Origin: Halorubrum trapanicum
Lineage (GTDB): Archaea > Halobacteriota > Halobacteria > Halobacteriales > Haloferacaceae
Direction of reading: 5' to 3'
DNA: 64,000 nucleotides
Assembly: GCF_002355655.1 (NCBI RefSeq)
Contig: NZ_AP017569.1
Coordinates: forward strand, 1,984,001-2,048,000
Below, one piece after another: positions 1-64,000 of the stretch. The notes under the pieces are model-generated. The model had not been told where the DNA came from. It searched no databases and worked only from the letters and a program-made list of their open reading frames with translations. Made by a program: the position numbers and the translations under genes. Numbering within the stretch: position 1 is the first letter of the stretch; each line of letters opens with the position of its first letter.

Positions 1-2
1 CG

Positions 3-38
3 CAGGTCCGCGAGCTGGCGGCCGAGGGGTGTTTATAG
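3..38 (+). CDS. C-terminal tail of an upstream gene (partial)
   Basis: The first 38 bases can be read as the last eleven codons of a plus-strand gene (QVRELAAEGCL, then TAG at 36-38). The next gene runs in the opposite direction, so the two would be convergent and would end four bases apart, which is typical of this compact genome. The product cannot be identified from so short a tail, and a chance open frame is possible. Confidence 0.35.
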   Translation, partial: QVRELAAEGCL

Positions 39-41
39 GCG

Positions 42-287
42 CTACTCGCCGCCCGCGAGCCGGCGCAGCCGCGGGAGCGCCTGCTCGTAGCCCAGCCCGA
101 CGACCCCGACGTACAGCGCGAGCAGCCCCATGCCGACGGCCCAGGCGCCGAGGACGAGGTCGCCGCCCGAGACCGCGGAGAGTCCGAAGCGTTCGAGGAC
201 GACGCCGACCGCGGCGGCCGCGCCGGCGCCGAGGGTGACGGCGAGGAGTTCGACGAGTTCGACCGCGACGGCGGGTACTTCGACCAT
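42..287 (-). CDS. small haloarchaeal membrane protein
   Basis: This 81-residue protein is almost entirely hydrophobic. It has two or three likely membrane segments (about residues 5-30 and 40-68) separated by short loops and ends in a basic tail (PRLRRLAGGE). There are no catalytic motifs. It looks like one of the short conserved membrane proteins common in Halobacteria, and I do not recognise a function. The start at 287 is the only ATG that gives a complete first helix. It is convergent with the gene tail at the window edge. Confidence 0.6.
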   Translation of the reverse strand: MVEVPAVAVELVELLAVTLGAGAAAAVGVVLERFGLSAVSGGDLVLGAWAVGMGLLALYVGVVGLGYEQALPRLRRLAGGE

Positions 288-383
288 ATCGGAGGGGAAC
301 GGTCGGCGATTATGACTCTTTCGGGAGAACGGTGAACGGCGGGCGGGCGTCGACGACGGCCGAGGCGCCCGGGTCGCGTGCGG

Positions 384-563
384 TCACTTCAGCCCGAACG
401 ACCGCATGGCGGTGTCGACGAGCCCCTTCGCGATCAGCGCGAGGCCGGCGATCAGCAGCATCACCGCGCCGGCGATGACGGGGTCGCGAACGGTGATGAT
501 GCCGACCGCGACGAAGACGACGAGGACGCCGACGATCCCTTCGACTCCCAGTGTGTCGCGCAT
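384..563 (-). CDS. DUF7470-like small membrane protein
   Basis: A 59-residue protein beginning MRDTLGVEGIVGVLVVFVAV and ending MRSFGLK. It has two hydrophobic helices (about residues 8-24 and 29-46) around a short RDP turn. The pattern resembles the short haloarchaeal DUF7470 family of unknown function; that assignment is from memory of the family, not a search. ATG at 563 to TGA at 384 gives a clean frame with strong third-position GC. It lies just downstream (in plus coordinates, left) of the first IS6 copy, which did not disrupt it. Confidence 0.6.
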   Translation of the reverse strand: MRDTLGVEGIVGVLVVFVAVGIITVRDPVIAGAVMLLIAGLALIAKGLVDTAMRSFGLK

Positions 564-615
564 GTCGTCGGGTGGCCGTCGGTCGGGCTTAAAACGGAGG
601 GATATCGGCGGGGCG

Positions 616-1305
616 GTGTTCAGATAAGGATTGAAAGGTGAGGCGGTACGTTTTCAAAGTGATTCATGCCCGAAAACGACCGCCTCAGCGGCTGTTTAGA
701 CGAGATCAACTTAGAGTTTGTGGAGCGAGAGGCAACACCGAAGTTGTTGATGAAGCTCAGTATTCAGCTTCATTTGTCTGGACTATCGCTTTCGAATACT
801 GTTTCGTTTCTTGAGGTATTCGGTGTTGAACGAGTGCGCTCTACCGTTCACAACTGGGTTCACAAAGCCGATCTACAGCCGGAATCTGGTCGGAGCCCGA
901 ATCACGTTGCGGTTGATGAGACTGTGATTCGGCTTGATGATGAACAATATTGGCTGTACGCTGCTGTCGATCCGGAAACAAATGATCTGCTTCACACACA
1001 GCTTGAGCCGACGACAAATAACGCTCTCGCAGATCGGTTTTTCGCTGATCTGCGTGATAAACACGACGTGGATGACGCAACCGTTCTCGTAGATGGATCA
1101 GCTTCACTTCAGCGAGCCTGTCGCAAACACGACCTCGATTTCAAATATGAACGACATGGAAATCGGAACAGCGTCGAACGTGTCTTTCGTGAGATAAAAC
1201 GCAGAACTACCAGTTTCTCAAACTGTTTTAGCAACGCCAAAGCAGAAACTGCTGACGAGTGGCTCAGATCGTTCGCTTTCGCATGGAACCAGCTTATCTG
1301 AACAC
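616..1305 (+). mobile_element. IS6-family insertion sequence, copy 1
   Basis: A 690-bp element bounded by a 13-bp perfect terminal inverted repeat: GTGTTCAGATAAG at 616-628 and its complement at 1293-1305. It contains one transposase gene. The 8-bp sequence atcggcgg occurs on both sides (604-611 and 1310-1317), four bases outside each tip, which could be a target duplication although it does not abut the repeats. GC content is clearly lower than the host genes, as is usual for recently acquired IS DNA. A second, diverged copy lies inverted at 8299-8988. Confidence 0.85.
666..1301 (+). CDS. IS6-family DDE transposase, copy 1
   Basis: A 211-residue transposase. An N-terminal helix-turn-helix region (about residues 40-75, ending HNWVHKADLQ) precedes an RNase-H-like catalytic core. 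The candidate DDE residues are Asp in VAVDETVI, Asp in LVDGSAS and Glu in RNSVERVF. IS6 enzymes usually move by copy-in replication. The stop lies inside the right terminal inverted repeat, which is normal for compact IS elements. By my count it differs from the copy at 8303 at 26 of 211 positions (about 88% identity), so the two are not recent duplicates. The frame is intact and looks functional. Confidence 0.92.
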   Translation: MPENDRLSGCLDEINLEFVEREATPKLLMKLSIQLHLSGLSLSNTVSFLEVFGVERVRSTVHNWVHKADLQPESGRSPNHVAVDETVIRLDDEQYWLYAAVDPETNDLLHTQLEPTTNNALADRFFADLRDKHDVDDATVLVDGSASLQRACRKHDLDFKYERHGNRNSVERVFREIKRRTTSFSNCFSNAKAETADEWLRSFAFAWNQLI

Positions 1306-1364
1306 TACGATCGGCGGCGGAGAGCGGCCCTTTTATTTCCAAGAGCGCGTATCACCGCGTACGC

Positions 1365-1655
1365 ATGAGCAACGGAGACGGCGGCGGTCAGGACGACCTC
1401 CGGATGCCCGACGACGACGAGGTGTTCGCGGAGGTCGTCGAGATGCTCGGCGCGAACCGCGTCAAGGTGCGCTGTGCGGACGGGAAACAGCGGACCGCGC
1501 GCATCCCCGGCCGGATGCAAAAGCGGGTGTGGATCCGCGAAGACGACATCGTTCTCGTCGAGCCGTGGGACTGGCAGGACGAGAAGGCCGACATCTCGTG
1601 GCGCTACGAGAAGAGCGAGGCGGAACGGCTCCGCGAGGAAGGCCACTTACAATAA
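1365..1655 (+). CDS. eif1A: translation initiation factor aIF-1A
   Basis: This 96-residue protein is archaeal initiation factor 1A, which binds the A site of the small ribosomal subunit and promotes start-codon selection with aIF1 and aIF2. The OB-fold spans about residues 18-85, with the family pattern [20 protein letters not shown] followed by [16 protein letters not shown]. The acidic and glycine-rich N-terminus ([11 protein letters not shown]) is typical of haloarchaea. Length matches the family. A TATA-like stretch (cttttattt) sits about 35 bases before the ATG, and the right end of IS copy 1 lies 59 bases upstream, so the insertion stops just short of the promoter. Confidence 0.95.
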
Positions 1656-1696
1656 CTCGGTTGGCGTGGATCGACGTGAGACGTCGCGGGGGTTCC

Positions 1697-2116
1697 GGCC
1701 GCTTATTTATAAATATCTGACTGCGGGCTGGTAGTGACCGTTATCAAAGCCTCGGCCGCCCGTTTTTAAACCGTTGCTGGCGGATCGAGGGCGAACACCG
1801 CCAAAGCTTCGGCCGCTCACTTATAAATAGCTGACAGTAGATCGACGGCGAACACCGCCAAAGCCCCAGTCGCGAGGGCTCGGTGCGCTCGCTGCGGTCC
1901 TCGTCGCTCGCTCCGCTCGCTCCTGCGGTCCTTACGTCGCGCGCCTTCGCCCTCGCGACTGCCCCTTTGAGTCCCGCCCCGCCCCGCAACCGCGCCTCAC
2001 GCCTCCCCAACCTCGTCGGGCGCGTCCTTCGGGCTCCCTTCGGTCGCCCTCGGAGCGCCCGACTCCCTCGCGCGTGCTCCTCGCGCCCAAGGGCGCTCGG
2101 AGGCGCGCGCCACCGC
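1697..2116 (+). repeat. composite structured repeat, copy A (57-bp units plus three hairpins)
   Basis: Three exact-length 57-bp units (1697-1753, 1754-1810, 1811-1867) begin GGCCGC; each carries a TATA-like box (ttataaat or ttttaaac) and ends caaagc plus a pyrimidine-rich tail. Stem P1 follows (agtcgcgagggc at 1868-1879 pairs with gccctcgcgact at 1949-1960), then the linker gcccctttgagtcc (1961-1974), a conserved stretch containing cctcacgcctcccca, stem P2 (gtcgggcgc at 2015-2023 with gcgcccgac at 2055-2063) and stem P3 (gcgcgtgc at 2070-2077 with gcgcgcgc at 2103-2110, one G-U pair). It fills the gap between aIF1A and the ATP-grasp gene and points the same way. Related copies lie near 9.0, 33.2, 40.6 and 51.8 kb. 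Open frames inside are arginine- and serine-rich and change with the stems, so I do not call genes. Confidence 0.88.
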
Positions 2117-2160
2117 ATCTCGTATCGCGTTGGTGTCGCTGCCGTCGCGCCGCTCGCGCG

Positions 2161-2172
2161 GTTTTTAAGTCC
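2161..2172 (+). promoter_or_regulatory. TATA-like box of the ATP-grasp gene
   Basis: gtttttaagtcc lies 21-32 bases before the ATG at 2193, the spacing expected for a leaderless or nearly leaderless haloarchaeal transcript. It sits just outside stem P3 of repeat copy A; a TATA-like box in this position recurs in the other copies. Confidence 0.55.
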
Positions 2173-2192
2173 GAACGGCGCCCAGTAATGCT

Positions 2193-3092
2193 ATGCTCCG
2201 GCTCGCGATGACGACCGACGCGGAGACGTTCGAGCGCGTGCGCGAGCCGCTCGCGGACCGCGGCATCGAGGTCGACCACGTGCGGGCGAAAGAGCGGTCG
2301 CTCCGGGTTTCGGACGGTGAAGGCGACGCTTCGCCGGCGGCCGACCCCGAGGAGTTCGCGGGATTCGACGCCGGCCTCGTCTACCCCACCCGCCTGATGG
2401 AGGGTGCGGTCGTCGACGAGCGCCTCGGCGTCCCGTGGGTGAACGGCCGCGATGCGGTCGTCGCCTCGCGCAACAAGGCGGGCGTGCTGGCGCGGCTGTC
2501 GGCCGCCGGGCTCTCGACGCCGAAGACGACGCTCGTGTCGAACCCCGTCGACGAGTCGGTCGTCGTCGACGCCGCGAGCGAGTTCTCTTACCCCGTCGTC
2601 GTGAAGCCGAACTCCGCGACCCGCGGCGTCGGCGTCGCGACCGCGACCGACCTCGACTCGCTTTTGGGCGTCGTCGACTACCTGAACCTGATCCACGACT
2701 ACCGCGCCACCGGCGACAAGTCGTTCCTGATCCAGGAGTACCTGCCCGACGCGCGCGACTACCGCGCGATGGTCGTCGACGGCGCGTACGCCGGCGCGGT
2801 CGAGCGCGTCCTCGACGACGACGCGCTCGCCGCGGGCCGGTGGAAGCACAACGTCCACCGCGGCGCGACGGCCGAGGGGGTCGAGTTGGACCCCGCGGCG
2901 CGCGAGCTCGCGGAGCGCGCGGCCGAGACGCTCGGAATCGACTACCTCGGCGTCGACCTGCTCGCGACGGACGACCGGCTCGTCGTCAACGAGACGAACG
3001 CGCGCCCGACGGTCGACGCCGCGACGAAGTACGCGGACGACTTCTACGACCGGTTCGCGGCGCTGATCCGTCGGACGGCAGAAACAGCATAA
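2193..3092 (+). CDS. ATP-grasp ligase of the RimK/LysX type
   Basis: A 299-residue ATP-grasp enzyme of the family that joins an amino acid, often glutamate, to an acceptor carboxyl or amine using ATP. A variable N-terminal pre-ATP-grasp domain (about 1-95) precedes the ATP-grasp fold. Visible signatures are YPVVVKPNSATRGVGVA (ATP-binding Lys), FLIQEYLPDARDYRAMVVDG and the C-terminal metal-binding VNETNARPTV. The acceptor cannot be deduced. Lysine or arginine biosynthesis (LysX/ArgX) is possible but no lys or arg cluster is nearby, and S6-type or coenzyme glutamylation is also possible. The ATG at 2193 fits the TATA box at 2161-2172. Confidence 0.8.
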   Translation: MLRLAMTTDAETFERVREPLADRGIEVDHVRAKERSLRVSDGEGDASPAADPEEFAGFDAGLVYPTRLMEGAVVDERLGVPWVNGRDAVVASRNKAGVLARLSAAGLSTPKTTLVSNPVDESVVVDAASEFSYPVVVKPNSATRGVGVATATDLDSLLGVVDYLNLIHDYRATGDKSFLIQEYLPDARDYRAMVVDGAYAGAVERVLDDDALAAGRWKHNVHRGATAEGVELDPAARELAERAAETLGIDYLGVDLLATDDRLVVNETNARPTVDAATKYADDFYDRFAALIRRTAETA

Positions 3093-3107
3093 AAACGGGC
3101 GATCGGC

Positions 3108-3488
3108 TCAGACCAGGTCGATCGAGGCGCTGTCCTCGTCGCGGTCGAACGAGACCTCCAAGACGCCGTTGTTGAACGTCGCGTCCGCGGAGTGCTCGTC
3201 GACGGGCGCGGGGAGTTCGACCGTCTCGTCGTACTCGCGCCGGTCGGAGACGGCCGAGATGGTGAGCGCGTCGCCGTCGCAGCGCAGCGAGAGGTCCTCC
3301 TTCTCGACGGCGGGGAGGTCGGCGACGAGACGCACCGACTCCTCCGTGGTGTACGCGTCGACGTGGGTGTCGGAGCCGAACCCCGCGTCGTCGGCCGACT
3401 GCGCGTCCGCGTTGGCCATCTCGTTCATCATCCGCTCGATCTCCTCGAAGAAGTCTCCGAACGGATCGTCGCGGTCGTCTCTGTCCAT
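3108..3488 (-). CDS. small heat shock protein, Hsp20/alpha-crystallin family
   Basis: A 126-residue ATP-independent chaperone. The alpha-crystallin domain occupies about residues 45-122, with the characteristic ADLPAVEKEDLSLRCDG, the TVELPAPVDEHSADATFNNG segment and the conserved G-V-L motif (NNGVLEVSF). The N-terminal arm is acidic and methionine-rich (FFEEIERMMNEMANAD). It is the first of three Hsp20-fold proteins within 15 kb. It converges on the ATP-grasp gene, ending 15 bases from it. A TATA-like box (gcttatcg in minus orientation, near 3515) lies about 30 bases before the ATG. Confidence 0.93.
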   Translation of the reverse strand: MDRDDRDDPFGDFFEEIERMMNEMANADAQSADDAGFGSDTHVDAYTTEESVRLVADLPAVEKEDLSLRCDGDALTISAVSDRREYDETVELPAPVDEHSADATFNNGVLEVSFDRDEDSASIDLV

Positions 3489-3555
3489 ACCTCCCGTGAG
3501 GTCGCTGACTCCGATAAGCCTTCTGTCGGTCGCCGTTTCGGCCGCTACCCGCCCC

Positions 3556-3669
3556 GCGACGAGCGGGCAACGAGCAGCGACGAGCGGGCAACGAGCAGCG
3601 ACGAGCGACGCGAACCCGCCGAGACCGACCGAGATCGCCGAGACCGACCGAGATCGCCGAGACCGACCG
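3556..3669. repeat. two adjacent short tandem repeats upstream of gap
   Basis: A 21-bp unit beginning gcgacgagcgggcaacgagc runs twice in full (3556-3576, 3577-3597) with a partial third copy. It is followed by a 19-bp unit gccgagaccgaccgagatc repeated at 3618-3636 and 3637-3655 with a partial third. They fill the divergent gap between the Hsp20 gene and gap. The units are near-perfect, so they expanded recently. Confidence 0.85.
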
Positions 3670-3746
3670 TAACAAATTCGAACGATTATGACGGTCTCGG
3701 CGCGACTGGGCCGGATTTAAGTAGTTGCGGGTCGCTTTTTTCGAAC

Positions 3747-4799
3747 ATGAGTAAATCGTATCTGGCTGCCGGCGACGACGTGAGCGACGACGAGGTCGTG
3801 CGGGTGGGGCTCAACGGCTTCGGTCGCATCGGGCGCAACGTGTTCCGCGCGGTGTTGGAGAGTCCGCGGATCGAGCTCGTCGGGATCAACGACGTGATGG
3901 ACTTCGACGACATGGGGTACCTCGCGAAGTACGACACCGTCATGGGCCGGCTTGACGGCGTCGAGCGCGACGGCGACGAGCTGACGATCGGCGGCACCTC
4001 GGTCCCGCTGTTCAACGTTCAGGACCCCGCGGACCTCCCGTGGGACGAGCTCGACGTCGACGTCGCCTTGGAGTGTACGGGCATCTTCCGCACCCGCGAC
4101 GACGCGAGCGCGCACCTCGACGGCGGCGCCGACACCGTGATCATCTCGGCGCCCCCGAAGGGCGACAAGCCGGTCAAACAGCTCGTCTACGGCGTCAACC
4201 ACGACGAGTACGAGGGCGACGACGTCGTCTCGAACGCCTCCTGCACCACGAACTCCATTACTCCGGTCGCGAAGGTACTGGACGACGAGTTCGGCATCGA
4301 CGCCGGCACCCTCACCACCGTCCACGCCTACACCGGCTCCCAGAGCCTCATCGACGGGCCGATGGGGAAGCGCCGCCGCGGCCGCGCGGCCGCCGAGAAC
4401 ATCGTCCCCACCTCGACCGGCGCCGCGGGCGCCGCCCAGGAGGTCCTCCCGCAGCTTGAGGGGAAGATCGACGGGATGGCGATGCGCGTGCCGGTCCCGA
4501 CCGGCTCCATCACCGAGTTCGTCGTCAGCCTCGACGAGGACGTCACCGAGGAGGAGGTCAACGCCGCCTTCCGTGACGCCGCCGACTCCGGCCCGCTCGC
4601 GGGCGTCCTCGGCTACACCGACGACGAGGTCGTCTCCTCTGACATCGTCGGGCTCCCCTTCTCCAGCTACGTCGACCTCCGGTCGACGAACGTCATCGCC
4701 GGCGGGAAGCTGCTGAAGATCCTCACCTGGTACGACAACGAGTACGGCTTCTCGAACCGGATGCTCGACATGGCCGCGTACGTTCAGGACGAGGCCTGA
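3747..4799 (+). CDS. gap: glyceraldehyde-3-phosphate dehydrogenase, type I
   Basis: A 350-residue phosphorylating GAPDH of the bacterial-like type I family, catalysing the NAD(P)-dependent interconversion of glyceraldehyde 3-phosphate and 1,3-bisphosphoglycerate. The Rossmann motif VGLNGFGRIGRNVFRA starts near residue 18, the catalytic cysteine is Cys166 in NASCTTNS, and the C-terminus carries WYDNEYGFSNRM. An acidic N-terminal extension (MSKSYLAAGDDVSDDE) precedes the fold. I chose ATG 3747 rather than the much longer upstream frame because family homology starts there and a TATA-like box (atttaagt near 3715) sits about 30 bases before it. pgk, the next glycolytic step, follows 97 bases later. 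Confidence 0.95.
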   Translation: MSKSYLAAGDDVSDDEVVRVGLNGFGRIGRNVFRAVLESPRIELVGINDVMDFDDMGYLAKYDTVMGRLDGVERDGDELTIGGTSVPLFNVQDPADLPWDELDVDVALECTGIFRTRDDASAHLDGGADTVIISAPPKGDKPVKQLVYGVNHDEYEGDDVVSNASCTTNSITPVAKVLDDEFGIDAGTLTTVHAYTGSQSLIDGPMGKRRRGRAAAENIVPTSTGAAGAAQEVLPQLEGKIDGMAMRVPVPTGSITEFVVSLDEDVTEEEVNAAFRDAADSGPLAGVLGYTDDEVVSSDIVGLPFSSYVDLRSTNVIAGGKLLKILTWYDNEYGFSNRMLDMAAYVQDEA

Positions 4800-4896
4800 A
4801 CGCCCGACCGCGGTTGAAGAGCGAGGCCCGACACCCGGGCGGTAACGTTCCCCCGGAGGACAACCGCTTAAATACCTCATCGACGACCACTCACTC

Positions 4897-6120
4897 ATGC
4901 CCACGTTCGACACCATCGACGACCTCCCGGCCGACTCGCGCGTCCTCGTCCGACTGGACCTCAACTCCCCGATCGAGAACGGCGAACCGCAGGACAACCG
5001 CCGCTTCGAGCGCCACGCGGAGACCGTCCGCGAACTGGCCGACGCCGGTCACCGCGTCGTCCTCATGGCCCACCAGGGACGCCCCGGCCGCGACGACTTC
5101 ACCTCGCTCGCCGGCCACGCGGAGATCCTCGCCGACCACGTCGGCCGCGACGTGGCGTTCGTCGCGGACACGTACGGCGACGAGGCGCTCGAAGCGATCG
5201 ACGCGCTCGAAGCGGGGGAGGTGCTCCTCTTGGAGAACACCCGGATGTGCGACGACGAACTCCCCGAGGAGTCCCCCGAGGAGAAGGCGGAGACGGAGTT
5301 CGTCGAGACGCTCGCGCCGCGCTTCGACGCGTACGTCAACGACGCCTACTCGGCGGCGCATCGGAAACACGCCTCGCTGGTCGGCTTCCCGCTCGTCCTT
5401 CCCGCGTACGCGGGCCGCGTGATGGAGACGGAGTACGAGGCCAACACCGCCATCGCGACCCGCGAGTTCGACGGGCCCGTCACCATGGTCGTCGGCGGGA
5501 CGAAGGCGACCGACGTGATCGGCGTGATGGACGCCTTAGACGACAAGGTGGACCGCTTCCTCCTCGGCGGCGTCGCGGGGGAACTGTTCCTGCGCGCCGC
5601 GGGCCACCCGGTCGGTCGCGACGTGGGAGAGATGGACCTGTTCGACGAGCAGTGGGAAGAGAACCGCGAGCTGATCGAGTCGGTCCTTGACGAGCGCGGC
5701 GACGCGATCCGGCTCGCGAGCGACCTCGCGTACGAGGGCGACGACGGCGAGCGCGCCGAGGTCGAAGTCGAGGCGATCGACGAGAAGGAGACGGGGTACC
5801 TCGACGTGGGCTCGGCGACGGTCGCAGACTACGAGCCCGCGATCCGCGAGTCCGACGCCGTCTTCGTGAAGGGCGCGCTCGGCGTCTTCGAGGACGAGCG
5901 GTTCGCGGACGGCACCGTCGGCGTCCTCGAAGCCATCGCGGAGACGGACTGCTTCTCGGTCGTCGGCGGCGGCGACACCTCCCGGGCCATCGAGATGTAC
6001 GGCCTCAGCGAGGCGGACTTCTCGCACGTCTCTATCGCGGGCGGCGCGTACATCCGCGCGCTAACGGGCGAGCCGCTCCCGGCGGTAGAGGTCTTGGAAG
6101 CGGCGGCGGAACGGCAGTAG
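4897..6120 (+). CDS. pgk: phosphoglycerate kinase
   Basis: A 407-residue phosphoglycerate kinase that makes ATP from 1,3-bisphosphoglycerate in glycolysis, or the reverse in gluconeogenesis. Seen in order: RVLVRLDLNSPIENG near the N-terminus (substrate site), VLMAHQGRPGR, the YVNDAYSAAHRKHAS block, VGGTKATDVIGVMDAL (nucleotide side) and the C-terminal glycine loop SVVGGGDTSRAIEMYG. Length is normal. A TATA-like gcttaaatacc near 4866 lies about 30 bases before the ATG, so pgk has its own promoter despite following gap closely. Confidence 0.96.
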   Translation: MPTFDTIDDLPADSRVLVRLDLNSPIENGEPQDNRRFERHAETVRELADAGHRVVLMAHQGRPGRDDFTSLAGHAEILADHVGRDVAFVADTYGDEALEAIDALEAGEVLLLENTRMCDDELPEESPEEKAETEFVETLAPRFDAYVNDAYSAAHRKHASLVGFPLVLPAYAGRVMETEYEANTAIATREFDGPVTMVVGGTKATDVIGVMDALDDKVDRFLLGGVAGELFLRAAGHPVGRDVGEMDLFDEQWEENRELIESVLDERGDAIRLASDLAYEGDDGERAEVEVEAIDEKETGYLDVGSATVADYEPAIRESDAVFVKGALGVFEDERFADGTVGVLEAIAETDCFSVVGGGDTSRAIEMYGLSEADFSHVSIAGGAYIRALTGEPLPAVEVLEAAAERQ

Positions 6121-6170
6121 AAGGGCGAGCGGCCTCGAAGCGGGGCTAAGCGTTCAAGTCGGGCGACCGG

Positions 6171-6632
6171 CTACTCCTTGACGTCGAGGTCGAACTGCTC
6201 GTTCTCCGTGACCGCGTTGAGGACGACGCTCGTGTTCGACTCGCGGATGTCCGCGTCCGTGAGGATCGACTTGATCTGGTCGTTCATCCCGTCCGTGTCG
6301 GTGAACTTCCCGATGGCGATCACGTCGTAGTCGCCGGTGACCTCGTAGACGCTCACCATCTGTTTCTCCTGGCGCAGCTTCTCCGTGACGTCCGGCAGCG
6401 CGCTCCCCTCCACTTTGAGCTGGAGCACGGCCGTCACGTCGTAGCCGAGCTTGTCGTAGTCGACGACGGGGGTGTACCCTCGAATCACGCCCTCCTCTTC
6501 GAGGTCGCGGAGGTGGTTCGAAACGGTCGTCACCGAGACGTCGAGCTCGTCGCCCAGGCTCCGGAGACTCGCGCGGCCGTTGCTGAGCAGCGAGTTGATA
6601 AGCTTCGCGTCGAGGTTTTCGTACGTCATCAC
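6171..6632 (-). CDS. lrp: Lrp/AsnC-family transcription regulator (glnA neighbour)
   Basis: A 153-residue feast/famine regulator. An N-terminal winged helix-turn-helix (about 5-60; [20 protein letters not shown] contains the recognition region) is followed by the RAM ligand-binding domain (about 70-145) with the family pattern [16 protein letters not shown]. Such proteins usually sense amino acids. It is divergent from glnA across a 123-bp gap, an arrangement that suggests it controls glutamine synthetase and itself; this is inference from position. Two ATG codons are adjacent (6632, 6629); the second would give [10 protein letters not shown]. Confidence 0.93.
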
Positions 6633-6755
6633 ACCGATCCACGCTTTCGGGGGTTTAGAATTTTACGAACGTCCAGCAGTTTTGCCTGTCCGGCGGTTCA
6701 TGCGCCAAGCGATAAGGCCTTTATACTGGCAGATAACGAATCAAGCGTCCAGAAC
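6633..6755. promoter_or_regulatory. divergent lrp / glnA promoter region
   Basis: On the plus strand cctttatactgg (6717-6728) lies about 30 bases before the glnA ATG and is the likely TATA box. It overlaps the small palindrome aaggcctt, a plausible operator core. On the minus strand an AT-rich stretch (aaaattctaaa, around 6655-6665) is placed to serve the lrp gene. Two copies of cgtccag (6668-6674 and 6746-6752) bracket the region; their significance is unknown. Confidence 0.5.
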
Positions 6756-8126
6756 ATGACGGACGAACACGCGAAACCGGACGGCGGCCTCACGGCCAAA
6801 GAACAGGCGGTACTCGACGAGATCGAAGAACAGAACGTCGATTTCCTGCGGCTCCAGTTCACCGACATTCTCGGTGTGGTGAAGAACGTCTCCGTCCCCG
6901 CCCACCAGGCGGAGAAGGCGTTCACCGAGGGAATCTACTTCGACGGCTCCTCCATCGAGGGGTTCGTGCGCATCCAGGAGTCGGACATGCGGCTCGTCCC
7001 CGACCCCGACACGTTCGCGGTGCTCCCGTGGCGCAGCGACGGTGACGGTGACAGCGGCGCCGCGCGGCTCATCTGTGACATCGTCGACACCGACGGCGAA
7101 CCGTTCGCCGGCGGTCCGCGTCAGGTCCTCAAGAGCGTCCTCGCAGAAGCCGAGGAGATGGGCTACTCCGTCTCCATCGGTCCCGAGCCGGAGTTCTTCC
7201 TGTTCGAGAAGGACGACGACGGCAACGCGACGACGATCCCGCACGACAACGGCGGCTACTTCGACCTCGCTCCCAAGGACCTCGCGTCCGACGTGCGCAA
7301 GGAGATCATCTTCACCTTAGAGGAGATGGGCTTCGAGATCGAGGCCTCGCACCACGAGGTCGCCGAGGGCCAACACGAGATCAACTTCAAGTACGACGAC
7401 GCGCTCACGACCGCGGACAACATCGCGACGTTCCGCGCCGTCGTCCGCGCGGTCGCCGAGCAGCACGACCTCCACGCGACGTTCATGCCCAAGCCGATCG
7501 CCGACATCAACGGCTCGGGCATGCACAGCCACATCTCGCTGTTCGACGAGGACGGCAACGCCTTCGCCGACGACGACGACGAGTTCAACCTCAGCGAGAC
7601 CGCCTACCAGTTCATGGGCGGTATCCTGAACCACGCGCCCGCGTTCACGGCCGTCACCAACCCGACCGTGAACTCCTACAAGCGCCTGGTGCCCGGTTAC
7701 GAGGCGCCCATCTACGTCGCGTGGTCCGACACGAACCGCTCGGCGCTCGTCCGCGTGCCCGACGCCGCGGGCGTCTCCGCGCGCTTCGAGGTCCGCAGCC
7801 CCGACCCGTCCTGTAACCCCTACCTCGGCATGGCGTCGCTCATCGCCGCCGGCCTCGACGGGATCAAGACCGAGGCGGACCCCGGCGACCCGGTCCGCGA
7901 GGACATCTACGAGTTCGACGACGAGAAGCGCGAGGAGTACGGCATCGAGACGCTCCCGCCGAACCTCGGCGCCGCCGTCGAGGAGCTCGAGGCGGACGAG
8001 GTGCTGCAGGACGCGCTCGGCCCCCACACCTCCGAGAAGTTCGCCGAGGCGAAGTCCCAGGAGTTCAGCGAGTACCTCACCCAGGTGTCGCAGTGGGAGG
8101 AGGACCGCTACCTAGAGACCTTCTGA
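6756..8126 (+). CDS. glnA: glutamine synthetase, type I
   Basis: A 456-residue glutamine synthetase that condenses glutamate, ammonia and ATP to glutamine, the main nitrogen entry point. The N-terminal beta-grasp domain (about 25-110) contains [11 protein letters not shown]. The catalytic domain carries [17 protein letters not shown], the glutamate-binding [10 protein letters not shown], the ATP-site [13 protein letters not shown] and [10 protein letters not shown] start at ATG 6756 because homology begins there and the TATA box is 30 bases upstream, although the frame remains open further 5'. A T-run (gttttt, near 8207) downstream may terminate transcription. Confidence 0.96.
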
Positions 8127-8298
8127 GGCGACGGCGCGGCCCAACGTTTCGACTTCTTTCGGTCTCTCTCGGCTTTCTCGTGCCGTCCGGTTTCGCTTCG
8201 TCGAGCGTTTTTCGAGCGGGAGCGGTTCGTCCCCCGGCGAGCGCGTGAACCCGACGAGCGATCGATTACGGGAGTAGGTGTAGTACGTTGTGGGGGTA
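8127..8298. other. glnA 3' flank
   Basis: This gap between glnA and IS copy 2 holds no gene. It contains a T5 run in cgagcgtttttcgagcggg (about 8203-8221) that may act as the glnA terminator. Near its right end acgttgtggggg matches the sequence just beyond the far side of the IS element. Confidence 0.5.
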
Positions 8299-8988
8299 GT
8301 GTTCAGATAAGCTGATTCCATGCGAACGCGAACGACCTGAGCCACTCGTCAGCAGTTTCTGCTTCGGCGTTGCTGAAACAGTTTGAGAAACTGGTAGTTC
8401 TGCGTTTTACCTCACGAAAGACACGTTCGACGCTGTTCCGATTTCCATGTCGTTCGTATCTGAAATCGAGGTCATGTTTGTCACAGGCACGGTGAAGTGG
8501 AGTCGCGCCATCAACGAGAAAGATCGCGTCATCCACATCGTGTTTTTCGCGGAGTTCCGCGAAGAACTGATCTGCGATCACGTTCGTTCTTGTCGGCTCA
8601 AGCTTTGTATGGAGTAAATCGTTTGAATCGGGATCGACAGCGGCGTACAGCCAATATTGTTCATCGTCAAGCTGAATCACGGTTTCATCGACCGCAACGT
8701 GATTCGGGCACCGACCAGATTCCGGCTGTAGATCGGCCTTGTGAACCCAGTTATGAACAGTAGATCGAACCCGATCAACACCAAATACCTCAAGAAACGA
8801 AACAGTATTCGAAAGCGATAATCCAGCAAGATGGAGCTGAATACTGATCTTCATCAACAACGTCGGTGTTGCCTCTCGCTCCACAAACTCTAAGTTGATC
8901 TCGTCTAAACAGCCGCTGAGCCGGTCGTTTTCGGGCATGAATCACTTTGAAAACGCACCGCCTCACCTTTCAATCCTTATCTGAACAC
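8299..8988. mobile_element. IS6-family insertion sequence, copy 2 (inverted)
   Basis: A 690-bp element with the same 13-bp terminal inverted repeats as copy 1 (8299-8311 and 8976-8988), in the opposite orientation. An 11-bp direct repeat, cgttgtggggg, flanks it at 8286-8296 and 8992-9002, two or three bases outside the tips. That supports an independent insertion event. The right end lies about 45 bases from the start of structured repeat copy B. The DNA between the two IS copies is ordinary core chromosome. Confidence 0.87.
8303..8938 (-). CDS. IS6-family DDE transposase, copy 2
   Basis: A 211-residue transposase with the same layout as copy 1: a helix-turn-helix region before HNWVHKADLQ and the catalytic candidates VAVDETVI, LVDGATP and RNSVERVF. 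The 26 differences from copy 1 cluster in the central catalytic region (about residues 108-160), while the N-terminal 100 and C-terminal 40 residues are nearly constant. The frame is intact. The stop falls within the left terminal repeat of the element, as in copy 1. Confidence 0.92.
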   Translation of the reverse strand: MPENDRLSGCLDEINLEFVEREATPTLLMKISIQLHLAGLSLSNTVSFLEVFGVDRVRSTVHNWVHKADLQPESGRCPNHVAVDETVIQLDDEQYWLYAAVDPDSNDLLHTKLEPTRTNVIADQFFAELREKHDVDDAIFLVDGATPLHRACDKHDLDFRYERHGNRNSVERVFREVKRRTTSFSNCFSNAEAETADEWLRSFAFAWNQLI

Positions 8989-9032
8989 CGTCGTTGTGGG
9001 GGGGGGACCGTTTATAAGATGGATCGCGGTGT

Positions 9033-9332
9033 TGCTGTCGGCTGTTTATAAATGGTTGAGGCTGGTGGGGTGACAACCGTCAAAGCCCCAGTCGCGAGGC
9101 GGCAGCACGCTCGCTGCGCTCCTCACTCGGTCGCTACAGCTCCCTCGTTGCGGTGCTTACGTCGCCTGCGGCCGCCTCGCGACTGCCCCTTTGAGTCCCA
9201 CCCCGACCGCCCAGCACCGCAGCCTCACGCCTCCCCAACCTCGTCAGTCGCCTCCGCTTCGCTCCGGCGACTGACTCCCTCGCGGGCTGGCTCGCGGCCG
9301 CCGGTGGCGGCCGCTCGCAGGCGCGCCACCGC
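9033..9332 (+). repeat. composite structured repeat, copy B
   Basis: One recognisable 57-bp unit (9033-9089), with tttataaat and ending caaagcccc, leads into P1: agtcgcgaggcggc (9090-9103) pairs perfectly with gccgcctcgcgact (9171-9184). The invariant linker gcccctttgagtcc is at 9185-9198. P2 is gtcagtcgcc (9243-9252) with ggcgactgac (9266-9275). P3 is degenerate at its base but keeps a perfect inner stem, gcggccgcc with ggcggccgc around a three-base loop. The copy lies between IS copy 2 and the convergent 3' end of nrdJ. Compared with copy A, both P1 and P2 have changed on both strands together. Confidence 0.87.
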
Positions 9333-9486
9333 CTACCATTTATAAGCCCCCGTCGCCGTCGCTCATCGCCTTTTAAATATGCTCCCGCCACCGCCGATCT
9401 ACGATACTCACTCCCGGTATCGATCGCGTTCGTACGAACCGCAAAAAAACCGCGCCGCAAGCGCTTTTACCGTCAGTTCGGCCCGT
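9333..9486. other. spacer between repeat B and nrdJ, with a plus-strand TATA-like box
   Basis: Contains catttataagc (about 9338-9348), ccttttaaatatgc (about 9370-9383) and the perfect 12-bp palindrome gttcgtacgaac (9428-9439). The TATA-like boxes read toward the 3' end of nrdJ and could start an antisense transcript; no open frame follows them. Confidence 0.4.
9440..9455 (-). terminator. likely nrdJ terminator (T7 run)
   Basis: In the minus orientation the sequence cgcggtttttttgcgg lies about 40 bases beyond the nrdJ stop. A T-run of this length in such GC-rich DNA is the usual archaeal termination signal. A palindrome (9428-9439) follows immediately. Confidence 0.6.
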
Positions 9487-12400
9487 CTAACACTCCGACC
9501 AGCCGCACGACTCGCACGTCTTGCAGCCCTCGGAGTAGTAGAGGTTCATGCCGCCGCACTCGGGGCACTCGGGCGACTCGCCCGCCGCGATGAGCTCCTG
9601 GGTCGAGTCGTCGGCGCCGGCGGCGTCGTCGGCCGCCGTCGGCTCGGACCCGCTCGGAGCCTCGGTCGCCGCGCCGGCGTCGACCGCGCCGCCGTCGGTC
9701 TGACTCGGGCGGCCCGGGCCCGACGCGGACTCCTCGACGTCGTCGAGGCTCTGCTGTTGGGGGATCCCCTTGTCGACGTCGTCGTCGAGGTAGCGCCGGA
9801 GCGCGGTGCCGATCGCGTCGGGGATCGACTGGATCTGCTCGCCCTTGTCCCAGGCGACCTTCGGGCTCCGGGTGCCCTGGAGCTCGTCGACGATCTCCTC
9901 GGGGTCGACGCCGGAGCGGAGCGCCGTCGAGATGACCTTCGCGAGCGCCTCCGTGAAGGAGTTGGTGTAGCCGCCGGAGTGGCCGATGTTCGCGAACAGC
10001 TCGAACGGCAGCCCGTTCTCGTCCTCGTTGATGGTGACGTACAGCTTGCCGTAGCCCGTCTCGACGCGCTGCGTGACGCCGTTCAGTGAGTCGGGACGCG
10101 GGCTGCGCTCGCTGTAGTCGATCCGGGGCTGCTCCGTCGTTTCGAGCAGGTCCGAGATCTCCGCGTCGATCGCGGCCTGAACGTCCTCGTTGTCGAGGAA
10201 CGCCTCGACGCCGCCGAACACCTCGGAGATCTGCTCGACGATCGTCTCGGCCGCCTCGCTCTCGTCGGCGAACTCGGTGTTCTGCGCGCGCGTCGTGAGC
10301 ACCTGCTTCGAGCGGGTGCCGTCGCGGTAGTAGGTGACGCCCTTCCCGCCGTTCTCGTAGATGTACTCGAAGACCTCCTTGGCGTCGCCGAGCGTGGAGT
10401 CGTTCGGCGCGTTCACGGTCTTCGAGATGGCGGAGTCGACGCCCTTCTGACAGGCGACCTGGACGCCGGCGTGGTCCTTCGCCGAGAGGTCGCCGGTGAC
10501 GACGAACAGCTCGCCGATCGCGTTCGGCACGGTGTCGAGCCCCTCGACGCCGTCGAACTCGTTGGTCGCCATCTGCTCTTGAGCCTCCTGCTTGACGGCG
10601 TCGACGTCGACGTCGTTGGCCTCTAGCGTGCGCAGGAAGTAGTCGTCGAACTCGACGAGCATCTCGTCGCCCTGGACGTCGTCGGAGACGTTCTTGTAGT
10701 AGGCGACGTTGTAGATGGGCTCGCAGCCGCCGGTCGTGTTGCCGATCATCGACGTCGTGCCCGTCGGCGCGATCGTCGTCGTGTTGTGGTTGCGGATCGG
10801 GAAGCCGTCTTCCCACTCGTCGGCGTCGAGCCCGGTGTAGTGCTCGAACCAGTCGCGGTGCTCGGTCGGGTTCGCGTACTTCGAGTCCGCCCAGTCGTTG
10901 AACGTCCCGCGCTCCTCGGCGAGCTCGTGGGAGGCGAGCTTCGACTCGTGGTTGATGTGGGTCATCAGCTGCCGGGCGATCTCGTTGCCCGACTCGGAGC
11001 CGTAGCGGACGCCGAGCTGGACGTACAGCTGCGCGAGCCCCATGATTCCGAGCCCGATCTTCCGCATGTCCCGGACCTTCTCTTCGATCTCCGGGACCGG
11101 GAAGTCGGACATCGTGACGACGTTCTCGAGGAAGCGGGTGCCGTACGCGATCCGCTCTTCGAACTCCTCGAAGTCGATCGCCTCGTCTAAGAACGCCTCG
11201 ACCGCGGCCGCCTCGGAGTCGTACTCGTCGGCGTGCTCGTCCGACCAGACGCGCCAGTCGGGCGCGTCGAGGTCCGCGAGCGTCGAGAGGTTGATGTGGC
11301 CGAGGTTACAGGCCTCGTACTCCTCGAGGGGCTGTTCTCCGCAGGGGTTTGTTGCGAGTATTCTATGGCTTGGATTTTCTTCTACATCGAACGAATGTTC
11401 CTTGTTGATGCGCTCCAAGTAAACGACCCCGGGCTCCCCGTTCTCGTGGGCGCCCTCGATCATGTGGTCCCAGATCTCGGCGGCCGGGACGGAGAGCTCC
11501 TCGCCGACCTCGACGTGTTCGCCGAGGCCGAACATGTCGTAGAGCTCCTTCGTCTCGGGGGTGGCGACGTGGGGCTCCTCCGTGCGCGGGTTGGTGAAGG
11601 TGAACTCCTCGTCGTTCTCCAGCGCCGCCATGAAGTCGTCCGTGACGCCGACGCTGATGTTGAAGTTCGAGAGGTGGCCCTCCACCGCGTTCCGGAGGTG
11701 TTCGGGCACCTTCCCGTCCTCGTCGATGAGGTCGCGGGCCTCCTCCAACGCGTCCGCGAAGGAGTTGTGCGTGAAGTCGTCGGGGTCGTTGAGCCGCAGC
11801 GAGTGGGCCAGGGAGACGTCCTTGTTCTTCGCGTGGATGAACTGGATGACGTCCGGGTGCGAGATGCGCATGACGCCCATCTGGGCGCCGCGGCGCGCGC
11901 CGCCCTGCGCGATCGTCTCGCACATCTGGTCGAACGTCCGCATGAACGTGATCGGCCCGGAGGCGATGCCGCCGGTGGAGCCGACCGCGTCGCCGTACGG
12001 GCGGAGCTTCCAGAACGCGTACCCCATGCCGCCGCCGGACTGGAACACCTCGGCCGCCTCCTTGGCGGTCTGGTGGATGTCGGTGATGTCGTCGCCCGGC
12101 GAGTCGACGAAACAGGCGGAGAGCTGCTGGAGCTCGTCGCCCGCGTTCATCAGCGTCGGGGAGTTCGGCATGAAGGAGAGCGACTCCATCCCCTGCCGGA
12201 ACGTCTCGGCGGTCGCCTCGACGTGGTCGCGAACGCCCTCGGGCAGCTCGGGGACGACCGTCTCGTACGCGAACTTGTTGACGTTGTGAGCGGTGAGCGT
12301 CGTCTCCGCGTCGTCCTCGGCGGTCGTACCCGCGCCGAAGACCTCCTCGGCGAGCTCGTCGCGCCGCGGGTGATCGGGCTTCAGCTGGTCGGGCGTGACG

Positions 12401-12642
12401 GTGACCTCGACGCCCTGCTTTTCGGCCTCGAAGACGGCCTCCGCGAGCGCGACGTTGCGCGCGACGCGGTCGAACAGCTCCTCCTGGTCCTCGATCGGTT
12501 CGCCGTCCGCGTTCTTCCGGAGGTAGCGCGCGGGCAGGATGTTCCCGTAGGCGTTGCCCGTGAGGCGCTCCTCCATGGTGTCGCCCGTGGTTCGTTTGAT
12601 CGGCAGTTCGACTCCGTCGGCGGAGACGCCGTCGCTGCTCAT
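9487..12642 (-). CDS. nrdJ: adenosylcobalamin-dependent (class II) ribonucleoside-diphosphate reductase
   Basis: A 1051-residue class II ribonucleotide reductase, using coenzyme B12 rather than a metal cofactor to make deoxyribonucleotides. Visible family blocks include MPNSPTLMNAGDELQQLSAC, FQSGGGMGYAFWKLRPYG, the active-site ATNPCGEQ with radical Cys434, TGTTSMIGNTTGGCEP and a C-terminal zinc ribbon (CPECGG, then CKTCESCGW). The start ATG 12642 gives MSSDGVSADG; the open frame upstream has no homology. Codons 407-434 (11341-11424) are unusually AT-rich, ending exactly at Cys434, which is a known intein insertion point in archaeal RNRs (see findings). No intein is present now. Confidence 0.96.
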   Translation of the reverse strand: MSSDGVSADGVELPIKRTTGDTMEERLTGNAYGNILPARYLRKNADGEPIEDQEELFDRVARNVALAEAVFEAEKQGVEVTVTPDQLKPDHPRRDELAEEVFGAGTTAEDDAETTLTAHNVNKFAYETVVPELPEGVRDHVEATAETFRQGMESLSFMPNSPTLMNAGDELQQLSACFVDSPGDDITDIHQTAKEAAEVFQSGGGMGYAFWKLRPYGDAVGSTGGIASGPITFMRTFDQMCETIAQGGARRGAQMGVMRISHPDVIQFIHAKNKDVSLAHSLRLNDPDDFTHNSFADALEEARDLIDEDGKVPEHLRNAVEGHLSNFNISVGVTDDFMAALENDEEFTFTNPRTEEPHVATPETKELYDMFGLGEHVEVGEELSVPAAEIWDHMIEGAHENGEPGVVYLERINKEHSFDVEENPSHRILATNPCGEQPLEEYEACNLGHINLSTLADLDAPDWRVWSDEHADEYDSEAAAVEAFLDEAIDFEEFEERIAYGTRFLENVVTMSDFPVPEIEEKVRDMRKIGLGIMGLAQLYVQLGVRYGSESGNEIARQLMTHINHESKLASHELAEERGTFNDWADSKYANPTEHRDWFEHYTGLDADEWEDGFPIRNHNTTTIAPTGTTSMIGNTTGGCEPIYNVAYYKNVSDDVQGDEMLVEFDDYFLRTLEANDVDVDAVKQEAQEQMATNEFDGVEGLDTVPNAIGELFVVTGDLSAKDHAGVQVACQKGVDSAISKTVNAPNDSTLGDAKEVFEYIYENGGKGVTYYRDGTRSKQVLTTRAQNTEFADESEAAETIVEQISEVFGGVEAFLDNEDVQAAIDAEISDLLETTEQPRIDYSERSPRPDSLNGVTQRVETGYGKLYVTINEDENGLPFELFANIGHSGGYTNSFTEALAKVISTALRSGVDPEEIVDELQGTRSPKVAWDKGEQIQSIPDAIGTALRRYLDDDVDKGIPQQQSLDDVEESASGPGRPSQTDGGAVDAGAATEAPSGSEPTAADDAAGADDSTQELIAAGESPECPECGGMNLYYSEGCKTCESCGWSEC

Positions 12643-13091
12643 TCGGCGGCCACCCCGCTGGCTTGGCGTGGGATATGGATCATCAGTAGTGTTGGTGTAC
12701 TGGCGAGGCGGGCCCTTGTAGGTTCGGATGTTCGGACCCGTCCGGCATCTACATGTCCGATTCGGTATGTAACGTCGGTCCGGGGCGTCTGACGCTGAAT
12801 CCGGTACGTCGGTACGGAAGGGACTCCGGACACATAAGCGTAGGTAGACCGGAGTGAAACTGAACACTGACCGAACAAAACGGAAGACCGAAGCGGCCTC
12901 CCACCGGAACAGAAGGGGGGTTGCTCGGCGGTGGTTCCGGCGGCGGCGCCGGGTGCTCGCGTCCCTGTGGCGCGCGTTCGGACGAGTTCGCATCCGAATT
13001 CGACGCGAGTTTGCCGGACACCTATCAGAATTCGTACCCGGAGCGTCCATCGTCCCACAAGCTTATGCCCGGCGTCGCCGTGAGGCCGGAC
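12643..13091. other. 449-bp gap upstream of nrdJ
   Basis: I see no gene here. For nrdJ there is no convincing TATA box within 40 bases, so its leader may be long. The stretch 12720-12845 is rich in short near-repeats of ccggt, gttcgga and cggtacg, possibly operator half-sites. Near the right end cttatgcc (about 13060-13067) is placed to serve the small membrane protein starting at 13092. I looked for a B12-box-like motif and found none. Confidence 0.4.
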
Positions 13092-13307
13092 ATGACCGCA
13101 TCATCGCTCGCGCTCGCGGGGCTCGTCGCGCCGGCACAGGCCGCCCTGCTCGGAAGTCAGGTCGGGCAGCTGCTGGTCGCCTTAGTCGCCGTCGCACTGA
13201 TAATCGTCGTCGGCAAGTTCGTGCTGAAGCTCGCGTGGCGGCTCGTCACGATCGGGATCGTCGTCGTCGCCGCGTTCTACGTGCTGTCGACGCTCGGACT
13301 GATATAA
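13092..13307 (+). CDS. small membrane protein, two hydrophobic helices
   Basis: A 71-residue protein beginning MTASSLALAG, with hydrophobic segments at about residues 3-20 and 25-65 and a few lysines and arginines between (GKFVLKLAWR). It has no recognisable domain. I chose ATG 13092 rather than the in-frame ATG 27 bases earlier because a TATA-like cttatg overlaps that earlier codon and is about 28-32 bases before 13092. It converges on cdc48, ending 26 bases from it. Confidence 0.65.
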   Translation: MTASSLALAGLVAPAQAALLGSQVGQLLVALVAVALIIVVGKFVLKLAWRLVTIGIVVVAAFYVLSTLGLI

Positions 13308-13320
13308 AAAACTCGTTCGG
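13307..13320 (-). terminator. T6 run after cdc48
   Basis: In the minus orientation gagttttttata lies about 20 bases past the cdc48 stop, a plausible archaeal terminator. It abuts the end of the convergent small membrane-protein gene. Confidence 0.5.
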
Positions 13321-13333
13321 CCGCGCCGTCCGC

Positions 13334-15601
13334 TTACTGGAACGCGGCGCCCGGCTCGGCCTCGGTGCGGTCGACCTCAGACCGCTTGAACTGCTTTTCT
13401 ATCTCCTCGTACCGCTCGCGCGTCTCGGGGGTGACGCTCGGGTTCACCTCGCTTAGCGCCTCCTCGAAGTGCGCCATCGTCACGCGGACGTTGCCGACGG
13501 ACTCGCCGACCTCCTCGCGCGTGACGCTGCCGATGAACTCCCGAGAGGCGTTCATCGACGCCTCGCGGGCGACCGCCTCGATGTCGGCGCCCACGTACCC
13601 CTCGGTCTTGCGGGCCAGCGCGTCGAGGTCGACGTCGTCGGCCAGCGGCTTGTTCCGCGTGTGGACCTCGAAGATCCGGCGGCGCGCCGTCTCGTCCGGA
13701 ACGGGCACGTGGACGTGCCGGTCCAGGCGGCCGGGGCGCAGCAGCGCCGAGTCGATGAGGTCCGGGCGGTTGGTCGTCGCGATGACGACCACGTCCTCCA
13801 GCGACTCGAGCCCGTCGAGCTCCGTCAGCAGCTGGGAGACGACCCGCTCGCCGACGCCGGAGTCGCCGGAGTTCGTCCCGCGCTCGGTCGCGATCGAGTC
13901 GATCTCGTCGAAGAACACGATCGTCGGCGCGTTCTCCCGGGCCTTGCTGAACACCTCGCGGACGCCCTTCTCGGACTCGCCCACGTACTTGTTCAGCAGC
14001 TCGGGCCCCTTGATCGAGATGAAGTTCGACTCGCTCTCGTTGGCGACGGCCTTCGCGAGCAGGGTCTTCCCCGTGCCCGGCGGGCCGTACATCAGGACGC
14101 CCTTCGCGGCCTGCATGTCCAGCTCCTCGAACACCTCGGGGTACTCCAGGGGCCACTGGATCGTCTCGCGGAGCCGCTCTTTGGTGTCCTCGAGGCCGCC
14201 CACGTCCTCCCAGGTGGTGTCGGGGACCTCCACGAACACCTCCCGCAGCGCGGAGGGTTCGATCCCCTTGATCGCCTCCTTGAAGTCCGACTCAGTCACC
14301 TGGATGGAGTTCAACACGTCGGCGTCGATCTCGTCGCTCTCGAGGTCTATCTCCGGGCGGATACGCCGCAGCGCGTGCATCGCGGACTCCTTCGCGAGCG
14401 ACTCCAGGTCGGCCCCGACGAAGCCGTGGGTGTTCTCGGCGTATTCGTCTAAGTCGACCCCCTCGGTCAGCGGCATGTTCCGCGTGTGGACCTGAAGGAT
14501 CTCCTTGCGGCCGTCGCGGTCGGGGACGCCGACCTCGATCTCGCGGTCGAAGCGGCCGCCCCGTCGGAGCGCCTGGTCGATGGCGTCGACGCGGTTCGTC
14601 GCCCCGATGACGACGACCTCGCCGCGCTCTTCTAACCCGTCCATCAGCGAGAGGAGCTGGGCCACGACGCGGCGTTCAACGTCGCCGCCGGCCTCCTCGC
14701 GCTTGGGCGCGATGGAGTCCAGCTCGTCCATGAAGATGATCGACGGCGACTCCTCGGACGCCTCCTCGAACACCTCGCGGAGCTGCTCTTCGCTCTCGCC
14801 GTAGTACTTCGACATGATCTCCGGGCCGGAGATCGTGTGGAAGTTCGCGTCGATCTCGTTGGCGACCGCCTTCGCGATCAGCGTCTTCCCCGTGCCCGGC
14901 GGGCCGTGGAGCAGGACGCCCTTCGGCGGGTCGATGCCGAGGCGCTTGAACAGCTCCGGGTGCCGCATCGGCAGCTCGATCATCTCGCGGACCTGTTCGA
15001 GCTCGTCGTCGAGCCCGCCGATGTCCTCGTAGGTGACGTCGGGGCCCTCGCCGGTGCCGCCCGGGGCGTCGCCGCGGTCGGCGATCTCCTCGGCGGAGAT
15101 CTCGGAGATGCTGATCTCGGTCTCGTCGGTGATGACGACCGTGCCGCTCGGGCTCGTCTCGGCGATCTTCATCGGGACCGCCTGCGACTGGCCGCCCATC
15201 AGCCCGAAGCCGAGGGAGGTCCGGATCGTCTGCCCCTCGGTCACGGGCTGGCCGGAGAGCTTGTCGCGGATGAACGGGGCGATCTGGCCCCGCACCCGCA
15301 GCTGGCTCGGGAAGGCGATGGTCACCGCGTCCGCGCGCGAGACGTCGACGTCCTCGACGGTCACGCGGTCGTCGATCCCCACGTCGGCCTCCTGCCGGAG
15401 GCGGCCGTCGATGCGGATCACGCCGGTGCCGTCGTCTTCGGGGTAGCCGGGCCAGACGCGGGCGATCACCGCCCCGTCGGCGCCCTCGACGCGGACGATG
15501 TCCCCGCCGGAGAGCCCGAGCTCGTCGGCCGCGACGCGGTCGATCGCCGCGAGGCGGCGGCCGGCGTCCTTCTGTTTCAGCGGCTTGACGGTGAGCTTCA
15601 T
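13334..15601 (-). CDS. cdc48: Cdc48/VAT-type AAA+ ATPase
   Basis: A 755-residue double-AAA+ unfoldase that extracts and unfolds proteins, often for the proteasome. The N-terminal double-psi barrel (about 1-90; [20 protein letters not shown]) and the second N subdomain precede two ATPase modules. Walker A motifs GPPGTGKTL lie near residues 231-239 and 503-511; Walker B motifs are [12 protein letters not shown] and [12 protein letters not shown]; arginine-finger regions follow ([20 protein letters not shown]). The ATG overlaps the stop of the upstream Hsp20-like gene by four bases, so the two are translationally coupled. No C-terminal HbYX motif is present; the protein ends EPGAAFQ. Confidence 0.96.
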
Positions 15602-15849
15602 CGCTCGCCCTCCACGGTGAGCACGCCGTTGTTCACGGCCGCGTCCGCGGCCGCGCCGGGCAGCTCGAACTCCGATTCGACCGGCCCGTCCGGTCCCTCC
15701 ACGACGACGATCGCCGTCCCGCCGACGGTGTCGACGGTGACGGTCTCGTCGTCGACGCCGAGGTCGGCGGCGACGACCCACTCGTCGTCGTACTCGTACC
15801 GACGCAGCAGCGCGCCGTCGCCGGTCGATCGGGTCTGTATGTGATTCAT
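15598..15849 (-). CDS. DUF7127-like protein with Hsp20 fold, coupled to cdc48
   Basis: An 83-residue protein whose C-terminal half resembles a truncated alpha-crystallin domain: [20 protein letters not shown], then [20 protein letters not shown], with the same ELP and NNGVL signatures seen in the Hsp20 at 3108. It is much shorter than a normal Hsp20 and lacks the N-terminal arm. It overlaps the start of cdc48 by four bases, which suggests an adaptor or co-chaperone for the unfoldase. That role is inferred from position; the DUF number is from memory. Confidence 0.75.
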
Positions 15850-16062
15850 CCTAACTACGAGTTAGTCGCGCAGCTATTTAAACTTGACGCTCAAAATCGC
15901 ATGACGTGAGTGTTTCTTCGTCACATCGGTAGTGTAGCGGTTCGGGCCCGATCGTCCCCGATCGGCCGCCGTCGAGCGGTCGGATCTCCGGGCCGGTTCC
16001 GCCCCCCGATCGCGAGTCGTTCCCCTCCGGCGTTTATACCGCTCGGCGCCGAACCGCCGGCC

Positions 16063-16833
16063 ATGGAACGGGTCACCCACGACGGCCGCGACACGGCGTA
16101 CCGCCGCTTCGACCGCGGCGGCGACGGACCGACGGTCTGTTTCGTCCACGGCAGCGGCGGCGCGAAGGACGTCTGGAAGTCGCAGGCGCGGATCGCCGAC
16201 CGGTTCCCGGGCGTCGCCGTCGACCTCTCAGGGCACGGCGACAGCGACGACGTCGCGACGCCCGCGGGCCCCGAGACGCTCGACGCGTACGCCGACGACG
16301 TCGTCGCCGTCGCGGAGGCGACGGGTGCGACGGTCCTCTGCGGCAACTCCCTCGGCGGCGCGGTCGCGCTGTGGGTCGCATTAGAGCGCGACCTCGCGCT
16401 CGACGGGCTCGTCCTCGCGGGCACGGGCGCGAAGCTCGGGGTGGCCGAGCCCCTCCGCGACGCGCTCGCCGACGACTTCGAGCGGGCGGTCTCGCTGCTC
16501 CACGAGCCGGATCGGCTGTTCCACGACGCGCCCGCCGAGTACGTCGAGCTCTCGGCGGCGGCGATGCGCGCGTGCGGGCGTGCGGTCACCGAACGCGACT
16601 TCCTGACGTGCCACCGCTTCGACGTCCGGGACCGCCTCGGCGCGGTCGACGTCCCGGCGCTCGCGCTCGTCGGCGCGCACGACGGGCTCACCCCGCCGGC
16701 GTACCACGAGTACCTCGCCGAGGGGATACCCGACGGGGAGTGGACCGAGCTCTCGGACGCCGCTCACCTCGCGATGCTCGAACGGCCGGCCGCGTTCAAC
16801 GAGGCGCTCTCCGGGTTCCTCGATCGCCTGTAG
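16063..16833 (+). CDS. alpha/beta-hydrolase fold protein
   Basis: A 256-residue hydrolase. The oxyanion-hole motif VHGSGG is near residue 29, the nucleophile elbow GNSLGG holds Ser96, the acid is probably Asp in VGAHDGLTP (about 207) and the histidine lies in DAAHLAM (about 234). The natural substrate cannot be read from the sequence; esterase, lactonase and haloperoxidase-like relatives share this layout. A TATA-like cgtttatacc at 16031-16040 sits about 25 bases before ATG 16063, which fixes the start against a longer upstream frame. Confidence 0.88.
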   Translation: MERVTHDGRDTAYRRFDRGGDGPTVCFVHGSGGAKDVWKSQARIADRFPGVAVDLSGHGDSDDVATPAGPETLDAYADDVVAVAEATGATVLCGNSLGGAVALWVALERDLALDGLVLAGTGAKLGVAEPLRDALADDFERAVSLLHEPDRLFHDAPAEYVELSAAAMRACGRAVTERDFLTCHRFDVRDRLGAVDVPALALVGAHDGLTPPAYHEYLAEGIPDGEWTELSDAAHLAMLERPAAFNEALSGFLDRL

Positions 16834-16922
16834 GCCGTCGACCGCCGCGACCGGCCCCGAAGCCGGGAGCCGCGGCGGTCGCGCAGGTACCCTTTTAGGT
16901 CGCTCGCGCGTCGCGGGGGCAC

Positions 16923-17615
16923 ATGGTCGACAGCGACGAACGAGACGCGGACACGGGTCGGACCGGCGACTCGGAGGAGCGGGCCGCCGCGGGTCCGCCG
17001 ACCGACCCCGACATCGACGACCTGCTCGCGAAGCTCGACGCCCTGAGCGACACCGTCGACGAGGGACACGAGCGCGAGAAGGTCAGACAGACGATCTCCC
17101 TCGTCGAGCGGATGCCCGGGACGGGGGCGCTCGCAGAGCGGATCACCAAGTACACCTCCCGGGACCTGGCCGAGTCGTTCGTGGGGGCGGTGCTGTTCGC
17201 GCTCCCGCTGCTCGTCGAGGGCGGCGTCTTCGAGATCGCGGCCTGGTTCGCGGCGACGACCGTCGCCGGCGTCCCGGTCCTCCTGATCGGCCACGTCGGG
17301 TTCATCTTCCTCGCGACCGCCGGGCTCCTCTACTTCGCCGACTTCCGGCAGATCGCGATCAGACACCCGATCTTCGGTCTCATCCCCCGCCGGTACGCCG
17401 GCGTCCTCCTCGTCTCGCTGACCACGTCGGCGGCCATGCTGCTGTTCTGGGGCCGGCTTCACGAGGGTGACCCGACCGCGCTCGAACGGGTCGGCAGGGT
17501 CGCGGTCGTCTGGGCCGCGGCCGCGTTCGGCGCGGGACTGGGCGACATCCTCCCCGGCGAGTCGCAGGGCGAGGACCTCGGGAAGTTCGACCTCGACATC
17601 GGCGACGACGACTGA
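16923..17615 (+). CDS. DUF2391-like membrane protein
   Basis: A 230-residue protein with an acidic cytoplasmic N-terminus (about 1-70, predicted helical, DIDDLLAKLDALSDTVDE) and five or so membrane helices between about residues 85 and 210, ending in an acidic tail (GKFDLDIGDDD). The pattern TGALAERITKYTSRDLAESFVGA before the first helix is reminiscent of the DUF2391 family of putative integral membrane proteins; this is a recollection, not a search. No transport or catalytic motif is evident. A TATA-like cccttttagg near 16890 lies about 30 bases before the ATG. Confidence 0.65.
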   Translation: MVDSDERDADTGRTGDSEERAAAGPPTDPDIDDLLAKLDALSDTVDEGHEREKVRQTISLVERMPGTGALAERITKYTSRDLAESFVGAVLFALPLLVEGGVFEIAAWFAATTVAGVPVLLIGHVGFIFLATAGLLYFADFRQIAIRHPIFGLIPRRYAGVLLVSLTTSAAMLLFWGRLHEGDPTALERVGRVAVVWAAAAFGAGLGDILPGESQGEDLGKFDLDIGDDD

Positions 17616-17747
17616 GCCGAGACCGGCGACCGCGACGGCACTCCTCGGGCTCTCCGGCCGCGACCCCGTCTACCAGACCGCCTCGGCTCCCGCGAGCGGA
17701 CCCCGTTTTTCCACAGCTTTTTCGCCGCGGCGACCCTACCCGTGTCC

Positions 17748-18122
17748 ATGTCAGCGCTACGCGACGCGCTCCGGGACCTCCCGGACGCGGTGTTTGCGGA
17801 CCTACTCGAGTCCGACGAGGGATACGTCCTCGTCGTCGACCTCCCGGGCGCGACCGCCGAGACCACCGAGGTCCTCGTCGAGGACGGGCGCATCGACATC
17901 GAGGGGCGCCGCGAGAAGGCCGTCCCCGAGGGGTTCGAGTACGTCCGCGAGGACCGCCCGCTGTTCCTCGACGCGGAGCTCCCCCTCCCGAGCGACGCCG
18001 ACGGCGCGGGCGCCGACGCCGAGATCGACCGCGGCGTCCTCGAAATCTCGCTGCCGAAGCGCGAGCGCGAGGTCTCCCGGACCATCCCCGTCGACGACGC
18101 GGACGACGAGGGCGACGCCTGA
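17748..18122 (+). CDS. Hsp20-family chaperone-like protein
   Basis: A 124-residue alpha-crystallin-fold protein: EGYVLVVDLPGATAETTEVL opens the domain, GRIDIEGRREKAVPEGFEYV and FLDAELPLPSDADGAG follow, and DRGVLEISLPKRE supplies the G-V-L motif. It resembles the haloarchaeal GvpH-like Hsp20 group. A GTG at 17742 would add two residues, but the ATG at 17748 is the simpler start. It ends four bases before the kinase-like gene at 18126, so the two are probably cotranscribed. Confidence 0.88.
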   Translation: MSALRDALRDLPDAVFADLLESDEGYVLVVDLPGATAETTEVLVEDGRIDIEGRREKAVPEGFEYVREDRPLFLDAELPLPSDADGAGADAEIDRGVLEISLPKREREVSRTIPVDDADDEGDA

Positions 18123-18125
18123 CGG

Positions 18126-19799
18126 GTGGTGACGCTGGTCAACCTTCGCGCCTACTGGCGGTTCGTCGTCGTCCTGCGGCAGTTCTCGCCGCTCATTATC
18201 GCCTACTGGCGTGACAGCCGCCGCTACTTCCTGTTCGGCGGGAGCCGCGAGGTCGACACCGAGACGCAGCGCGAGCGCGCGGCGGTGCTGCTCGACATCC
18301 TGCTCACCCTCGGCCCGACGTTCATCAAGCTCGGGCAGATCCTCTCGACGCGCCCCGACATCCTCCCGCCGGCGTACATCGAGGTGTTAGAGGGGCTCCA
18401 GGACGACGTGCCGCCCGCGCCGTGGGAGGAGTCGAAGGTCGTCCTCGAAGACGAGTTCGGCCCGGTCGACGACGTCTTCGACGAGTTCGACCGCGACCCG
18501 ATAAGCGGCGCAAGCCTCGGGCAGGTGTACACCGCGGAGTACGAGGGGAACCCGGTCGCGGTGAAGGTGCGCCGCCCGGGGATCGAGTCGCTCGTCGAGG
18601 CCGACCTCCGGACGATCCGCTGGTCGATCCCCCTCGTCAAGCGGTTCACCGGCGCCGGTCGAGCGTTCTCGCTGGAGAACCTCGCCGACGAGTTCGCGAA
18701 GACGATCCGCGAGGAGATGGACTACGAGCGCGAGCGGACGATGCTCGAGGAGATTCGCGGCAACTTCGCCGACGAGGACCGGATCCGGATCCCGGAGACG
18801 TACGAGGCGGTCTCCGGGCCGCGCGTGCTCACGATGGAGTACGTCCCGGGCACGAAGATCAGCGACATCGACGCGCTCGACGAGGCGGGACACGACCGGA
18901 CGCAGATCGCGGAGACGCTCCAGGAGGTGTACCTCCAGATGATAATCGAGGACGGCGTGTTCCACGCCGACCCCCACCCGGGGAACCTCGCGGTCGCGGA
19001 CGACGGCGCCGTGATCTTCTACGACTTCGGGATGGCGGGCCGGGTCGACCCGTTCGTCCAGGAGAAGATCGTCGAGTTCTACGTCGCGGTCGCGCGCCAG
19101 GACATCGACGCCATCCTCGACACGCTGATCTCGATGGGGACGCTCTCGCCCGAGGCCGACCGCGAGGTGATGGGCAACGTGATGGAGCTGGCCATCGCCG
19201 ACGCCAGCGGCGAGGACATCGAGCAGTACCAGGTGAACCAGATCATCGAGCAGGTGGAGTCGACCATCTACGAGTTCCCGCTGCGGCTCCCGCCGAACCT
19301 CGCCTTGGTCCTCCGCGTCGCCACCGTCGTCGAGGGCGTCTGCGTCACCTTGGACCCCGAGTTCGACTTCATCTCGACGGCGACCGACTACCTCCGCGAG
19401 GAGGGGTACTACGAGCAGACCGCCCGCGACCTCGCCGAGGACGCCGGCCGACAGGTGCAAAAGACCACCGAGGCGCTGTTCACGGTGCCGCCGAAGGCCG
19501 ACGAGTTCCTCGACCGCGCCAACCGCGACGACCTGACGGTGAACGTCGTGCTGGAGGACGACACGAACGTCTTAGAGAAGCTGGCGATGCGGATCGCCTA
19601 CTCCGTGCTGCTCGCGGTCGGCGTCCTCTCGGCGACGATCCTCTACTCGTTCGCGGACAACTGGCGGCTCGCGCTCGTCGTCCTCGCATTGGCCGCGCCG
19701 CTCGCGATCGCCCTGTACCGGTCGTTCCGGAAGAAGCGCGGGCTCCGGACCACGCCCCAGTTCACCAGGCAGGGGATGAAGCAGCGCCGCGACGACTGA
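18126..19799 (+). CDS. ABC1/AarF/UbiB-family kinase-like protein
   Basis: A 557-residue member of the ABC1 (ADCK/UbiB) atypical kinase family, implicated in quinone or isoprenoid lipid metabolism in other organisms. Visible: the N-terminal family motif LGPTFIKLGQILSTRPDILP (KxGQ), the alanine-rich-loop region SGASLGQVY, the catalytic VAVKVRRPG, the EMDY block, FHADPHPGNLAV and YDFGMAGRV. Two hydrophobic helices near the C-terminus (about 488-530) anchor it in the membrane, followed by a basic tail. Two GTG codons (18126, 18129) are both possible starts. It follows the Hsp20 gene with a three-base gap. Confidence 0.93.
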   Translation: MVTLVNLRAYWRFVVVLRQFSPLIIAYWRDSRRYFLFGGSREVDTETQRERAAVLLDILLTLGPTFIKLGQILSTRPDILPPAYIEVLEGLQDDVPPAPWEESKVVLEDEFGPVDDVFDEFDRDPISGASLGQVYTAEYEGNPVAVKVRRPGIESLVEADLRTIRWSIPLVKRFTGAGRAFSLENLADEFAKTIREEMDYERERTMLEEIRGNFADEDRIRIPETYEAVSGPRVLTMEYVPGTKISDIDALDEAGHDRTQIAETLQEVYLQMIIEDGVFHADPHPGNLAVADDGAVIFYDFGMAGRVDPFVQEKIVEFYVAVARQDIDAILDTLISMGTLSPEADREVMGNVMELAIADASGEDIEQYQVNQIIEQVESTIYEFPLRLPPNLALVLRVATVVEGVCVTLDPEFDFISTATDYLREEGYYEQTARDLAEDAGRQVQKTTEALFTVPPKADEFLDRANRDDLTVNVVLEDDTNVLEKLAMRIAYSVLLAVGVLSATILYSFADNWRLALVVLALAAPLAIALYRSFRKKRGLRTTPQFTRQGMKQRRDD

Positions 19800-19808
19800 C
19801 TCGCGGCG

Positions 19809-20957
19809 TCACGCGCCGACGACCTGGATCGGTACGAGGAGGAAACAGAGCGCGCCGACGGCGAACGTGGCGAGGCCGACCGCCAGCCGCGGGAGGCCCA
19901 CGCCCTCCTCGTCGGTCGGGTCGGCCGGGCCGTTGAACGCGATCACCGTCGCGAACACCCCCCAGAACGCCCACAGCCCGACTGACTCGTTCAGCCCGAG
20001 CCCCCGCCAGAAGTGGAGGTACGCGGCGATCCCGAACAGCGCGCCGGGGACGAGCGCCGCCAGCGTCTCCTGTCGCGGCCCGAGCATCGCTCGGACCATG
20101 TGTCCGCCGTCGAGCTGGCCGACGGGGAGGAGGTTCAGGAGGGTGAAGAACATCCCGACCCAGCCGCCGATCACGACCGGATGGGCCGTTATCCGCGGAT
20201 CGGCGTAGCTCGTCGGCTGGCCGAGGACGCCGGCGATGAGGTCTAGGAGTGGCGGGTTGTTGAAGCGGATCACCGGCCCCGAGGAGTTCGCGAGCTCCGC
20301 CGGCACTCCGATCGGGTCCAAGGAGAGTCCGATGGCGGTCACCACGACCGTCGCGACCAGTCCCGCGATCGGGCCGGCGGCCCCGATGTCGAAGAGGACC
20401 TTCCGAGAGGGCATTCGCCCGCGGATCCGGATCACCGCGCCGAGCGTGCCGAACGGGAAGATGAAGGGGATGACGTACGGGAGCGAGACGGGGACGCCGT
20501 GGTAGCGCCCGGCGGCGTAGTGGCCGAGCTCGTGGGTCATCAGGACGCCGAGGACGGCGGCGGTGAACGGCCACGCCTGAAGCAGCGAGAGGGGGTTCGA
20601 CTGGATCTCCGCGAGCGGAACGTAGTACCACCCGTACGCGCCGACGAACAGCGTCGACAGCACGGTGGCCGCGAACATGGCGACGTTCACCCAGGGGATC
20701 CCGTCGCGGCCGCGGTCGAACGGCGTCGCGACGACGACGTGGCCGTCGTCGACGACCTCCACGTCGACCTCGTAGCCCGCCTCTCTGAAGTGTGGAGTCA
20801 GCTTCCGCAGCAGCGTCCGCTCCGGGACGTACGACTCGCCGCGGTATCGCACGCGGCCGTCCTCGCGGCGGACCTCGTCGATCCGGAAGAACGTCCGGAG
20901 GGGCTCCGGACGCGGCGCGCCGTCGCCGGCCGCCGCCGCGTCCTCGTGTTCTGACAT
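19809..20957 (-). CDS. site-2 protease-type membrane metalloprotease (M50)
   Basis: A 382-residue intramembrane zinc protease. A soluble N-terminal region (about 1-110) precedes six or so membrane helices. The zinc motif HELGH is at 142-146 within a hydrophobic helix. PYVIPFIFPFGTLGAVI and LNLLPVGQLDGGHMVRA, the latter supplying the third zinc-ligand aspartate (NxxPxxxLDG), are the family's other hallmarks. Substrates are unknown; family members cut membrane-bound regulators. It converges on the ABC1 gene with a nine-base gap. ATG 20957 gives MSEHEDAAAAGD. Confidence 0.93.
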   Translation of the reverse strand: MSEHEDAAAAGDGAPRPEPLRTFFRIDEVRREDGRVRYRGESYVPERTLLRKLTPHFREAGYEVDVEVVDDGHVVVATPFDRGRDGIPWVNVAMFAATVLSTLFVGAYGWYYVPLAEIQSNPLSLLQAWPFTAAVLGVLMTHELGHYAAGRYHGVPVSLPYVIPFIFPFGTLGAVIRIRGRMPSRKVLFDIGAAGPIAGLVATVVVTAIGLSLDPIGVPAELANSSGPVIRFNNPPLLDLIAGVLGQPTSYADPRITAHPVVIGGWVGMFFTLLNLLPVGQLDGGHMVRAMLGPRQETLAALVPGALFGIAAYLHFWRGLGLNESVGLWAFWGVFATVIAFNGPADPTDEEGVGLPRLAVGLATFAVGALCFLLVPIQVVGA

Positions 20958-21155
20958 CGCATCGTCGTAGCTGGTCGGCGAGTATAAACCCCGCGTCGGC
21001 GGGCGAGCGAACCGGAAGCGGGGGACCGGTCGTCCGCTCGCGAGGCGGACGCGTGCGCGGGCAGAAAGCGCGAGTCGGGGACCGAACCGCGGGTTTCGGT
21101 GCGGTGCTGCGCGTCGGAGGCGGTGCTGCGGGCGTCGGTCGGTGGACCGGGAGCG

Positions 21156-21416
21156 TCAGGCGGGCTCGACGCGCCAGGTCGTCGCGCCGGTGTACGACCA
21201 CTTCTCGACGGTGAGCTCCGTCGCGGAGTCGCGGAGCTTCACCATCAGGGCGCCGATCTCCTTCGGCGAGAGGTCGACGTCCTCCGAGATGAACTTCCCT
21301 TTGAAGTACATCTCGCCGTCCTGCGCGCGGTCGAGCAGGTACTGCTTCAGCCGCTCTTCCTTGCTGCGGTCGTCGTTCGCGCTCGCGTTCGTGGAGGGGT
21401 TCGCAGTCGCGCTCAT
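21156..21416 (-). CDS. DUF7123-like small protein
   Basis: An 86-residue protein (MSATANPSTNASANDD) with an unstructured N-terminus and a compact helical C-terminal part (about 25-86): SKEERLKQYLLDRAQDGEMY, then DLSPKEIGALMVKLRDSATE. The second half reads like a small winged-helix DNA-binding domain ending in a beta hairpin (WSYTGATTWRVEP). A TATA-like ctttataac (minus orientation, about 21444-21452) lies some 30 bases before ATG 21416, which favours it over an ATG 12 bases upstream. Function unknown. Confidence 0.75.
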   Translation of the reverse strand: MSATANPSTNASANDDRSKEERLKQYLLDRAQDGEMYFKGKFISEDVDLSPKEIGALMVKLRDSATELTVEKWSYTGATTWRVEPA

Positions 21417-21777
21417 AGTACATCCCACACATCCCGCCGGAGGGTGTTATAAAGGCTACACCGTTGGGTGGCGTTCAGAGGGTTTCAGGGCGTTTTACCG
21501 AACTCGCCGGGGTAAAACGTGTCTGACGGACTCTTCACAACGGTTTCAAATTGGCGTAGAAATTTTATAACCGGTTCTAAGACGTTAATTTGGTTATTGT
21601 CCCGTCGCCCGAGTAACTCCCGTCGTGGCTCGGCGGCCGGCATTTGGCGGCAAGAATAGCTGGTGCTGTACCGGGTTCGGAGCGGCCGCGCGCCGCTCGC
21701 GCGCTCGCCTCGCGGGTCGCAGGGGCCGACCTCGGCCCCGGTCAGGCCCCACCGTGCGCGTCGCTCAGCAGTCCCGC
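21417..21777. other. gap between moaE and the DUF7123-like gene
   Basis: This 361-bp gap contains a markedly AT-rich patch (about 21540-21605) including aaattttataacc (21560-21572), which reads as a TATA box on either strand, and an inverted pair aaccgg and ccggtt around it. A GC-rich hairpin-prone stretch follows (21690-21760). I see no open frame with haloarchaeal codon use. A small RNA is possible but unproven. Confidence 0.4.
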
Positions 21778-22665
21778 TCAGTCCCGCCGATGGACCCAGA
21801 ACGCCTCCGACTCCGTCGCCTCCTTCTTGAATATCGGCACCTCGTCTTTCAGCCGGTCGATCCCGTCCTCGACCGTCCGGAACGCCTCCCGGCGGTGCCC
21901 GGCGAGGACGACGACGAACACGATGTCCTCGCCCGCCTCGATCACGCCGGTGCGGTGGTGCATCCGCACGTCGAAGACGCCGTCGCGCTCCGCGAGTTCG
22001 TCGGCGATGGCGTCCATCCGCTCCGCGGCGATCCCCTCGTACTTCTCGAACGCGAGGTGGGTCGTCCGGTCGTCGTCGGGGCCGTCTCGCGCGCGTACGC
22101 GGCCGGTGAACGTAGCGATCGCACCTGACCGCTCCGCGTCCGCCGACGCCTCCACCCGCTCGACGAGCGTCTCGCGGGTGATCCACGGCTCCGCGCCGTC
22201 GAGGTCGGCGACGAGCGCGTCGAGGTCGACCTCGTCGCGGGCGCCCGCGGTCGCGAGGACAGTCCCCGGCACGCTCTCGGGGTCCGGATCCGGGCCCAGG
22301 AGGACCGCGGACACGCGCAGGCGCGACTCGCCGACCGCCAGCAGGTAGTCGTGGTCGGGAGCGAGCCCGTCGAGCAGGTCGTCGAACCCCTCGACGCTCC
22401 CCCGGCCGCGCCAGTTCCCGTCCGCGTCGAACGCGATCTCGGTGCGGGCGTCGAGGCGCCGTTCGGGGCCGGTACCCTCGCCGTCGACGACCCCGCCGTC
22501 GGCGGCCGGATCGGTCGGTTCCCGCTCGTCGGGGGCCGGCTCGCTCCGCCCCCCGCCGGCCGAGCCGTCGTCGCGCTCGACGACGGCGACTCGCCCGTCG
22601 AGCCGCGCCGCGAGCCGTCGGGCCAGCTCCGGGGCCCCGTCGCCGACGATCGATATCGGTCGCAT
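21778..22665 (-). CDS. moaE: molybdopterin synthase large subunit MoaE with MobB-like N-terminal region
   Basis: A 295-residue protein. The C-terminal half (about 150-295) is MoaE, which with the small subunit inserts sulfur to make molybdopterin: SGAIATFTGRVRARD, HLAFEKYEGIAAERM, MHHRTGVIEAGEDIVFV and the lysine-bearing VPIFKKEATESEAFWVHR. The N-terminal half begins MRPISIVGDGAPELARRLAA, the position of a MobB P-loop GTPase, but has no intact Walker A lysine and contains a long low-complexity acidic insert. It is about twice the length of stand-alone MoaE. I infer a fusion with a decayed or specialised MobB-like domain. Confidence 0.9.
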   Translation of the reverse strand: MRPISIVGDGAPELARRLAARLDGRVAVVERDDGSAGGGRSEPAPDEREPTDPAADGGVVDGEGTGPERRLDARTEIAFDADGNWRGRGSVEGFDDLLDGLAPDHDYLLAVGESRLRVSAVLLGPDPDPESVPGTVLATAGARDEVDLDALVADLDGAEPWITRETLVERVEASADAERSGAIATFTGRVRARDGPDDDRTTHLAFEKYEGIAAERMDAIADELAERDGVFDVRMHHRTGVIEAGEDIVFVVVLAGHRREAFRTVEDGIDRLKDEVPIFKKEATESEAFWVHRRD

Positions 22666-22797
22666 ACCCGAGGGCGGGCCGCGACGGGCTTAGGCGTTTC
22701 CCGGTCGGCCCGTCGCGGTCGTTCGGCGCCGCGTCGCCGGCTCCGCCGCGTCCGGGCTTGACAATCCTTAAGACCGCGACAGGGGTACTCGTCGCCA

Positions 22798-23517
22798 ATG
22801 AGAGTCGTCGTTTCTGTCGGCGGGAGCGTGCTCGCGCCGGACCTCGACCCCGAGCGCGTGGCCGCCTACGCCGAGGCGATCGAACGGCTGGCCGCCGACG
22901 GCTGCGAGGTCGGGGTCGTCGTCGGCGGGGGCGGCGTCGCCCGCGAGTACATCGAGACGGCCCGCGAGATCGGGGCCAACGAGGTGGAGCTCGACCGGCT
23001 CGGCATCGGGACGACCCGGCTCAACGCCCGGCTTTTGATCGCCGCCCTCGGCGATCACGCGAGCCTCGCGCCGGCGGTCGACACCGAGGAGGCGGCCGCC
23101 GCCCTCCGCCGCGACGAGGTGGCGGTGATGGGCGGGGTGACGCCGGGACAGACGACCGACGCGGTCGCCGCCGCGTTCGCCGAGTCGGTCGACGCCGACC
23201 TGCTCGTGTACGCCACGAGCGCCGACGGCGTGTACGACGCCGACCCCAACGCCGACCCCGACGCGACTCAGTTCGCGTCGCTGTCGCCGGCCGAGCTCGT
23301 CGAGGTCGTCCTCCCGATGAGCCGGGACGCGGGCGCGTCCGCGCCCGTCGACCTGCTCGCCGCGAAGCTCATCGACCGGGCGGGCATCCGGTCGATCGTC
23401 CTCGACGGCACCGACCCGACCGCCGTCGTCGACGCCGTGCTGCGCGGCGACCACACCGGGACCGACGTCGTCCCCGTCGACGGCGAGGAGCCGAGCTACT
23501 GGACGGGGGAGCGATGA
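22798..23517 (+). CDS. pyrH: UMP kinase
   Basis: A 239-residue archaeal-type uridylate kinase that phosphorylates UMP to UDP in pyrimidine synthesis, of the amino-acid-kinase fold. The N-terminal VVVSVGGSVLAPDL and VGVVVGGGGVAREYIETARE bind phosphates, GVTPGQTTDAVAA is central, and DLLVYATSADGVYDADPNADPDA is the nucleotide-site signature. A TATA-like ccttaagacc at 22767-22776 fits the ATG. Its TGA overlaps the ATG of lysS, so the genes form one operon. Confidence 0.95.
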   Translation: MRVVVSVGGSVLAPDLDPERVAAYAEAIERLAADGCEVGVVVGGGGVAREYIETAREIGANEVELDRLGIGTTRLNARLLIAALGDHASLAPAVDTEEAAAALRRDEVAVMGGVTPGQTTDAVAAAFAESVDADLLVYATSADGVYDADPNADPDATQFASLSPAELVEVVLPMSRDAGASAPVDLLAAKLIDRAGIRSIVLDGTDPTAVVDAVLRGDHTGTDVVPVDGEEPSYWTGER

Positions 23518-25247
23518 GCGCGGACGACGACTCCCCGCACATCCTCTCGGAGCAGACCGCGCTCGACGAGGGGGCGGCCGAAGCGGGCGAGGACGCGGCC
23601 GACGACGGCGAGGGCGCGCCCGAGGGGTCCGCGGGGGCCTTCCACGCGTTCTGGGCCGACGTGGTCGCCGACGAGGTCGAGGCGCGCGACCCCGACGAGC
23701 CGATCGTGATCAAGGGCGGCGTCTCCCCGTCGGGCGTGGCCCACCTCGGCAACTTCAACGAGATCATGCGCGGCTACTTCGTCGCCGAGGTGTTACGCGA
23801 CCGTGGCCACGAGGTCCGACAGGTGTTCACCTCCGACGACAGGGACCCGCTGCGGAAGGTCCCGCGAAAGCTGGCGAACGCGGACGGCGAGATCGTCGGC
23901 CTCGGCGAGGTCGACGCGGGCGCGCTCGGCCGCAACCTCGGGAAGCCGTACACGGCGATCCCGGACCCGTTCGGCGAGGCCGACTCGTACGCGGCCCACT
24001 TCGCGGGCCTGCTGAAGGCCGACGCCGACCGCCTGAACGTCCCCGTCGAGATGCTCTCGAACACCGAGCTGTACGCCGACGGGACGTTCGACGACGCGGT
24101 CCGGACCGTCCTCTCGGACGTCGAGCGCGTCCGCGAGGTGCTCTCGCCGTACCAGGACAAGGTGGACGGCGAGTACGTCCCCTTCAACCCGGTCTGCGAG
24201 GCGTGCGGCAAGGTCACGGAGACGGTGACGGGGATCGACCTCGACGCGGAGACCGTCGACTACGTCTGTACCGACATGGACGCCGGCGGCAACACCATCG
24301 AGGGGTGCGGCCACGAGGGAACCGCGACGTTCCGGGAGGGGAAGCTCCCGTGGCGGCTGGAGTGGCCCGCCCAGTGGGGGGTCCTCGGCGTCGACTTCGA
24401 GCCGTTCGGGAAGGACCACGCCGAGGGGTCGTGGCCCTCCGGCGTCGACGTCGCGCGGAACGTGTTCGGCGAGGAGCCGCCCGTGCCGATGGTGTACGAG
24501 TGGTTCACGCTCAACGGCGAGGCGTTCTCCTCCTCCGAGGGCAACGTCGTCACGGTCCAGGAGCTTCTGGAGCTGATCGAGCCCGAGGTGCTCCGCTACT
24601 TCTTCGCGCTCCACCCGAAGAAGGCCCGCGACCTCGACGTCGAGCGGCTCGACCAGCTGGTCGACCGCTTCGACCGGTTCGAGCGCGCGTACTTCGGCGA
24701 GGTCGACGACCCCGACCTCACCGCCTTCGCCGAGCGCGCCTACCCGTTCGTCGTCGGGCGACCGGACGACCCGCCGACCGAGAAGCCGCTCCGGCTCCCG
24801 TACACGTTCGCGGCGGTCCTCGGGATGGTCGACGACCCCGAGTTCCGCGAGCGGCTCGCCCGCGACGAGGGGCACATCCCGGACGCCGCCGCCGCCGACG
24901 CCGTCGACGCCGCGCTCGCCCGCGTGGAGCAGGCCCGGAACTGGGCCGAGCGGACCGAAAACGAGTACGACTACCGGCTCCAGACGGACCTCCCCGCGGT
25001 CGAGTTCGACGACGACGTCGCGGCCGCGCTCGACGACCTCGCCGACTTCGTCGCCGAGGGCCACGACGGCGAGGCGATTCAGGGGGCGATGTACGAGACC
25101 GCCCGCGACCACGACGTCGAGGTGAGCGAGTTCTTCGCGGCGGGCTACCGCCTCTTCTTCGACGACACGCAGGGGCCGCGGCTGGGAGAGTTCTTGGGCG
25201 AACTGGAGCGCGACTACGTCGTCGACCGGCTCCGGCGGGAGGCGTAG
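23514..25247 (+). CDS. lysS: lysyl-tRNA synthetase, class I
   Basis: A 577-residue class I LysRS, the archaeal type unrelated to bacterial class II LysRS. After an acidic leader, the HIGH-type motif is in SPSGVAHLGNFNE, followed by RQVFTSDDRDPLRKVP. A zinc-binding insertion holds CEACGKVTE and a later cysteine pair (YVCTDMDAGG, then EGCGHEG). The KMSKS-type loop is EAFSSSEGNVVTV. An alpha-helical anticodon-binding C-terminus follows. ATG 23514 overlaps the pyrH stop (ATGA), indicating translational coupling; the long open frame upstream is a shadow of pyrH. Confidence 0.96.
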   Translation: MSADDDSPHILSEQTALDEGAAEAGEDAADDGEGAPEGSAGAFHAFWADVVADEVEARDPDEPIVIKGGVSPSGVAHLGNFNEIMRGYFVAEVLRDRGHEVRQVFTSDDRDPLRKVPRKLANADGEIVGLGEVDAGALGRNLGKPYTAIPDPFGEADSYAAHFAGLLKADADRLNVPVEMLSNTELYADGTFDDAVRTVLSDVERVREVLSPYQDKVDGEYVPFNPVCEACGKVTETVTGIDLDAETVDYVCTDMDAGGNTIEGCGHEGTATFREGKLPWRLEWPAQWGVLGVDFEPFGKDHAEGSWPSGVDVARNVFGEEPPVPMVYEWFTLNGEAFSSSEGNVVTVQELLELIEPEVLRYFFALHPKKARDLDVERLDQLVDRFDRFERAYFGEVDDPDLTAFAERAYPFVVGRPDDPPTEKPLRLPYTFAAVLGMVDDPEFRERLARDEGHIPDAAAADAVDAALARVEQARNWAERTENEYDYRLQTDLPAVEFDDDVAAALDDLADFVAEGHDGEAIQGAMYETARDHDVEVSEFFAAGYRLFFDDTQGPRLGEFLGELERDYVVDRLRREA

Positions 25248-25457
25248 ATGCCGGAGGACCGCTCGCTCGACGAGTTCGCCCCCGTCGACGAGAACGCCGA
25301 TTCCGACGACGCCGCCGACCCGGCAGCCGTCGACCCCGCGGTCGCCACCTCGACGTGGCACGCGGACGGCGCGGCGTGCGACCGCTGCGGCGAGCCGGTC
25401 GAGCGCCGCTGGCGGGACGAGGGGGATTTCGTCTGCGCCGACTGCGCGTCGTGGTGA
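25248..25457 (+). CDS. small zinc-ribbon protein downstream of lysS
   Basis: A 69-residue acidic protein that starts on the base after the lysS stop. The first 45 residues are a disordered Asp/Ala-rich stretch. The C-terminus is a compact zinc ribbon with two knuckles, CDRCGEP and CADCASW. It resembles short haloarchaeal DUF7573-like zinc-ribbon proteins. Its location in the pyrH-lysS operon suggests a role linked to tRNA or RNA, but this is guesswork. Confidence 0.7.
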   Translation: MPEDRSLDEFAPVDENADSDDAADPAAVDPAVATSTWHADGAACDRCGEPVERRWRDEGDFVCADCASW

Positions 25458-25555
25458 CCGTCTTTCTGCGATCGGGTGTGACGGTCAAAATTTAAGCCGA
25501 CGGCCGTCGAGGAGTTGCTCGCGGAGAAAATTCGGCGCGCACAAGTTAAATATAA

Positions 25556-26464
25556 ATGACGTTTAATTCGGAACTGATCTACGGGCGGTCCGCGGCCGCT
25601 CTCACGGCGGCGTACCTCTGTCTCGGCGTGCTGTTCGCGGTCGCGGTCGACCTCGCGGCCGCGTCGGTGAACGGGGCCGCGGCGGGGTTGACGCCGGCGC
25701 GCCTCGTCGGGGACTTCCTGCTCGTCGTCGGGTCCGGCGGACTCCTCTACGGCGCGGTCACGTACCATCGACGGCGGGCGGAGACCGCCCGGCGGGACCT
25801 CGAAACCTCCAACCAGCAGCTACAGGTGTTGAGCCGGGTGTTCCGACACAACGTCCGCAACGACCTCAACGTGATTCAGGGGTACACCGACCTGTTGGCC
25901 GACCGGATCGACGACGAGCGGAGCCGGGAGTGCCTGGAGACGATCCGAGAGACGACCGACGACGTCGTCGAGATCAGCGAGAAGCTCCGGGTGATCGAGG
26001 ACGCGTCGACCGAACCGCCGGACGGCCGCGTGAACCTCGTCGACGCGGTCCACGAGGCGGTCGACGTCGTCGACGCCGACGGCGCCGCGGTCACGGTCGA
26101 AACCCCCTCCGAGGCGTGGATCCGCGCGGACGACTCCGTCGAGTTCCCGGTCCGCGAGGTGTTCGAGAACGCGGTCACCCACAACGACGGCGCGACGCGG
26201 CGCGTGGCGGCGACGATCCGCGAGAACGGGACGACCACCTGCCTGGAGGTCACCGACAACGGGCCGGGGATCCCCCCGGACGAGCGCGCGGTGTTGCAGG
26301 CCGAAGAGGAGACGCCGCTCTCGCACGCGAGCAGCATCGGGCTGTGGCTCGTCAAGTGGATGTGCGAGACGCAGGGGGGGACCGTCCGGTTCGACGCGAC
26401 CGACGACGGCACGACGGTCCGACTCCGGTTCGAGTCCGCGGCGCCGCCTAATCCAGCTCGGTGA
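25556..26464 (+). CDS. membrane sensor histidine kinase
   Basis: A 302-residue kinase. Two N-terminal membrane helices (about 12-33 and 45-68) with almost no extracytoplasmic domain lead to the dimerisation helix with phospho-acceptor His98 (VFRHNVRNDLNVIQGY). The ATPase domain has the N box (VFENAVTHND), a G1 box (VTDNGPGIPPDER) and a late GLWLVKW helix before a G2-like region. There is no receiver or PAS domain and no adjacent response regulator, so the partner is unknown. ATG 25556 directly follows an AT-rich ttaaatataa; the more plausible TATA box is aaaatttaag at 25487-25496. Confidence 0.9.
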   Translation: MTFNSELIYGRSAAALTAAYLCLGVLFAVAVDLAAASVNGAAAGLTPARLVGDFLLVVGSGGLLYGAVTYHRRRAETARRDLETSNQQLQVLSRVFRHNVRNDLNVIQGYTDLLADRIDDERSRECLETIRETTDDVVEISEKLRVIEDASTEPPDGRVNLVDAVHEAVDVVDADGAAVTVETPSEAWIRADDSVEFPVREVFENAVTHNDGATRRVAATIRENGTTTCLEVTDNGPGIPPDERAVLQAEEETPLSHASSIGLWLVKWMCETQGGTVRFDATDDGTTVRLRFESAAPPNPAR

Positions 26465-26582
26465 TCGTCACGGCGTACACCGCGCCGCAGTTCCCGCATT
26501 CGACGTGAACCCCGCGGCTCGCCTCGCCGCGGGTGAACTCGGAGATCTCCTCCGAACACGAGCACTCGAACTGGACTTTCAC
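26448..26582 (-). CDS. 44-residue zinc-ribbon protein (DUF7560-like)
   Basis: A GTG start at 26582 gives MKVQFECSCSEEISEFTRGE and so on to TVTITELD-like ending VTITELD, 44 residues in all. Cysteines in CSCSE and CGNCGAVY form a four-cysteine ribbon. In the minus orientation cttttaaatacc (about 26602-26613) is placed 25-30 bases before this GTG, which decides the start over a longer frame. The last 17 bases overlap the convergent 3' end of the histidine kinase on the other strand. Similar micro zinc-finger proteins are widespread in haloarchaea. Confidence 0.75.
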   Translation of the reverse strand: MKVQFECSCSEEISEFTRGEASRGVHVECGNCGAVYAVTITELD

Positions 26583-26700
26583 TACCGTTCCTATGCGCTT
26601 CTGGTATTTAAAAGAAACCGACGCGGAATCAGCGGCGAAAACCGGCGATCGCGGTACCACGCCGCACGGCGTCCCCTCGGTGGCGGTGTCGCGGCCGCGG

Positions 26701-27000
26701 TCAGTCGTCGTCGACGATCACTTCGACGGGGCCGTCGCCGTCGTCGGCCTCCTCGTCGTGACCGTCGGACGAGGCGGCGGTACCGCCCGACTGCTGCTGG
26801 TAGTAGAGCCCGCCGGCCACCGCGAGGACGAGCCACGACCGCCAGTTGGCGAGGTTCAGCGTGTAGCCGATGCCGAACGGCTTCTCGACGAGCATCCCCT
26901 TGTCCGGCTGCCAGTACGACGAAAGCATGCGTCCGAGGCTCGGACGCTCGAAGTTGTACGGGATCCCGAGAATCTCTCCCGACGACGGTTTGTCTGCCAT
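26701..27000 (-). CDS. DUF5808-domain protein
   Basis: A 99-residue protein. The N-terminal half carries the DUF5808 pattern: SSGEILGIPYNFERPSLGRM, then SYWQPDKGMLVEKPFGIGYT. A single short hydrophobic helix (WRSWLVLAVAGGLYYQQQ, about 53-70) follows, and an Asp/Glu-rich tail ends it. It is probably a small membrane-anchored protein of unknown role. A TATA-like tttatggtgc (minus orientation, near 27025) lies about 28 bases upstream of ATG 27000. Confidence 0.85.
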   Translation of the reverse strand: MADKPSSGEILGIPYNFERPSLGRMLSSYWQPDKGMLVEKPFGIGYTLNLANWRSWLVLAVAGGLYYQQQSGGTAASSDGHDEEADDGDGPVEVIVDDD

Positions 27001-27106
27001 ACCTGTTCCTCTATCCGCCGGCACCATAAATCGTGGCGCCATCGGACGCCGATCGCGGCGGGGAGCGCGCCCGTGTCGACGCCGCGGCCGGCGGCTCCAT
27101 CCCCCG

Positions 27107-28831
27107 TCAGCGATACCGGCCGCGGTCCGCAACGTCGCGCAGCCGTTCGAGGACCTCGCCGTCACCGACGGCCTCGTACCCCGCCTCGAACGCCGCGATC
27201 AGCGGGTCGGGATCCGTCGCGGTCGCCCGGACCGACCCCTCGAACACGTGGAGATCCATCGCGTGGTCCTCGACGTGGCCGGTGTGGTAGCCGAGTCCGA
27301 AGTCGATGAGGTACGTCTCCGGCGGGTCGGCCTCACCGTTCCCGCCTCGGCTCCCGGCTCGTTCGGGCGACACCCGCACGTTCCGCGTCGTCGGGTCGCC
27401 GTGGACGATCCCCGCGCCGTGAAGCCGCGCGAGGTGACGGCCGACCGCCTCGGTCCAACGCTCGTCGAGTGCGGCCGCGAGGTCGCGCTCGCCGACGTGC
27501 TGGAGCGTCAGCGTCGCGGTCGCGAGGTCGACGTCCGACACGAGCGGCGTCGGCACGCCCGCGCGCCGCGCCTCGCTCGTCAGCCGCGCCTCCGCGACGG
27601 TCCGGTCGCGCCGGAGCGTCCGGTCGAGCTCGGGGTGTCGGTAGGACTTCTCGACCCGCCGCTTGACCGCGCGGCGGTCGCCGTCGCTCCCGGTTACCGT
27701 CACGGTCGCCTCCGCGCCCCGCCGATCCGCGTCGGAGTCGCGCGCGGGCGCTCCGTCCGCCGACATCCCGCTCCCGGGCGCCCGCGCGACGGACTCGCCG
27801 CCGCGCCACGTCACCGGGACCTGGTCCGGGCGGAAGTTCGGGTCGACCGCGGACTCCGCGATCGGGACCGTGTCCCCCGCGGCGGCCATCTTCGCGCCAA
27901 GCACGGCGATCATCCCGGCGTTGTCGCGGAGGAAGCGCGGCTCCGGGGCGAAGAAGTCGGCCCCGCGGGCCTCGCACATCGCGGCCAGCATCTCACGCAG
28001 CCGGTCGTTCTGCGCGACGCCGCCGCCCAGCACGAGCTCGTCGGCCCCGGTCAGCGAGAGCGCGCGCTCCGACACCTCGGCGAGCATCGCGAAGACGTGC
28101 TCCTGGAGCGAGAAGCAGATCTCCTCGACGGGGACGCCGTCGTCCGCGGCGTCGTTGGCGGCCGAGCTGATCCCGGAAAACGAGAAGTCCATCCCCTTGA
28201 CGACGTACGGGAGGTCGAGGAGGCCGGCGTCGGCGGTCTCCCCGTCACTTTCACCTCCGCCCGCAGCCGCCGCGAACTCCGCGGCCGCCGTCTCCACCTT
28301 CGGACCGCCGGGGTGGCTCCAGCCGACGTGGCGGGTGAACTTGTCTATCGCGTTGCCCACGCCGGCGTCCATCGTCTCGCCGAGGACGCGGTAGCGCCCG
28401 TCGTGGTAGCCGAGCAGGTGCGCGTTCGCGCCCGAGGCGTTCAGACAGACCGGGTTGTCGAAGCCGGACCGATGGCGACCGATCTCTAAGTGCGCAACCA
28501 TGTGGTTGACGCCGACGAGGGGAACGTCGAGCGTCCCGGCCAGCGACCGCGCCGCGGTCCCGACGATCCGGAGGCAGGGGCCGAGTCCGGGGCCGCGGGA
28601 GAAGGCGACCGCGTCGACCGCGTCCGGGCCGTGTTCCGCCTCGGCCGCGGTCAACACCCGGTCGACGACTGCGGGGATCGCCTCCGACATGTGTTCGGCG
28701 GCCTCGCGCGGGTGAATGCCGCCGCTGTCCGGCTCGTAGGGGTCGGATTCGATGAGAACGGAGTCGGTCTCGGCGTCGTACAGCGCGGCGCTGGCGCACC
28801 ACGCGGTACCCTCGATGCCGAGAACGCGCAT
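27107..28831 (-). CDS. kae1: Kae1-Bud32 fusion, tRNA threonylcarbamoyladenosine synthesis
   Basis: A 574-residue bifunctional KEOPS subunit that makes the t6A base at tRNA position 37. The Kae1 half (about 1-335) starts MRVLGIEGTAWCASAALYD, has the metal-binding GVNHMVAHLEIGRH (HxxxH) and the nucleotide loop LVLGGGVAQNDRLREML. A linker of about 40 residues leads to Bud32 (about 375-574), a small RIO-like kinase with VHGDPTTRNVRVSPE and YLIDFGLGYHTGHVEDHAMD. The fusion is standard in many Euryarchaeota. It starts nine bases after rps24e and is likely cotranscribed with it. Confidence 0.96.
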   Translation of the reverse strand: MRVLGIEGTAWCASAALYDAETDSVLIESDPYEPDSGGIHPREAAEHMSEAIPAVVDRVLTAAEAEHGPDAVDAVAFSRGPGLGPCLRIVGTAARSLAGTLDVPLVGVNHMVAHLEIGRHRSGFDNPVCLNASGANAHLLGYHDGRYRVLGETMDAGVGNAIDKFTRHVGWSHPGGPKVETAAAEFAAAAGGGESDGETADAGLLDLPYVVKGMDFSFSGISSAANDAADDGVPVEEICFSLQEHVFAMLAEVSERALSLTGADELVLGGGVAQNDRLREMLAAMCEARGADFFAPEPRFLRDNAGMIAVLGAKMAAAGDTVPIAESAVDPNFRPDQVPVTWRGGESVARAPGSGMSADGAPARDSDADRRGAEATVTVTGSDGDRRAVKRRVEKSYRHPELDRTLRRDRTVAEARLTSEARRAGVPTPLVSDVDLATATLTLQHVGERDLAAALDERWTEAVGRHLARLHGAGIVHGDPTTRNVRVSPERAGSRGGNGEADPPETYLIDFGLGYHTGHVEDHAMDLHVFEGSVRATATDPDPLIAAFEAGYEAVGDGEVLERLRDVADRGRYR

Positions 28832-28840
28832 CCGGCGGCG

Positions 28841-29146
28841 TTAGGCTTCCTCGGCGTCCGCCTCGTCGCCGCCGATCTTGTTGCGTTCGAGCATGTGGTC
28901 CTGTTCGACCTCTAAGGCGTCGGCCGCGGAGTCGTACACCTTCGCGTAGCCGATCGTCTTGCGCATGCCGAACTTCGTGTCGAGCTCGTGGACGACGACC
29001 TCCTCGGAGTCCTTGTCGAGCTTGGCCGCCAGCGAGTCGCGGACCGACAGCCGCGAGGGGGTGGCCTCCTCGTGCGTCGTCTCGAAACGGATGTCCGTGC
29101 GGTGCAGCATCGGGTTCTCCTCCTCGGAGATGATATCGACGTCCAT
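28841..29146 (-). CDS. rps24e: 30S ribosomal protein eS24
   Basis: A 101-residue ribosomal protein of the S24e family: MDVDIISEEENPMLHRTDIR, then TPSRLSVRDSLAAKLDKD and TKFGMRKTIGYAKVYDS, with the usual acidic haloarchaeal tail. It belongs to the small subunit. It precedes the kae1-bud32 gene with a nine-base gap, an order seen in other Halobacteria. A TATA-like cttttacagc (minus orientation, near 29178-29187) is about 35 bases before the ATG. Confidence 0.95.
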   Translation of the reverse strand: MDVDIISEEENPMLHRTDIRFETTHEEATPSRLSVRDSLAAKLDKDSEEVVVHELDTKFGMRKTIGYAKVYDSAADALEVEQDHMLERNKIGGDEADAEEA

Positions 29147-29295
29147 GGTTCAGTTGGGCGTATATCCCCTCGAAAGCTGTAAAAGGATTTCGAAGCGGGG
29201 GTGACGCCGCCGAACCGCTCGCCGACCGTCGACCAAACGCCCCGTTCGGCGTCAGGGTTTCACTCCTCCGGACCGTGGGTTCCGTTACCACGCGG

Positions 29296-29874
29296 ATGTC
29301 CGACGACGCCGGATTCGAGCCGACCGACCGCTCGGAGTACGAGCTCGTCCGGGCGGCGAACGTTATCGTCCCGATGCCGCCCCTGCGGAAGGCCCGGATC
29401 TGCGGCGGCGTCGCGCTCCTCGGGTCGCTCGCGGCGCCGGTCGTCGCGACCCTGCCCGTGGGCGTCCGCGACGCAGCGTTCTCGGGGCCGCCGCTCGCAA
29501 CCCCGCTCGCCGTCGCGGCCGTCGCGCTCGCCGGCACCGTCGCGGCCGGCCTCGCCGGCCTCGGGCTCGTCGCGCTCCACCGGCGCCTCGCGCGCGGCCC
29601 CGAACCGACGGACGACGCGGTCTGGTCGTTCCTCGCGATCGAGGACGCGCTCACGGGGATCGGGTTCGTCACCGGCGGCCTCGGCGTCGCCCTCGGCCTC
29701 TCGCTGCTGGCGAGCGGGCACTGGGGGGTCGACGCGCTCGACGCCCTCCGGCGAAACGGGATCGAACCGTACGCCTCGGTCTCGACCCTCCCGGTCACGC
29801 CGCGACTGACGAGCGCGGTCGCGCTGGCGGTCGGTCTCGCAGTCCTCGCGGCCACCGTCGTCGACGGCGCGTGA
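29296..29874 (+). CDS. membrane protein of unknown function
   Basis: A 192-residue protein beginning MSDDAGFEPTDRSEYELVRA. Four hydrophobic helices fall at about 42-62, 68-95, 118-145 and 168-190, with a positively charged loop (LHRRLARGPEP) between the second and third. No family motif is recognised. A GTG 21 bases upstream would extend it by seven residues; ATG 29296 gives a typical acidic haloarchaeal N-terminus. It is convergent with the dephospho-CoA kinase gene, 18 bases away. Confidence 0.6.
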   Translation: MSDDAGFEPTDRSEYELVRAANVIVPMPPLRKARICGGVALLGSLAAPVVATLPVGVRDAAFSGPPLATPLAVAAVALAGTVAAGLAGLGLVALHRRLARGPEPTDDAVWSFLAIEDALTGIGFVTGGLGVALGLSLLASGHWGVDALDALRRNGIEPYASVSTLPVTPRLTSAVALAVGLAVLAATVVDGA

Positions 29875-29892
29875 CGCCGACCGCCCGGTCGC

Positions 29893-30528
29893 CTACTCCG
29901 CGTCCGCCCCGTCGAGCCCGTCCGGGTCGACGTCGAGAAGCTCGTACGCGGCCGCGGTGTCGCCCGCCAACCCCTCGAACAGCTCGCGGGCCTTCCGTCG
30001 GGTCTCGGGCGTGACCGCGACGCGGACCATCCCCTCGCCGGGCTGGCCGTAGACGACGGTCGAGCCGAGCGGCGCCGCCAGCATCGCGGGCAGCGCCGCC
30101 AGGTCCTCCTCGCCGGTCACCTCTATCGTCACCGGCTCGTCGGCCGCGAGCGCCTCGGCGAGCGCGTCGAGCAGCGCCGCCGACAGCGCCGCGGCGGGGT
30201 TCTCAACGGGAATTCGCCGCTCTCCCGTGGCAGACAGCGCGGTCGCGATCTCCTCGCGGACCGCCTCGCGCTCCGTCTTCCCGTCGACCAGCGCGGCGTC
30301 CGGGACGCGGCCGGCCTCCCGGAGGTGGTAGGTGACCACGTCGCCGACCGCGATCAGCCGCGGAGGGGCCTCGTCGGGGGAGCCGTGTCGCTCGCGGGTC
30401 TCGTCGACCGCCTCCAGAAGCGCGGCGGCGTCGGTCGTCACCGGTCCCAGCGGCTCCTTGAACGCGTCGCGCAGCGATTCAGGTAGCGTGAGAAGCGGGT
30501 CGGACGGGTCGTCGGATGAGTCGCTCAT
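29893..30528 (-). CDS. GTP-dependent dephospho-CoA kinase (DUF359 family)
   Basis: A 211-residue protein of the DUF359 family, shown in Thermococcus to phosphorylate dephospho-CoA with GTP as the last step of archaeal CoA synthesis. Visible: LPESLRDAFKEPLGPVTTD at the N-terminus, the core PPRLIAVGDVVTYHLREAGR, VDGKTEREAV, VTIEVTGEEDLAALPAMLAA and VVYGQPGEGMVRVAVTPETR. It ends the minus-strand run aIF2-gamma, PIN, rpoE1, spt4, with 28 bases after spt4. The link to information-processing genes is common in archaea. Confidence 0.92.
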   Translation of the reverse strand: MSDSSDDPSDPLLTLPESLRDAFKEPLGPVTTDAAALLEAVDETRERHGSPDEAPPRLIAVGDVVTYHLREAGRVPDAALVDGKTEREAVREEIATALSATGERRIPVENPAAALSAALLDALAEALAADEPVTIEVTGEEDLAALPAMLAAPLGSTVVYGQPGEGMVRVAVTPETRRKARELFEGLAGDTAAAYELLDVDPDGLDGADAE

Positions 30529-30556
30529 CGGTTTCGTTCGGCCTCAGTGCGGCCGG

Positions 30557-30754
30557 TCAGCGGACCTTGAGCGCGTACGCGCCCGCGTCTGAGACGTTCA
30601 TCTCCTCGGCGATCTGGCTGTCCGCGGGGTCGGTGATGATGACGTAGCCCGCCCAGTCCTCCGTCAGCGACGACGACCCGCAGAGCGCGCAGGTCTGGGC
30701 GTCCGGGTCGTTGACGTGGTGGCACTCCCGACACGCCAGGCGGTCCTCGGCCAT
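30557..30754 (-). CDS. spt4: transcription elongation factor Spt4 (RNA polymerase subunit E'')
   Basis: A 65-residue zinc protein that dimerises with Spt5 to keep RNA polymerase processive. A four-cysteine zinc finger (CRECHHVNDPDAQTCALCG) precedes EDWAGYVIITDPADSQIAEE, the Spt5-contact strand region. Its ATG shares one base with the stop of rpoE1 (TGATG), so translation is coupled. Length is normal for archaeal Spt4. Confidence 0.96.
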   Translation of the reverse strand: MAEDRLACRECHHVNDPDAQTCALCGSSSLTEDWAGYVIITDPADSQIAEEMNVSDAGAYALKVR

Positions 30755-31329
30755 CAGTCGGCCTCCTCACCGGTCTGCTCGCGGTGTTTCCGCTGGCCCT
30801 CCAGCCACTCGTGTTTGCCGAGGCCGGGCTGTTTCGCCGTGAGCCCGATCTTCGAGTCGCGGGGGTTGCGCTCGTCGATGCTCTTCGTCACGACGCGGAC
30901 GCGCACGGCGTCGTCGACGCCGAGCGTCTTGTCGGAGTCCGACGAGGCGAGCTGCTGGTTCGCGCCGTCGAACGTGAGGTACTCGTCGGTTATCTGCGAG
31001 ACGTGGAGCAGCCCGTCCACCGGGCCGATCCCGACGAATGCGCCGAACTCCACCGTCTCGACGACGGTGCCGTCGGCGACCTCCTGCATGTCGGGGTCGT
31101 AGGTGAGCGCGTCGAACTCCGCCTCGTAGTAGACGCCGGGGCGGTTGTGCAACACCGCCCCCTCGCCGATGTCGTGAACCTCGATGACGCTCACGACGCT
31201 GCCGACTTCCTCGTCCATCCGTCCTTCCAGCTTGTCCTGGAGCAGGGCCTTCACCCGCTCGTCGGTGACGTCCGCCAGGTGCTTCGGCGGGACCTCGACC
31301 GTGTCCTTGAGTCGAACTCGTTTGTACAT
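30754..31329 (-). CDS. rpoE1: DNA-directed RNA polymerase subunit E' (Rpo7)
   Basis: A 191-residue homologue of eukaryotic Rpb7, part of the polymerase stalk. The N-terminal RNP-like domain (about 1-80; MYKRVRLKDTVEVPPKHLAD) is followed by an S1 RNA-binding domain (about 82-165; GTVVETVEFGAFVGIGPVDG and LLHVSQITDEY) and an acidic tail. The stalk binds emerging RNA and aids initiation. It lies between the PIN gene and spt4 in a conserved archaeal order. Confidence 0.96.
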   Translation of the reverse strand: MYKRVRLKDTVEVPPKHLADVTDERVKALLQDKLEGRMDEEVGSVVSVIEVHDIGEGAVLHNRPGVYYEAEFDALTYDPDMQEVADGTVVETVEFGAFVGIGPVDGLLHVSQITDEYLTFDGANQQLASSDSDKTLGVDDAVRVRVVTKSIDERNPRDSKIGLTAKQPGLGKHEWLEGQRKHREQTGEEAD

Positions 31330-31350
31330 GTTGTTGGTTGTCCGCGGCCG

Positions 31351-31821
31351 CTAGGGTTCCGTTATCGCCAGTGTGTTCCGACCCCTTAAACCGATTACTG
31401 GTGCGTCCGCGGCCAGCACCCGGTCCGCGAGGGGCCCGTCGTTGGTGACGACGGCGTCGACCCGGCCGGCCGCGGCCAGGGCGACGAGCGCGTCGTCGGC
31501 GTACGATTCGTCCGTCTCTACCGCCTCCGCCCGCTCCGCGAGGTCCGCCCCGACGCTCGCGGCGGTCGCCTCGGCGCCGTTGCCGCCCTGGAGCCCGTCG
31601 AGCTCCGCGAGCACCGCCGTCGGCACCACGGCGTCGTAGCCGCCGAGGAGCCGGTCTAACTCCTCGAACAGCCGCAGGTCGGCCTCGACCGGCGCCATCA
31701 GCGCGCTCGCGTCGAGCGCGACGACCGGAATTCCCTCGGAGCCGTCTCCCGCGAGGCCCTCGGCGCGGGCGTCGCCCGCGGGGCTCGACTCCGGACGGTC
31801 CGCGCGGGCGTCGTCGGTCAC
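31351..31821 (-). CDS. PIN-domain nuclease-like protein
   Basis: A 156-residue protein with a GTG start (31821) one base beyond the aIF2-gamma stop. After a 30-residue acidic leader the PIN fold runs from IPVVALDASALMAPVEADL (first catalytic Asp) through VPTAVLAELDGLQGGNG (Glu/Asp) and SYADDALVALAAAGRVDAVV to VVTNDGPLADRVL. The acidic residues needed for metal-dependent RNA cleavage are present. It has the Fcf1/Nob1-like VapC9 flavour and sits in an operon with aIF2-gamma and polymerase genes, so rRNA processing is more likely than a toxin role. Confidence 0.9.
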   Translation of the reverse strand: MTDDARADRPESSPAGDARAEGLAGDGSEGIPVVALDASALMAPVEADLRLFEELDRLLGGYDAVVPTAVLAELDGLQGGNGAEATAASVGADLAERAEAVETDESYADDALVALAAAGRVDAVVTNDGPLADRVLAADAPVIGLRGRNTLAITEP

Positions 31822-31822
31822 G

Positions 31823-33067
31823 TTACGTGAGCGTCCCGACGCCGATGAGCCGCCAGCGCGCGCCGACGCGCCGGTTGATCGCTATCTGGGCGCCCTCCTC
31901 GGCGCAGACCGGCCGCTTGAGGCTCACCTCGCACTCGCCGTCGCGCGCGCTCGTCACGGCGCCGACCGTCGTCGCCGTGCCGACCGTGAGCATCAGCGGC
32001 TCGCCGGTGCTGATCTCCTCGATGTCGCTCTCGCCGCTCTCGTCGTCCTCCTTGCCGACGACGCGGTCGAGCAGGTCGACCGTCATCTCGAACTCCTCGC
32101 GGGTCGGCGGGAGCGTCCCCGGCTCGCCCGCGACCTGTCCGGCGAGGGCGTCGCCTTTCGTCAGGCTCGGGTCGAGCCCCGTGCCGACGCCGAGGAGGCC
32201 GCCCGGGTGGGCGGTCTCGACGTCGCGGTTGCCTGCCTGAAGCGACCGGACGGTCGTCTCCAGCGGCCGCCACTCGGTCTGACCCTCCTCGTCGACCTCG
32301 CGGCCCGGTCGGATCTCCAGGCCGTCGCCGACCGACAGCTCGCCGCTGACGAGCGAGCCGCCGACGACGCCGCCCTTGAGGTCCTCGGCGCTCGCGCCCG
32401 GCCGGTTGATGTCGAACGAGCGGGCCGCGTACATCCGGGCGCTCTCGCCCGGGTCGCGGTCCGGCGTCGGGATCTCGGTCTCGATCGCGTCGATGAGCAG
32501 GTCGAGGTTGACCTCCTGTTGGGCCGAGACGGGGACGATCGGCGCGTCCTCCGCGACGGTGCCCTCGACGAACTCCTGGATCTGCTCGTAGTTGTCGACG
32601 GCGCGGTCGCGGTCGACCAGGTCGACCTTGTTCTGCGCGATGACGATGTTCTCGATCCCGATGAGGTCGAGCGCCATCAGGTGCTCCTCCGTCTGGGCCT
32701 GCGGGACGTCCTCCGTCGCGCTGACGACCAGGACCGCGCCGTCCATGATCGAGGCGCCCGAGAGCATCGTCGCCATCAGCGTCTCGTGGCCGGGCGCGTC
32801 GACGAACGACACGGTTCGGATCGGCTCGCTCGTCGAGCCGTCCTCGCACTCCTCGTCGACGGTGTAACACTCGGGCTCGTCGACGCCGGGACAGCGGCGG
32901 AACGTCGCGTCCGCGTACCCCAGCCGGATCGATATCCCGCGTTTCATCTCCTCGCTGTGCTGGTCGGTCCACGAGCCGGACAACGCCTGTACCAGCGTGG
33001 TCTTCCCGTGGTCGACGTGACCGACGAGACCGATGTTCACCTCCGGTTGTGTGTTGGCTTCAGTCAC
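31823..33067 (-). CDS. eif2g: translation initiation factor aIF2, gamma subunit
   Basis: A 414-residue GTPase that delivers initiator Met-tRNA to the ribosome. The G1 motif is [17 protein letters not shown], switch 1 lies near [10 protein letters not shown], a zinc knuckle ([20 protein letters not shown]) follows, then G3 in [10 protein letters not shown] and G4 in IAQNKVDLV. Two beta-barrel domains complete the protein. It starts with GTG (33065-33067) preceded by a strong Shine-Dalgarno GGAGGT six bases upstream, unlike most genes here, which look leaderless. Structured repeat copy C lies just upstream and points toward it. Confidence 0.96.
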
Positions 33068-33080
33068 TGTTGGACCTCCT
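33065..33080 (-). promoter_or_regulatory. Shine-Dalgarno and GTG start of aIF2-gamma
   Basis: In minus orientation AGGAGGTCCAACAGTG: the full anti-16S complement GGAGGT lies six bases before GTG. It is the clearest ribosome-binding site in the window and decides this non-ATG start. Confidence 0.8.
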
Positions 33081-33242
33081 AACGGAGTAGTCTTATGCGA
33101 ATTTCGCCCCGTGCGAGTGATAAAGTTGCTGTTATAGCGGCGTCAGCCCGGGCGACGGCTCCCGACCGACGGCCGACCGCGACGGCGACGTGGTATATAA
33201 ATAACCGACATCGAGCGCCGCGGACGCTTATAAACAGCGCCG

Positions 33243-33623
33243 CGGTGCGGCGGCGCGTGCCTGCGAGCGGCCGGAGCGAAGCGGAGGCCGCGAGACAGCA
33301 CGCGCGAGGGACGCGGTGAGCGAGGGCGACCGAAGGGAGTCCGAGCGAACCGCGAGGCTGGGGAGGCGTGAGGCTGGGCGGTGCTGTGCGGTGCGGGGCG
33401 GGACTCAAAGGGGCAGTCGCGAGGCGGGCGGAGGCGACGTAAGCACCGCAGCGAAGGAGCGTCAGCGACTGAGCGAGGAGCGCAACGAGCGTGCGCCCGC
33501 CTCGCGACTGGGGCTTTGGCGGTGTTCTCCGGAGTTGTGTTTGTGGTTGCGTATAACCGAGCGACTGGGACTTCGGCGGTGTCGTTCGCCTCACGGCCGG
33601 TGCGATTTATAAACAAACGCCGT
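33243..33623 (-). repeat. composite structured repeat, copy C (reverse orientation)
   Basis: Read on the minus strand it has two 57-bp units (33567-33623, containing tttataaa on the plus side at 33606, and 33510-33566), then P1: 33495-33509 with 33415-33429, 15 perfect pairs (agtcgcgaggcgggc and its complement). The linker gcccctttgagtcc is 33401-33414. P2 is short here (accgcg at 33349-33354 with cgcggt at 33312-33317). P3 is gcgcgtgc (33253-33260) with gcacgcgc (33298-33305). It occupies the divergent gap between aIF2-gamma and the DUF5810 gene and is oriented toward aIF2-gamma. Confidence 0.86.
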
Positions 33624-33679
33624 CGGGACCGACAACGTTCGACGCCGATTTACGCCTCACGGGTCAACGCGGATTCATA

Positions 33680-34207
33680 ATGGGATACGCGTGCCCGGTC
33701 TGTGACACCCCGCAGCGCGACGGCGAACACCTCGCGCACCACCTCGCGTTCACCGCGATGCTCCACGGCGGCGACCACGCCGACTGGCTCGACGAACGCG
33801 TCGACGACTGGAGCGAGCGGGAGCCCACGGCGCTCGCGGCCGAGGTGACCCCGCACGCCGACGACGCCGAGTACGAGGAGGTGTTTGAGGACACCGTCCC
33901 CCGCGGCCGCCCCGACGTGGGGATGGGGTCGGGCGGGGACACGGCCGGCCACGACCACGCCGACCACAATCACGACCACGCGCACGACCCGCCCGCGGAC
34001 GCCGGCGTCCCCGACCCGGAGGAGGTCGACGACCCCGAGGTCGCCGAGGCGCTGCGCGAGGCCCGCGAGATGACTCGGGAAGCGCGGGAACAGGAGAGCG
34101 AGGGAGACGCCGACGCCGACCGCGACACCGCCGACGACCCCGACGCCGACCGCGACACCGCCGACGACCCCGACGCCGACCGCGACACCGACGACCGCGA
34201 CTCGTAA
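33680..34207 (+). CDS. DUF5810-domain protein
   Basis: A 175-residue protein. The N-terminus MGYACPVCDTPQRDGEHLAH and the following HLAFTAMLHGGDHADWLDERV form a probable zinc-binding unit and match the haloarchaeal DUF5810 family. A histidine-rich run (AGHDHADHNHDHAHD, about 93-107) and an Asp-rich repetitive tail follow. The next gene is DUF5809; the two are usual neighbours and may work together, but no function is known to me. The DNA encoding the tail is a 30-bp tandem repeat. Confidence 0.88.
   Translation: MGYACPVCDTPQRDGEHLAHHLAFTAMLHGGDHADWLDERVDDWSEREPTALAAEVTPHADDAEYEEVFEDTVPRGRPDVGMGSGGDTAGHDHADHNHDHAHDPPADAGVPDPEEVDDPEVAEALREAREMTREAREQESEGDADADRDTADDPDADRDTADDPDADRDTDDRDS
34111..34190. 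repeat. 30-bp coding tandem repeat in the DUF5810 gene
   Basis: Two identical 30-bp units (34111-34140 and 34141-34170) and a partial third (34171-34190), each starting cgacgccgaccgcgacaccg, encode the ten-residue repeat DADRDTADDP. The identity at synonymous sites shows recent expansion, and the length probably varies between strains. Confidence 0.9.
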
Positions 34208-34243
34208 CGGAACGCCCTTTTCCACCCCCGCGCAAGCCCGGGT

Positions 34244-34681
34244 ATGGAGACCAGAGGCACGTTCGCCCCCGAGACCCGCGCCGACGCGCTAGAACGCTAT
34301 GAGGAGGTCGGCCCCGTCGCGCAGGTGGTTGTCCGCGAGGCGACGAAGGCGATGTCGTTCGACGCCGACGAGTACGACGAGCGCGTCACGCCCGAGGTGA
34401 TCCGGACCGCCCGCGACGCGACGTTCGCCGAACTGCTCGCCGTCCACGTCGGCGAGGGCGACGAGTTCGACGCGTGGCTCGCCGACAGCGAGTTCGACGA
34501 CGAGGACGTCGTGCGGATCGGCTCCGACAACGTCGACAACGTCGTCTGGCACCCGGTCCCCTTCGCGGGCACCGTGATCGCGGCGACGTACCAGGAGGAG
34601 CCGGACGCGGCGGCCAGCACCCTCAGGCGTAACGCCTTCGGGCGCGTCTACCGTGAGGAGTTCTACGAGTCCGGCCGATAG
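34244..34681 (+). CDS. DUF5809-domain protein
   Basis: A 145-residue acidic soluble protein, starting METRGTFAPETRADALERYE. Conserved-looking stretches are GPVAQVVVREATKAMSFDAD, FAELLAVHVGEGDEFDAWL and DNVVWHPVPFAGTVIAATYQ near the C-terminus. It matches the haloarchaeal DUF5809 family by pattern. It follows the DUF5810 gene by 36 bases and is probably cotranscribed. Function unknown. Confidence 0.85.
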   Translation: METRGTFAPETRADALERYEEVGPVAQVVVREATKAMSFDADEYDERVTPEVIRTARDATFAELLAVHVGEGDEFDAWLADSEFDDEDVVRIGSDNVDNVVWHPVPFAGTVIAATYQEEPDAAASTLRRNAFGRVYREEFYESGR

Positions 34682-34783
34682 CGCGCCGCGCGAATCGCGA
34701 AGCGACCGCTCACCGAAACGAACGAAACCGAAGAATCGGACCGCGAGCGTCGCCGACGGCGACGCGGCGAGAAGTTCGAACCC

Positions 34784-35050
34784 TTACAGGCGGCCGACGT
34801 TCTCGACGGTGACCGACTCGACGTCCTCGACCTGCGAGAACGCCTCCTCGACGGCCTCCGTGCCGCCCGCGCCGTCGGGGACGATGACGGTCGGCAGGAG
34901 CGCGACCAGCCCGAACGCGACGTCGTCGCGCTCGAAGCCGCGGATCTTCGCGCCCTCGGGGAGGACCTCCTCCAGACGGTCCTGGAGGTCGTCGAGGTCG
35001 ACCTCGGGGCTGTTCGGCATGACCTTGATCTTGGCGGCGACGTCGCCCAT
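34784..35050 (-). CDS. ef1b: translation elongation factor aEF-1 beta
   Basis: An 88-residue guanine-nucleotide exchange factor for elongation factor 1-alpha: [20 protein letters not shown], then [40 protein letters not shown] and [17 protein letters not shown]. Length and ferredoxin-like fold pattern are typical for archaea. It starts one base after the stop of the zinc-finger micro-protein, so the two form a bicistronic unit. Confidence 0.95.
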
Positions 35051-35051
35051 C

Positions 35052-35231
35052 TTACGGCCCCCGGAAGCCGCAGTCGTGGCACTCGTAGAGGTTGCTCTGC
35101 TTCCGGCACTTCGCGCACCGGTAGATGGTGGCGCCGCAGTCCGGACAGGAGAACCGCGCGGCGTTCATGCCGGACACCTGAATCCCACAGGAGACGCACT
35201 GCGGGGTGGCTTGAGAGTCGCTCTGGCTCAT
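35052..35231 (-). CDS. HVO_2753-like zinc-finger micro-protein
   Basis: A 59-residue protein starting [11 protein letters not shown]. Four zinc knuckles in order, CVSCG, CPDCG, CAKCR and CHDCG, make two compact zinc-binding pockets. This is the pattern of Haloferax HVO_2753, a small zinc protein needed for normal swarming and biofilm formation there. It sits directly before ef1b, as in other haloarchaea, suggesting a translation-linked or RNA-related role. A TATA-like ggttaaaagtc (minus orientation, near 35250-35260) gives a short leader. Confidence 0.88.
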
Positions 35232-35364
35232 ACACGTACCTACCGGCGGCGACTTTTAACCGTTGTTCTTTCCGCCGGAACGCGCCGTGCGCCCCGGTAC
35301 CGTGCCGCTCGACCATCGATATCGAGGCGGCGAGGGCGGACCGCCGAGCCTCCCCGTCGACGGC

Positions 35365-36600
35365 TCACCCGACGATCAACGGGCCGATCAGCACGCCCAT
35401 CAGGTGGACGCGTCGGGCGCCGACCCGCGGCGGGACGAGCCCCAGCGCGCCGGCGACGAGGAGGACGCCGACGCCGAACGCCCCGGCGAACGCGTACGAC
35501 ACGAGCGCGAGCAGTCCCAACACGCCGACCGAGAGCCGGGTGTAGTCGGCGTTGCCGACGATTCGGAGGTACGGATCGCCGACGAGCACGACCAGGGCGA
35601 ACCCGAAGCACGCGGCGGTCGCGGCCGCGACGACCAGCATCGGCAGCGCGAACGGCACGCCGGCCCGGTCGATCGCGACGGTGACGCCCGTGCGCGGCGT
35701 TCCGAGCGCAACCAGCGCGAACAGCGCGAAGATGGTGTTCGCCGTGCTGGCGCCGCTCGTCGCCACGACGAACCCGCGGTCGGCCGACGCGCGCGGCACC
35801 GCCGGCATCGCGGCCACGGCGGCGATGGCGGCCGAGACGCCCGGCACGTACCCGACCACCGCGCCGGCGAGCGAGCCGGCGCCCGCGCTCGTCCCGAGGT
35901 CGCGCGCGCGCATCGCGATCCGGGGATCGGCCTGCGGCGGGACCCCCTCGCCGCCGAGCGCGTCGACGAGGACCGGCACGCCGAACAGCCCGGCGAACAG
36001 CGGCGCGAGGACGCCCCCGGTCGACAGCGGCGCCGCTGGGTCGGCGTCGAGCGTCGCGAACCCGAGCGCGGCGCTCGCGAGGAAGGCGACCAGTCCGCCG
36101 ACCGCGGCCCGGCGCGACGACTCGGTGAGCACGAGCAGGGCGACGACGCCGCCGAGCAGCAGCGGGAGGTGCGCGCGCATCGCCGGGTACCACCGCGTCA
36201 TCAGCCACGTTATCGGGACCGCGAGCGGCACCGCGAGCGCGACCGCCAGCCCGGAACCGAGTGCGGAGAGGCGGACCGCCTCCCGGCCGCGGCCCGCGAT
36301 CACCAGCCGATGACCGGGGAGCGCGGCGACCGCGGTCGCGGCGTCGGGCACACCCAGCGCGAGCGCGGGAACGATGTCGAGAAAGGAGTGGACGACGCCG
36401 GCGCCGAGCATCGCGACGCCGACGAACAGCGGGTCGGCCGGCACCGACGGGGCGAACCCCGCGAGAAGCAGCGCGAAGTTGTTGGCGTGGAGCCCGGGGA
36501 CCAGCCCGCTCGCGGTCCCGAGCGCGACTCCGCCGAGCAGGAAGGCGAGCGCGCCCGCCGCGAATGTCGGATCGACCACCGGCCGCACGAGCGCGTCCAT
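35365..36600 (-). CDS. TctA-family (tripartite tricarboxylate transporter type) permease
   Basis: A 411-residue integral membrane protein with about ten to twelve helices. The TctA signature appears twice: SGLVPGLHANNFALLLAGFA near the N-terminus and GAVVGYVPGVSAAIAAVAAM near residue 240, followed by SGASTANTIFALFALVALG. The usual partners TctB and TctC are absent here, as in other archaea, where this family stands alone. The substrate is unknown; organic acids are only a guess. The gene is single and converges with nothing close. Confidence 0.88.
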   Translation of the reverse strand: MDALVRPVVDPTFAAGALAFLLGGVALGTASGLVPGLHANNFALLLAGFAPSVPADPLFVGVAMLGAGVVHSFLDIVPALALGVPDAATAVAALPGHRLVIAGRGREAVRLSALGSGLAVALAVPLAVPITWLMTRWYPAMRAHLPLLLGGVVALLVLTESSRRAAVGGLVAFLASAALGFATLDADPAAPLSTGGVLAPLFAGLFGVPVLVDALGGEGVPPQADPRIAMRARDLGTSAGAGSLAGAVVGYVPGVSAAIAAVAAMPAVPRASADRGFVVATSGASTANTIFALFALVALGTPRTGVTVAIDRAGVPFALPMLVVAAATAACFGFALVVLVGDPYLRIVGNADYTRLSVGVLGLLALVSYAFAGAFGVGVLLVAGALGLVPPRVGARRVHLMGVLIGPLIVG

Positions 36601-36684
36601 CGAGACGGGATGGCCGCGGCTCCGGACTTAAGGTGTCGGGGGTCGAGCCCGTCGGCAGGACCAGCGGCGAGTCGAACCGGGCGG

Positions 36685-36879
36685 TTACGCGTTCTGCGCG
36701 GCCTGCGACTTCTTCTGGGTGACGTAGCCGGCGATCCGGTTGCGGACGCCCTTCGACTCGACGGTCGTCAGCGCCGTGACGCTCTCCTTGTTCGTCTCGA
36801 AGTCCGTGTTGAACGAGTCGGGGTACCGCTCCAGCAGGGCGTTCCCGAGCTGTTTGATGTACTTGGGTTTGATGGCCAT
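36685..36879 (-). CDS. rps17e: 30S ribosomal protein eS17
   Basis: A 64-residue small-subunit protein: MAIKPKYIKQLGNALLERYP, then SFNTDFETNKESVTALTTVE and SKGVRNRIAGYVTQKKSQ. This is the short archaeal form. In minus orientation ccttttagttc (about 36901-36911) lies about 25-30 bases before the ATG and is the likely TATA box. Confidence 0.95.
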   Translation of the reverse strand: MAIKPKYIKQLGNALLERYPDSFNTDFETNKESVTALTTVESKGVRNRIAGYVTQKKSQAAQNA

Positions 36880-36971
36880 ACCGAGCGATACCGGAGGGCC
36901 GAACTAAAAGGGTTCGTTCCGCCGCGAGCGGCCGCGAGCCGTGAGTCGGCGGCGGTGTTCGTCCCGACTCG

Positions 36972-37637
36972 TCACGTCTCGTCCGCGCGCTCGCGCCACC
37001 CGGTCGCCTCGTCGATGCGCGCGAACGCCTCGCGCTCGGCCGGGCCGCCGCAGCGCTCGACCACGTCCGCGAAGTAGCGGAGGCGTTCGAGCAGTTCGGC
37101 GGTGTCGAACGCCGGCACGTCGAGCCGCGAGGCGGCCACCGTGGCGTCGACGACCGCGCCGAACCCGCGGTTGACGGTCGGCACGCGCTCGCTCACGACC
37201 GCGGACTCGACCGGCGACAGCTCCCACGTCCGAACCGTGGTGTCCCCCTCGGTCTCGGCCGCGACCTCTTCGGCGTCGACCTCGACCCACGCGTCGGCGC
37301 TCGGTAGCACCGGGTCGTCGACCTCTGTGACCGTCAGCGCCGCGTCGACGAACGTCCGCGGGTCGACGGTGAACTGGACGACCCCGCCGCCGCGCTCCGC
37401 GAAGTTCCGCCACGTGCGGGTGCGCCCGTAGGTGCGCGCGGTGACGGGACTTTCGGGTTCGCCGTCCGCGTCCGTCTCGGGCGCGTGGAGCCCAAGGGCC
37501 GCGACGTTCCACCGGTCGTTCGGCCCGAGCGTCGTCACCGCGGACTCAGTGACGCCGCGGAGTGCGACCGGCCAGCCGTCGGGGGCGACGCCCTCGAACT
37601 CTCTCGGCTCGTCGCTCCCGTCGCCCTCGTCGTTCAC
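36972..37637 (-). CDS. DUF447-family protein (possible flavin or pterin binding fold)
   Basis: A 221-residue protein with a GTG start. Family-like stretches are ESAVTTLGPNDRWNVAALGL, TYGRTRTWRNFAERGGGVVQ, FTVDPRTFVDAALTV and VPTVNRGFGAVVDATVAASR. DUF447 proteins have a split-barrel, FMN-binding-like fold and in methylotrophs and methanogens cluster with methanopterin and related cofactor genes. The GTG overlaps the stop of the citG-like gene by four bases (GTGA), making it the last cistron of a coupled operon with cofD, so a role in cofactor metabolism is likely by association. Confidence 0.87.
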   Translation of the reverse strand: MNDEGDGSDEPREFEGVAPDGWPVALRGVTESAVTTLGPNDRWNVAALGLHAPETDADGEPESPVTARTYGRTRTWRNFAERGGGVVQFTVDPRTFVDAALTVTEVDDPVLPSADAWVEVDAEEVAAETEGDTTVRTWELSPVESAVVSERVPTVNRGFGAVVDATVAASRLDVPAFDTAELLERLRYFADVVERCGGPAEREAFARIDEATGWRERADET

Positions 37638-38635
37638 GGCGCCACCTCCGCGCCGCGTCGGAGCGCGACGAACAGCGCCGCGCAGGTGAGGTCGGCCGTC
37701 GTGCCGGGATTGATCCCCTCGGCGACGAACTCCTCCGCCAGCGACTCCGCGGCGTCGAGATCGGCGCCGCGGACTACGTCGGCGTCGACCCCGGAAACGT
37801 CTCCCACCGGACCGCTCGGATCCCCCTCGGGCTCCAGAATCGCTCTCGCCCGCCCGCTCGCGTCGCGGGCCGTCTCCGCCCCCTGCGTCGACGCGACGAG
37901 CGTGTCGGGCTCCGCGGCGAGCAGCCCGAGGAACGCCCGCGCCGCCCGGTCGGCGAGCGGCCCCTCGTCGGTCAGGATCCACTCGGCCGCGCGGAACGTC
38001 CGCGGGAACCCCTCGACCCACTCCGCGGCGTTGCGGTCGGGGACGCGGTCCGGGTCCTCCGTGGTCTCGGGGTCGCCGGGGTCGGCCGACAGCGCCATGA
38101 CGTCGCGCAGGGTCGTCCCGCGCTCCCGGAGCGCGGGCTCGGCGTCGCTCCCGAGGCGCACGTCGAGCTCGTCGGCGCCCGGCGGCGGGTCGTCGACCGC
38201 GACGTCGACGGCCTCGAACGCGCGGTAGAAGGCGACCGCGTCCTCGACGGTCGTCGCCCGACAGACGGAGTCGACGCCGTCGGGCGAGAGCTCCCGATCC
38301 GGATCCGCGGCCGCCCGCGCCAGCGGGATCAGAAGCAGCAGGCAGCCGAACTGCGTGTTCGTCCCGGCGCGGTCGGCCATCCCTCCCACGGCGCGCTCGA
38401 ACGCGTCGCCGACGCCGGGTGGATCGCCCGCGGTCCCTCTCGTCGCCGCCAGTTCGAGGCCCGGCCGCGCGCCGACCGCGCCGCCGAGGAACGCCTCGAA
38501 CCGCAGGTCCGCGAGGTCGCGGCGCCGGTCGACGTTCCCGGGCTTCGGCGTGCCGGCGACCTCCACGAGGAGCGCGAGCGTCGCGTCGTCGACCGGATCG
38601 GCGGCCGCTCCCCGGCGTCGCTCGTTCCGGGTCAC
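37634..38635 (-). CDS. citG: triphosphoribosyl-dephospho-CoA synthase family (CitG-like)
   Basis: A 333-residue member of the CitG/MdcB family. The N-terminal nucleotide motif is VEVAGTPKPGNVDRRRD, the middle has GTNTQFGCLLLLIPLARA, and the C-terminal signature is EEFVAEGINPGTTADLTCAA. In bacteria the enzyme makes the citrate or malonate lyase prosthetic group, but there is no lyase here. The archaeal branch, next to cofD and DUF447, probably serves another cofactor. It starts with GTG overlapping the upstream stop by four bases. Confidence 0.88.
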   Translation of the reverse strand: MTRNERRRGAAADPVDDATLALLVEVAGTPKPGNVDRRRDLADLRFEAFLGGAVGARPGLELAATRGTAGDPPGVGDAFERAVGGMADRAGTNTQFGCLLLLIPLARAAADPDRELSPDGVDSVCRATTVEDAVAFYRAFEAVDVAVDDPPPGADELDVRLGSDAEPALRERGTTLRDVMALSADPGDPETTEDPDRVPDRNAAEWVEGFPRTFRAAEWILTDEGPLADRAARAFLGLLAAEPDTLVASTQGAETARDASGRARAILEPEGDPSGPVGDVSGVDADVVRGADLDAAESLAEEFVAEGINPGTTADLTCAALFVALRRGAEVAP

Positions 38636-39459
38636 GGCCGCGCCTCCGATTCGAGACCGGTCTCGTCGCCCCGGTCCCGCAGCGCTTCCGCCCGCCACTC
38701 CTCCACCGCGTCCGCGACGCGCGCGAGGACGGGCGGGTCCTCGGTCGGGCGCCCGACGCTCACCGCGTCGGCGCCGTGCGCGGCGTACTCGGCGACCGTC
38801 TCGCGGCCCCGGACGCCGTTGTTCGCGACGAGCGTCAGGTCGGCGAGATCGCCCCTGTCGCCGCTCACGACCCCCGCGTCGATCGTCGCCGCGAGGTCCG
38901 CGATCACCGCCTCCGAGTCCATCGCGTCGACGTGGAGCCAGTCCGCGCCGGCGGCCGCGACGCGCTCCGCGACGGCGACGAGGTCGACGCCGGGGACCTC
39001 CGCGCGGACCTTCACGCTCGTCGTCGCGCCCGTCTCGGCGGCCGCGGCGACGTACCGGGCGAGGCGGTCCGGCTCGCGCAGCAGCGACTCGCCGCAGCCG
39101 ACCGCGCGCAGCTCCGGCTGCCGGCAGTGGGCGTTCACCTCGCAGACTGCGCCGCGGTCGGCGCAGACTTCGGCGGCCGCTCGAATCGGCTCCGGCGTCG
39201 CGCTCCGGACGTTGACGCCGGGCCTGACGGGCGCGTCGGCGAGCGCGTCGAGCTGGTCGGCGACGAACGCGAGCGGGTCGGCCGGAAGGAACTCGGACCG
39301 GCCGCGCGCGACGAGGTCGCGGGCCGCGCCGCGGCTCGCCGGGTCGAGCGCGACGCCGCCGAGGAGCGCGACGTCGACGTGCTCGGCCGCGTCGCGGGCC
39401 CACGCGGCGTCGGCGGCGCCGCTGAGGCTCGCGGCGACGAGGAAGGGATCTCGCGTCAC
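38632..39459 (-). CDS. Dus-like TIM-barrel flavoprotein
   Basis: A 275-residue protein related to tRNA-dihydrouridine synthases: [18 protein letters not shown] opens the barrel, [20 protein letters not shown] holds the NxxCP-type active-site region in altered form (NAHCRQPE), [12 protein letters not shown] is the FMN-phosphate-contact lysine segment, and [16 protein letters not shown] and [11 protein letters not shown] complete it. The C-terminal tRNA-binding domain of true Dus enzymes is missing. With cofD and citG as coupled neighbours, it may reduce a cofactor precursor rather than tRNA. GTG start overlaps the cofD stop (GTGA). Confidence 0.82.
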
Positions 39460-40508
39460 TCCGCGCCCTCCCGCGGCGGCGCGTCCGCCGCGTCGCCGCC
39501 GGCCGCGTCGTCGGCGACCGCCGCCAGCGCACGCTCGCAGGCGCGAGCGACGCGCTCGGCGTCGTCCGCGTCGTCTATCCGGGTGTCGGTGCGTTCGACG
39601 TGCCGCTCGGGGAGTTCGGTCGGGTCGTCGTCGTCGAGGACGAACGCGTCCGCGAAGGGATACGAGTCGGTCACGCCCGCGGTCGAGGGGTCGCGGCCGA
39701 CGCCCGCCATCAGGTCCGCGGCCGGCCCGGAGAAGGCCTCGTCGCCGACGAACGGCGAGACGGCGACGACGGGCGTCTCGCGGAGCGCGCGCTCGAACCC
39801 GGGCAGCGCCAGCATCGGCCCGATGCTCGTCACGGGGTTCGAGGGGCCTATCACGACCGGCTCCGCGAGCGCGTCCAGCACCGCGTCGGTCGGCTCGGCG
39901 TCCGCCGCGCCCCGGAACTCCACGTCGGCCACCGGCGGCTCGCCGCGGCGCGCGACCCAGTACTCCTGGAAGTGGAGCGTCTCGCCGCCCTCGGTGTGGA
40001 CCAGCGTCGCCACCGGGTCGTCGGACATCGGGAGGAGGTCCACGTCGAGGTCGAACGCGTCCGCGAGGGCCCGGATCGCCTCGGTGAGCGTGTGCCCCTC
40101 GTCGAGCAGGCTCGTCCGCGTGAGGTGGACCGCGCGGTCGCGGTCGCCGATCTCCATGAACTCGCCGACCGCAGAAAATCGCCGCCAGCGGGCCATCTCG
40201 CGGCCCGCGGTCTGCGCGTGGTCGTCGAGGTACCGGGGGCCCGTTCCGAGTCCGACCTCGTCGGCGAGCCGCCGCAGCTCCTCGTGGGTCGCGGTGGTGT
40301 CGCCGTCGATCCCCCACCACGTCTCGCGGTCGAGGACGCCGCCGCCCGCGAACAGCACGGTGTCGACATCGGGGCAGACCAGGTGCCCGCCGAGCTCGAT
40401 GTCGTCGCCGGTGTTGGCGACGACCGCGGTCTCGGCCGGGTCCCATACCCGGGCCGCGCCGTCGAGGAGCTTCGGCGTGCCCGTCCCCCCGGCGAGGAAG
40501 GTTACCAT
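39456..40508 (-). CDS. cofD: 2-phospho-L-lactate transferase (F420 synthesis)
   Basis: A 350-residue CofD that joins the lactyl-phosphate-type unit to the deazaflavin Fo in coenzyme F420 synthesis. It begins [20 protein letters not shown], the family's phosphate loop, then [51 protein letters not shown] and [15 protein letters not shown]. It heads the four-gene operon cofD, dus-like, citG-like, DUF447, in which each junction is a four-base GTGA overlap. A TATA-like ggatacaaatcc (minus orientation, near 40530-40541) lies about 30 bases before the ATG. Confidence 0.95.
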
Positions 40509-40622
40509 ACCGGCGCAAGGCGACCCCCGGATTTGTATCCTCGCCTCCGCGCTCGACGAGCCGGATCGAGGCGAGGTCGACGGCGTCATTTATAAGTCAC
40601 CGACGACGCGCCATCGATCTCC

Positions 40623-41066
40623 GCGGTCGGCGCGTGCCTCCGAGTGGCCGCCTTTGGCGGCCGCGAGGAGCACGCGCGAGGGAGTCGGCCGACTGGAGCG
40701 AAGCGGAGGGAGGCCGACGAGGCTGGGGAGGCGTGAGGTGCGGTCGCTGTGCGGGGCGGGACTCGAAGGGGCAGCCGCGAGGCCGCCGTAGGCGACGTAA
40801 GCACCGTAGGGAGCGAGTGAAACGAGCGACTGAGGAGCGCAGCGAGCGTACGGCGGCCTCACGGCTGGGGCTTCGGCGGTGTTCGTCGGCGATCCGCCAG
40901 TAGCCATTTATAAGCTCGCGGCTGGGGATTTGGGGGAGTTCGCCGCCGATCCACTGTCAGTTATTTATAAGCGAGCGGCTGGGGCTTCGGCGGTGTTCGC
41001 CGCTGATCTGCGGCATCTCATTTATAAGCGATCGACCGGGACTTTAGACGTGGTCGCCGCCATCCC
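40623..41066 (-). repeat. composite structured repeat, copy D (reverse orientation)
   Basis: On the minus strand a partial unit (41038-41066) and three full 57-bp units (40981-41037, 40924-40980, 40867-40923), each with an atttataag box on the plus strand at 57-bp spacing (40906, 40963, 41020), lead to P1: 40849-40866 with 40773-40790, 18 positions with one G-U-type mismatch. The linker is 40759-40772 (one base differs from the other copies). P2 is gtcggcc (40684-40690) with ggccgac (40712-40718). P3 is gcgcgtgc (40630-40637) with gcacgcgc (40670-40677), with a strong inner hairpin, ggccgcc with ggcggcc. It fills the gap between icd and cofD, both also on the minus strand. Confidence 0.88.
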
Positions 41067-41176
41067 CTAAAAAACCGGTTCGACGGAATACACCTGAGAG
41101 TCGACACCGAAACGAGATCTGAAAAATACCGAAACCGATCAGGTGGCGATCCGACGAAATTCGACCGGAGCTCCGC

Positions 41177-42439
41177 TTACGCCAGCTCGTCGATCTTGTC
41201 GACGACGGCGTCCGCGAACTCGCTGGTCGCGAGCTTCTCGCCGCCCTCGATCTGCCGGTGGAGGTCGTAGGTGACCTTCCCGGAGGCGATGGTCTCCTCG
41301 ACGGCGTCGCGCACGAGGTCCGCGGCGTCCGACCAGCCGAGGTAGTCGAGCATCTCGCGGCCCGAGAGGATCATCGCGGTGGGGTTCACCTTGTCCTCGC
41401 CGGCGTACTTGGGCGCGGAGCCGTGGACCGGCTCGGCGAGGCAGCGGCCGTGACCGAAGTTGGCGCCGGGCGCGATGCCGAGGCCGCCGATCTGCGCGCC
41501 GGCGGCGTCGGACATGTAGTCGCCGTTGAGGTTCATCGTCGCGATGACCTCGTACTCGTCCGTGCGGGTCAGCAGCTGCTGGAGCATGTTGTCCGCGATG
41601 CGGTCCTTCACGACGAGGGTGCCGTCAGGCCGCTCGCCGTCGTGCTCCTCCCAGAGCTGGTCTTCGGTGATGACGTCCTCGCCGTACTCCTCCTCGGCGA
41701 CCTCGTAGCCCCAGTCGCGGAACGCGCCCTCGGTGAACTTCATGATGTTCCCCTTGTGGACGAGGGTGACCGAGTCGCGGTCGTTGGCGAGCGCGTAGTC
41801 GATCGCCTCGCGGACGAGGCGCTTCGAGCCGAACTCGGAGATGGGCTTGACGCCGATGCCGACCGGGCCGTCGTGGATGACGTCCGCGATGCCCATGTCG
41901 TCTTCGAGGAAGTCGCGTACCTGCTCGACCTCGTCGGTGCCGGCCTCCCACTCGACGCCCGCGTAGACGTCTTCGGTGTTCTCGCGGAAGGTGACCATGT
42001 CCATCTCCTCGGGGTTCTTGACGGGCGACGGGACGCCTTCGAGGTGGTAGGTCGGGCGGACGTTCGCGTACAGGTCGAGCGTCTGCCGGAGCGCGACGTT
42101 CAGCGAGCGGAACCCGGCGCCGACCGGCGTCGTCAGCGGCCCCTTGATCGCGACGCGGTGGTTGCGGATCGCCGAGACGGTGTCCTCGGGCAGGTTCTCG
42201 TCGTACTTCTCGCGGGCGCTCTCGCCCGCGTAGACGCGCATCCACGCGATGGATCGGCCCGTCGCCTCGGCGGCGGCGTCGAGCACCTGCTGCGCGGCCG
42301 GCCCGACGTCGGTGCCGATCCCGTCGCCGTGGATGATCGGAACGATCGGATTAGACGGGACGTTCAGCTCGCCGGTCTCCTCGTCGGCGAGCGTGATGGC
42401 TTCGCCGTCGTCGGGGACGTCGACCTTATCGTAGCTCAT
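41177..42439 (-). CDS. icd: isocitrate dehydrogenase (NADP type)
   Basis: A 420-residue enzyme of the citric acid cycle that oxidises isocitrate to 2-oxoglutarate. Visible: IIHGDGIGTDVGPAAQQVLD, KGPLTTPVGAGFRSLNVALR (isocitrate-binding Ser/Asn and Arg region), LDLYANVRPTYHLEGVPSPV, RENTEDVYAGVEWEAG, DRIADNMLQQLL and MNLNGDYMSDAAGAQIGGLG. The cofactor NADP is assumed from the family. A TATA-like actttaggg (minus orientation, near 42466-42474) is about 30 bases before the ATG. Confidence 0.96.
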   Translation of the reverse strand: MSYDKVDVPDDGEAITLADEETGELNVPSNPIVPIIHGDGIGTDVGPAAQQVLDAAAEATGRSIAWMRVYAGESAREKYDENLPEDTVSAIRNHRVAIKGPLTTPVGAGFRSLNVALRQTLDLYANVRPTYHLEGVPSPVKNPEEMDMVTFRENTEDVYAGVEWEAGTDEVEQVRDFLEDDMGIADVIHDGPVGIGVKPISEFGSKRLVREAIDYALANDRDSVTLVHKGNIMKFTEGAFRDWGYEVAEEEYGEDVITEDQLWEEHDGERPDGTLVVKDRIADNMLQQLLTRTDEYEVIATMNLNGDYMSDAAGAQIGGLGIAPGANFGHGRCLAEPVHGSAPKYAGEDKVNPTAMILSGREMLDYLGWSDAADLVRDAVEETIASGKVTYDLHRQIEGGEKLATSEFADAVVDKIDELA

Positions 42440-42563
42440 GAACGTTCGTGGATTCAGTTGGGCCCCTAAAGTGCCTGCCGTTTTCGGCGTGAGCGTCGCG
42501 CTCGCAGCGCTTGCCGGTTCTCGACCGCGGGTACGTTCCGAACCGGTCGCCGCCCTCCCGGCC

Positions 42564-43577
42564 TCAGACCGGCTCCACCTCGACGTCGAACATCGACCGC
42601 CAGCGGTAGCGGCGCCCGCCCCAGACGAACGTCCGACGCGCGAGTGCGTACGCCATCAGCGGCGGGGCGAGCAGGACCCCGGGCGCCGCGAGCAGGAACG
42701 TCGCCCGAGAGATTCCGAACCGGGCGTACGCGGCGCCCGCCAGCGCGGTGACGAGCGCGACGCCTGCGAACGGCGCGAACAGACAGAGCGCGGCCATCGC
42801 GACGCCGAAGACGGCGTTGAACGCGGTCGCCCGCGGCGCGTGGTACCGGGTGATCGTGAAGAATCGGACGAACCGCTCCAGCGAGCCGCGGAGCGAGCCG
42901 CCGGCCTCGACGTAGCGCGTCCGGTCCGCCGCCGACACGTCGAGGTGTTCGGTGAGCGTCCCGTCGTCGCTGACGGTCCGACGGAGGTCGCGACGGAACG
43001 CCGCCTCTCCGTCGCGGAGGTCGTCCCGCTCGAATATCACCGCGCCGCCCCACGCGACCCCGGCCGCGAACACCGCGAGCGTCCCGCCGATGACGTACGC
43101 CGGCTCGAACAGCCGGGCGAGGGGGTCCTCCCCGACGAACACCGGCACCTCCGTGGTCGGCCCCCGCCGGTCGTAGTCCGCGTCGAGCGTCGCCAGCCAG
43201 TCGGCGGGATGGTGAAAGTCGTCGTCGGTCCACGCGATCCGGTCGTTCGCGGCCGCCTCCATCCCGGCCGCAATGGCGTTCGCCTTCCCGGAGCAGCCCG
43301 CCGGCTCGCCGGCGATCACGACCCGGACCCGGTCCGGGAGGTCGCCGCGCCGGTCCGCTACGGGGTCGTCCGGGGTGTCGCAGATCACGAGCAGTTCGTC
43401 GGCCGCGGGGTCGCCGTCGAACTCGCCGCCCTCGTCCCCGTTCTCGCCGGCGAACGCCTCCGGGCCGCGCAGCTGCCCGACCATCTCGTCGCACGCGTCG
43501 GTCCAGCGGACGGTCGGGAGCAGGACCGACACCGGCGTCGGCCCCGTCGACGATGCGGTCGGCTCCGAATCGGTCAC
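42564..43577 (-). CDS. membrane glycosyltransferase, family 2/21-like
   Basis: A 337-residue GT-A enzyme resembling ceramide-glucosyltransferase-like family 21. VSVLLPTVRWTDACDEMVGQ begins the domain; AGCSGKANAIAAGMEAA, then IAWTDDDFHHPADWL gives the metal-binding Asp cluster; the catalytic Asp is in TLTEHLD-like residues near 190, and RYRWRSMFDVE near the C-terminus matches the (Q/R)xxRW motif. Hydrophobic helices at about 135-165 and 255-310 anchor it. The acceptor lipid is unknown. It overlaps nothing and is followed by the HTTM gene upstream on the same strand. Confidence 0.85.
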   Translation of the reverse strand: MTDSEPTASSTGPTPVSVLLPTVRWTDACDEMVGQLRGPEAFAGENGDEGGEFDGDPAADELLVICDTPDDPVADRRGDLPDRVRVVIAGEPAGCSGKANAIAAGMEAAANDRIAWTDDDFHHPADWLATLDADYDRRGPTTEVPVFVGEDPLARLFEPAYVIGGTLAVFAAGVAWGGAVIFERDDLRDGEAAFRRDLRRTVSDDGTLTEHLDVSAADRTRYVEAGGSLRGSLERFVRFFTITRYHAPRATAFNAVFGVAMAALCLFAPFAGVALVTALAGAAYARFGISRATFLLAAPGVLLAPPLMAYALARRTFVWGGRRYRWRSMFDVEVEPV

Positions 43578-43628
43578 GCCGTGCGCTTCGTCCGGTTCAC
43601 GGATAAACGACCACGGTCGAGCCGCGGC

Positions 43629-45155
43629 TCACGACTCCGGACAGGGGCGCGTCCCGAGCTCGTCGACTCGGGTCTCCCCGGTCTCGACGTCGACGTCGAC
43701 CGCCGAGACCGAGACGGACCGGACCGACCCGCCGTCGCCCGCCGCGGCGAACCCCGCCGCGCGGTCGCAGAGGTGCGCGAGCAGCGGGTCGACGCGGTCC
43801 GGATCGGGGTCGTCCGCGAGCAGCGTGAGGAACTTCCGCCAGCGCGCGGTGGGGTACGCGCGGGCGTCCGAGGGCGGGCGGTCGCGAGCGACGCGGTCGC
43901 CGTACAAGGCGTCGATCCGGTCGCCGTCGGCGGTCGTCGCGGTCGCCATAACGAGCGCGTCGGTCGCGGGCGGCCTCGGCGCGAACATGTCCCAGCCGCT
44001 CTCCGTCGGATCGGACACCGACGCGACCGCCTCGGGCGTCTCGACGAGCCCGAGTGCCATCCCGTTCCACGCGACGAGCGCGACGAGGAGGACCGCGGCG
44101 ACGACCGGGGCCGCCGGCGCAATCCGATCGCGGATCCCCCCGACCGAGCCGCCGCCGTTGGAGGTGCCTTCGGGCACCAACCGACGCGCTGTGTAGTCCC
44201 CGAAGCGGTCGGCCGCCGGAGCGGCCGCCCCCTCGATCCGGTCCCAGACGAACGGCGGGAAGAACGGCACCAGGGCGGTCACGGAGATCACCGAGAAGAC
44301 GCCGATCTGGAGCGTGAACGCCATCGAGAGGTGCGCCGCGAACAGCGCCCCCGCGAGCGCGGCCCGGACCCGCCCCGCGGCCGCGACGAGCAGCGGCGAG
44401 GCGACGACGAGCGCGAGCCAGCCGTAGGTCGCCGCCGAGAGCAGCGCCGGCCACTCGGGAACGAGCCCGCCGAGCGGGCCGTGGAGGTAGGTGAGCCGGA
44501 AGACGCGTTCGACCGCCTCGCCCGCGGGCCACGTCGTCCCGCGGAGCTTGACGACCGCGTTCGAGACGTACACGACGACGACGAGCGTCAGGAGGAGCGC
44601 CGAAGCGGGACCGGCGACGCGGTCGACCGCGCCCGTCCCCGTCGACTCCGAGGAGCCGCGACGCCGGACCGCGTCCACCGACCAGCGGGCGCCGAGCGGA
44701 CAGAGCAGTCCGGCGCCGAGCAGGTAGACGAGGAGGGTGTCCCCGGCGTTGAGGACGAAGGGGTTCCGCGCCTGGAGCGACGCGAGCAGGGCCAGCGAGA
44801 CGGCGGTCGCGAGGCGGGTCCGGTACCCGATCGCGAGCGCGGCGGCCGCGACGGCCGCGAGGAGGAACAGCAGCGAGACGGCCCACGACTCGCCGGAGAC
44901 GGCGTGGAGCGAGAGGCGGGCGGCGAGCGGGTACGCCTCGGCGAGCGCCGCGCGCGGGAGGGCGCCGGCGTCGGTGTAGAAGGCTCCGAGGTTCCGCGCG
45001 CGGAGCGCGAGGTCGACGAGGAGGACGACGCCGAGCGCGATCCGGAAGGCGGCCAGCGCGCGCGGGTCGATCCCGAGGCGACGGCGGAGCGCGGCGCGGA
45101 GGCGGGAAACCGCGCGGGACCCGGCGTCGGCGCCCGCGGCGTCGGCGGTCGTCAC
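43629..45155 (-). CDS. HTTM-domain (vitamin-K-dependent carboxylase-like) membrane protein
   Basis: A 508-residue protein with a GTG start and about eight to ten membrane helices. GIDPRALAAFRIALGVVLLV and RARNLGAFYTDAGALPR near the N-terminus, LASLQARNPFVLNAGDTLLV, and YVSNAVVKLRGTTWPAGEAV match the HTTM family related to gamma-glutamyl carboxylase. A soluble C-terminal domain (about 380-508) with WDMFAPRPP follows. Haloarchaea carry several such proteins of unknown role. It starts 124 bases from the divergent asparaginase gene. Confidence 0.85.
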   Translation of the reverse strand: MTTADAAGADAGSRAVSRLRAALRRRLGIDPRALAAFRIALGVVLLVDLALRARNLGAFYTDAGALPRAALAEAYPLAARLSLHAVSGESWAVSLLFLLAAVAAAALAIGYRTRLATAVSLALLASLQARNPFVLNAGDTLLVYLLGAGLLCPLGARWSVDAVRRRGSSESTGTGAVDRVAGPASALLLTLVVVVYVSNAVVKLRGTTWPAGEAVERVFRLTYLHGPLGGLVPEWPALLSAATYGWLALVVASPLLVAAAGRVRAALAGALFAAHLSMAFTLQIGVFSVISVTALVPFFPPFVWDRIEGAAAPAADRFGDYTARRLVPEGTSNGGGSVGGIRDRIAPAAPVVAAVLLVALVAWNGMALGLVETPEAVASVSDPTESGWDMFAPRPPATDALVMATATTADGDRIDALYGDRVARDRPPSDARAYPTARWRKFLTLLADDPDPDRVDPLLAHLCDRAAGFAAAGDGGSVRSVSVSAVDVDVETGETRVDELGTRPCPES

Positions 45156-45278
45156 GATGCCCCCGGATCGCCCGGCGGCGAGGATAGGTCTTGCGGCGCC
45201 GCGCGCGCAAGCCGACCGACTCCCCGCGGTCGCCGCCGGCTTCCGGACGCTTATGTGGTCGCCGCGGGTCCCACCGAT

Positions 45279-46172
45279 ATGCGAGTCATCGTCCACGGCG
45301 GCGCCGGCGGCGCGCCGGACGACCCGGAGCCCAGACAGGCGGTCCTCGACGAGGCGGCCGCGCGCGGCGCCGACGCCGCCTCGCCGCTCGACGCGGTCGA
45401 GTCCGCGGTCGGCGTCCTCGAATCGGACCCCCGGTTCAACGCGGGCGTCGGCGGCGCGGTCCAGTCCGACGGCGTCGTCCGCACCGACGCCGGCGTGATG
45501 ACCTCGGACCGCGAGGTCGGCGCGGCCTGCTCGATGCCCGGCGTCGAGCACGCGGCGCGCGTCGCCCGCGCGGTTCACTCCGAGACGCCGCACGTCTTCG
45601 TCTCGGGCGAGCACGCGGTCGACCTCGCCGCCGACTTCGGCGTCGAGACCGGCGTCGACCTCCTCACCGACGAGAAACGCGAGCGCTACGAGGCCGAGGA
45701 CCCGCCGCGGGGGTCGCCCCGCGAACACCTCGACTGGCTCGCCTCGCGGTTCGGCTCGGGCGACGACCAGGCCGGGGAGCGCTCGGAAAACGAAGCCCCC
45801 GACCACGACACGGTCGGCGCGGTGGCGACCGACGGCGACTCGTTCGCGGCGGTCACCTCAACGGGCGGCCGGTCGTTCGCGCTCGCCGGACGCGTCGGCG
45901 ACGTGCCGCAGGTCGGCTCGGGCTTCTTCTGTACCGAGGCCGGCGGCGCGAGCGCGACGGGCGCCGGCGAGGACATCGCCCGCGTCACGCTCTCGCGGCG
46001 CGCCGTCGACTTCCTCGACGACGGCCTCGACGCGCGGGCCGCGGCGGACCGGGCGATCGAGGAGTTCGAGGAGATAACGGGGTCGGGCGCCGGCGTGATC
46101 GTCCTCGGGGAGGAGGGCGCCGGGAGCGCGTTCAACACGGACGGGATGCAGACGAGCGCGGCCGAGAAGTAG
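45279..46172 (+). CDS. isoaspartyl peptidase / L-asparaginase, Ntn-hydrolase type
   Basis: A 297-residue Ntn-hydrolase precursor that cleaves itself to expose an N-terminal threonine. MRVIVHGGAGGAPDDPEPRQ starts the fold, LESDPRFNAGVGGAVQSDGV binds substrate, and the self-cleavage site is before Thr178 in PDHDTVGAVATDGD. GSGFFCTEAGGASATGAGE holds the second substrate motif. The linker before Thr178 is acidic. A TATA-like gcttatgtgg (45249-45258) lies about 25 bases before ATG 45279. Much longer upstream frames on this strand are shadows of the two minus-strand genes. Confidence 0.93.
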   Translation: MRVIVHGGAGGAPDDPEPRQAVLDEAAARGADAASPLDAVESAVGVLESDPRFNAGVGGAVQSDGVVRTDAGVMTSDREVGAACSMPGVEHAARVARAVHSETPHVFVSGEHAVDLAADFGVETGVDLLTDEKRERYEAEDPPRGSPREHLDWLASRFGSGDDQAGERSENEAPDHDTVGAVATDGDSFAAVTSTGGRSFALAGRVGDVPQVGSGFFCTEAGGASATGAGEDIARVTLSRRAVDFLDDGLDARAAADRAIEEFEEITGSGAGVIVLGEEGAGSAFNTDGMQTSAAEK

Positions 46173-46212
46173 TCGCCGCGCGGGGGTCGCCGAGCCGTCG
46201 GCCGGGTCCCGC

Positions 46213-46626
46213 TCACCCCAGCCGCTCGTCGAGGATGAGCCGCGTCTTCGTCGACTTGACCTCGTCCATCTCGCGGGCCTGCGTGATCAGTTCGTTGACC
46301 GCGCGCGTGTCGACCGCGTCGACGACGAGGACGACGTCCTCCTCGCCCGAGACCTGCCAGACGAAGTCCACCTCCTCCCACTCCACCATCCGCTGGCCGA
46401 CCGCGTCGGTGTTGACGTTCATCTCCACCGAGATCTCGATCATCGCCTTCACGTTGCCGGTGCGGGTCGTCACCGTGAACCGCTCGATCACGCCCTCGTC
46501 GGTCATCCGGTCGACACGGTTGCGCACGGTCCCCTCGGAGGTCCCCACCCGGTCCGCGATCTCCGTGTACGGGGTCCGCGCGTCCCGTCGCAGGATCGAG
46601 AGGATCCGTCGGTCGAGGTCGTCCAT
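46213..46626 (-). CDS. Lrp/AsnC-family transcription regulator (carA neighbour)
   Basis: A 137-residue regulator. The winged helix (about 2-55) starts MDDLDRRILSILRRDARTPY, with recognition region VGTSEGTVRNRVDRM. The RAM domain (about 65-135) has DFVWQVSGEEDVVLVVDAVD. It is divergent from carA across 97 bases that hold a clear 17-bp dyad (46658-46674), the likely binding site. Control of carbamoyl-phosphate synthesis by this protein is inferred from arrangement only. Confidence 0.93.
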   Translation of the reverse strand: MDDLDRRILSILRRDARTPYTEIADRVGTSEGTVRNRVDRMTDEGVIERFTVTTRTGNVKAMIEISVEMNVNTDAVGQRMVEWEEVDFVWQVSGEEDVVLVVDAVDTRAVNELITQAREMDEVKSTKTRLILDERLG

Positions 46627-46657
46627 ACCGGTTCCTCTCTCCCCCGTCGCCTTACCC

Positions 46658-46674
46658 GTTACGAATATCGTAAC
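46658..46674. promoter_or_regulatory. dyad operator between lrp and carA
   Basis: gttacga, three bases, tcgtaac: a perfect seven-base inverted repeat centred about 30 bases upstream of the carA TATA box (catttattatcc, 46691-46702) and about 40 bases from the regulator start. Size and location fit an Lrp-type operator. A further tacg/cgta pair (46711-46723) overlaps the carA start region. Confidence 0.65.
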
Positions 46675-46723
46675 GAACCTTCGAACGACGCATTTATTAT
46701 CCTTTGCGCGTACGTTTCTCGTA

Positions 46724-47791
46724 ATGTCGGACGCCTACATCGCGCTGGCCGACGGCCGCGTGCTCGAAGCGCGCGCCCGTGCGCCGGGGCGGACCCGCGG
46801 CGAACTGGTGTTCACGACCGCGTACACCGGCTACGAGGAGTCGCTCACCGACCCCTCCTACGCCGAGCAGGTGCTCACCTTCTCGTACCCCCTGATCGGG
46901 AACTACGGCGTCCGAAGCGAGCGGTTCGAGTCCGACTCGGTCCAGCCCCGCGCGGCGATCGCCCGCGAGTTGACCGACGACGTCGCCGACTGGCTCGCCG
47001 GCGAGGGCGTACCGGCGGTCGACCACGTCGACACCCGCGAGATCGTCACCACCGTCCGCGAGGAGGGCGCGATGGCCTGCGGGATCGCCGCCGGCCCGGA
47101 CGCGACCCCCGAGGACGCGGTCGAGGAGATGGAGGCGTGCAAGCCGATGAGCGACCACGTCGACATCGGCGCGCAGGTCTCGGTCGCGGAGCCGACCGTC
47201 CACGAGGGCGCCGACGGCGTCGACGTCGACGTCGCGATGCTCGACTGCGGCGCGAAGGGCTCGATCGTCTCCTCGCTCACCGAGCGCGGCGCCGACGTCC
47301 ACGTCCTCCCGTACGACGCGACCCCCGAGGACGTGGCCGCCGTCGAGCCCGACGTGCTGTTCGTCTCGAACGGCCCGGGCGACCCGGAGAACTTCGTCGC
47401 CGCGCAGGAGGTCGTCGACGAGTTCGCGGGCGAGCTCCCGCTCGCGGGGATCTGCCTCGGCCAGCAGGTGATCACGAGCGCGCTCGGCGGCTCGACCGAG
47501 AAGATGGCGTTCGGCCACCGCGGCGTCAACCAGCCGGTGAAGGACCTCCGCACGGACAAGGTCGTGATGACGACGCAGAACCACGGCTACACGGTCGACG
47601 ACACCGGCCCGCTGGAGGTGACGCAGGTGAACGTCAACGACGACACCGTCGAGGGGCTCGACAGCGAGGAGCTGGACGTCATCACCCGTCAGTACCACCC
47701 CGAGGCGAACCCCGGCCCGCACGACTCGCTCGGCTTCTTCGACGAGGTGCTCGACCTGGCGACCTCGTCGCGTCGAGTCGCGGCCGACTGA
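46724..47791 (+). CDS. carA: carbamoyl-phosphate synthase small subunit
   Basis: A 355-residue glutamine amidotransferase subunit that hydrolyses glutamine and feeds ammonia to CarB for arginine and pyrimidine synthesis. The N-terminal CPSase domain (about 1-150) has ELVFTTAYTGYEESLTDPSY and the class I amidotransferase domain carries FVSNGPGDPE, the nucleophile Cys244 in LAGICLGQQV and the His-Glu pair in RQYHPEANPGP. carB is not adjacent. The TATA box at 46691-46702 places the start at ATG 46724 with almost no leader. Confidence 0.96.
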   Translation: MSDAYIALADGRVLEARARAPGRTRGELVFTTAYTGYEESLTDPSYAEQVLTFSYPLIGNYGVRSERFESDSVQPRAAIARELTDDVADWLAGEGVPAVDHVDTREIVTTVREEGAMACGIAAGPDATPEDAVEEMEACKPMSDHVDIGAQVSVAEPTVHEGADGVDVDVAMLDCGAKGSIVSSLTERGADVHVLPYDATPEDVAAVEPDVLFVSNGPGDPENFVAAQEVVDEFAGELPLAGICLGQQVITSALGGSTEKMAFGHRGVNQPVKDLRTDKVVMTTQNHGYTVDDTGPLEVTQVNVNDDTVEGLDSEELDVITRQYHPEANPGPHDSLGFFDEVLDLATSSRRVAAD

Positions 47792-47879
47792 CCGCTCGCT
47801 CACCGAGTTCTCGCTTTTCCGTTCCGGCGCCCTCCGCTGACCACACGGAGTACCACTCGGCCGACGCCCGCGACGTTCG

Positions 47880-47954
47880 TTCCCCGTCTCCTCTCGGTTC
47901 GTCCTTCCCCGTCTCCTCTCGGTTCGTCCTTTCCCGTCTCCTCTCGGTTCGTCC
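47880..47954. repeat. 25-bp tandem repeat between carA and surE
   Basis: Three consecutive 25-bp units (47880-47904, 47905-47929, 47930-47954) starting ttccccgtctcctctcggtt, the third with one change, and a partial fourth. On the plus strand the tract is pyrimidine-rich. It fills most of the 230-bp gap between carA and surE, which otherwise holds nothing recognisable. Confidence 0.9.
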
Positions 47955-48021
47955 TTCCCGCTTGCTCCGCTCCTCGCCGCGGACCGGCGACGTTTTCTCC
48001 CGTCCCCTCGCAGGGTGACGC

Positions 48022-48924
48022 ATGCCAACCGAGATCCTGCTCACCAACGACGACGGGATCGACGCCGTCGGGATCCGGGCGCTCGCGGACGCGCTCTCGC
48101 GCGACTACGACGTGACGGTCGTCGCGCCCGCGACGAACCAGTCCGGCGTCGGCGGCGCGCGCTCGTGGTGGGACACGACGGTCGACTACACCGAGACGGA
48201 CCGCGGCTACGCGGTCGAGGGGACCCCCGCCGACTGCGTCGCGGTCGCGGACGTGGCGCTCGGGCTCGACCCCGACGTCGTCGTCTCCGGCTGTAACCAC
48301 GGCCCGAACATCGGCGCCCACATCCTCGGGCAGTCCGGCACCGTCGGCGCCGCGATGGAGGCCTCCTTCCTCGGCACGCCCGCGATCGCGGTCTCGCTGT
48401 ACGACCGCGGCAACCTCCCCGTGCCGCCGACGCTGGACAACGGCGACTTCGCGGTCGCCGGCGAGGTCGTCGCCGACCTGATCGACCGCGCCGAGTCCGG
48501 GAGCCACGCCGGCGACGGAGCGGGCGGCGGCCTCGAACTCCCGTTCGGCGCCGACGTGCTGAACGTCAACGTCCCGGCCGCGGACGACGAGGCGGCGGCG
48601 GACCCCACCTACCGCCTGACCGAGCCCGCCCGCGGCTTCGACGTGATCGAGTTCCGCCCGGGCGAGGAGGGGCCGGACGAGGAGAACGTCCCCGAGGGCT
48701 GGGAGTTCGGCGAGCGGCGCGGCGAGATGGGGATGGAGCTGCGCGACCGCTTCTGGCGCGAGTTCCTGCGCGGAAACGTTCAGGACGACCCCGGCTCGGA
48801 CCGCCGTGCGGCCGTCGAGGGCGAGGTGAGCATCTCGCCGCTGTCGAGCTCCCGGTCGGTCGCGGGCGAGAAGGCGGGCGACCTCGTCGAGCCGGCCCGG
48901 GGCGCGGAGACGGGCGCCGACTGA
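48022..48924 (+). CDS. surE: 5'/3'-nucleotidase SurE
   Basis: A 300-residue SurE phosphatase acting on nucleoside monophosphates. MPTEILLTNDDGIDAVGIRA holds the metal-binding Asp pair, VVAPATNQSGVGGARSW follows, then GTPADCVAVADVAL and the metal-binding VVSGCNHGPNIGAHILGQSG, TVGAAMEASFLGTPAIAVSL. It is about 40 residues longer than most SurE proteins; the extra C-terminal segment (from about 245) is acidic and low in complexity. ATG 48022 is preceded by gacgttttctcc (47991-48002), a weak promoter candidate. Confidence 0.94.
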   Translation: MPTEILLTNDDGIDAVGIRALADALSRDYDVTVVAPATNQSGVGGARSWWDTTVDYTETDRGYAVEGTPADCVAVADVALGLDPDVVVSGCNHGPNIGAHILGQSGTVGAAMEASFLGTPAIAVSLYDRGNLPVPPTLDNGDFAVAGEVVADLIDRAESGSHAGDGAGGGLELPFGADVLNVNVPAADDEAAADPTYRLTEPARGFDVIEFRPGEEGPDEENVPEGWEFGERRGEMGMELRDRFWREFLRGNVQDDPGSDRRAAVEGEVSISPLSSSRSVAGEKAGDLVEPARGAETGAD

Positions 48925-48964
48925 CGGGGCGCCGCCGCGGAAACGGGAGCGCGAACGGCCGACC

Positions 48965-49204
48965 TCAGCGCCGCCGACGGGGCCGCCGCCCGCTGCCGGC
49001 GAACTCCGCCGCGAGCCGTCCGAGGTACCACACGACCACGAGCCCGAGGCAGAACCCGAGCCCCGCCCCGGCCAGCAGCTGTATCGGCGACGGGTCCAAC
49101 TGGAGGGCGATAAGCGGCGGCGAGGCCGTGACGATCGCGAGCAGCACGAGCTTGATCTTCCGGTTTCCGGCCTCCCGCTCCGCCTCGGAGATGGGTCCTA
49201 CCAC
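48965..49204 (-). CDS. small membrane protein, two helices
   Basis: A 79-residue protein with a charged N-terminus (MVGPISEAEREAGNRKIK), two hydrophobic helices (about 18-34 and 43-65) and a very basic tail (SGRRPRRRR). No family recognised. The predicted topology places both ends inside. It converges on surE. Confidence 0.6.
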   Translation of the reverse strand: MVGPISEAEREAGNRKIKLVLLAIVTASPPLIALQLDPSPIQLLAGAGLGFCLGLVVVWYLGRLAAEFAGSGRRPRRRR

Positions 49205-49593
49205 CGCGCTCCCCCTCGCGTTCCGACGGCTCCCGGCGCGACGCTCATGCGCCCACCACGCTCCCGCCGACCATCAAGGCGACGAACCCGTTCGGTCCGC
49301 CCGGCGTCGACGCCCGGTCGCCGCGGCGACCGACCGCGCCGATCGGAGGCGGCCGGTGAAAAGCCTCTCGACCGTTCACGCCGGTAGCGGGCCGTTACCC
49401 CCGTGAACGGTCTCGGTCGTTTAAGCCGCTCCGAGCGCTTCGTGTCGAGTGCCCCTACCCGCCGTCCCGGACCGCCGTCACGGCGCGTCGCGGCGGCCGT
49501 CGTTCGCAGCGCCTCGCCGACGCGGCGAGCCCGGGACCCGCCCCTCCCCGCCGTTTCGCGGCGCTTTTGACCCGACCCCGACAAGCGAACCGT
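49205..49593. promoter_or_regulatory. gltX upstream region with an 11-bp inverted repeat
   Basis: No gene is visible in these 389 bp. gaccgttcacg (49370-49380) and cgtgaacggtc (49402-49412) form a perfect inverted repeat separated by 21 bases, immediately before a TATA-like gtttaagcc (49419-49427). A transcript from this box would have a leader of about 145 bases before gltX. A weaker AT patch (gcgctttt, 49561-49568) nearer the gene is an alternative promoter. Confidence 0.5.
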
Positions 49594-51366
49594 ATGGACG
49601 ACGAACTCCGCGAGCGCGTCGCGGCGGCCGGCGAGGCCGCGGCGCTTTTCAACGCGCTCAAGCACGGCAGCGACCCGGACGTGGGCGCGATCATGGGGCC
49701 GCTCATGGGCGAGAACCCCGAGTTCCGCCCGCACGGCGACGAGATTCCGGGCGTCCTCGGCCCGGTCGTGAACCGGGTGGGCGAGATGGACGAGGCCGAG
49801 CGCCGGGAGCGGCTCGGCGAGCTCGCGCCGGAGAAGCTCGCGGAGCTGGAGGCCGACGACGAGGCCGACGACCGCGTCCTCCCCGACCTCCCGAACGCCG
49901 AGGCGGGAGAGGTCGTGATGCGCGCCGCGCCGAACCCGAACGGCCCGTGGCACGTCGGTCACGCGCGGATGCCCGCCGTCATCGGGACGTACAAGGAGCG
50001 GTACGACGGGGAGTTCATCTGCCGGTTCGACGACACCGACCCGGAGACGAAGCGGCCCGACCTCGACGCGTACGACGCCATCTTAGCGGACATCGAGTAC
50101 CTCGGCTTCGAGCCGGACCGCGTGGTCTACGCGTCCGACCGGCTGGAGACGTACTACGACCACGCCCGCGAGCTGATCGACCTCGGGGGCGCGTACACCT
50201 GCTCGTGTTCCGGCGAGGCGTTCTCCGAGCTGAAGAACGCGGGCGAGGCGTGCCCGCACCGCGAGAAGGACGCCGAGACGGTCCGCGAGGAGTTCGAGGC
50301 CATGGTCGACGGCGAGTACGGCTCCGGCGAGATGGTCCTCCGCGTGAAGACCGACATCGAGCACAAGAACCCCGCGCTGCGCGACTGGGTCGCCTTCCGG
50401 ATGATCGACACGCCGCACCCGCGCGAGGAGGCGGCGGAGTACCGCTGCTGGCCCATGCTCGACTTCCAGTCCGGCGTCGACGACCACCTCACGGGCGTCA
50501 CCCACATCATCCGCGGCATCGACCTCCAGGACTCCGCGAAGCGCCAGCGGTTCGTCTACGACTACTTCGGCTGGGAGTACCCCGAGGTGCTCCACTGGGG
50601 CCACGTCCAGGTCGACGAGTACGACGTGAAGCTGTCGACGTCGACGATCAAGGGGCTGATCGAGGACGGCGAGCTGACGGGCTGGGACGACCCGCGCGCG
50701 CCGACGATCCAGTCGATGCGGCGTCGCGGCATTCAGGGGCAGGCCTTGGTCGACTCGATGACCGACCTCGGGATGTCAACCTCCGACGTCGATCTCGCGA
50801 TGTCGTCCGTCTACGCGAACAACCGCGACCTGATCGACGACGACGCGAACCGCTACTTCTTCGTCCGGGACCGCGAGAACGACCCCGCCGTCGAACTCCC
50901 GGTCGTCGACGGCGACGCGCCCGCGCCCGACGCGGGCCACCCGCGGTTCCACCCCGAACACCCGGACCGCGGCGAGCGCGAGGTGCCAGCCGGCCGCGTC
51001 GTCGTCGAGTCCTCCGACCTCCCGCCCGAGGGCGAGCGCGTCTGGCTGAAGGGGTACGGCCCCGTCCGCTACGAGGGCGACGAGCTCGCCTTCCTCGACG
51101 CCGACATCGAGATCGTCCGCGAGGGCGACGTGGACGTGGTCCACTGGGCGCCCGCCGACGAGGGGCTCGACACCCTCCTGCGGACGGTCGACGGCGACGT
51201 GCGCGGGATCGCGGAGCCGGCGCTCGCGGACGTCGACCCCGACACGGTCGTCCAGTTCGTGCGCGTCGGCTTCGCCCGGATCGACGCGTTCGACCCCGAG
51301 GCGACCGACGAGGACGACGGCCCGGACGGCTCCGAGGACCTGCTGGCGTACTACGCGCATCCGTGA
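49594..51366 (+). CDS. gltX: glutamyl-tRNA synthetase (archaeal type)
   Basis: A 590-residue class I synthetase charging tRNA-Glu and, in archaea, probably tRNA-Gln for later amidation. After an N-terminal helical domain (about 1-95) the HIGH-type motif is APNPNGPWHVGHARMPA, then RFDDTDPETKRPDLDAY and the KMSKS-type KLSTSTIKGL. A zinc-like cysteine group (YTCSCSGEAF, then GEACPHRE) lies in the catalytic insertion. A beta-barrel anticodon-binding C-terminus follows. ATG 49594 is chosen because homology starts there. Confidence 0.96.
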   Translation: MDDELRERVAAAGEAAALFNALKHGSDPDVGAIMGPLMGENPEFRPHGDEIPGVLGPVVNRVGEMDEAERRERLGELAPEKLAELEADDEADDRVLPDLPNAEAGEVVMRAAPNPNGPWHVGHARMPAVIGTYKERYDGEFICRFDDTDPETKRPDLDAYDAILADIEYLGFEPDRVVYASDRLETYYDHARELIDLGGAYTCSCSGEAFSELKNAGEACPHREKDAETVREEFEAMVDGEYGSGEMVLRVKTDIEHKNPALRDWVAFRMIDTPHPREEAAEYRCWPMLDFQSGVDDHLTGVTHIIRGIDLQDSAKRQRFVYDYFGWEYPEVLHWGHVQVDEYDVKLSTSTIKGLIEDGELTGWDDPRAPTIQSMRRRGIQGQALVDSMTDLGMSTSDVDLAMSSVYANNRDLIDDDANRYFFVRDRENDPAVELPVVDGDAPAPDAGHPRFHPEHPDRGEREVPAGRVVVESSDLPPEGERVWLKGYGPVRYEGDELAFLDADIEIVREGDVDVVHWAPADEGLDTLLRTVDGDVRGIAEPALADVDPDTVVQFVRVGFARIDAFDPEATDEDDGPDGSEDLLAYYAHP

Positions 51367-51789
<423 letters not shown>

Positions 51790-51822
51790 GTAGTCGTTGT
51801 CGGTGTAGGGACGGTTTCCGTC

Positions 51823-52243
51823 GTTCGAGTTTTTATAAGTAGTTGACTGAGGAGCGACGGTGAACACCGCCAAAGCCCCAGCCGCTCGGCTGTACGTGGT
51901 CGGCTGTGGATCAGCGGTGGACACCGCCAAAACCCCAGCCGCTCGTTTATAAACAGCTAACTGTGGATCGGCGGTGAACACCGCCAAAGCCCCAGCCGGG
52001 AGGCCGCCGTACGCTCGCTGCGCGCTTCACTCGGTCGCTCACTCCGTTCGCTCCCTCGTTCCAGTGCTTGCGTCGCCTACGGCGGCCTCCCGGCTGCCCC
52101 TTTGAGTCCACCCCGCTGCGACCGCACAGCACCTCACGCCTCCCCAGCCTCGTCGCTGGCGGCTTCCGCCGCCAGCGACTCCCTCGCGCGTGCGACTCGC
52201 GGCCGTCGCTTCGCTCCGGCCGCTCGCCGGCACGCGCCACCGC
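51823..52243 (+). repeat. composite structured repeat, copy E
   Basis: Three 57-bp units (51823-51879, 51880-51936, 51937-51993), the outer two with tttataa boxes and the 16-bp dyad ggcggtgaacaccgcc or a close variant; the middle unit has lost its TATA box. P1: agccgggaggccgccgta (51994-52011) pairs perfectly with 52078-52095. The linker gcccctttgagtcc is 52096-52109. P2: gtcgctggcggc (52152-52163) pairs perfectly with gccgccagcgac (52168-52179) around a ttcc loop. P3: gcgcgtgc (52186-52193) with gcacgcgc (52230-52237). It lies between the convergent ferredoxin and tmcA genes. Another tttataag (52251-52258) sits just outside P3. Confidence 0.9.
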
Positions 52244-52276
52244 GGATCTATTTATAAGTAGTCGTCGCCGGTCCGC

Positions 52277-54697
52277 TCAGTCGCTTATAAACCGCTCCCG
52301 CTCTTTGCGCGCGAACTCGGTGCCGTACCGCTCCACGAGCGGGACGAAGGCGTCGCCGAGGGCGCGCATACACGCGCTCGTCGAGACGAAATCGAGTTCG
52401 TCGGCGACCTCCGCCCACGGCCGACCCTGGAGGACCTTTCGGACGAACAGGCGCTCCGCGCGGTCGTCGAGGTCGACGCCGTCGCCGCCGCTCCCCTCGA
52501 TCAGCGCCGCGAGCGCGAGGTCGCGGAACGCGCCGGGCGCGCTGTCGTACATCCCCGGGCCGACCGACGCGCCGACCACCGAGCGCCACTCGGTCTCGGT
52601 GAGGTCGACCGGGACCGGGGCGGAACACGCCCGCAGCGCGCCGCGGACCACGTCCGGGTCGACGTCGCGGTGCGCGTCCGAGAGCCCGTCGCGCTCGCGG
52701 TCCCGGAACGCGACCGCGTGGCGGTCCAGCAGGTCGCGGCCGGCCGCGGTCTCCGGGCGGAGCATGACCGCGGAGTACTCGCCGGAGGCGTCGTTCCGGC
52801 TCGTCGAGAGGTGGACGGTGCGGTAGCCCGCCCGGCGCCAGAAGCGGAGCAGTCGCGGCGTCGCGCCGTAGCCGACGGAGAAGTAGTCGAAGTCGCCGTC
52901 GCCGGCTCCTCTCTCGTCGCCGTCGTCCTCGCCGCCGGCCCCCCGCTCGCCGCCGAACTCCGCGTGGACCTCGTCGAGCAGGCGCGAGCCGAACCCCGCG
53001 TCCCGGAGCGCGTGGTGGGTCGCGATCCGGACCGTCCGCAGGCCGCGCGGCTCGGCCGCAGCCTCGTCGCGCAGCTGGCTCGTGAGCACGTCCGGCACCA
53101 TGTTCCCGCGGACGCGCTCGCCCTCGTACATCCCGCGCCGCGTCTCGGCGTTGAGTCCCCCCTCGCGCGCGAGGAGCGCGACCGCGACCACTCGGCCGTC
53201 GGCGACGAGCGCGCGGGCGAGGAGGTTCGGCGCGTCGAGCAGCCGCGCGAGGTCGTTCGGCTCGGTCCGGTAGTGGGCGGCGACGAGCAGCCCGAACGCC
53301 TCGCCGAGCAGCGTCTCGTCGGTGAGCAGGTCCTCCGGGTCGAGCGCCCGATACGTCGCGTCCTCGACGGCGGCGTCCGCGACCGCGTCGTCGACCGCGG
53401 GCCGGGCGTCCAACAGGAGCGCGCGCGACGCCCACGCCTCGACCGGGTCGTTGCGCGCGTACCGGATCGGCTCGTCGAGCCGCACGTCGCGGACCGAAAA
53501 GCGCGAGTCGAGCAGCCGCTCGCGGAATCGGACCGAGAACCCCCGGCCCGCGCCTTCGTAGCCGTGGACCGTCGTGCAGAACGCGACCGCGGGCGCGTCG
53601 AGGAACCCCTCCAGCAGCCGCACCGGGAGCGCCGCCGCCTCGTCGACGATCGCCGCGTCCGCCCCTCCCGCTGCCGCCGCGGCCGCCGCGGGCGACAGGA
53701 ACCGGACGCGGCCGCCCGCCGGCGTCCGGAGTTCGCGCTCGTCGCGGTCGCGGTCGCCGTCGAGACCGCCCCCGTCGTCCCGCTCGCTCGCGGTGGCGTC
53801 TCCCCCCGTCTCCGCCGCGATCAGTTCTCGGGCCCGGGCGAACACCTCCGCGGCGTTCCGGAACGCGGGCGCGGTGACGAGTACGTCGCTCCCGGCGAGC
53901 GCGAGCGCGCCGGCCGCCAGCCCGGCCGCGCTCGACTTCCCGCGCCCGCGGTCCGACTCGACCACGACGGCTGAGCCGGGCTCGGAGAGCGACTCGAACG
54001 CCCGCAGCGCCCGCGCCTGGTCGGCCGTGCGGCAGGCGCCGTACGCGGTCGCGGGGAACGCCGACCCCGGGGGCGCGCTCTGGTCGCTGCCCCCGCCGAC
54101 CGCATCGGATCGGTCCGTGGCGTCGCCCTCCGAGCCTCCCGCCCCCGTCAGGCCGTCGCGTTCGACGGCGTCGCCCTCCGGACCCGCTCCGAGCGCGACG
54201 ACCGCGATACCGGGATGCGTTCGGAGCGTTCCGACGAGGCGCTCGCGGAACCGCCCCGTCACGTCGTCGAGGCCGTACGGCGGCACCGCGAGCGAGTCGT
54301 CGAAGCGGTCGCGGATCCCGGGCCAGTCGTCGAGCGCGGGCGCGAGCAGGATCAGGAGGCCGCCGCCGTCGACCGCGCCGACCGCGCGGCCGAGCGCGTT
54401 CGGGACGAACCGCTCGTGGCAGTCGAGGACGACCGCCTCGCGGGTACGCCCCAGTAGCTCGTCGGCGTTCCGCGGGCGCACCTCCTCGAACCGGAACCCC
54501 TCGCGCGTCGTGACCAATGTGACGTCCCCGTCGTCGACCCCGAGCGACTCGACCGCGTCGTAGGCGGCGTCGACCGCGCGGTCGCGGTCGCCGGCGAGCA
54601 CGAGGACGCGCCGATCGTTCGTTCGCTCGGCCTCGGCGCGCAGGTCGCGCGCGACTCCCGCGATCATCTTCGCCCGTCGTTGCCGAGGCGCGGACAT
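52277..54697 (-). CDS. tmcA: tRNA(Met) cytidine acetyltransferase TmcA
   Basis: An 806-residue enzyme that acetylates cytidine in RNA (ac4C), coupling ATP hydrolysis to acetyl transfer. An N-terminal domain (about 1-190) precedes a RecD-like helicase module with Walker A SDRGRGKSSAAGLAAGALAL and Walker B AIVDEAAALPVRLLE, then a GNAT acetyltransferase domain (GNMVPDVLTSQLRDEAA, RIATHHALRDAGFGSRLL) and a C-terminal tRNA-binding region. Two low-complexity acidic insertions mark haloarchaeal adaptation. Archaea with many ac4C sites also use this family on rRNA. ATG 54697 is preferred to a longer frame. Confidence 0.94.
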   Translation of the reverse strand: MSAPRQRRAKMIAGVARDLRAEAERTNDRRVLVLAGDRDRAVDAAYDAVESLGVDDGDVTLVTTREGFRFEEVRPRNADELLGRTREAVVLDCHERFVPNALGRAVGAVDGGGLLILLAPALDDWPGIRDRFDDSLAVPPYGLDDVTGRFRERLVGTLRTHPGIAVVALGAGPEGDAVERDGLTGAGGSEGDATDRSDAVGGGSDQSAPPGSAFPATAYGACRTADQARALRAFESLSEPGSAVVVESDRGRGKSSAAGLAAGALALAGSDVLVTAPAFRNAAEVFARARELIAAETGGDATASERDDGGGLDGDRDRDERELRTPAGGRVRFLSPAAAAAAAGGADAAIVDEAAALPVRLLEGFLDAPAVAFCTTVHGYEGAGRGFSVRFRERLLDSRFSVRDVRLDEPIRYARNDPVEAWASRALLLDARPAVDDAVADAAVEDATYRALDPEDLLTDETLLGEAFGLLVAAHYRTEPNDLARLLDAPNLLARALVADGRVVAVALLAREGGLNAETRRGMYEGERVRGNMVPDVLTSQLRDEAAAEPRGLRTVRIATHHALRDAGFGSRLLDEVHAEFGGERGAGGEDDGDERGAGDGDFDYFSVGYGATPRLLRFWRRAGYRTVHLSTSRNDASGEYSAVMLRPETAAGRDLLDRHAVAFRDRERDGLSDAHRDVDPDVVRGALRACSAPVPVDLTETEWRSVVGASVGPGMYDSAPGAFRDLALAALIEGSGGDGVDLDDRAERLFVRKVLQGRPWAEVADELDFVSTSACMRALGDAFVPLVERYGTEFARKERERFISD

Positions 54698-54800
54698 GTG
54701 TCTTGCCCTCCGGACCGCCGTCGTCCTCGTTACCGGGTCGCCTCGGCGGCGCGCCCGCGAAGGCGGGAGGCTTACGGACGCTCGGCGCGTCGCTCCGGGC

Positions 54801-55247
54801 ATGACCACGGTCACGCTCATCGGGACCCGGCTCGCGGACGTGGGCCGCGAGTTCGTCTACGAGGGGGAATCGACCGACTGCGAGGGGTGCCCCTACCGCG
54901 GCCAGTGCCTCAACCTCTCAGAGGGCACCCGCTACCGGGTGACCGGGATCCGCGAGAACGCCCAGACGCTCGACTGCGCCGTCCACGACGCGGGCGTCCG
55001 CGCGGTCGAGGTCGAGCCCGCCCCAGTCCCCGCGAACGTCCCCTCGAAGCGCGCGTACGCCGGGAGCAAGGCGTCGCTCGCCGGTCCCTGCCCGCACACC
55101 GAGTGCCCGAGCCACGGCTACTGCGTCCCCGACGGCGCCGACTTCGACGAGGAGCGCGTCATCGACCAGGTACTCGGCGAACCGCCCCACGAGACGTGCG
55201 CGCTCGACCGCGACCTGACGCTCGTGGAGTTCCGCGCGGAGGAGTGA
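54801..55247 (+). CDS. UPF0179-family cysteine-rich protein
   Basis: A 148-residue protein of the archaeal UPF0179 family: MTTVTLIGTRLADVGREFVY, then CEGCPYRGQCLNLSEGTRYR, LDCAVHDAGVRAVEVEP, ACPHTECPSHGYC-like residues (GPCPHTECPSHGYCVP) and HETCALDRDLTLVEF. Nine cysteines in CxxC, CxxxxC and similar spacings suggest a metal or iron-sulfur site. The biochemical role is unknown to me. It is divergent from tmcA, 103 bases apart. A TATA-like box is not obvious; ggcttacgg near 54769 is the best candidate. Confidence 0.88.
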   Translation: MTTVTLIGTRLADVGREFVYEGESTDCEGCPYRGQCLNLSEGTRYRVTGIRENAQTLDCAVHDAGVRAVEVEPAPVPANVPSKRAYAGSKASLAGPCPHTECPSHGYCVPDGADFDEERVIDQVLGEPPHETCALDRDLTLVEFRAEE

Positions 55248-55277
55248 GCGGTCGGAGCGGGCCGACCGTCCGGAGCG

Positions 55278-56003
55278 CTACAACGACGTGATCGCGTTCA
55301 GCGTGATCCGGATCGCGCGCTCGACGTTGTCCTTCGCCTTCTCCGGCAGCTCGTCGTCCGAGTCGGCGCCCTTCTGCGAGCCAGCGACGAGGTTGCCGTC
55401 GACGGTACAGATGGCGCCAGCCGCGAGCCCCTTCCGGCGCGCGAGCGAGAAGACGGTCGCGGCCTCCATCTCGATCGCGAGCAGGTTCGCGTCGTTCCAG
55501 TCGGCGACGTACGCGTCGTCCTCGTTGTAGAACGCGTCGTCGGAGACGATCGGCCCGACGTGGATCTCCTCGTCGTTGTCCTCGGCCGCCCCGACCAGTC
55601 CCGTGAGCACGTCGTAGTCGGGAACCGCCGGGTACACTTCGTCCTCGTACCGCTTGCTCGTCCCCTCCTCCTTGGCCGCGCCGGTCGCGACGACCATGTC
55701 GCCGACCTCCATGTCGGCCTGGAGCGCCCCGCAGGTGCCGCACCGGACGAACGTCTCGACGCCGACCCGCGAGAGCTCCTCGACGGCGATGGCGGCCGAC
55801 GGGCAGCCGATCCCGGTCGAGCAGATCGTGAGGTCGGTCCCCTCGTAGCTCGCGTTCACGATCTTGTACTCGCGGTTCTGCGCGACGACCTCGCTGTCGT
55901 CGCAGAGGTCCGCGATCCGGTCGACGCGGCCCGGGTCGCCCGGGATGACCGCGATGTCGTGTACGTCGCCCTCCTCGACCAGCAGGTGCGGCTGTTTCGC
56001 CAT
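55278..56003 (-). CDS. nucleoside phosphorylase, uridine-phosphorylase type
   Basis: A 241-residue NP-I family phosphorylase that splits nucleosides with phosphate to base and ribose-1-phosphate. IAVIPGDPGRVDRIADLCDD has the phosphate-binding GDPxR, ICSTGIGCPSAAIAVEEL and VRCGTCGALQADMEVGDMVV are the substrate loops, and DANLLAIEMEAATVFSLARR is the sugar-binding signature. The exact base specificity (uridine or purine) cannot be fixed from sequence alone. It converges on the UPF0179 gene. Confidence 0.92.
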   Translation of the reverse strand: MAKQPHLLVEEGDVHDIAVIPGDPGRVDRIADLCDDSEVVAQNREYKIVNASYEGTDLTICSTGIGCPSAAIAVEELSRVGVETFVRCGTCGALQADMEVGDMVVATGAAKEEGTSKRYEDEVYPAVPDYDVLTGLVGAAEDNDEEIHVGPIVSDDAFYNEDDAYVADWNDANLLAIEMEAATVFSLARRKGLAAGAICTVDGNLVAGSQKGADSDDELPEKAKDNVERAIRITLNAITSL

Positions 56004-56190
56004 ACGAGCGGGGACAGCCGCCGCGCGCAAAAACGGACCGGTCGGCGGGCGGGGTATCGGCGCGAGACGGATTTAATATCGCGCTATGAAATTTATAATC
56101 GGGTCCAGATGCCGTCAACCTCCTCTCGACGAGACGGACGGAATCGGCCCGGATCGGCCGATTTATCGCCCGATAACTCCCAGTTCGAAT

Positions 56191-56379
56191 ATGCCCGACG
56201 CTGACGCCTCGCTCGTCTCGACGCTCGGCGCCCTCACGATCGCGTTCCTCGTCGTCGCGCTGGTCGCGGGAACGCTGCTCGACTTCAACTGGACGCAGGC
56301 GGTGCTGCTCGGCGGGTTCGCCGGCGTCGTGGCCGTCGCGTCGGCGTGGCTGACGGACCGGCGGGCGGACGGCGACTGA
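56191..56379 (+). CDS. small membrane protein, two helices
   Basis: A 62-residue protein starting MPDADASLVSTLGALTIAFL. Two hydrophobic helices (about 8-28 and 34-53) are separated by DFNWTQ, with a charged C-terminus (TDRRADGD). The TATA-like gatttatcg (56159-56167) lies about 25-30 bases before ATG 56191 and excludes the longer upstream frame. No family recognised. Confidence 0.65.
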   Translation: MPDADASLVSTLGALTIAFLVVALVAGTLLDFNWTQAVLLGGFAGVVAVASAWLTDRRADGD

Positions 56380-56474
56380 GCGGGTCCGTCCAGGTTCTGA
56401 CCGCGCGAACCCGAGTATCGCGACTGAGAGCCCGGACGGAGGATTTTATACCCGTTCGGCGTCGACATCGGATA

Positions 56475-57713
56475 ATGCGATTCAATCGCGACCGTCGGGG
56501 CCAGTCGGTCGTGGTCGGAACGGTGGTGCTGTTCGGCTTTCTGATCCTGGCGCTCTCGCTGTATCAGGTACAGATCGTGCCGCAAGAGAACGCGGAGGTC
56601 GAGTTTCAGCACTTCGAGGAAGTCAGGAACGACCTCGTTGAGCTCAGGAACGGAATCTTATCGGCCGGGAGCTCCGAGCGTCCGCAGTTCGTCGACGTGA
56701 AACTTGGCACGAACTACCAGACCCGGACGTTCACGATCAACCCACCCGACCCGGCGGGAACGCTACGGACGAGCGACGCGTACAACATCACAATCCGCGA
56801 CGACTCCGGCACCACCGTGAACGTCTCGACGCGGTTCATCGAGTACCGGCCGCGGTACAACGAGCTCGAATCGGGGTCGACGTGGTACGACAACTCCGTT
56901 CTGTACCTCGCTGAGGCGGGCTCAAACCGTCCTGCTGTGATCATCGAGGACCAGAACATCTTGGTCGACAACGACACGCTCAGGCTGACCGCCGTCCAGA
57001 ACGAGTTCAGCGCGTCCGGCACTCGGAGGGTCGCTGTGGAAATATACCCGACGACCAACGCCAGCAACCTGTCGGAATTGAATGGGACGCTTGATATCCG
57101 AATCCCGACACGATTAGGGAGTGGAGATGGCTACTGGAACGAGTCGATTGACAACGGCTCTATCACGTATCAGGGCATAGACGACTCCGCTTACCCCTCG
57201 TCGAGCGAGGTATCAGCGCTACTGCTTCAGGCGGATAGCCCGGACAACGTCACCGTGAACTCGGTCGGAATCCAATCAGAGCCGGCTGGGGAGACGGCGA
57301 AAGACAACGTTGGCCCAGCGGACAAAAGTGAGGGCGCCAGTGATCCTGACCCCCCAATGAATAACAATCCATCTTTCAATACGCTTACCGCAACTGTTGA
57401 TGATTATAATAACGGTCAGGACGCGATCAGAGAGGTCAGCGTAAGTGGAAATATCGATAATGTTGACTCAAATGGGGATATCGAAATAGAACTCGATTAT
57501 AACGATGGAAGCACAAATTCGAGGAAAATCTCAATGAACAGTAGCTTCAATAGGATCTTTGATACAGGGAGTGGTAATATGGGACCGAGCAGTATCGGAG
57601 TAACTATTGTACTATCAGATGCGACTGGAGATATCTATACGACCTGTACTAGTGATAGCGATCTAACTGGTGGAGGTAGTGAGTTAAATTTGAACGATTT
57701 TACTTGTAATTAG
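56475..57713 (+). CDS. pilin-like secreted surface protein with AT-rich 3' half
   Basis: A 412-residue protein. MRFNRDRRGQSVVVGTVVLF is a short basic leader then GQS and a long hydrophobic helix (about 10-30), the layout of archaeal class III signal peptides cut before the helix by PibD, as in type IV pilins and archaellins. The rest is extracellular in character: Asn/Ser/Thr-rich with several N-x-S/T sequons (NVS, NTT-like, NES, NGS, NVT, NSS). From about 57330 codon use turns AT-rich, unlike the first 280 codons. No pilus-assembly genes are adjacent. TATA-like ttttatacc (56442-56450) precedes ATG 56475 by about 28 bases. Confidence 0.75.
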   Translation: MRFNRDRRGQSVVVGTVVLFGFLILALSLYQVQIVPQENAEVEFQHFEEVRNDLVELRNGILSAGSSERPQFVDVKLGTNYQTRTFTINPPDPAGTLRTSDAYNITIRDDSGTTVNVSTRFIEYRPRYNELESGSTWYDNSVLYLAEAGSNRPAVIIEDQNILVDNDTLRLTAVQNEFSASGTRRVAVEIYPTTNASNLSELNGTLDIRIPTRLGSGDGYWNESIDNGSITYQGIDDSAYPSSSEVSALLLQADSPDNVTVNSVGIQSEPAGETAKDNVGPADKSEGASDPDPPMNNNPSFNTLTATVDDYNNGQDAIREVSVSGNIDNVDSNGDIEIELDYNDGSTNSRKISMNSSFNRIFDTGSGNMGPSSIGVTIVLSDATGDIYTTCTSDSDLTGGGSELNLNDFTCN

Positions 57714-57938
57714 AACATTAATTTCGCAAAATCCTCTCAGTGAAATTTATGCTCCTCTGTTTAGCGCCGGCTCCTGTTGGTATCTTATAATACAGTCCTC
57801 AGGCTGACTAGGTCTAACCGTCTAAACAAAGTCTTGATTGTAATGTAGTTGGAACACTATACGATTCCGGAACTACTTCCACAATCGACGTAAACCACTA
57901 TCGACACACCCATATGCCGGCCGCATGAACGACCGTGT
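57714..57938. other. AT-rich gap after the pilin-like gene
   Basis: 225 bp with unusually low GC and many stops; no gene is seen. It continues the AT-rich tract that begins inside the pilin-like gene and ends around 57895, after which normal GC returns before hmgB. An ATG-proximal promoter for hmgB is not clear; cactatcg (57896-57903) is the best candidate. Confidence 0.5.
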
Positions 57939-59282
57939 ATGACCGCAGTCGGGATCGACGGCATCGAGATCTGGACCGGGAAGCTCAAGCTCGACCTGCC
58001 GGGGACGTTCGCGCCGGAGAAAGGCGACGACCCCGAGAAGTACACGAAGGGACTCGGGCTCAACAACTCCTCGTTCCCCGACGTGTACGAGGACATCGTC
58101 ACGATGGGGGCGAACGCCGCCAAGGGCCTGATGGACCGGAAGGGGCTCGAACCCGAGGACGTCGGCCGGATCGACGTCGCCACCGAGTCGGCGTTCGACC
58201 ACTCGAAGCCGGTGTCGACGTATATCGCGGGCTGCCTCGAACAGGTGTACGACGGCGACTTCACCCACGCGAACAAGGGGGAGCGCAAGTTCGCCTGTCT
58301 CGCCGGCACGCAGGCGATAGACGACGCGTACAACTGGATCCGAGCGGGGCGGAACCGAGACCGACCGGCGATCGTCATCACCACGGACACGGCGCTGTAC
58401 GCCCGCGGTGACCCGGGCGAGGCGACGCAGGGCGCCGGCGCCGTCGCGATGCTGATCGACGAGGATCCGTCTATCGTCGAACTCTCGACCGATCAGGGCT
58501 ACGGGTCGAAAGACGAGACGGACTTCCTCAAGCCGAACCAGCAGTTCCCCAGCGTCGACGGGAAGCGCTCGGTCCAGGTGTACCTCTCTCGGATGCGCGA
58601 GGCCTTGGAGGACTACGAGTCCGTCACCGACGACATCGAGCTGGAGGACTTCGCGTACGCCCCGTTCCACACGCCGTTCCCGGGGATGGTCCGGAAGGCG
58701 GCACTCTTAGCCTACCGGCACGTCATCCGCGACACCGCCCACGAGGACGCACTCGCCGACGAGATCGGCCGCCAGCCCCGCGAAGCCGAGTACGAGGACC
58801 GAGAGGCCTACGAGGAGGCGATCCGCGGGTACATGGACGAGCTGAAGACCACCGAACAGTACCAGACGTGGTACGACACGGCCGTCGAGCCGACGCTCGG
58901 GCTCTCCCGCGAGGTCGGTAACTGGTACACCAGCTCCGTCCATATCGCCCGCGTGAGCGCCCTGCGAGACGCGCTGAAGCGCGACCGGGAGTTCGTCGGC
59001 GACACGCTGCTCGTCGCCTCCTACGGCTCCGGCGCGCAGGCCGAGATCCACGCCGAGACGATCCGCGAGGGGTGGCGGGCCGAGATCGAGGGGCTCGACA
59101 TCGACGCCCAGCTCGACGCCCGCTACGACCTCGCGTGGGACGAGTACGAGGACGTCCACGACGTCCACGAGTACGACATGGACGTCGAACGCGAGATCGA
59201 GGAGTTCACCCAGCCGGACGGGGAGTTCGTCTTCACCGGCTGGGGGCGGATGAACGAGCGGAAGTACGAATACGTCGAGTAG
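57939..59282 (+). CDS. hmgB: hydroxymethylglutaryl-CoA synthase
   Basis: A 447-residue HMG-CoA synthase that condenses acetyl-CoA and acetoacetyl-CoA, the first committed step toward mevalonate and thus archaeal isoprenoid lipids. MTAVGIDGIEIWTGKLKLDL begins it, the catalytic cysteine is Cys120 in RKFACLAGTQA, DTALYARGDPGEATQGAGAV follows, the catalytic histidine is in YAPFHTPFPGMVRKA, and SYGSGAQAEIHAETI closes the thiolase fold. Length and order fit the haloarchaeal, eukaryote-like enzyme rather than the shorter archaeal type. Confidence 0.95.
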   Translation: MTAVGIDGIEIWTGKLKLDLPGTFAPEKGDDPEKYTKGLGLNNSSFPDVYEDIVTMGANAAKGLMDRKGLEPEDVGRIDVATESAFDHSKPVSTYIAGCLEQVYDGDFTHANKGERKFACLAGTQAIDDAYNWIRAGRNRDRPAIVITTDTALYARGDPGEATQGAGAVAMLIDEDPSIVELSTDQGYGSKDETDFLKPNQQFPSVDGKRSVQVYLSRMREALEDYESVTDDIELEDFAYAPFHTPFPGMVRKAALLAYRHVIRDTAHEDALADEIGRQPREAEYEDREAYEEAIRGYMDELKTTEQYQTWYDTAVEPTLGLSREVGNWYTSSVHIARVSALRDALKRDREFVGDTLLVASYGSGAQAEIHAETIREGWRAEIEGLDIDAQLDARYDLAWDEYEDVHDVHEYDMDVEREIEEFTQPDGEFVFTGWGRMNERKYEYVE

Positions 59283-59413
59283 GTCGCGTCGTATCTGCCC
59301 GGTTTCTCCGATCCGTGAGTCGCCCGCAGCGGCCCGAAACCCCGTGAAAACGGCTCACACGGGCCGTACACGATACGATGGTTTTAAACGACGCTGGCGT
59401 GAATCGACACCCA

Positions 59414-59869
59414 ATGGTAACCATCTACGACGTGCCGGCCGACGACCTCATCGAGGCCGTCGCCGCACGGCTCGAGGACCGCATCGACGAGCCCGACTGG
59501 GTTGAGTTCGCCAAGACCGGCGCCGGCAAGGAGCTCCCGCCGGAGCAGGACGACTTCTGGTACGTCCGCTCCGCGAGCCTCCTGCGGAAGGTCGCCCAGA
59601 ACGAGCCGATCGGCATCGAGCGGCTCGCCACCGAGTACGGCTCGAAGAAGCGCGGCTCGAACCGCTACGTCGTTCGCCCCGGCGAGCACGAGGGCGGCTC
59701 CCGCAAGCTCATCCGCTCGTCGCTTCAGGCGCTCGAAGAGGAGGGGCTCGTCACCACCGCGAGCGGCGAGGGCCGCCGCGTCTCCGACGAGGGCGAGGCG
59801 TTCCTCTCTGAGGTCGCGACCGAGGTCTTCGAGGACCTCGACCGCCCGGAACTCGAACGCTACGCGTAG
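59414..59869 (+). CDS. rps19e: 30S ribosomal protein eS19
   Basis: A 151-residue small-subunit protein: MVTIYDVPADDLIEAVAARL, then DFWYVRSASLLRKVAQNEPI, GIERLATEYGSKKRGSNRYV and SLQALEEEGLVTTASGEGRR. A TATA-like ggttttaaac (59380-59389) lies about 27 bases before ATG 59414, which rules out the ATG that overlaps the box itself. It follows hmgB but appears to have its own promoter. Confidence 0.95.
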   Translation: MVTIYDVPADDLIEAVAARLEDRIDEPDWVEFAKTGAGKELPPEQDDFWYVRSASLLRKVAQNEPIGIERLATEYGSKKRGSNRYVVRPGEHEGGSRKLIRSSLQALEEEGLVTTASGEGRRVSDEGEAFLSEVATEVFEDLDRPELERYA

Positions 59870-60172
59870 ACCGTCTTTCTGTTCGTTTTCGTCGAAATTC
59901 GATAGCCGCAGCCCCGCCCAGCGCCGCCGAGACGCCTGATCTGTGACGTTTCGTCGTTTCTCCCCGCCGCTCGGTAGTCTCCGCCGATCGTCGGATTATA
60001 TTGTATTCCGCTATATAGAATTGGTTCGGCACCGCACCCTGCCCGTTCGTGCGAACGCCGTGCCGTCGGTTCGCGCGATCGGGAGCGAGAGGTGAGGCTA
60101 TCGCGTCGGACGTCGACGAAGCGAAAAGGGGACCGCGGGCGGTGTCCGCTCGGTTCGACCGGCGCGGTCGCG
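59870..60172. other. convergent gap between rps19e and ppc with a possible small RNA
   Basis: No open frame is visible. In the middle, gattatattgtattccgctatatagaatt (shown here only by position, 59993-60021) is strongly AT-rich and TATA-like on both strands. Downstream, cggcac (60027-60032) and gtgccg (60060-60065) enclose the smaller hairpin gttcg-tg-cgaac (60045-60056). This nested structure begins about 25 bases from the AT box, as a short transcript would. Confidence 0.35.
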
Positions 60173-62875
60173 CTATCCCGTGTTCTTCATCCCGGCGGCG
60201 ATGCCGTTGACGGTGAGCCGCAGGGTGCGCTCTTCCTCGTCGGTGCGGTGAGTGCGCCCGAGCAGGTTCGCCTGGAGGAGGTTGAGGGGATCGACGTAGG
60301 GGTTCCGCCGGTCGAGGCTCTCTTCGAGCCACTCGCGGCGGAGCAGCTGGTCGCGGCCGCTAATCTCTAAGACCAGCTCGCGCCCGCGCTCGTACTCGCC
60401 GACCAGCTCGGGGAAGAAGCGCTCGCGGAGTTCGTCGTCGGCGAGGTCGGCGTACTCGGCCGCGATCTCCGGCTCGGTGCGCGCGAGCGCCAGCGAGGCG
60501 TTGTCGAGCGTCGTCCGGAAGAACGGCCACTCGTCGAACATCTCGCGGAGCGTCTCCATTCCTTCCTCCTCGCCCACCTCGTCGAGGTAGGCGTCGATGC
60601 CGGAGGCGATCGCGTACCACCCGGGGAGGATGAGCCGGGTCTGGGTCCACGAGAACACCCACGGGATCGCCCGGAGGTCCTCGACGCTGCGCTCGCCCGA
60701 GCGCGAGGCGGGCCGCGACCCGAGGTTGAGGTCCTCGACGACGCTGATCGGCGTCGCCTGCTCGAAGTAGGAGACGAACCCGTCCGCGTTCAGCAGGTCG
60801 CGGTACGTCTCGCGCGCCGCGGGCGCCATGACCTCCATCGCCTCGACCCAGCGGTCGGGCACGTCTTCGACCGGCTCCTCGTTCGCCTCCTTCCGGGCGC
60901 GGATCTGCGCGTCGAGCATCTGTTCGAGCTCGCGCTCGGCGATCCGCGGGTTGGCGTACTTCTCGGCGATCGCTTCGCCCTGCTCGGTGAACTTCACCTG
61001 TCCGGTGACGGTCTCGTTCGGGAGCGCGAGCAGCGCCTCGTTCATCGGGCCGCCGCCGCGCGAGATGGAGCCGCCGCGGCCGTGGAACAGCCGGAGGGTC
61101 ACGTCCTCCTCGCGGCAGAACCGGGCGATCCGGCGCTGGTTCTCGTAGAGGTCCCAGTTGGCAGCGAGGAACCCGTTCTCCTTGTTGGAGTCGGAGTAGC
61201 CGAGCATGACCTCCTGGACCTCGCCACGGGCCTCCAGCGCCTTCGCGTACGCCTCGTTCTCGAAGAGGGTGCCGAGGATGCGCTCGGCGCCGTTGAGCGC
61301 GGACTCGGTCTCGAGGAGGGGGACGACGTCGACCGCGCAGTGGTCCGGCAGGGAGACGACGCCGACCTGATCGGACAAGAAGAGCACCTCCAGCACGTGG
61401 CTGGGCTCCTCCGTCATCGAGATGCAGTAGGTGTCGATCGCCTGCTGGCCGTACTCCTCCTGCCACTCCGCGAACGACTCGAACCGTTCGAGGACGCGCT
61501 CGGTCGTCTCCGAGACGTCGCCGGGCTCGTCGACGTCGACGACCGGCTCCTCTTGAAGGATCGCCTCGGTGAGGAAGTCGACGCGCTCCGACTCGTCCAT
61601 CCCCTCGTAGTCGACCCCCTCCGTGGCGACCGCCTCGGCGACGGCCTCGGTGTGGTTCTCGCGGTGGTCGCGCAAGTCGAGCGAGGCCAGCGTGAGCCCG
61701 AACGTGTCCACCTGCCGGCGGAACGGCTCGACGAAGGACTCCAGCACCGACTCCTGGCCGTCCTCGCGCAGCGACTCGGCGATCACGTCGAGGTCGTCGA
61801 GGAAGGCGTCGCCGTCGGGGTACTCGCCCGGCCGGACGTCGTTGACGCGGTCGAGCCGCTCGCGCATCAGCCGGAGCTTCTGTCTGTACGGCTCGTCGGG
61901 GTAGCGCTCGCGGGCCTCCTCGACGACGGTCGGGAACCGCTCGGCGTCGGCCGCGAGCGAGCGCGCGAGCGCGTCGCCGGCGGCGTACCGGTCGCCGTCC
62001 TGGCTCAGCACGGCCGAGAGCCGCTTACAGCGGTCACGGTACTTCTCGACGGCGATCTCGCGCTGGCGTTCGAGCGTCTCGTCGGTCACCTCGGGGGTGA
62101 CGAACGGGTTGCCGTCGCGGTCGGAGCCCGCCCACGAGCGGAACTCGAAGAGCTTCGGGCAGTCGACGTCGTCGTACTCCTTCGAGATGGTCTCCTCGAA
62201 CTCCTCGTAGGCGTCGCCGACGACGTCGAAGAGGGTGTTCTCGAGGTACCACTGGACGTTTCGCGCCTCGTCTTCCGGCTCGGGCGCCCGCTGGCGGACC
62301 TGTCGGGTGCCCCACAGGCTGGTCACCTCGGCGGTGACGTCGCGCCAGACGGCGCGCCGCTCGCGGTCGGTGAGGTTGCGCTCGTCGAGCTCTCCCAGGT
62401 GGTTCGCGATGGAACGGAGCTTGGACTTCACGGTCGATCGCCGGGCCTCCGTCGGGTGGGCGGTGAACGTCGGCTCGATGAGCACGTCGGCGAGCAGCTC
62501 CTCTAACTCGTCGGCGTCGACGCCGGCCTCGGCGAACTCGGCGATCGTCGCGTCGAAGGAGTCGTGGAGGGCGGTCCCGTCGTCGGCGTTCCGGACCGCG
62601 CGGACGCGCTCGCGCTCCTCGGCGAGGTTGATCAGTTCGAAGTAGGTCGTGAACGCGCGGGCGACGACCTCCTCGCGGGTCGTCGAGAGATCGTCGACCG
62701 CCTCGTGGAGGGCGTCGCGGTTCGGGGCGTCGCCCCGCCGGTAGTCGATCGCCGCGTTCCGTAGCGTCTCGACCGTCTCGTACGCCTCGGTCGAGGCTTG
62801 CGCGGCCAAGACGTCTCCCACCAGCGCCCCGAGTTCCCGAACGTCCGTCCGCACGTCCCGATTGTGCAACTTCAT
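60173..62875 (-). CDS. ppc: phosphoenolpyruvate carboxylase
   Basis: A 900-residue bacterial-type PEP carboxylase that makes oxaloacetate from PEP and bicarbonate to refill the citric acid cycle. Signatures: FTAHPTEARRSTVKSKL (catalytic His), SWAGSDRDGNPFVTPEVT, MLGYSDSNKENGFLAANW, LFHGRGGSISRGGGPMNEA and NLGSRPASR. Both catalytic histidine regions and the glycine-rich loop are intact. In minus orientation ggttttaaccg (62901-62911) is about 30 bases before ATG 62875. The distal archaeal PEPC type is not involved. Confidence 0.96.
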   Translation of the reverse strand: MKLHNRDVRTDVRELGALVGDVLAAQASTEAYETVETLRNAAIDYRRGDAPNRDALHEAVDDLSTTREEVVARAFTTYFELINLAEERERVRAVRNADDGTALHDSFDATIAEFAEAGVDADELEELLADVLIEPTFTAHPTEARRSTVKSKLRSIANHLGELDERNLTDRERRAVWRDVTAEVTSLWGTRQVRQRAPEPEDEARNVQWYLENTLFDVVGDAYEEFEETISKEYDDVDCPKLFEFRSWAGSDRDGNPFVTPEVTDETLERQREIAVEKYRDRCKRLSAVLSQDGDRYAAGDALARSLAADAERFPTVVEEARERYPDEPYRQKLRLMRERLDRVNDVRPGEYPDGDAFLDDLDVIAESLREDGQESVLESFVEPFRRQVDTFGLTLASLDLRDHRENHTEAVAEAVATEGVDYEGMDESERVDFLTEAILQEEPVVDVDEPGDVSETTERVLERFESFAEWQEEYGQQAIDTYCISMTEEPSHVLEVLFLSDQVGVVSLPDHCAVDVVPLLETESALNGAERILGTLFENEAYAKALEARGEVQEVMLGYSDSNKENGFLAANWDLYENQRRIARFCREEDVTLRLFHGRGGSISRGGGPMNEALLALPNETVTGQVKFTEQGEAIAEKYANPRIAERELEQMLDAQIRARKEANEEPVEDVPDRWVEAMEVMAPAARETYRDLLNADGFVSYFEQATPISVVEDLNLGSRPASRSGERSVEDLRAIPWVFSWTQTRLILPGWYAIASGIDAYLDEVGEEEGMETLREMFDEWPFFRTTLDNASLALARTEPEIAAEYADLADDELRERFFPELVGEYERGRELVLEISGRDQLLRREWLEESLDRRNPYVDPLNLLQANLLGRTHRTDEEERTLRLTVNGIAAGMKNTG

Positions 62876-63098
62876 ACCACGCACACTGCGGTCGCGATCG
62901 GTTAAAACCGCGGTCTGAACGAATGTTTGCCTCGGTTTCGAGTAAATTCGTTCACGAACGTTTCTGTGTGACCGGCGCCGAGACGCCGCGGCCATCGGTG
63001 CCCGACTCGAGGCGTCGGTGTTGGCCGATGAGGACCCCGATTCTCGCGCCGGTGGAGGGTTCGTCACCCTTTTTACCGATCCAACCCCAGGTGCGAGT
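62876..63098. promoter_or_regulatory. divergent ppc / Rieske promoter region
   Basis: The ppc TATA box (62901-62911) is followed outward by gaacgaat (62917-62924) and attcgttc (62946-62953), an eight-base inverted repeat, and by cgttc-ac-gaacg (62949-62960). These clustered GAACG half-sites look like an operator. For the Rieske gene, ctttttaccg (63069-63078) lies about 25 bases before its ATG. Confidence 0.5.
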
Positions 63099-63938
63099 AT
63101 GAGTGCGTCCGACAAGTATCCGTCTGAGTCCGGGCGGCGACGCTTCGTGAAGGGCGTCGTCGGCGGCGCGGCCCTCGCGGGGGTCGGCGCGATGGGGTCG
63201 GCGACCGTGAACACCCTGACGACCGCCGGCGGCGTCGGCGGCGGGTCGACGATCGCGAAGACGATCGCACAGACCGGCGGTCCGGCGCCCCGCGGGCTCC
63301 CGCAGATTCCGGTCCAGGTCACCGACGAGGGCTACATCGAGGGAATCTGGCCCGAGACGACCACCGTCACCCAGGAGGGACAGGAGATCGAGGTCGCCCA
63401 AGAGGAGCTCGGCGGATTCACCTACTCCGGCGCGTGGTTCCAGTACTGCGGCGTCGAGTCCCAAGAGAACGTCCAGCCGAACTTCGAGTCGGACAACCTG
63501 TTCCGGTCCGCGAGCGCCCCGCCGTACGACTGGCAGTCGAACACCTACTCGGGCGGCGACCGGATCCACATCGACGACTTCTCGGACTACACCGAGTGGG
63601 GCAACGGGATCGGCAGCGACGGCGTCGGCAAGCCGGCGTCGGTCACGTGGCGCTCCGAGGACGCCGAGACGAACCTCGGCGCGATCGTCATCCGCTCGCC
63701 CCAGATCGAGGAGGCGGCCCAGAACGACGAGTGGCTACAGGCGTCGACCGACCAGGGGTTCATGGCGTACCTCAACGTCTGTACGCACTTCTGTTGTATC
63801 CCGGGCTACAAGGTGCTAGAGGAGTCCGCCCGCTACGACGCCGCCAACGGGACCTACTGCGTCTGCCACCAGTCGACGTACGACCCGTTCACCATCGAAG
63901 AGGCGCTGTTCATCGCGCGGCCCCGCCCGGAAGAGTAA
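63099..63938 (+). CDS. Tat-exported Rieske iron-sulfur protein
   Basis: A 279-residue Rieske protein, probably the iron-sulfur subunit of a cytochrome bc-type complex in the membrane. The N-terminus MSASDKYPSESGRRRFVKGV carries a twin-arginine motif (RRRF) before a hydrophobic stretch (about 18-38) that can act as a Tat anchor. The 2Fe-2S ligands are in NVCTHFCCIPGY (Cys-x-His) and YCVCHQSTYDP (Cys-x-x-His), with the extra cysteines of the Rieske disulfide. No TAT cleavage motif is clear. Partner cytochrome genes would lie beyond the window edge. ATG 63099 is preferred to a longer upstream frame. Confidence 0.93.
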   Translation: MSASDKYPSESGRRRFVKGVVGGAALAGVGAMGSATVNTLTTAGGVGGGSTIAKTIAQTGGPAPRGLPQIPVQVTDEGYIEGIWPETTTVTQEGQEIEVAQEELGGFTYSGAWFQYCGVESQENVQPNFESDNLFRSASAPPYDWQSNTYSGGDRIHIDDFSDYTEWGNGIGSDGVGKPASVTWRSEDAETNLGAIVIRSPQIEEAAQNDEWLQASTDQGFMAYLNVCTHFCCIPGYKVLEESARYDAANGTYCVCHQSTYDPFTIEEALFIARPRPEE

Positions 63939-64000
63939 CGCGTCCGTCTCGTCCCTGATTTTCTCACCTCCCGATCCGCGTCCCGCACAGCCGACGGTCC

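Follow-up and report, generated by a model that had tools for sequence, protein, structure and literature searches.

We propose that the cofD operon of Halorubrum trapanicum consists of two modules, and that its CitG-like and DUF447 proteins probably act in an RFAP-dependent pathway of methanopterin type that supplies Mer and methionine synthase with a methyl carrier. On sequence evidence, the genes of both proteins belong to a set that serves methanopterin synthesis in other microbes; haloarchaea are thought to be without this cofactor, which carries one-carbon units. The proposal draws on observed co-occurrence, co-loss, gene neighbourhoods and folds, from which we infer the synthesis of a carrier in haloarchaea and a step for each enzyme.

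The window analysed is a 64,000-nucleotide stretch of contig NZ_AP017569.1, and the operon lies on its minus strand. In order of transcription it comprises cofD, encoding the 2-phospho-L-lactate transferase of F420 synthesis (39456..40508, 350 aa), a gene for a Dus-like FMN TIM-barrel protein (38632..39459, 275 aa), a gene for a CitG-like protein that we propose acts in the carrier pathway as a (tri)phosphoribosyl transferase (37634..38635, 333 aa), and a gene for a DUF447 flavoprotein (36972..37637, 221 aa). Direct reading confirmed the predicted order as well as the GTGA overlap at all three junctions, on the minus strand at 39456..39459 (cofD/Dus-like), 38632..38635 (Dus-like/CitG-like) and 37634..37637 (CitG-like/DUF447). 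The interval given in the original prediction, 37634-40508, contained the overlaps as claimed but stopped at the start of DUF447, which extends to 36972. The 3' end of the operon is marked by the gene of ribosomal protein eS17 (36685..36879, minus strand, identified by eye), which was found at most 600 bp from DUF447 in 52 of 75 named loci. Among haloarchaeal relatives, a four-base NTGA overlap (ATGA, GTGA or TTGA) was present at 101 of 107 citG-DUF447 junctions, 44 of 51 Dus-citG junctions and 33 of 62 cofD-Dus junctions. Translational coupling is conserved beyond chance and is strongest inside citG-DUF447. The suggestion that the overlaps imply fixed stoichiometry fails, because NTGA overlaps are common and speak for coupled translation only.

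Gene adjacency was examined across 97 haloarchaeal genomes, all of which carry cofD. Adjacency was nearly complete for cofD and the Dus-like gene (94/95 genomes) and complete for citG and DUF447 (94/94), but Dus-citG adjacency was found in only 72 of 92 genomes. The four genes had been treated as one fixed unit; since the two pairs stand apart in about one fifth of genomes and are lost in different patterns, we rejected a single four-gene functional unit. The operon would instead join an F420-side module, cofD plus the gene of the Dus-like FMN protein, to a pterin-side module of the CitG-like protein and DUF447. The citG-DUF447 pair was not scattered among relatives and co-occurred strictly. 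The earlier idea that the cofactor is akin to F420 or a pterin holds in part: CitG and DUF447 follow the distribution of RFAP synthase and Mer, and the Dus-like gene adjoins cofD.

CitG, DUF447, a beta-RFAP synthase homologue and an orthologue of F420-dependent Mer were each present in the identical 94 of the 97 genomes. The set was missing from G001 and G007, both of genus g15, and from G018 of genus g17. Other sampled g17 species retain the set and a third, incomplete g15 genome also lacks RFAP synthase; the three genomes probably represent two loss events. In G001 and G007, eS17 directly follows cofD-Dus, a clean loss of citG-DUF447, and the only Mer-like match in G018 belongs to another LLM subfamily (TIGR04024, 588 bits). 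None of the three has the usual methionine synthase: PF01717 was absent from G018, and G001 and G007 hold one low-scoring copy each, that of G007 falling under the NF003317 cut-off and being 46% identical to the methionine synthase of the window genome. Mch was detected in 97/97 genomes, the three set-less ones included. A tie of the set to Mch was therefore rejected, and part of C1 metabolism is independent of the set because Mch stays where the set is gone.

In the window genome, cofE lies immediately upstream of mer, and Mer scored 467.6 bits against NF002619 (cut-off 276) and 294.7 bits against TIGR03555 (cut-off 348.7). The beta-RFAP homologue of this genome reached 162 bits against the TIGR00144 subfamily cut-off of 113.5, which most haloarchaeal homologues also exceeded. 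The one haloarchaeal protein scored against the NF040726 equivalog, that of locus L066, reached 170 bits against a cut-off of 328. Residue R26 (MTH0830 numbering) is kept in nearly all haloarchaeal copies, and D19 is replaced, by Asn in most. The D19N variant of the methanogen RFAP synthase retained part of its activity.

DUF447_N and DUF447_C were both matched above their cut-offs in the window protein (PF04289, 75 bits; PF20766, 63 bits). Its structure model (pLDDT 94) had its best matches in two crystal structures of DUF447 proteins with bound FMN, 2iml and 2nr4. The fold is shared, with TM up to 0.80 and about 25% identity, with 2iml, 2nr4 (MM1853), 2ptf (MTH863) and 3b5m, of which the first three are described as FMN-bound; all four are annotated as uncharacterised or hypothetical. 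DUF447 is a predicted flavin enzyme. One scan of a genome collection with a DUF447 alignment returned matches in haloarchaea and Archaeoglobi only. The CitG-like protein matched PF01874 over its full profile (190 bits, positions 4-284 of 284), a TPKPGNVD motif is present in nearly all of 114 homologues, and by analogy the protein probably transfers a ribosyl phosphate group. The full-length match and the motif are shared with CitG/MdcB, the ATP:dephospho-CoA triphosphoribosyl transferases, and membership of this Pfam family would fit synthesis of the 2'-(5''-triphosphoribosyl)-dephospho-CoA prosthetic group of a citrate- or malonate-processing enzyme. Such a role is very improbable, as the window protein scored far under every CitG/MdcB equivalog cut-off (TIGR03132, 22.9/282 bits; TIGR03125, 16.3/272; NF002315, 21.2/280). 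The gene is also found in 94 of the 97 haloarchaea as well as in methanogens and Sulfolobus acidocaldarius, adjoins methanopterin genes in methanogens and bacteria, and is co-lost with RFAP synthase and Mer. No citrate lyase or malonate decarboxylase gene was seen beside the operon. The CoA role was rejected on the equivalog scores and the genomic company.

The original prediction saw no clear job for three of the four genes in a haloarchaeon, yet in methanogens and methylotrophic bacteria their homologues sit in the neighbourhood of methanopterin genes. Within haloarchaea, mer, citG, DUF447 and RFAP form one cluster in Halarchaeum (L151, L157), and another locus (L110) reads mer-DUF447-RFAP-metE-metE. 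In methanogens, citG directly precedes DUF447 in 87 of 101 genomes, and the dihydromethanopterin reductase gene DmrX adjoins DUF447 in 6 of 20 methanogen-side loci. The methanogen-side neighbourhood, (cofD)-Dus/marker 9-citG-DUF447-DmrX, has the same gene order as the haloarchaeal operon and is complete from cofD to DmrX in L181; it differs in having the marker 9 domain, which the haloarchaeal Dus-like protein lacks, and DmrX, whose place at the window locus is taken by eS17. The "archaeal-like" tetrahydromethanopterin clusters of methylotrophs (Azoarcus pAZKH, Aquabacterium pTB101, Phyllobacterium), a kind whose genes are treated in PMC8141765, also share the CitG-like and DUF447 genes. There the pair lies with Mch, MfnB, an archaeal-type flavoprotein and DUF6513, and RFAP synthase and MtdB are found in two of the three stretches. 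These clusters carry methylofuran and formyltransferase genes and no Mer or F420 gene was seen in them, whereas the haloarchaeal operon joins citG and DUF447 to cofD and the Dus-like gene. In the literature covered, which lay largely outside the subscription journals, no paper tied DUF447, COG1767 or CitG to methanopterin.

For the first module, CofD is a clear member of its family (TIGR01819, 380 bits; cut-off 257.45), and the Dus-like protein is a predicted flavin enzyme. The latter scored 34.7 bits against PF01207 (cut-off 20.4) and 122.9 bits against TIGR00736, the MJ0144 family, whose cut-off of 218.7 was passed by none of the 97 haloarchaea; it lacks the C-terminal methanogenesis marker 9 domain (TIGR03277) of its methanogen-side relatives. 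Its active site had been called altered. GCP is indeed replaced by HCRQ, yet a 48-sequence alignment shows no variation at C112, K150, R152, H176 and N213/N214, among them the cysteine, Lys/Arg/His and FMN phosphate residues, or at E, NAHCRQ and E of the motif E-x-NAHCRQ-x-E. By analogy with Dus enzymes, we take C112 to be the catalytic cysteine and K150, R152 and H176 to be FMN-site residues. These residues and the fold (barrel pLDDT 92; best PDB match DusC, also Thermus Dus) would suit an ordinary tRNA dihydrouridine synthase that is in the operon by chance. This is doubtful given scores far under the DusA (18/269 bits) and DusB (13.3/293 bits) equivalog cut-offs and the conserved neighbourhood with cofactor genes; moreover, the AlphaFold model ends after the barrel, with low confidence beyond about residue 260, supporting the earlier claim that the C-terminal helical tRNA-binding domain is absent. 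A role as a flavin reductase in F420 maturation, reducing the dehydro-F420-0 that CofD would form from a PEP-derived precursor, much as the C-terminal domain of mycobacterial FbiB does, seems equally doubtful. It would account for the invariant cysteine and FMN residues, the adjacency to cofD, the retention of the Dus-like gene in all three genomes without citG-DUF447, and the lack of both cofD and a Dus-like match in S. acidocaldarius, one of the control genomes, and the use of PEP or 2-phospholactate in archaea is disputed. Against it, G002 and G068 have cofD and no Dus-like gene, the Dus-like/marker 9 gene of methanogens has citG as its neighbour much more often than cofD, and most archaeal CofC/CofD pairs tested favour 2-phospholactate, which needs no reductase (PMC8764529). 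Such a role concerns the first module and is compatible with a methanopterin-type pathway for the second. Membership of the Dus-like protein in the RFAP set in haloarchaea is unsupported, as the gene is retained in the three genomes that lost the set and missing from two that keep it.

For the second module, RFAP synthase would couple phosphoribose to decarboxylated pABA; either DUF447 or the Dus-like protein might be the flavoenzyme that opens the ribofuranose reductively to deoxyribitol or catalyses a later reduction; and the CitG-like protein may add a second ribose phosphate to the ribitol with ATP, as CitG does on dephospho-CoA. The resulting carrier would be charged by F420H2-dependent Mer and then used by the archaeal methionine synthase. 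This reading runs contrary to the published folate-only view, in which HVO_2628, the RFAP homologue of Haloferax volcanii, is argued not to be an RFAP synthase and Mer and Mch are said to use folate (PMC8305020). If folate is the sole carrier, the RFAP, CitG and DUF447 homologues could have been recruited to modify tetrahydrofolate for Mer and methionine synthase, for example by adding a ribosyl side chain or tail. We consider this unlikely. It agrees with the published curation, which assumes a shift in specificity of Mer and Mch (PMC8305020), with the sub-equivalog score of the haloarchaeal RFAP homologue and with the persistence of Mch in set-less genomes; the latter two count against a methanopterin-type carrier, as does a co-loss that rests on about two independent losses only. 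Recruitment to folate is hard to reconcile with the company of all three genes in bacterial methanopterin clusters and of two of them by DmrX in methanogens, or with the product of RFAP synthase, from which a carboxyl group retained in folate is missing (PMC6787355). The retained R26, the pABA-binding arginine, is a further point against it.

The published record lists haloarchaea as users of folate only, with their homologues of RFAP synthase and Mer treated as misannotated (PMC8305020); a carrier of methanopterin type in them is so far undescribed. We see an even chance that most haloarchaea make such a second one-carbon carrier, with a decarboxylated arylamine, ribitol and ribosyl phosphate, and use it alongside folate at the methyl level for F420-dependent Mer and the archaeal methionine synthase, through a CitG-type ribosyl transferase and a DUF447 flavoprotein that would also fill open methanopterin steps in methanogens. 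The reading is testable in Haloferax volcanii, a genetically tractable species that carries the set. If true, haloarchaea would have two C1 carriers, F420 would have a clear job in them in making the methyl group of methionine, and the CitG-like and DUF447 proteins would fill gaps in the methanopterin pathway of methanogens and methylotrophs.

Direct reading of the sequence bore out the original prediction of four genes, which were read on the minus strand as cofD (40508-39456), a Dus-like gene (39459-38632), a CitG-like gene (38635-37634) and DUF447 (37637-36972), and all three GTGA overlaps claimed for them were present (39456-39459, 38632-38635 and 37634-37637). The predicted interval needed correction only at its 3' limit, since DUF447 reaches 36972, beyond that interval. 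Family scans gave clear assignments for CofD and DUF447, a full-length Pfam match for CitG and a weak Pfam match for Dus. In relatives, the 4-base NTGA overlap was found at 101/107 citG-DUF447, 44/51 Dus-citG and 33/62 cofD-Dus junctions, therefore the coupling is conserved, though unequal among the junctions. In a set of 97 haloarchaeal genomes, 95 carry both cofD and the Dus-like gene, which adjoin each other in 94. CitG and DUF447 occur together in 94 and are neighbours in every one (92 within 400 bp and the other two within ~530 bp, measured between profile matches). Dus and citG, by contrast, are adjacent in only 72/92, with the separations mostly within one family, f4. These unequal adjacencies indicate that the operon in the window is cofD-Dus joined to citG-DUF447. 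In two haloarchaea of family f3, G002 (L064) and G068 (L065), cofD is directly followed by citG-DUF447 and the Dus-like gene is missing.

A 57-bp tandem repeat of about 2.6 to 3.4 copies with a AAAGCCCCAGCCG-like core lies upstream of cofD (40858-41031), where its copies carry GCTTATAAAT boxes, and also precedes cofE-mer in this genome (L199, 6068-6262); the core also occurs at 57-bp spacing at 51872-51998 (51.9 kb). This recurrence is far above chance, and the repeat is a candidate dispersed repeat or promoter-bearing element.

CitG, DUF447 and the beta-RFAP synthase homologue (TIGR00144) each occur in 94/97 haloarchaeal genomes, and the same three genomes lack them, G001 and G007 of genus g15 and G018 of genus g17. 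An orthologue of Mer, the F420-dependent methylene-H4MPT reductase family, at at least 48% identity is found in the same 94 genomes, and the best Mer-like match of G018 belongs to a different luciferase-like subfamily. The other g17 genomes in the family of G018 have the RFAP match, partial in some incomplete genomes, and a third g15 genome, 72% complete, is also without it. Under random placement, the three absences of a second gene would fall on the same genomes with a probability of 1/147,440, which is not usable as a P value because shared ancestry reduces the effective events to about two. CitG, DUF447, RFAP synthase and Mer were probably removed together in two independent losses, all four each time. 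No PF01717 methionine synthase was found in G018, and G001 and G007 have a single divergent copy each. CofD and the C1 enzyme Mch are each present in 97/97 genomes, and the Dus-like gene is kept in all three losers. In G001 and G007, the ribosomal protein gene eS17 directly follows cofD-Dus, as though citG-DUF447 had been excised. At the G018 locus (L061), a deoxyhypusine synthase-like gene, identified by eye, lies between the Dus-like gene and eS17. In another genome, the RFAP homologue is split across two overlapping frames (G096:C12:147960-149032), a possible frameshift or assembly error.

Halarchaeum acidiphilum and H. rubridurum carry mer-citG-DUF447-RFAP synthase in that order, and Haloarculaceae archaeon H-GB1-1 has mer-DUF447-RFAP-metE-metE. 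In the window's genome, cofE (identified by eye) is immediately upstream of mer, the same pairing as HVO_1936/HVO_1937 (PMC8305020). Among methanogens and other Halobacteriota, citG directly precedes DUF447 in 87 of the 101 genomes having both. DmrX, annotated as dihydromethanopterin reductase (TIGR02700), adjoins DUF447 in 6/20 methanogen-side citG-DUF447 loci; five were scanned, four scoring 286-406 bits and L192 217 bits against a cut-off of 251, and L179 was called by clustering. A Dus-like protein is directly upstream of citG in 9/20, all three copies scanned carrying the methanogenesis marker 9 domain, and G111 (L181) shows the order cofD-Dus-citG-DUF447-DmrX. Marker protein 9, which combines a Dus-like barrel with a Cys-rich domain, is directly upstream of citG-DUF447 in L173 (4759-5889), L181 (4574-5680) and L186 (4786-5997), a position that suggests a candidate cofactor role. 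A PHP-domain protein adjoins DmrX in 5/20 loci (L181 7897-8562, by family scan; L176 4408, L179 9069, L190 4645 and L192 2959, by clustering) and may serve this pathway as a phosphatase or phosphodiesterase. Bacterial plasmid methanopterin/methylofuran clusters contain DUF447 and CitG with Mch, DUF6513 and MfnB, joined in 2/3 stretches by RFAP synthase together with methylene-H4MPT dehydrogenase. Of the named controls, only M. jannaschii, H. volcanii, S. acidocaldarius and M. acetivorans gave matches to DUF447 and RFAP synthase, and CitG matched these and E. coli; the search of S. acidocaldarius gave no match for Mch, CofD or Dus-like.

The Dus-like model is a TIM barrel (pLDDT 92), nearest DusC and without the tRNA-binding domain, and C112, K150, R152, H176 and N213/N214 are invariant in the alignment. 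For DUF447, the model (pLDDT 94) matches crystal structures of this family with FMN bound. The CitG-like protein has the TPKPGNVD and NPGTTAD motifs and falls below the CoA-specific equivalog cut-offs. CitG transfers the triphosphoribosyl group of ATP to a ribose hydroxyl of dephospho-CoA with release of adenine; the ribitol of methanopterin bears an alpha-linked ribosyl phosphate and must be formed by reductive opening of the ribose in RFAP. The CitG-like protein would form the ribosyl-ribitol link, and a flavoenzyme, either DUF447 or Dus-like, would perform the ribose opening or another reduction. The Dus-like protein may instead work on the F420 side in haloarchaea, because its gene there tracks cofD and not the RFAP set; reduction of dehydro-F420 is one option, but real counter-evidence exists against it.

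According to PMC8305020, haloarchaea are without methanopterin-specific enzymes, HVO_2628 is not an RFAP synthase, and Mer and Mch use folate. R26 is kept in nearly all haloarchaeal RFAP homologues and most have Asn at the D19 position, a substitution that in the methanogen enzyme raises the KM for pABA about threefold with some activity left (PMC6787355). The distribution of Mch agrees with folate use by this enzyme, and it is possible that the set of RFAP synthase, CitG and DUF447 modifies folate. Folate alone explains no loss of these three alongside Mer, therefore the distribution of Mer, RFAP, CitG and DUF447 does not fit well to a folate-only scheme in haloarchaea.
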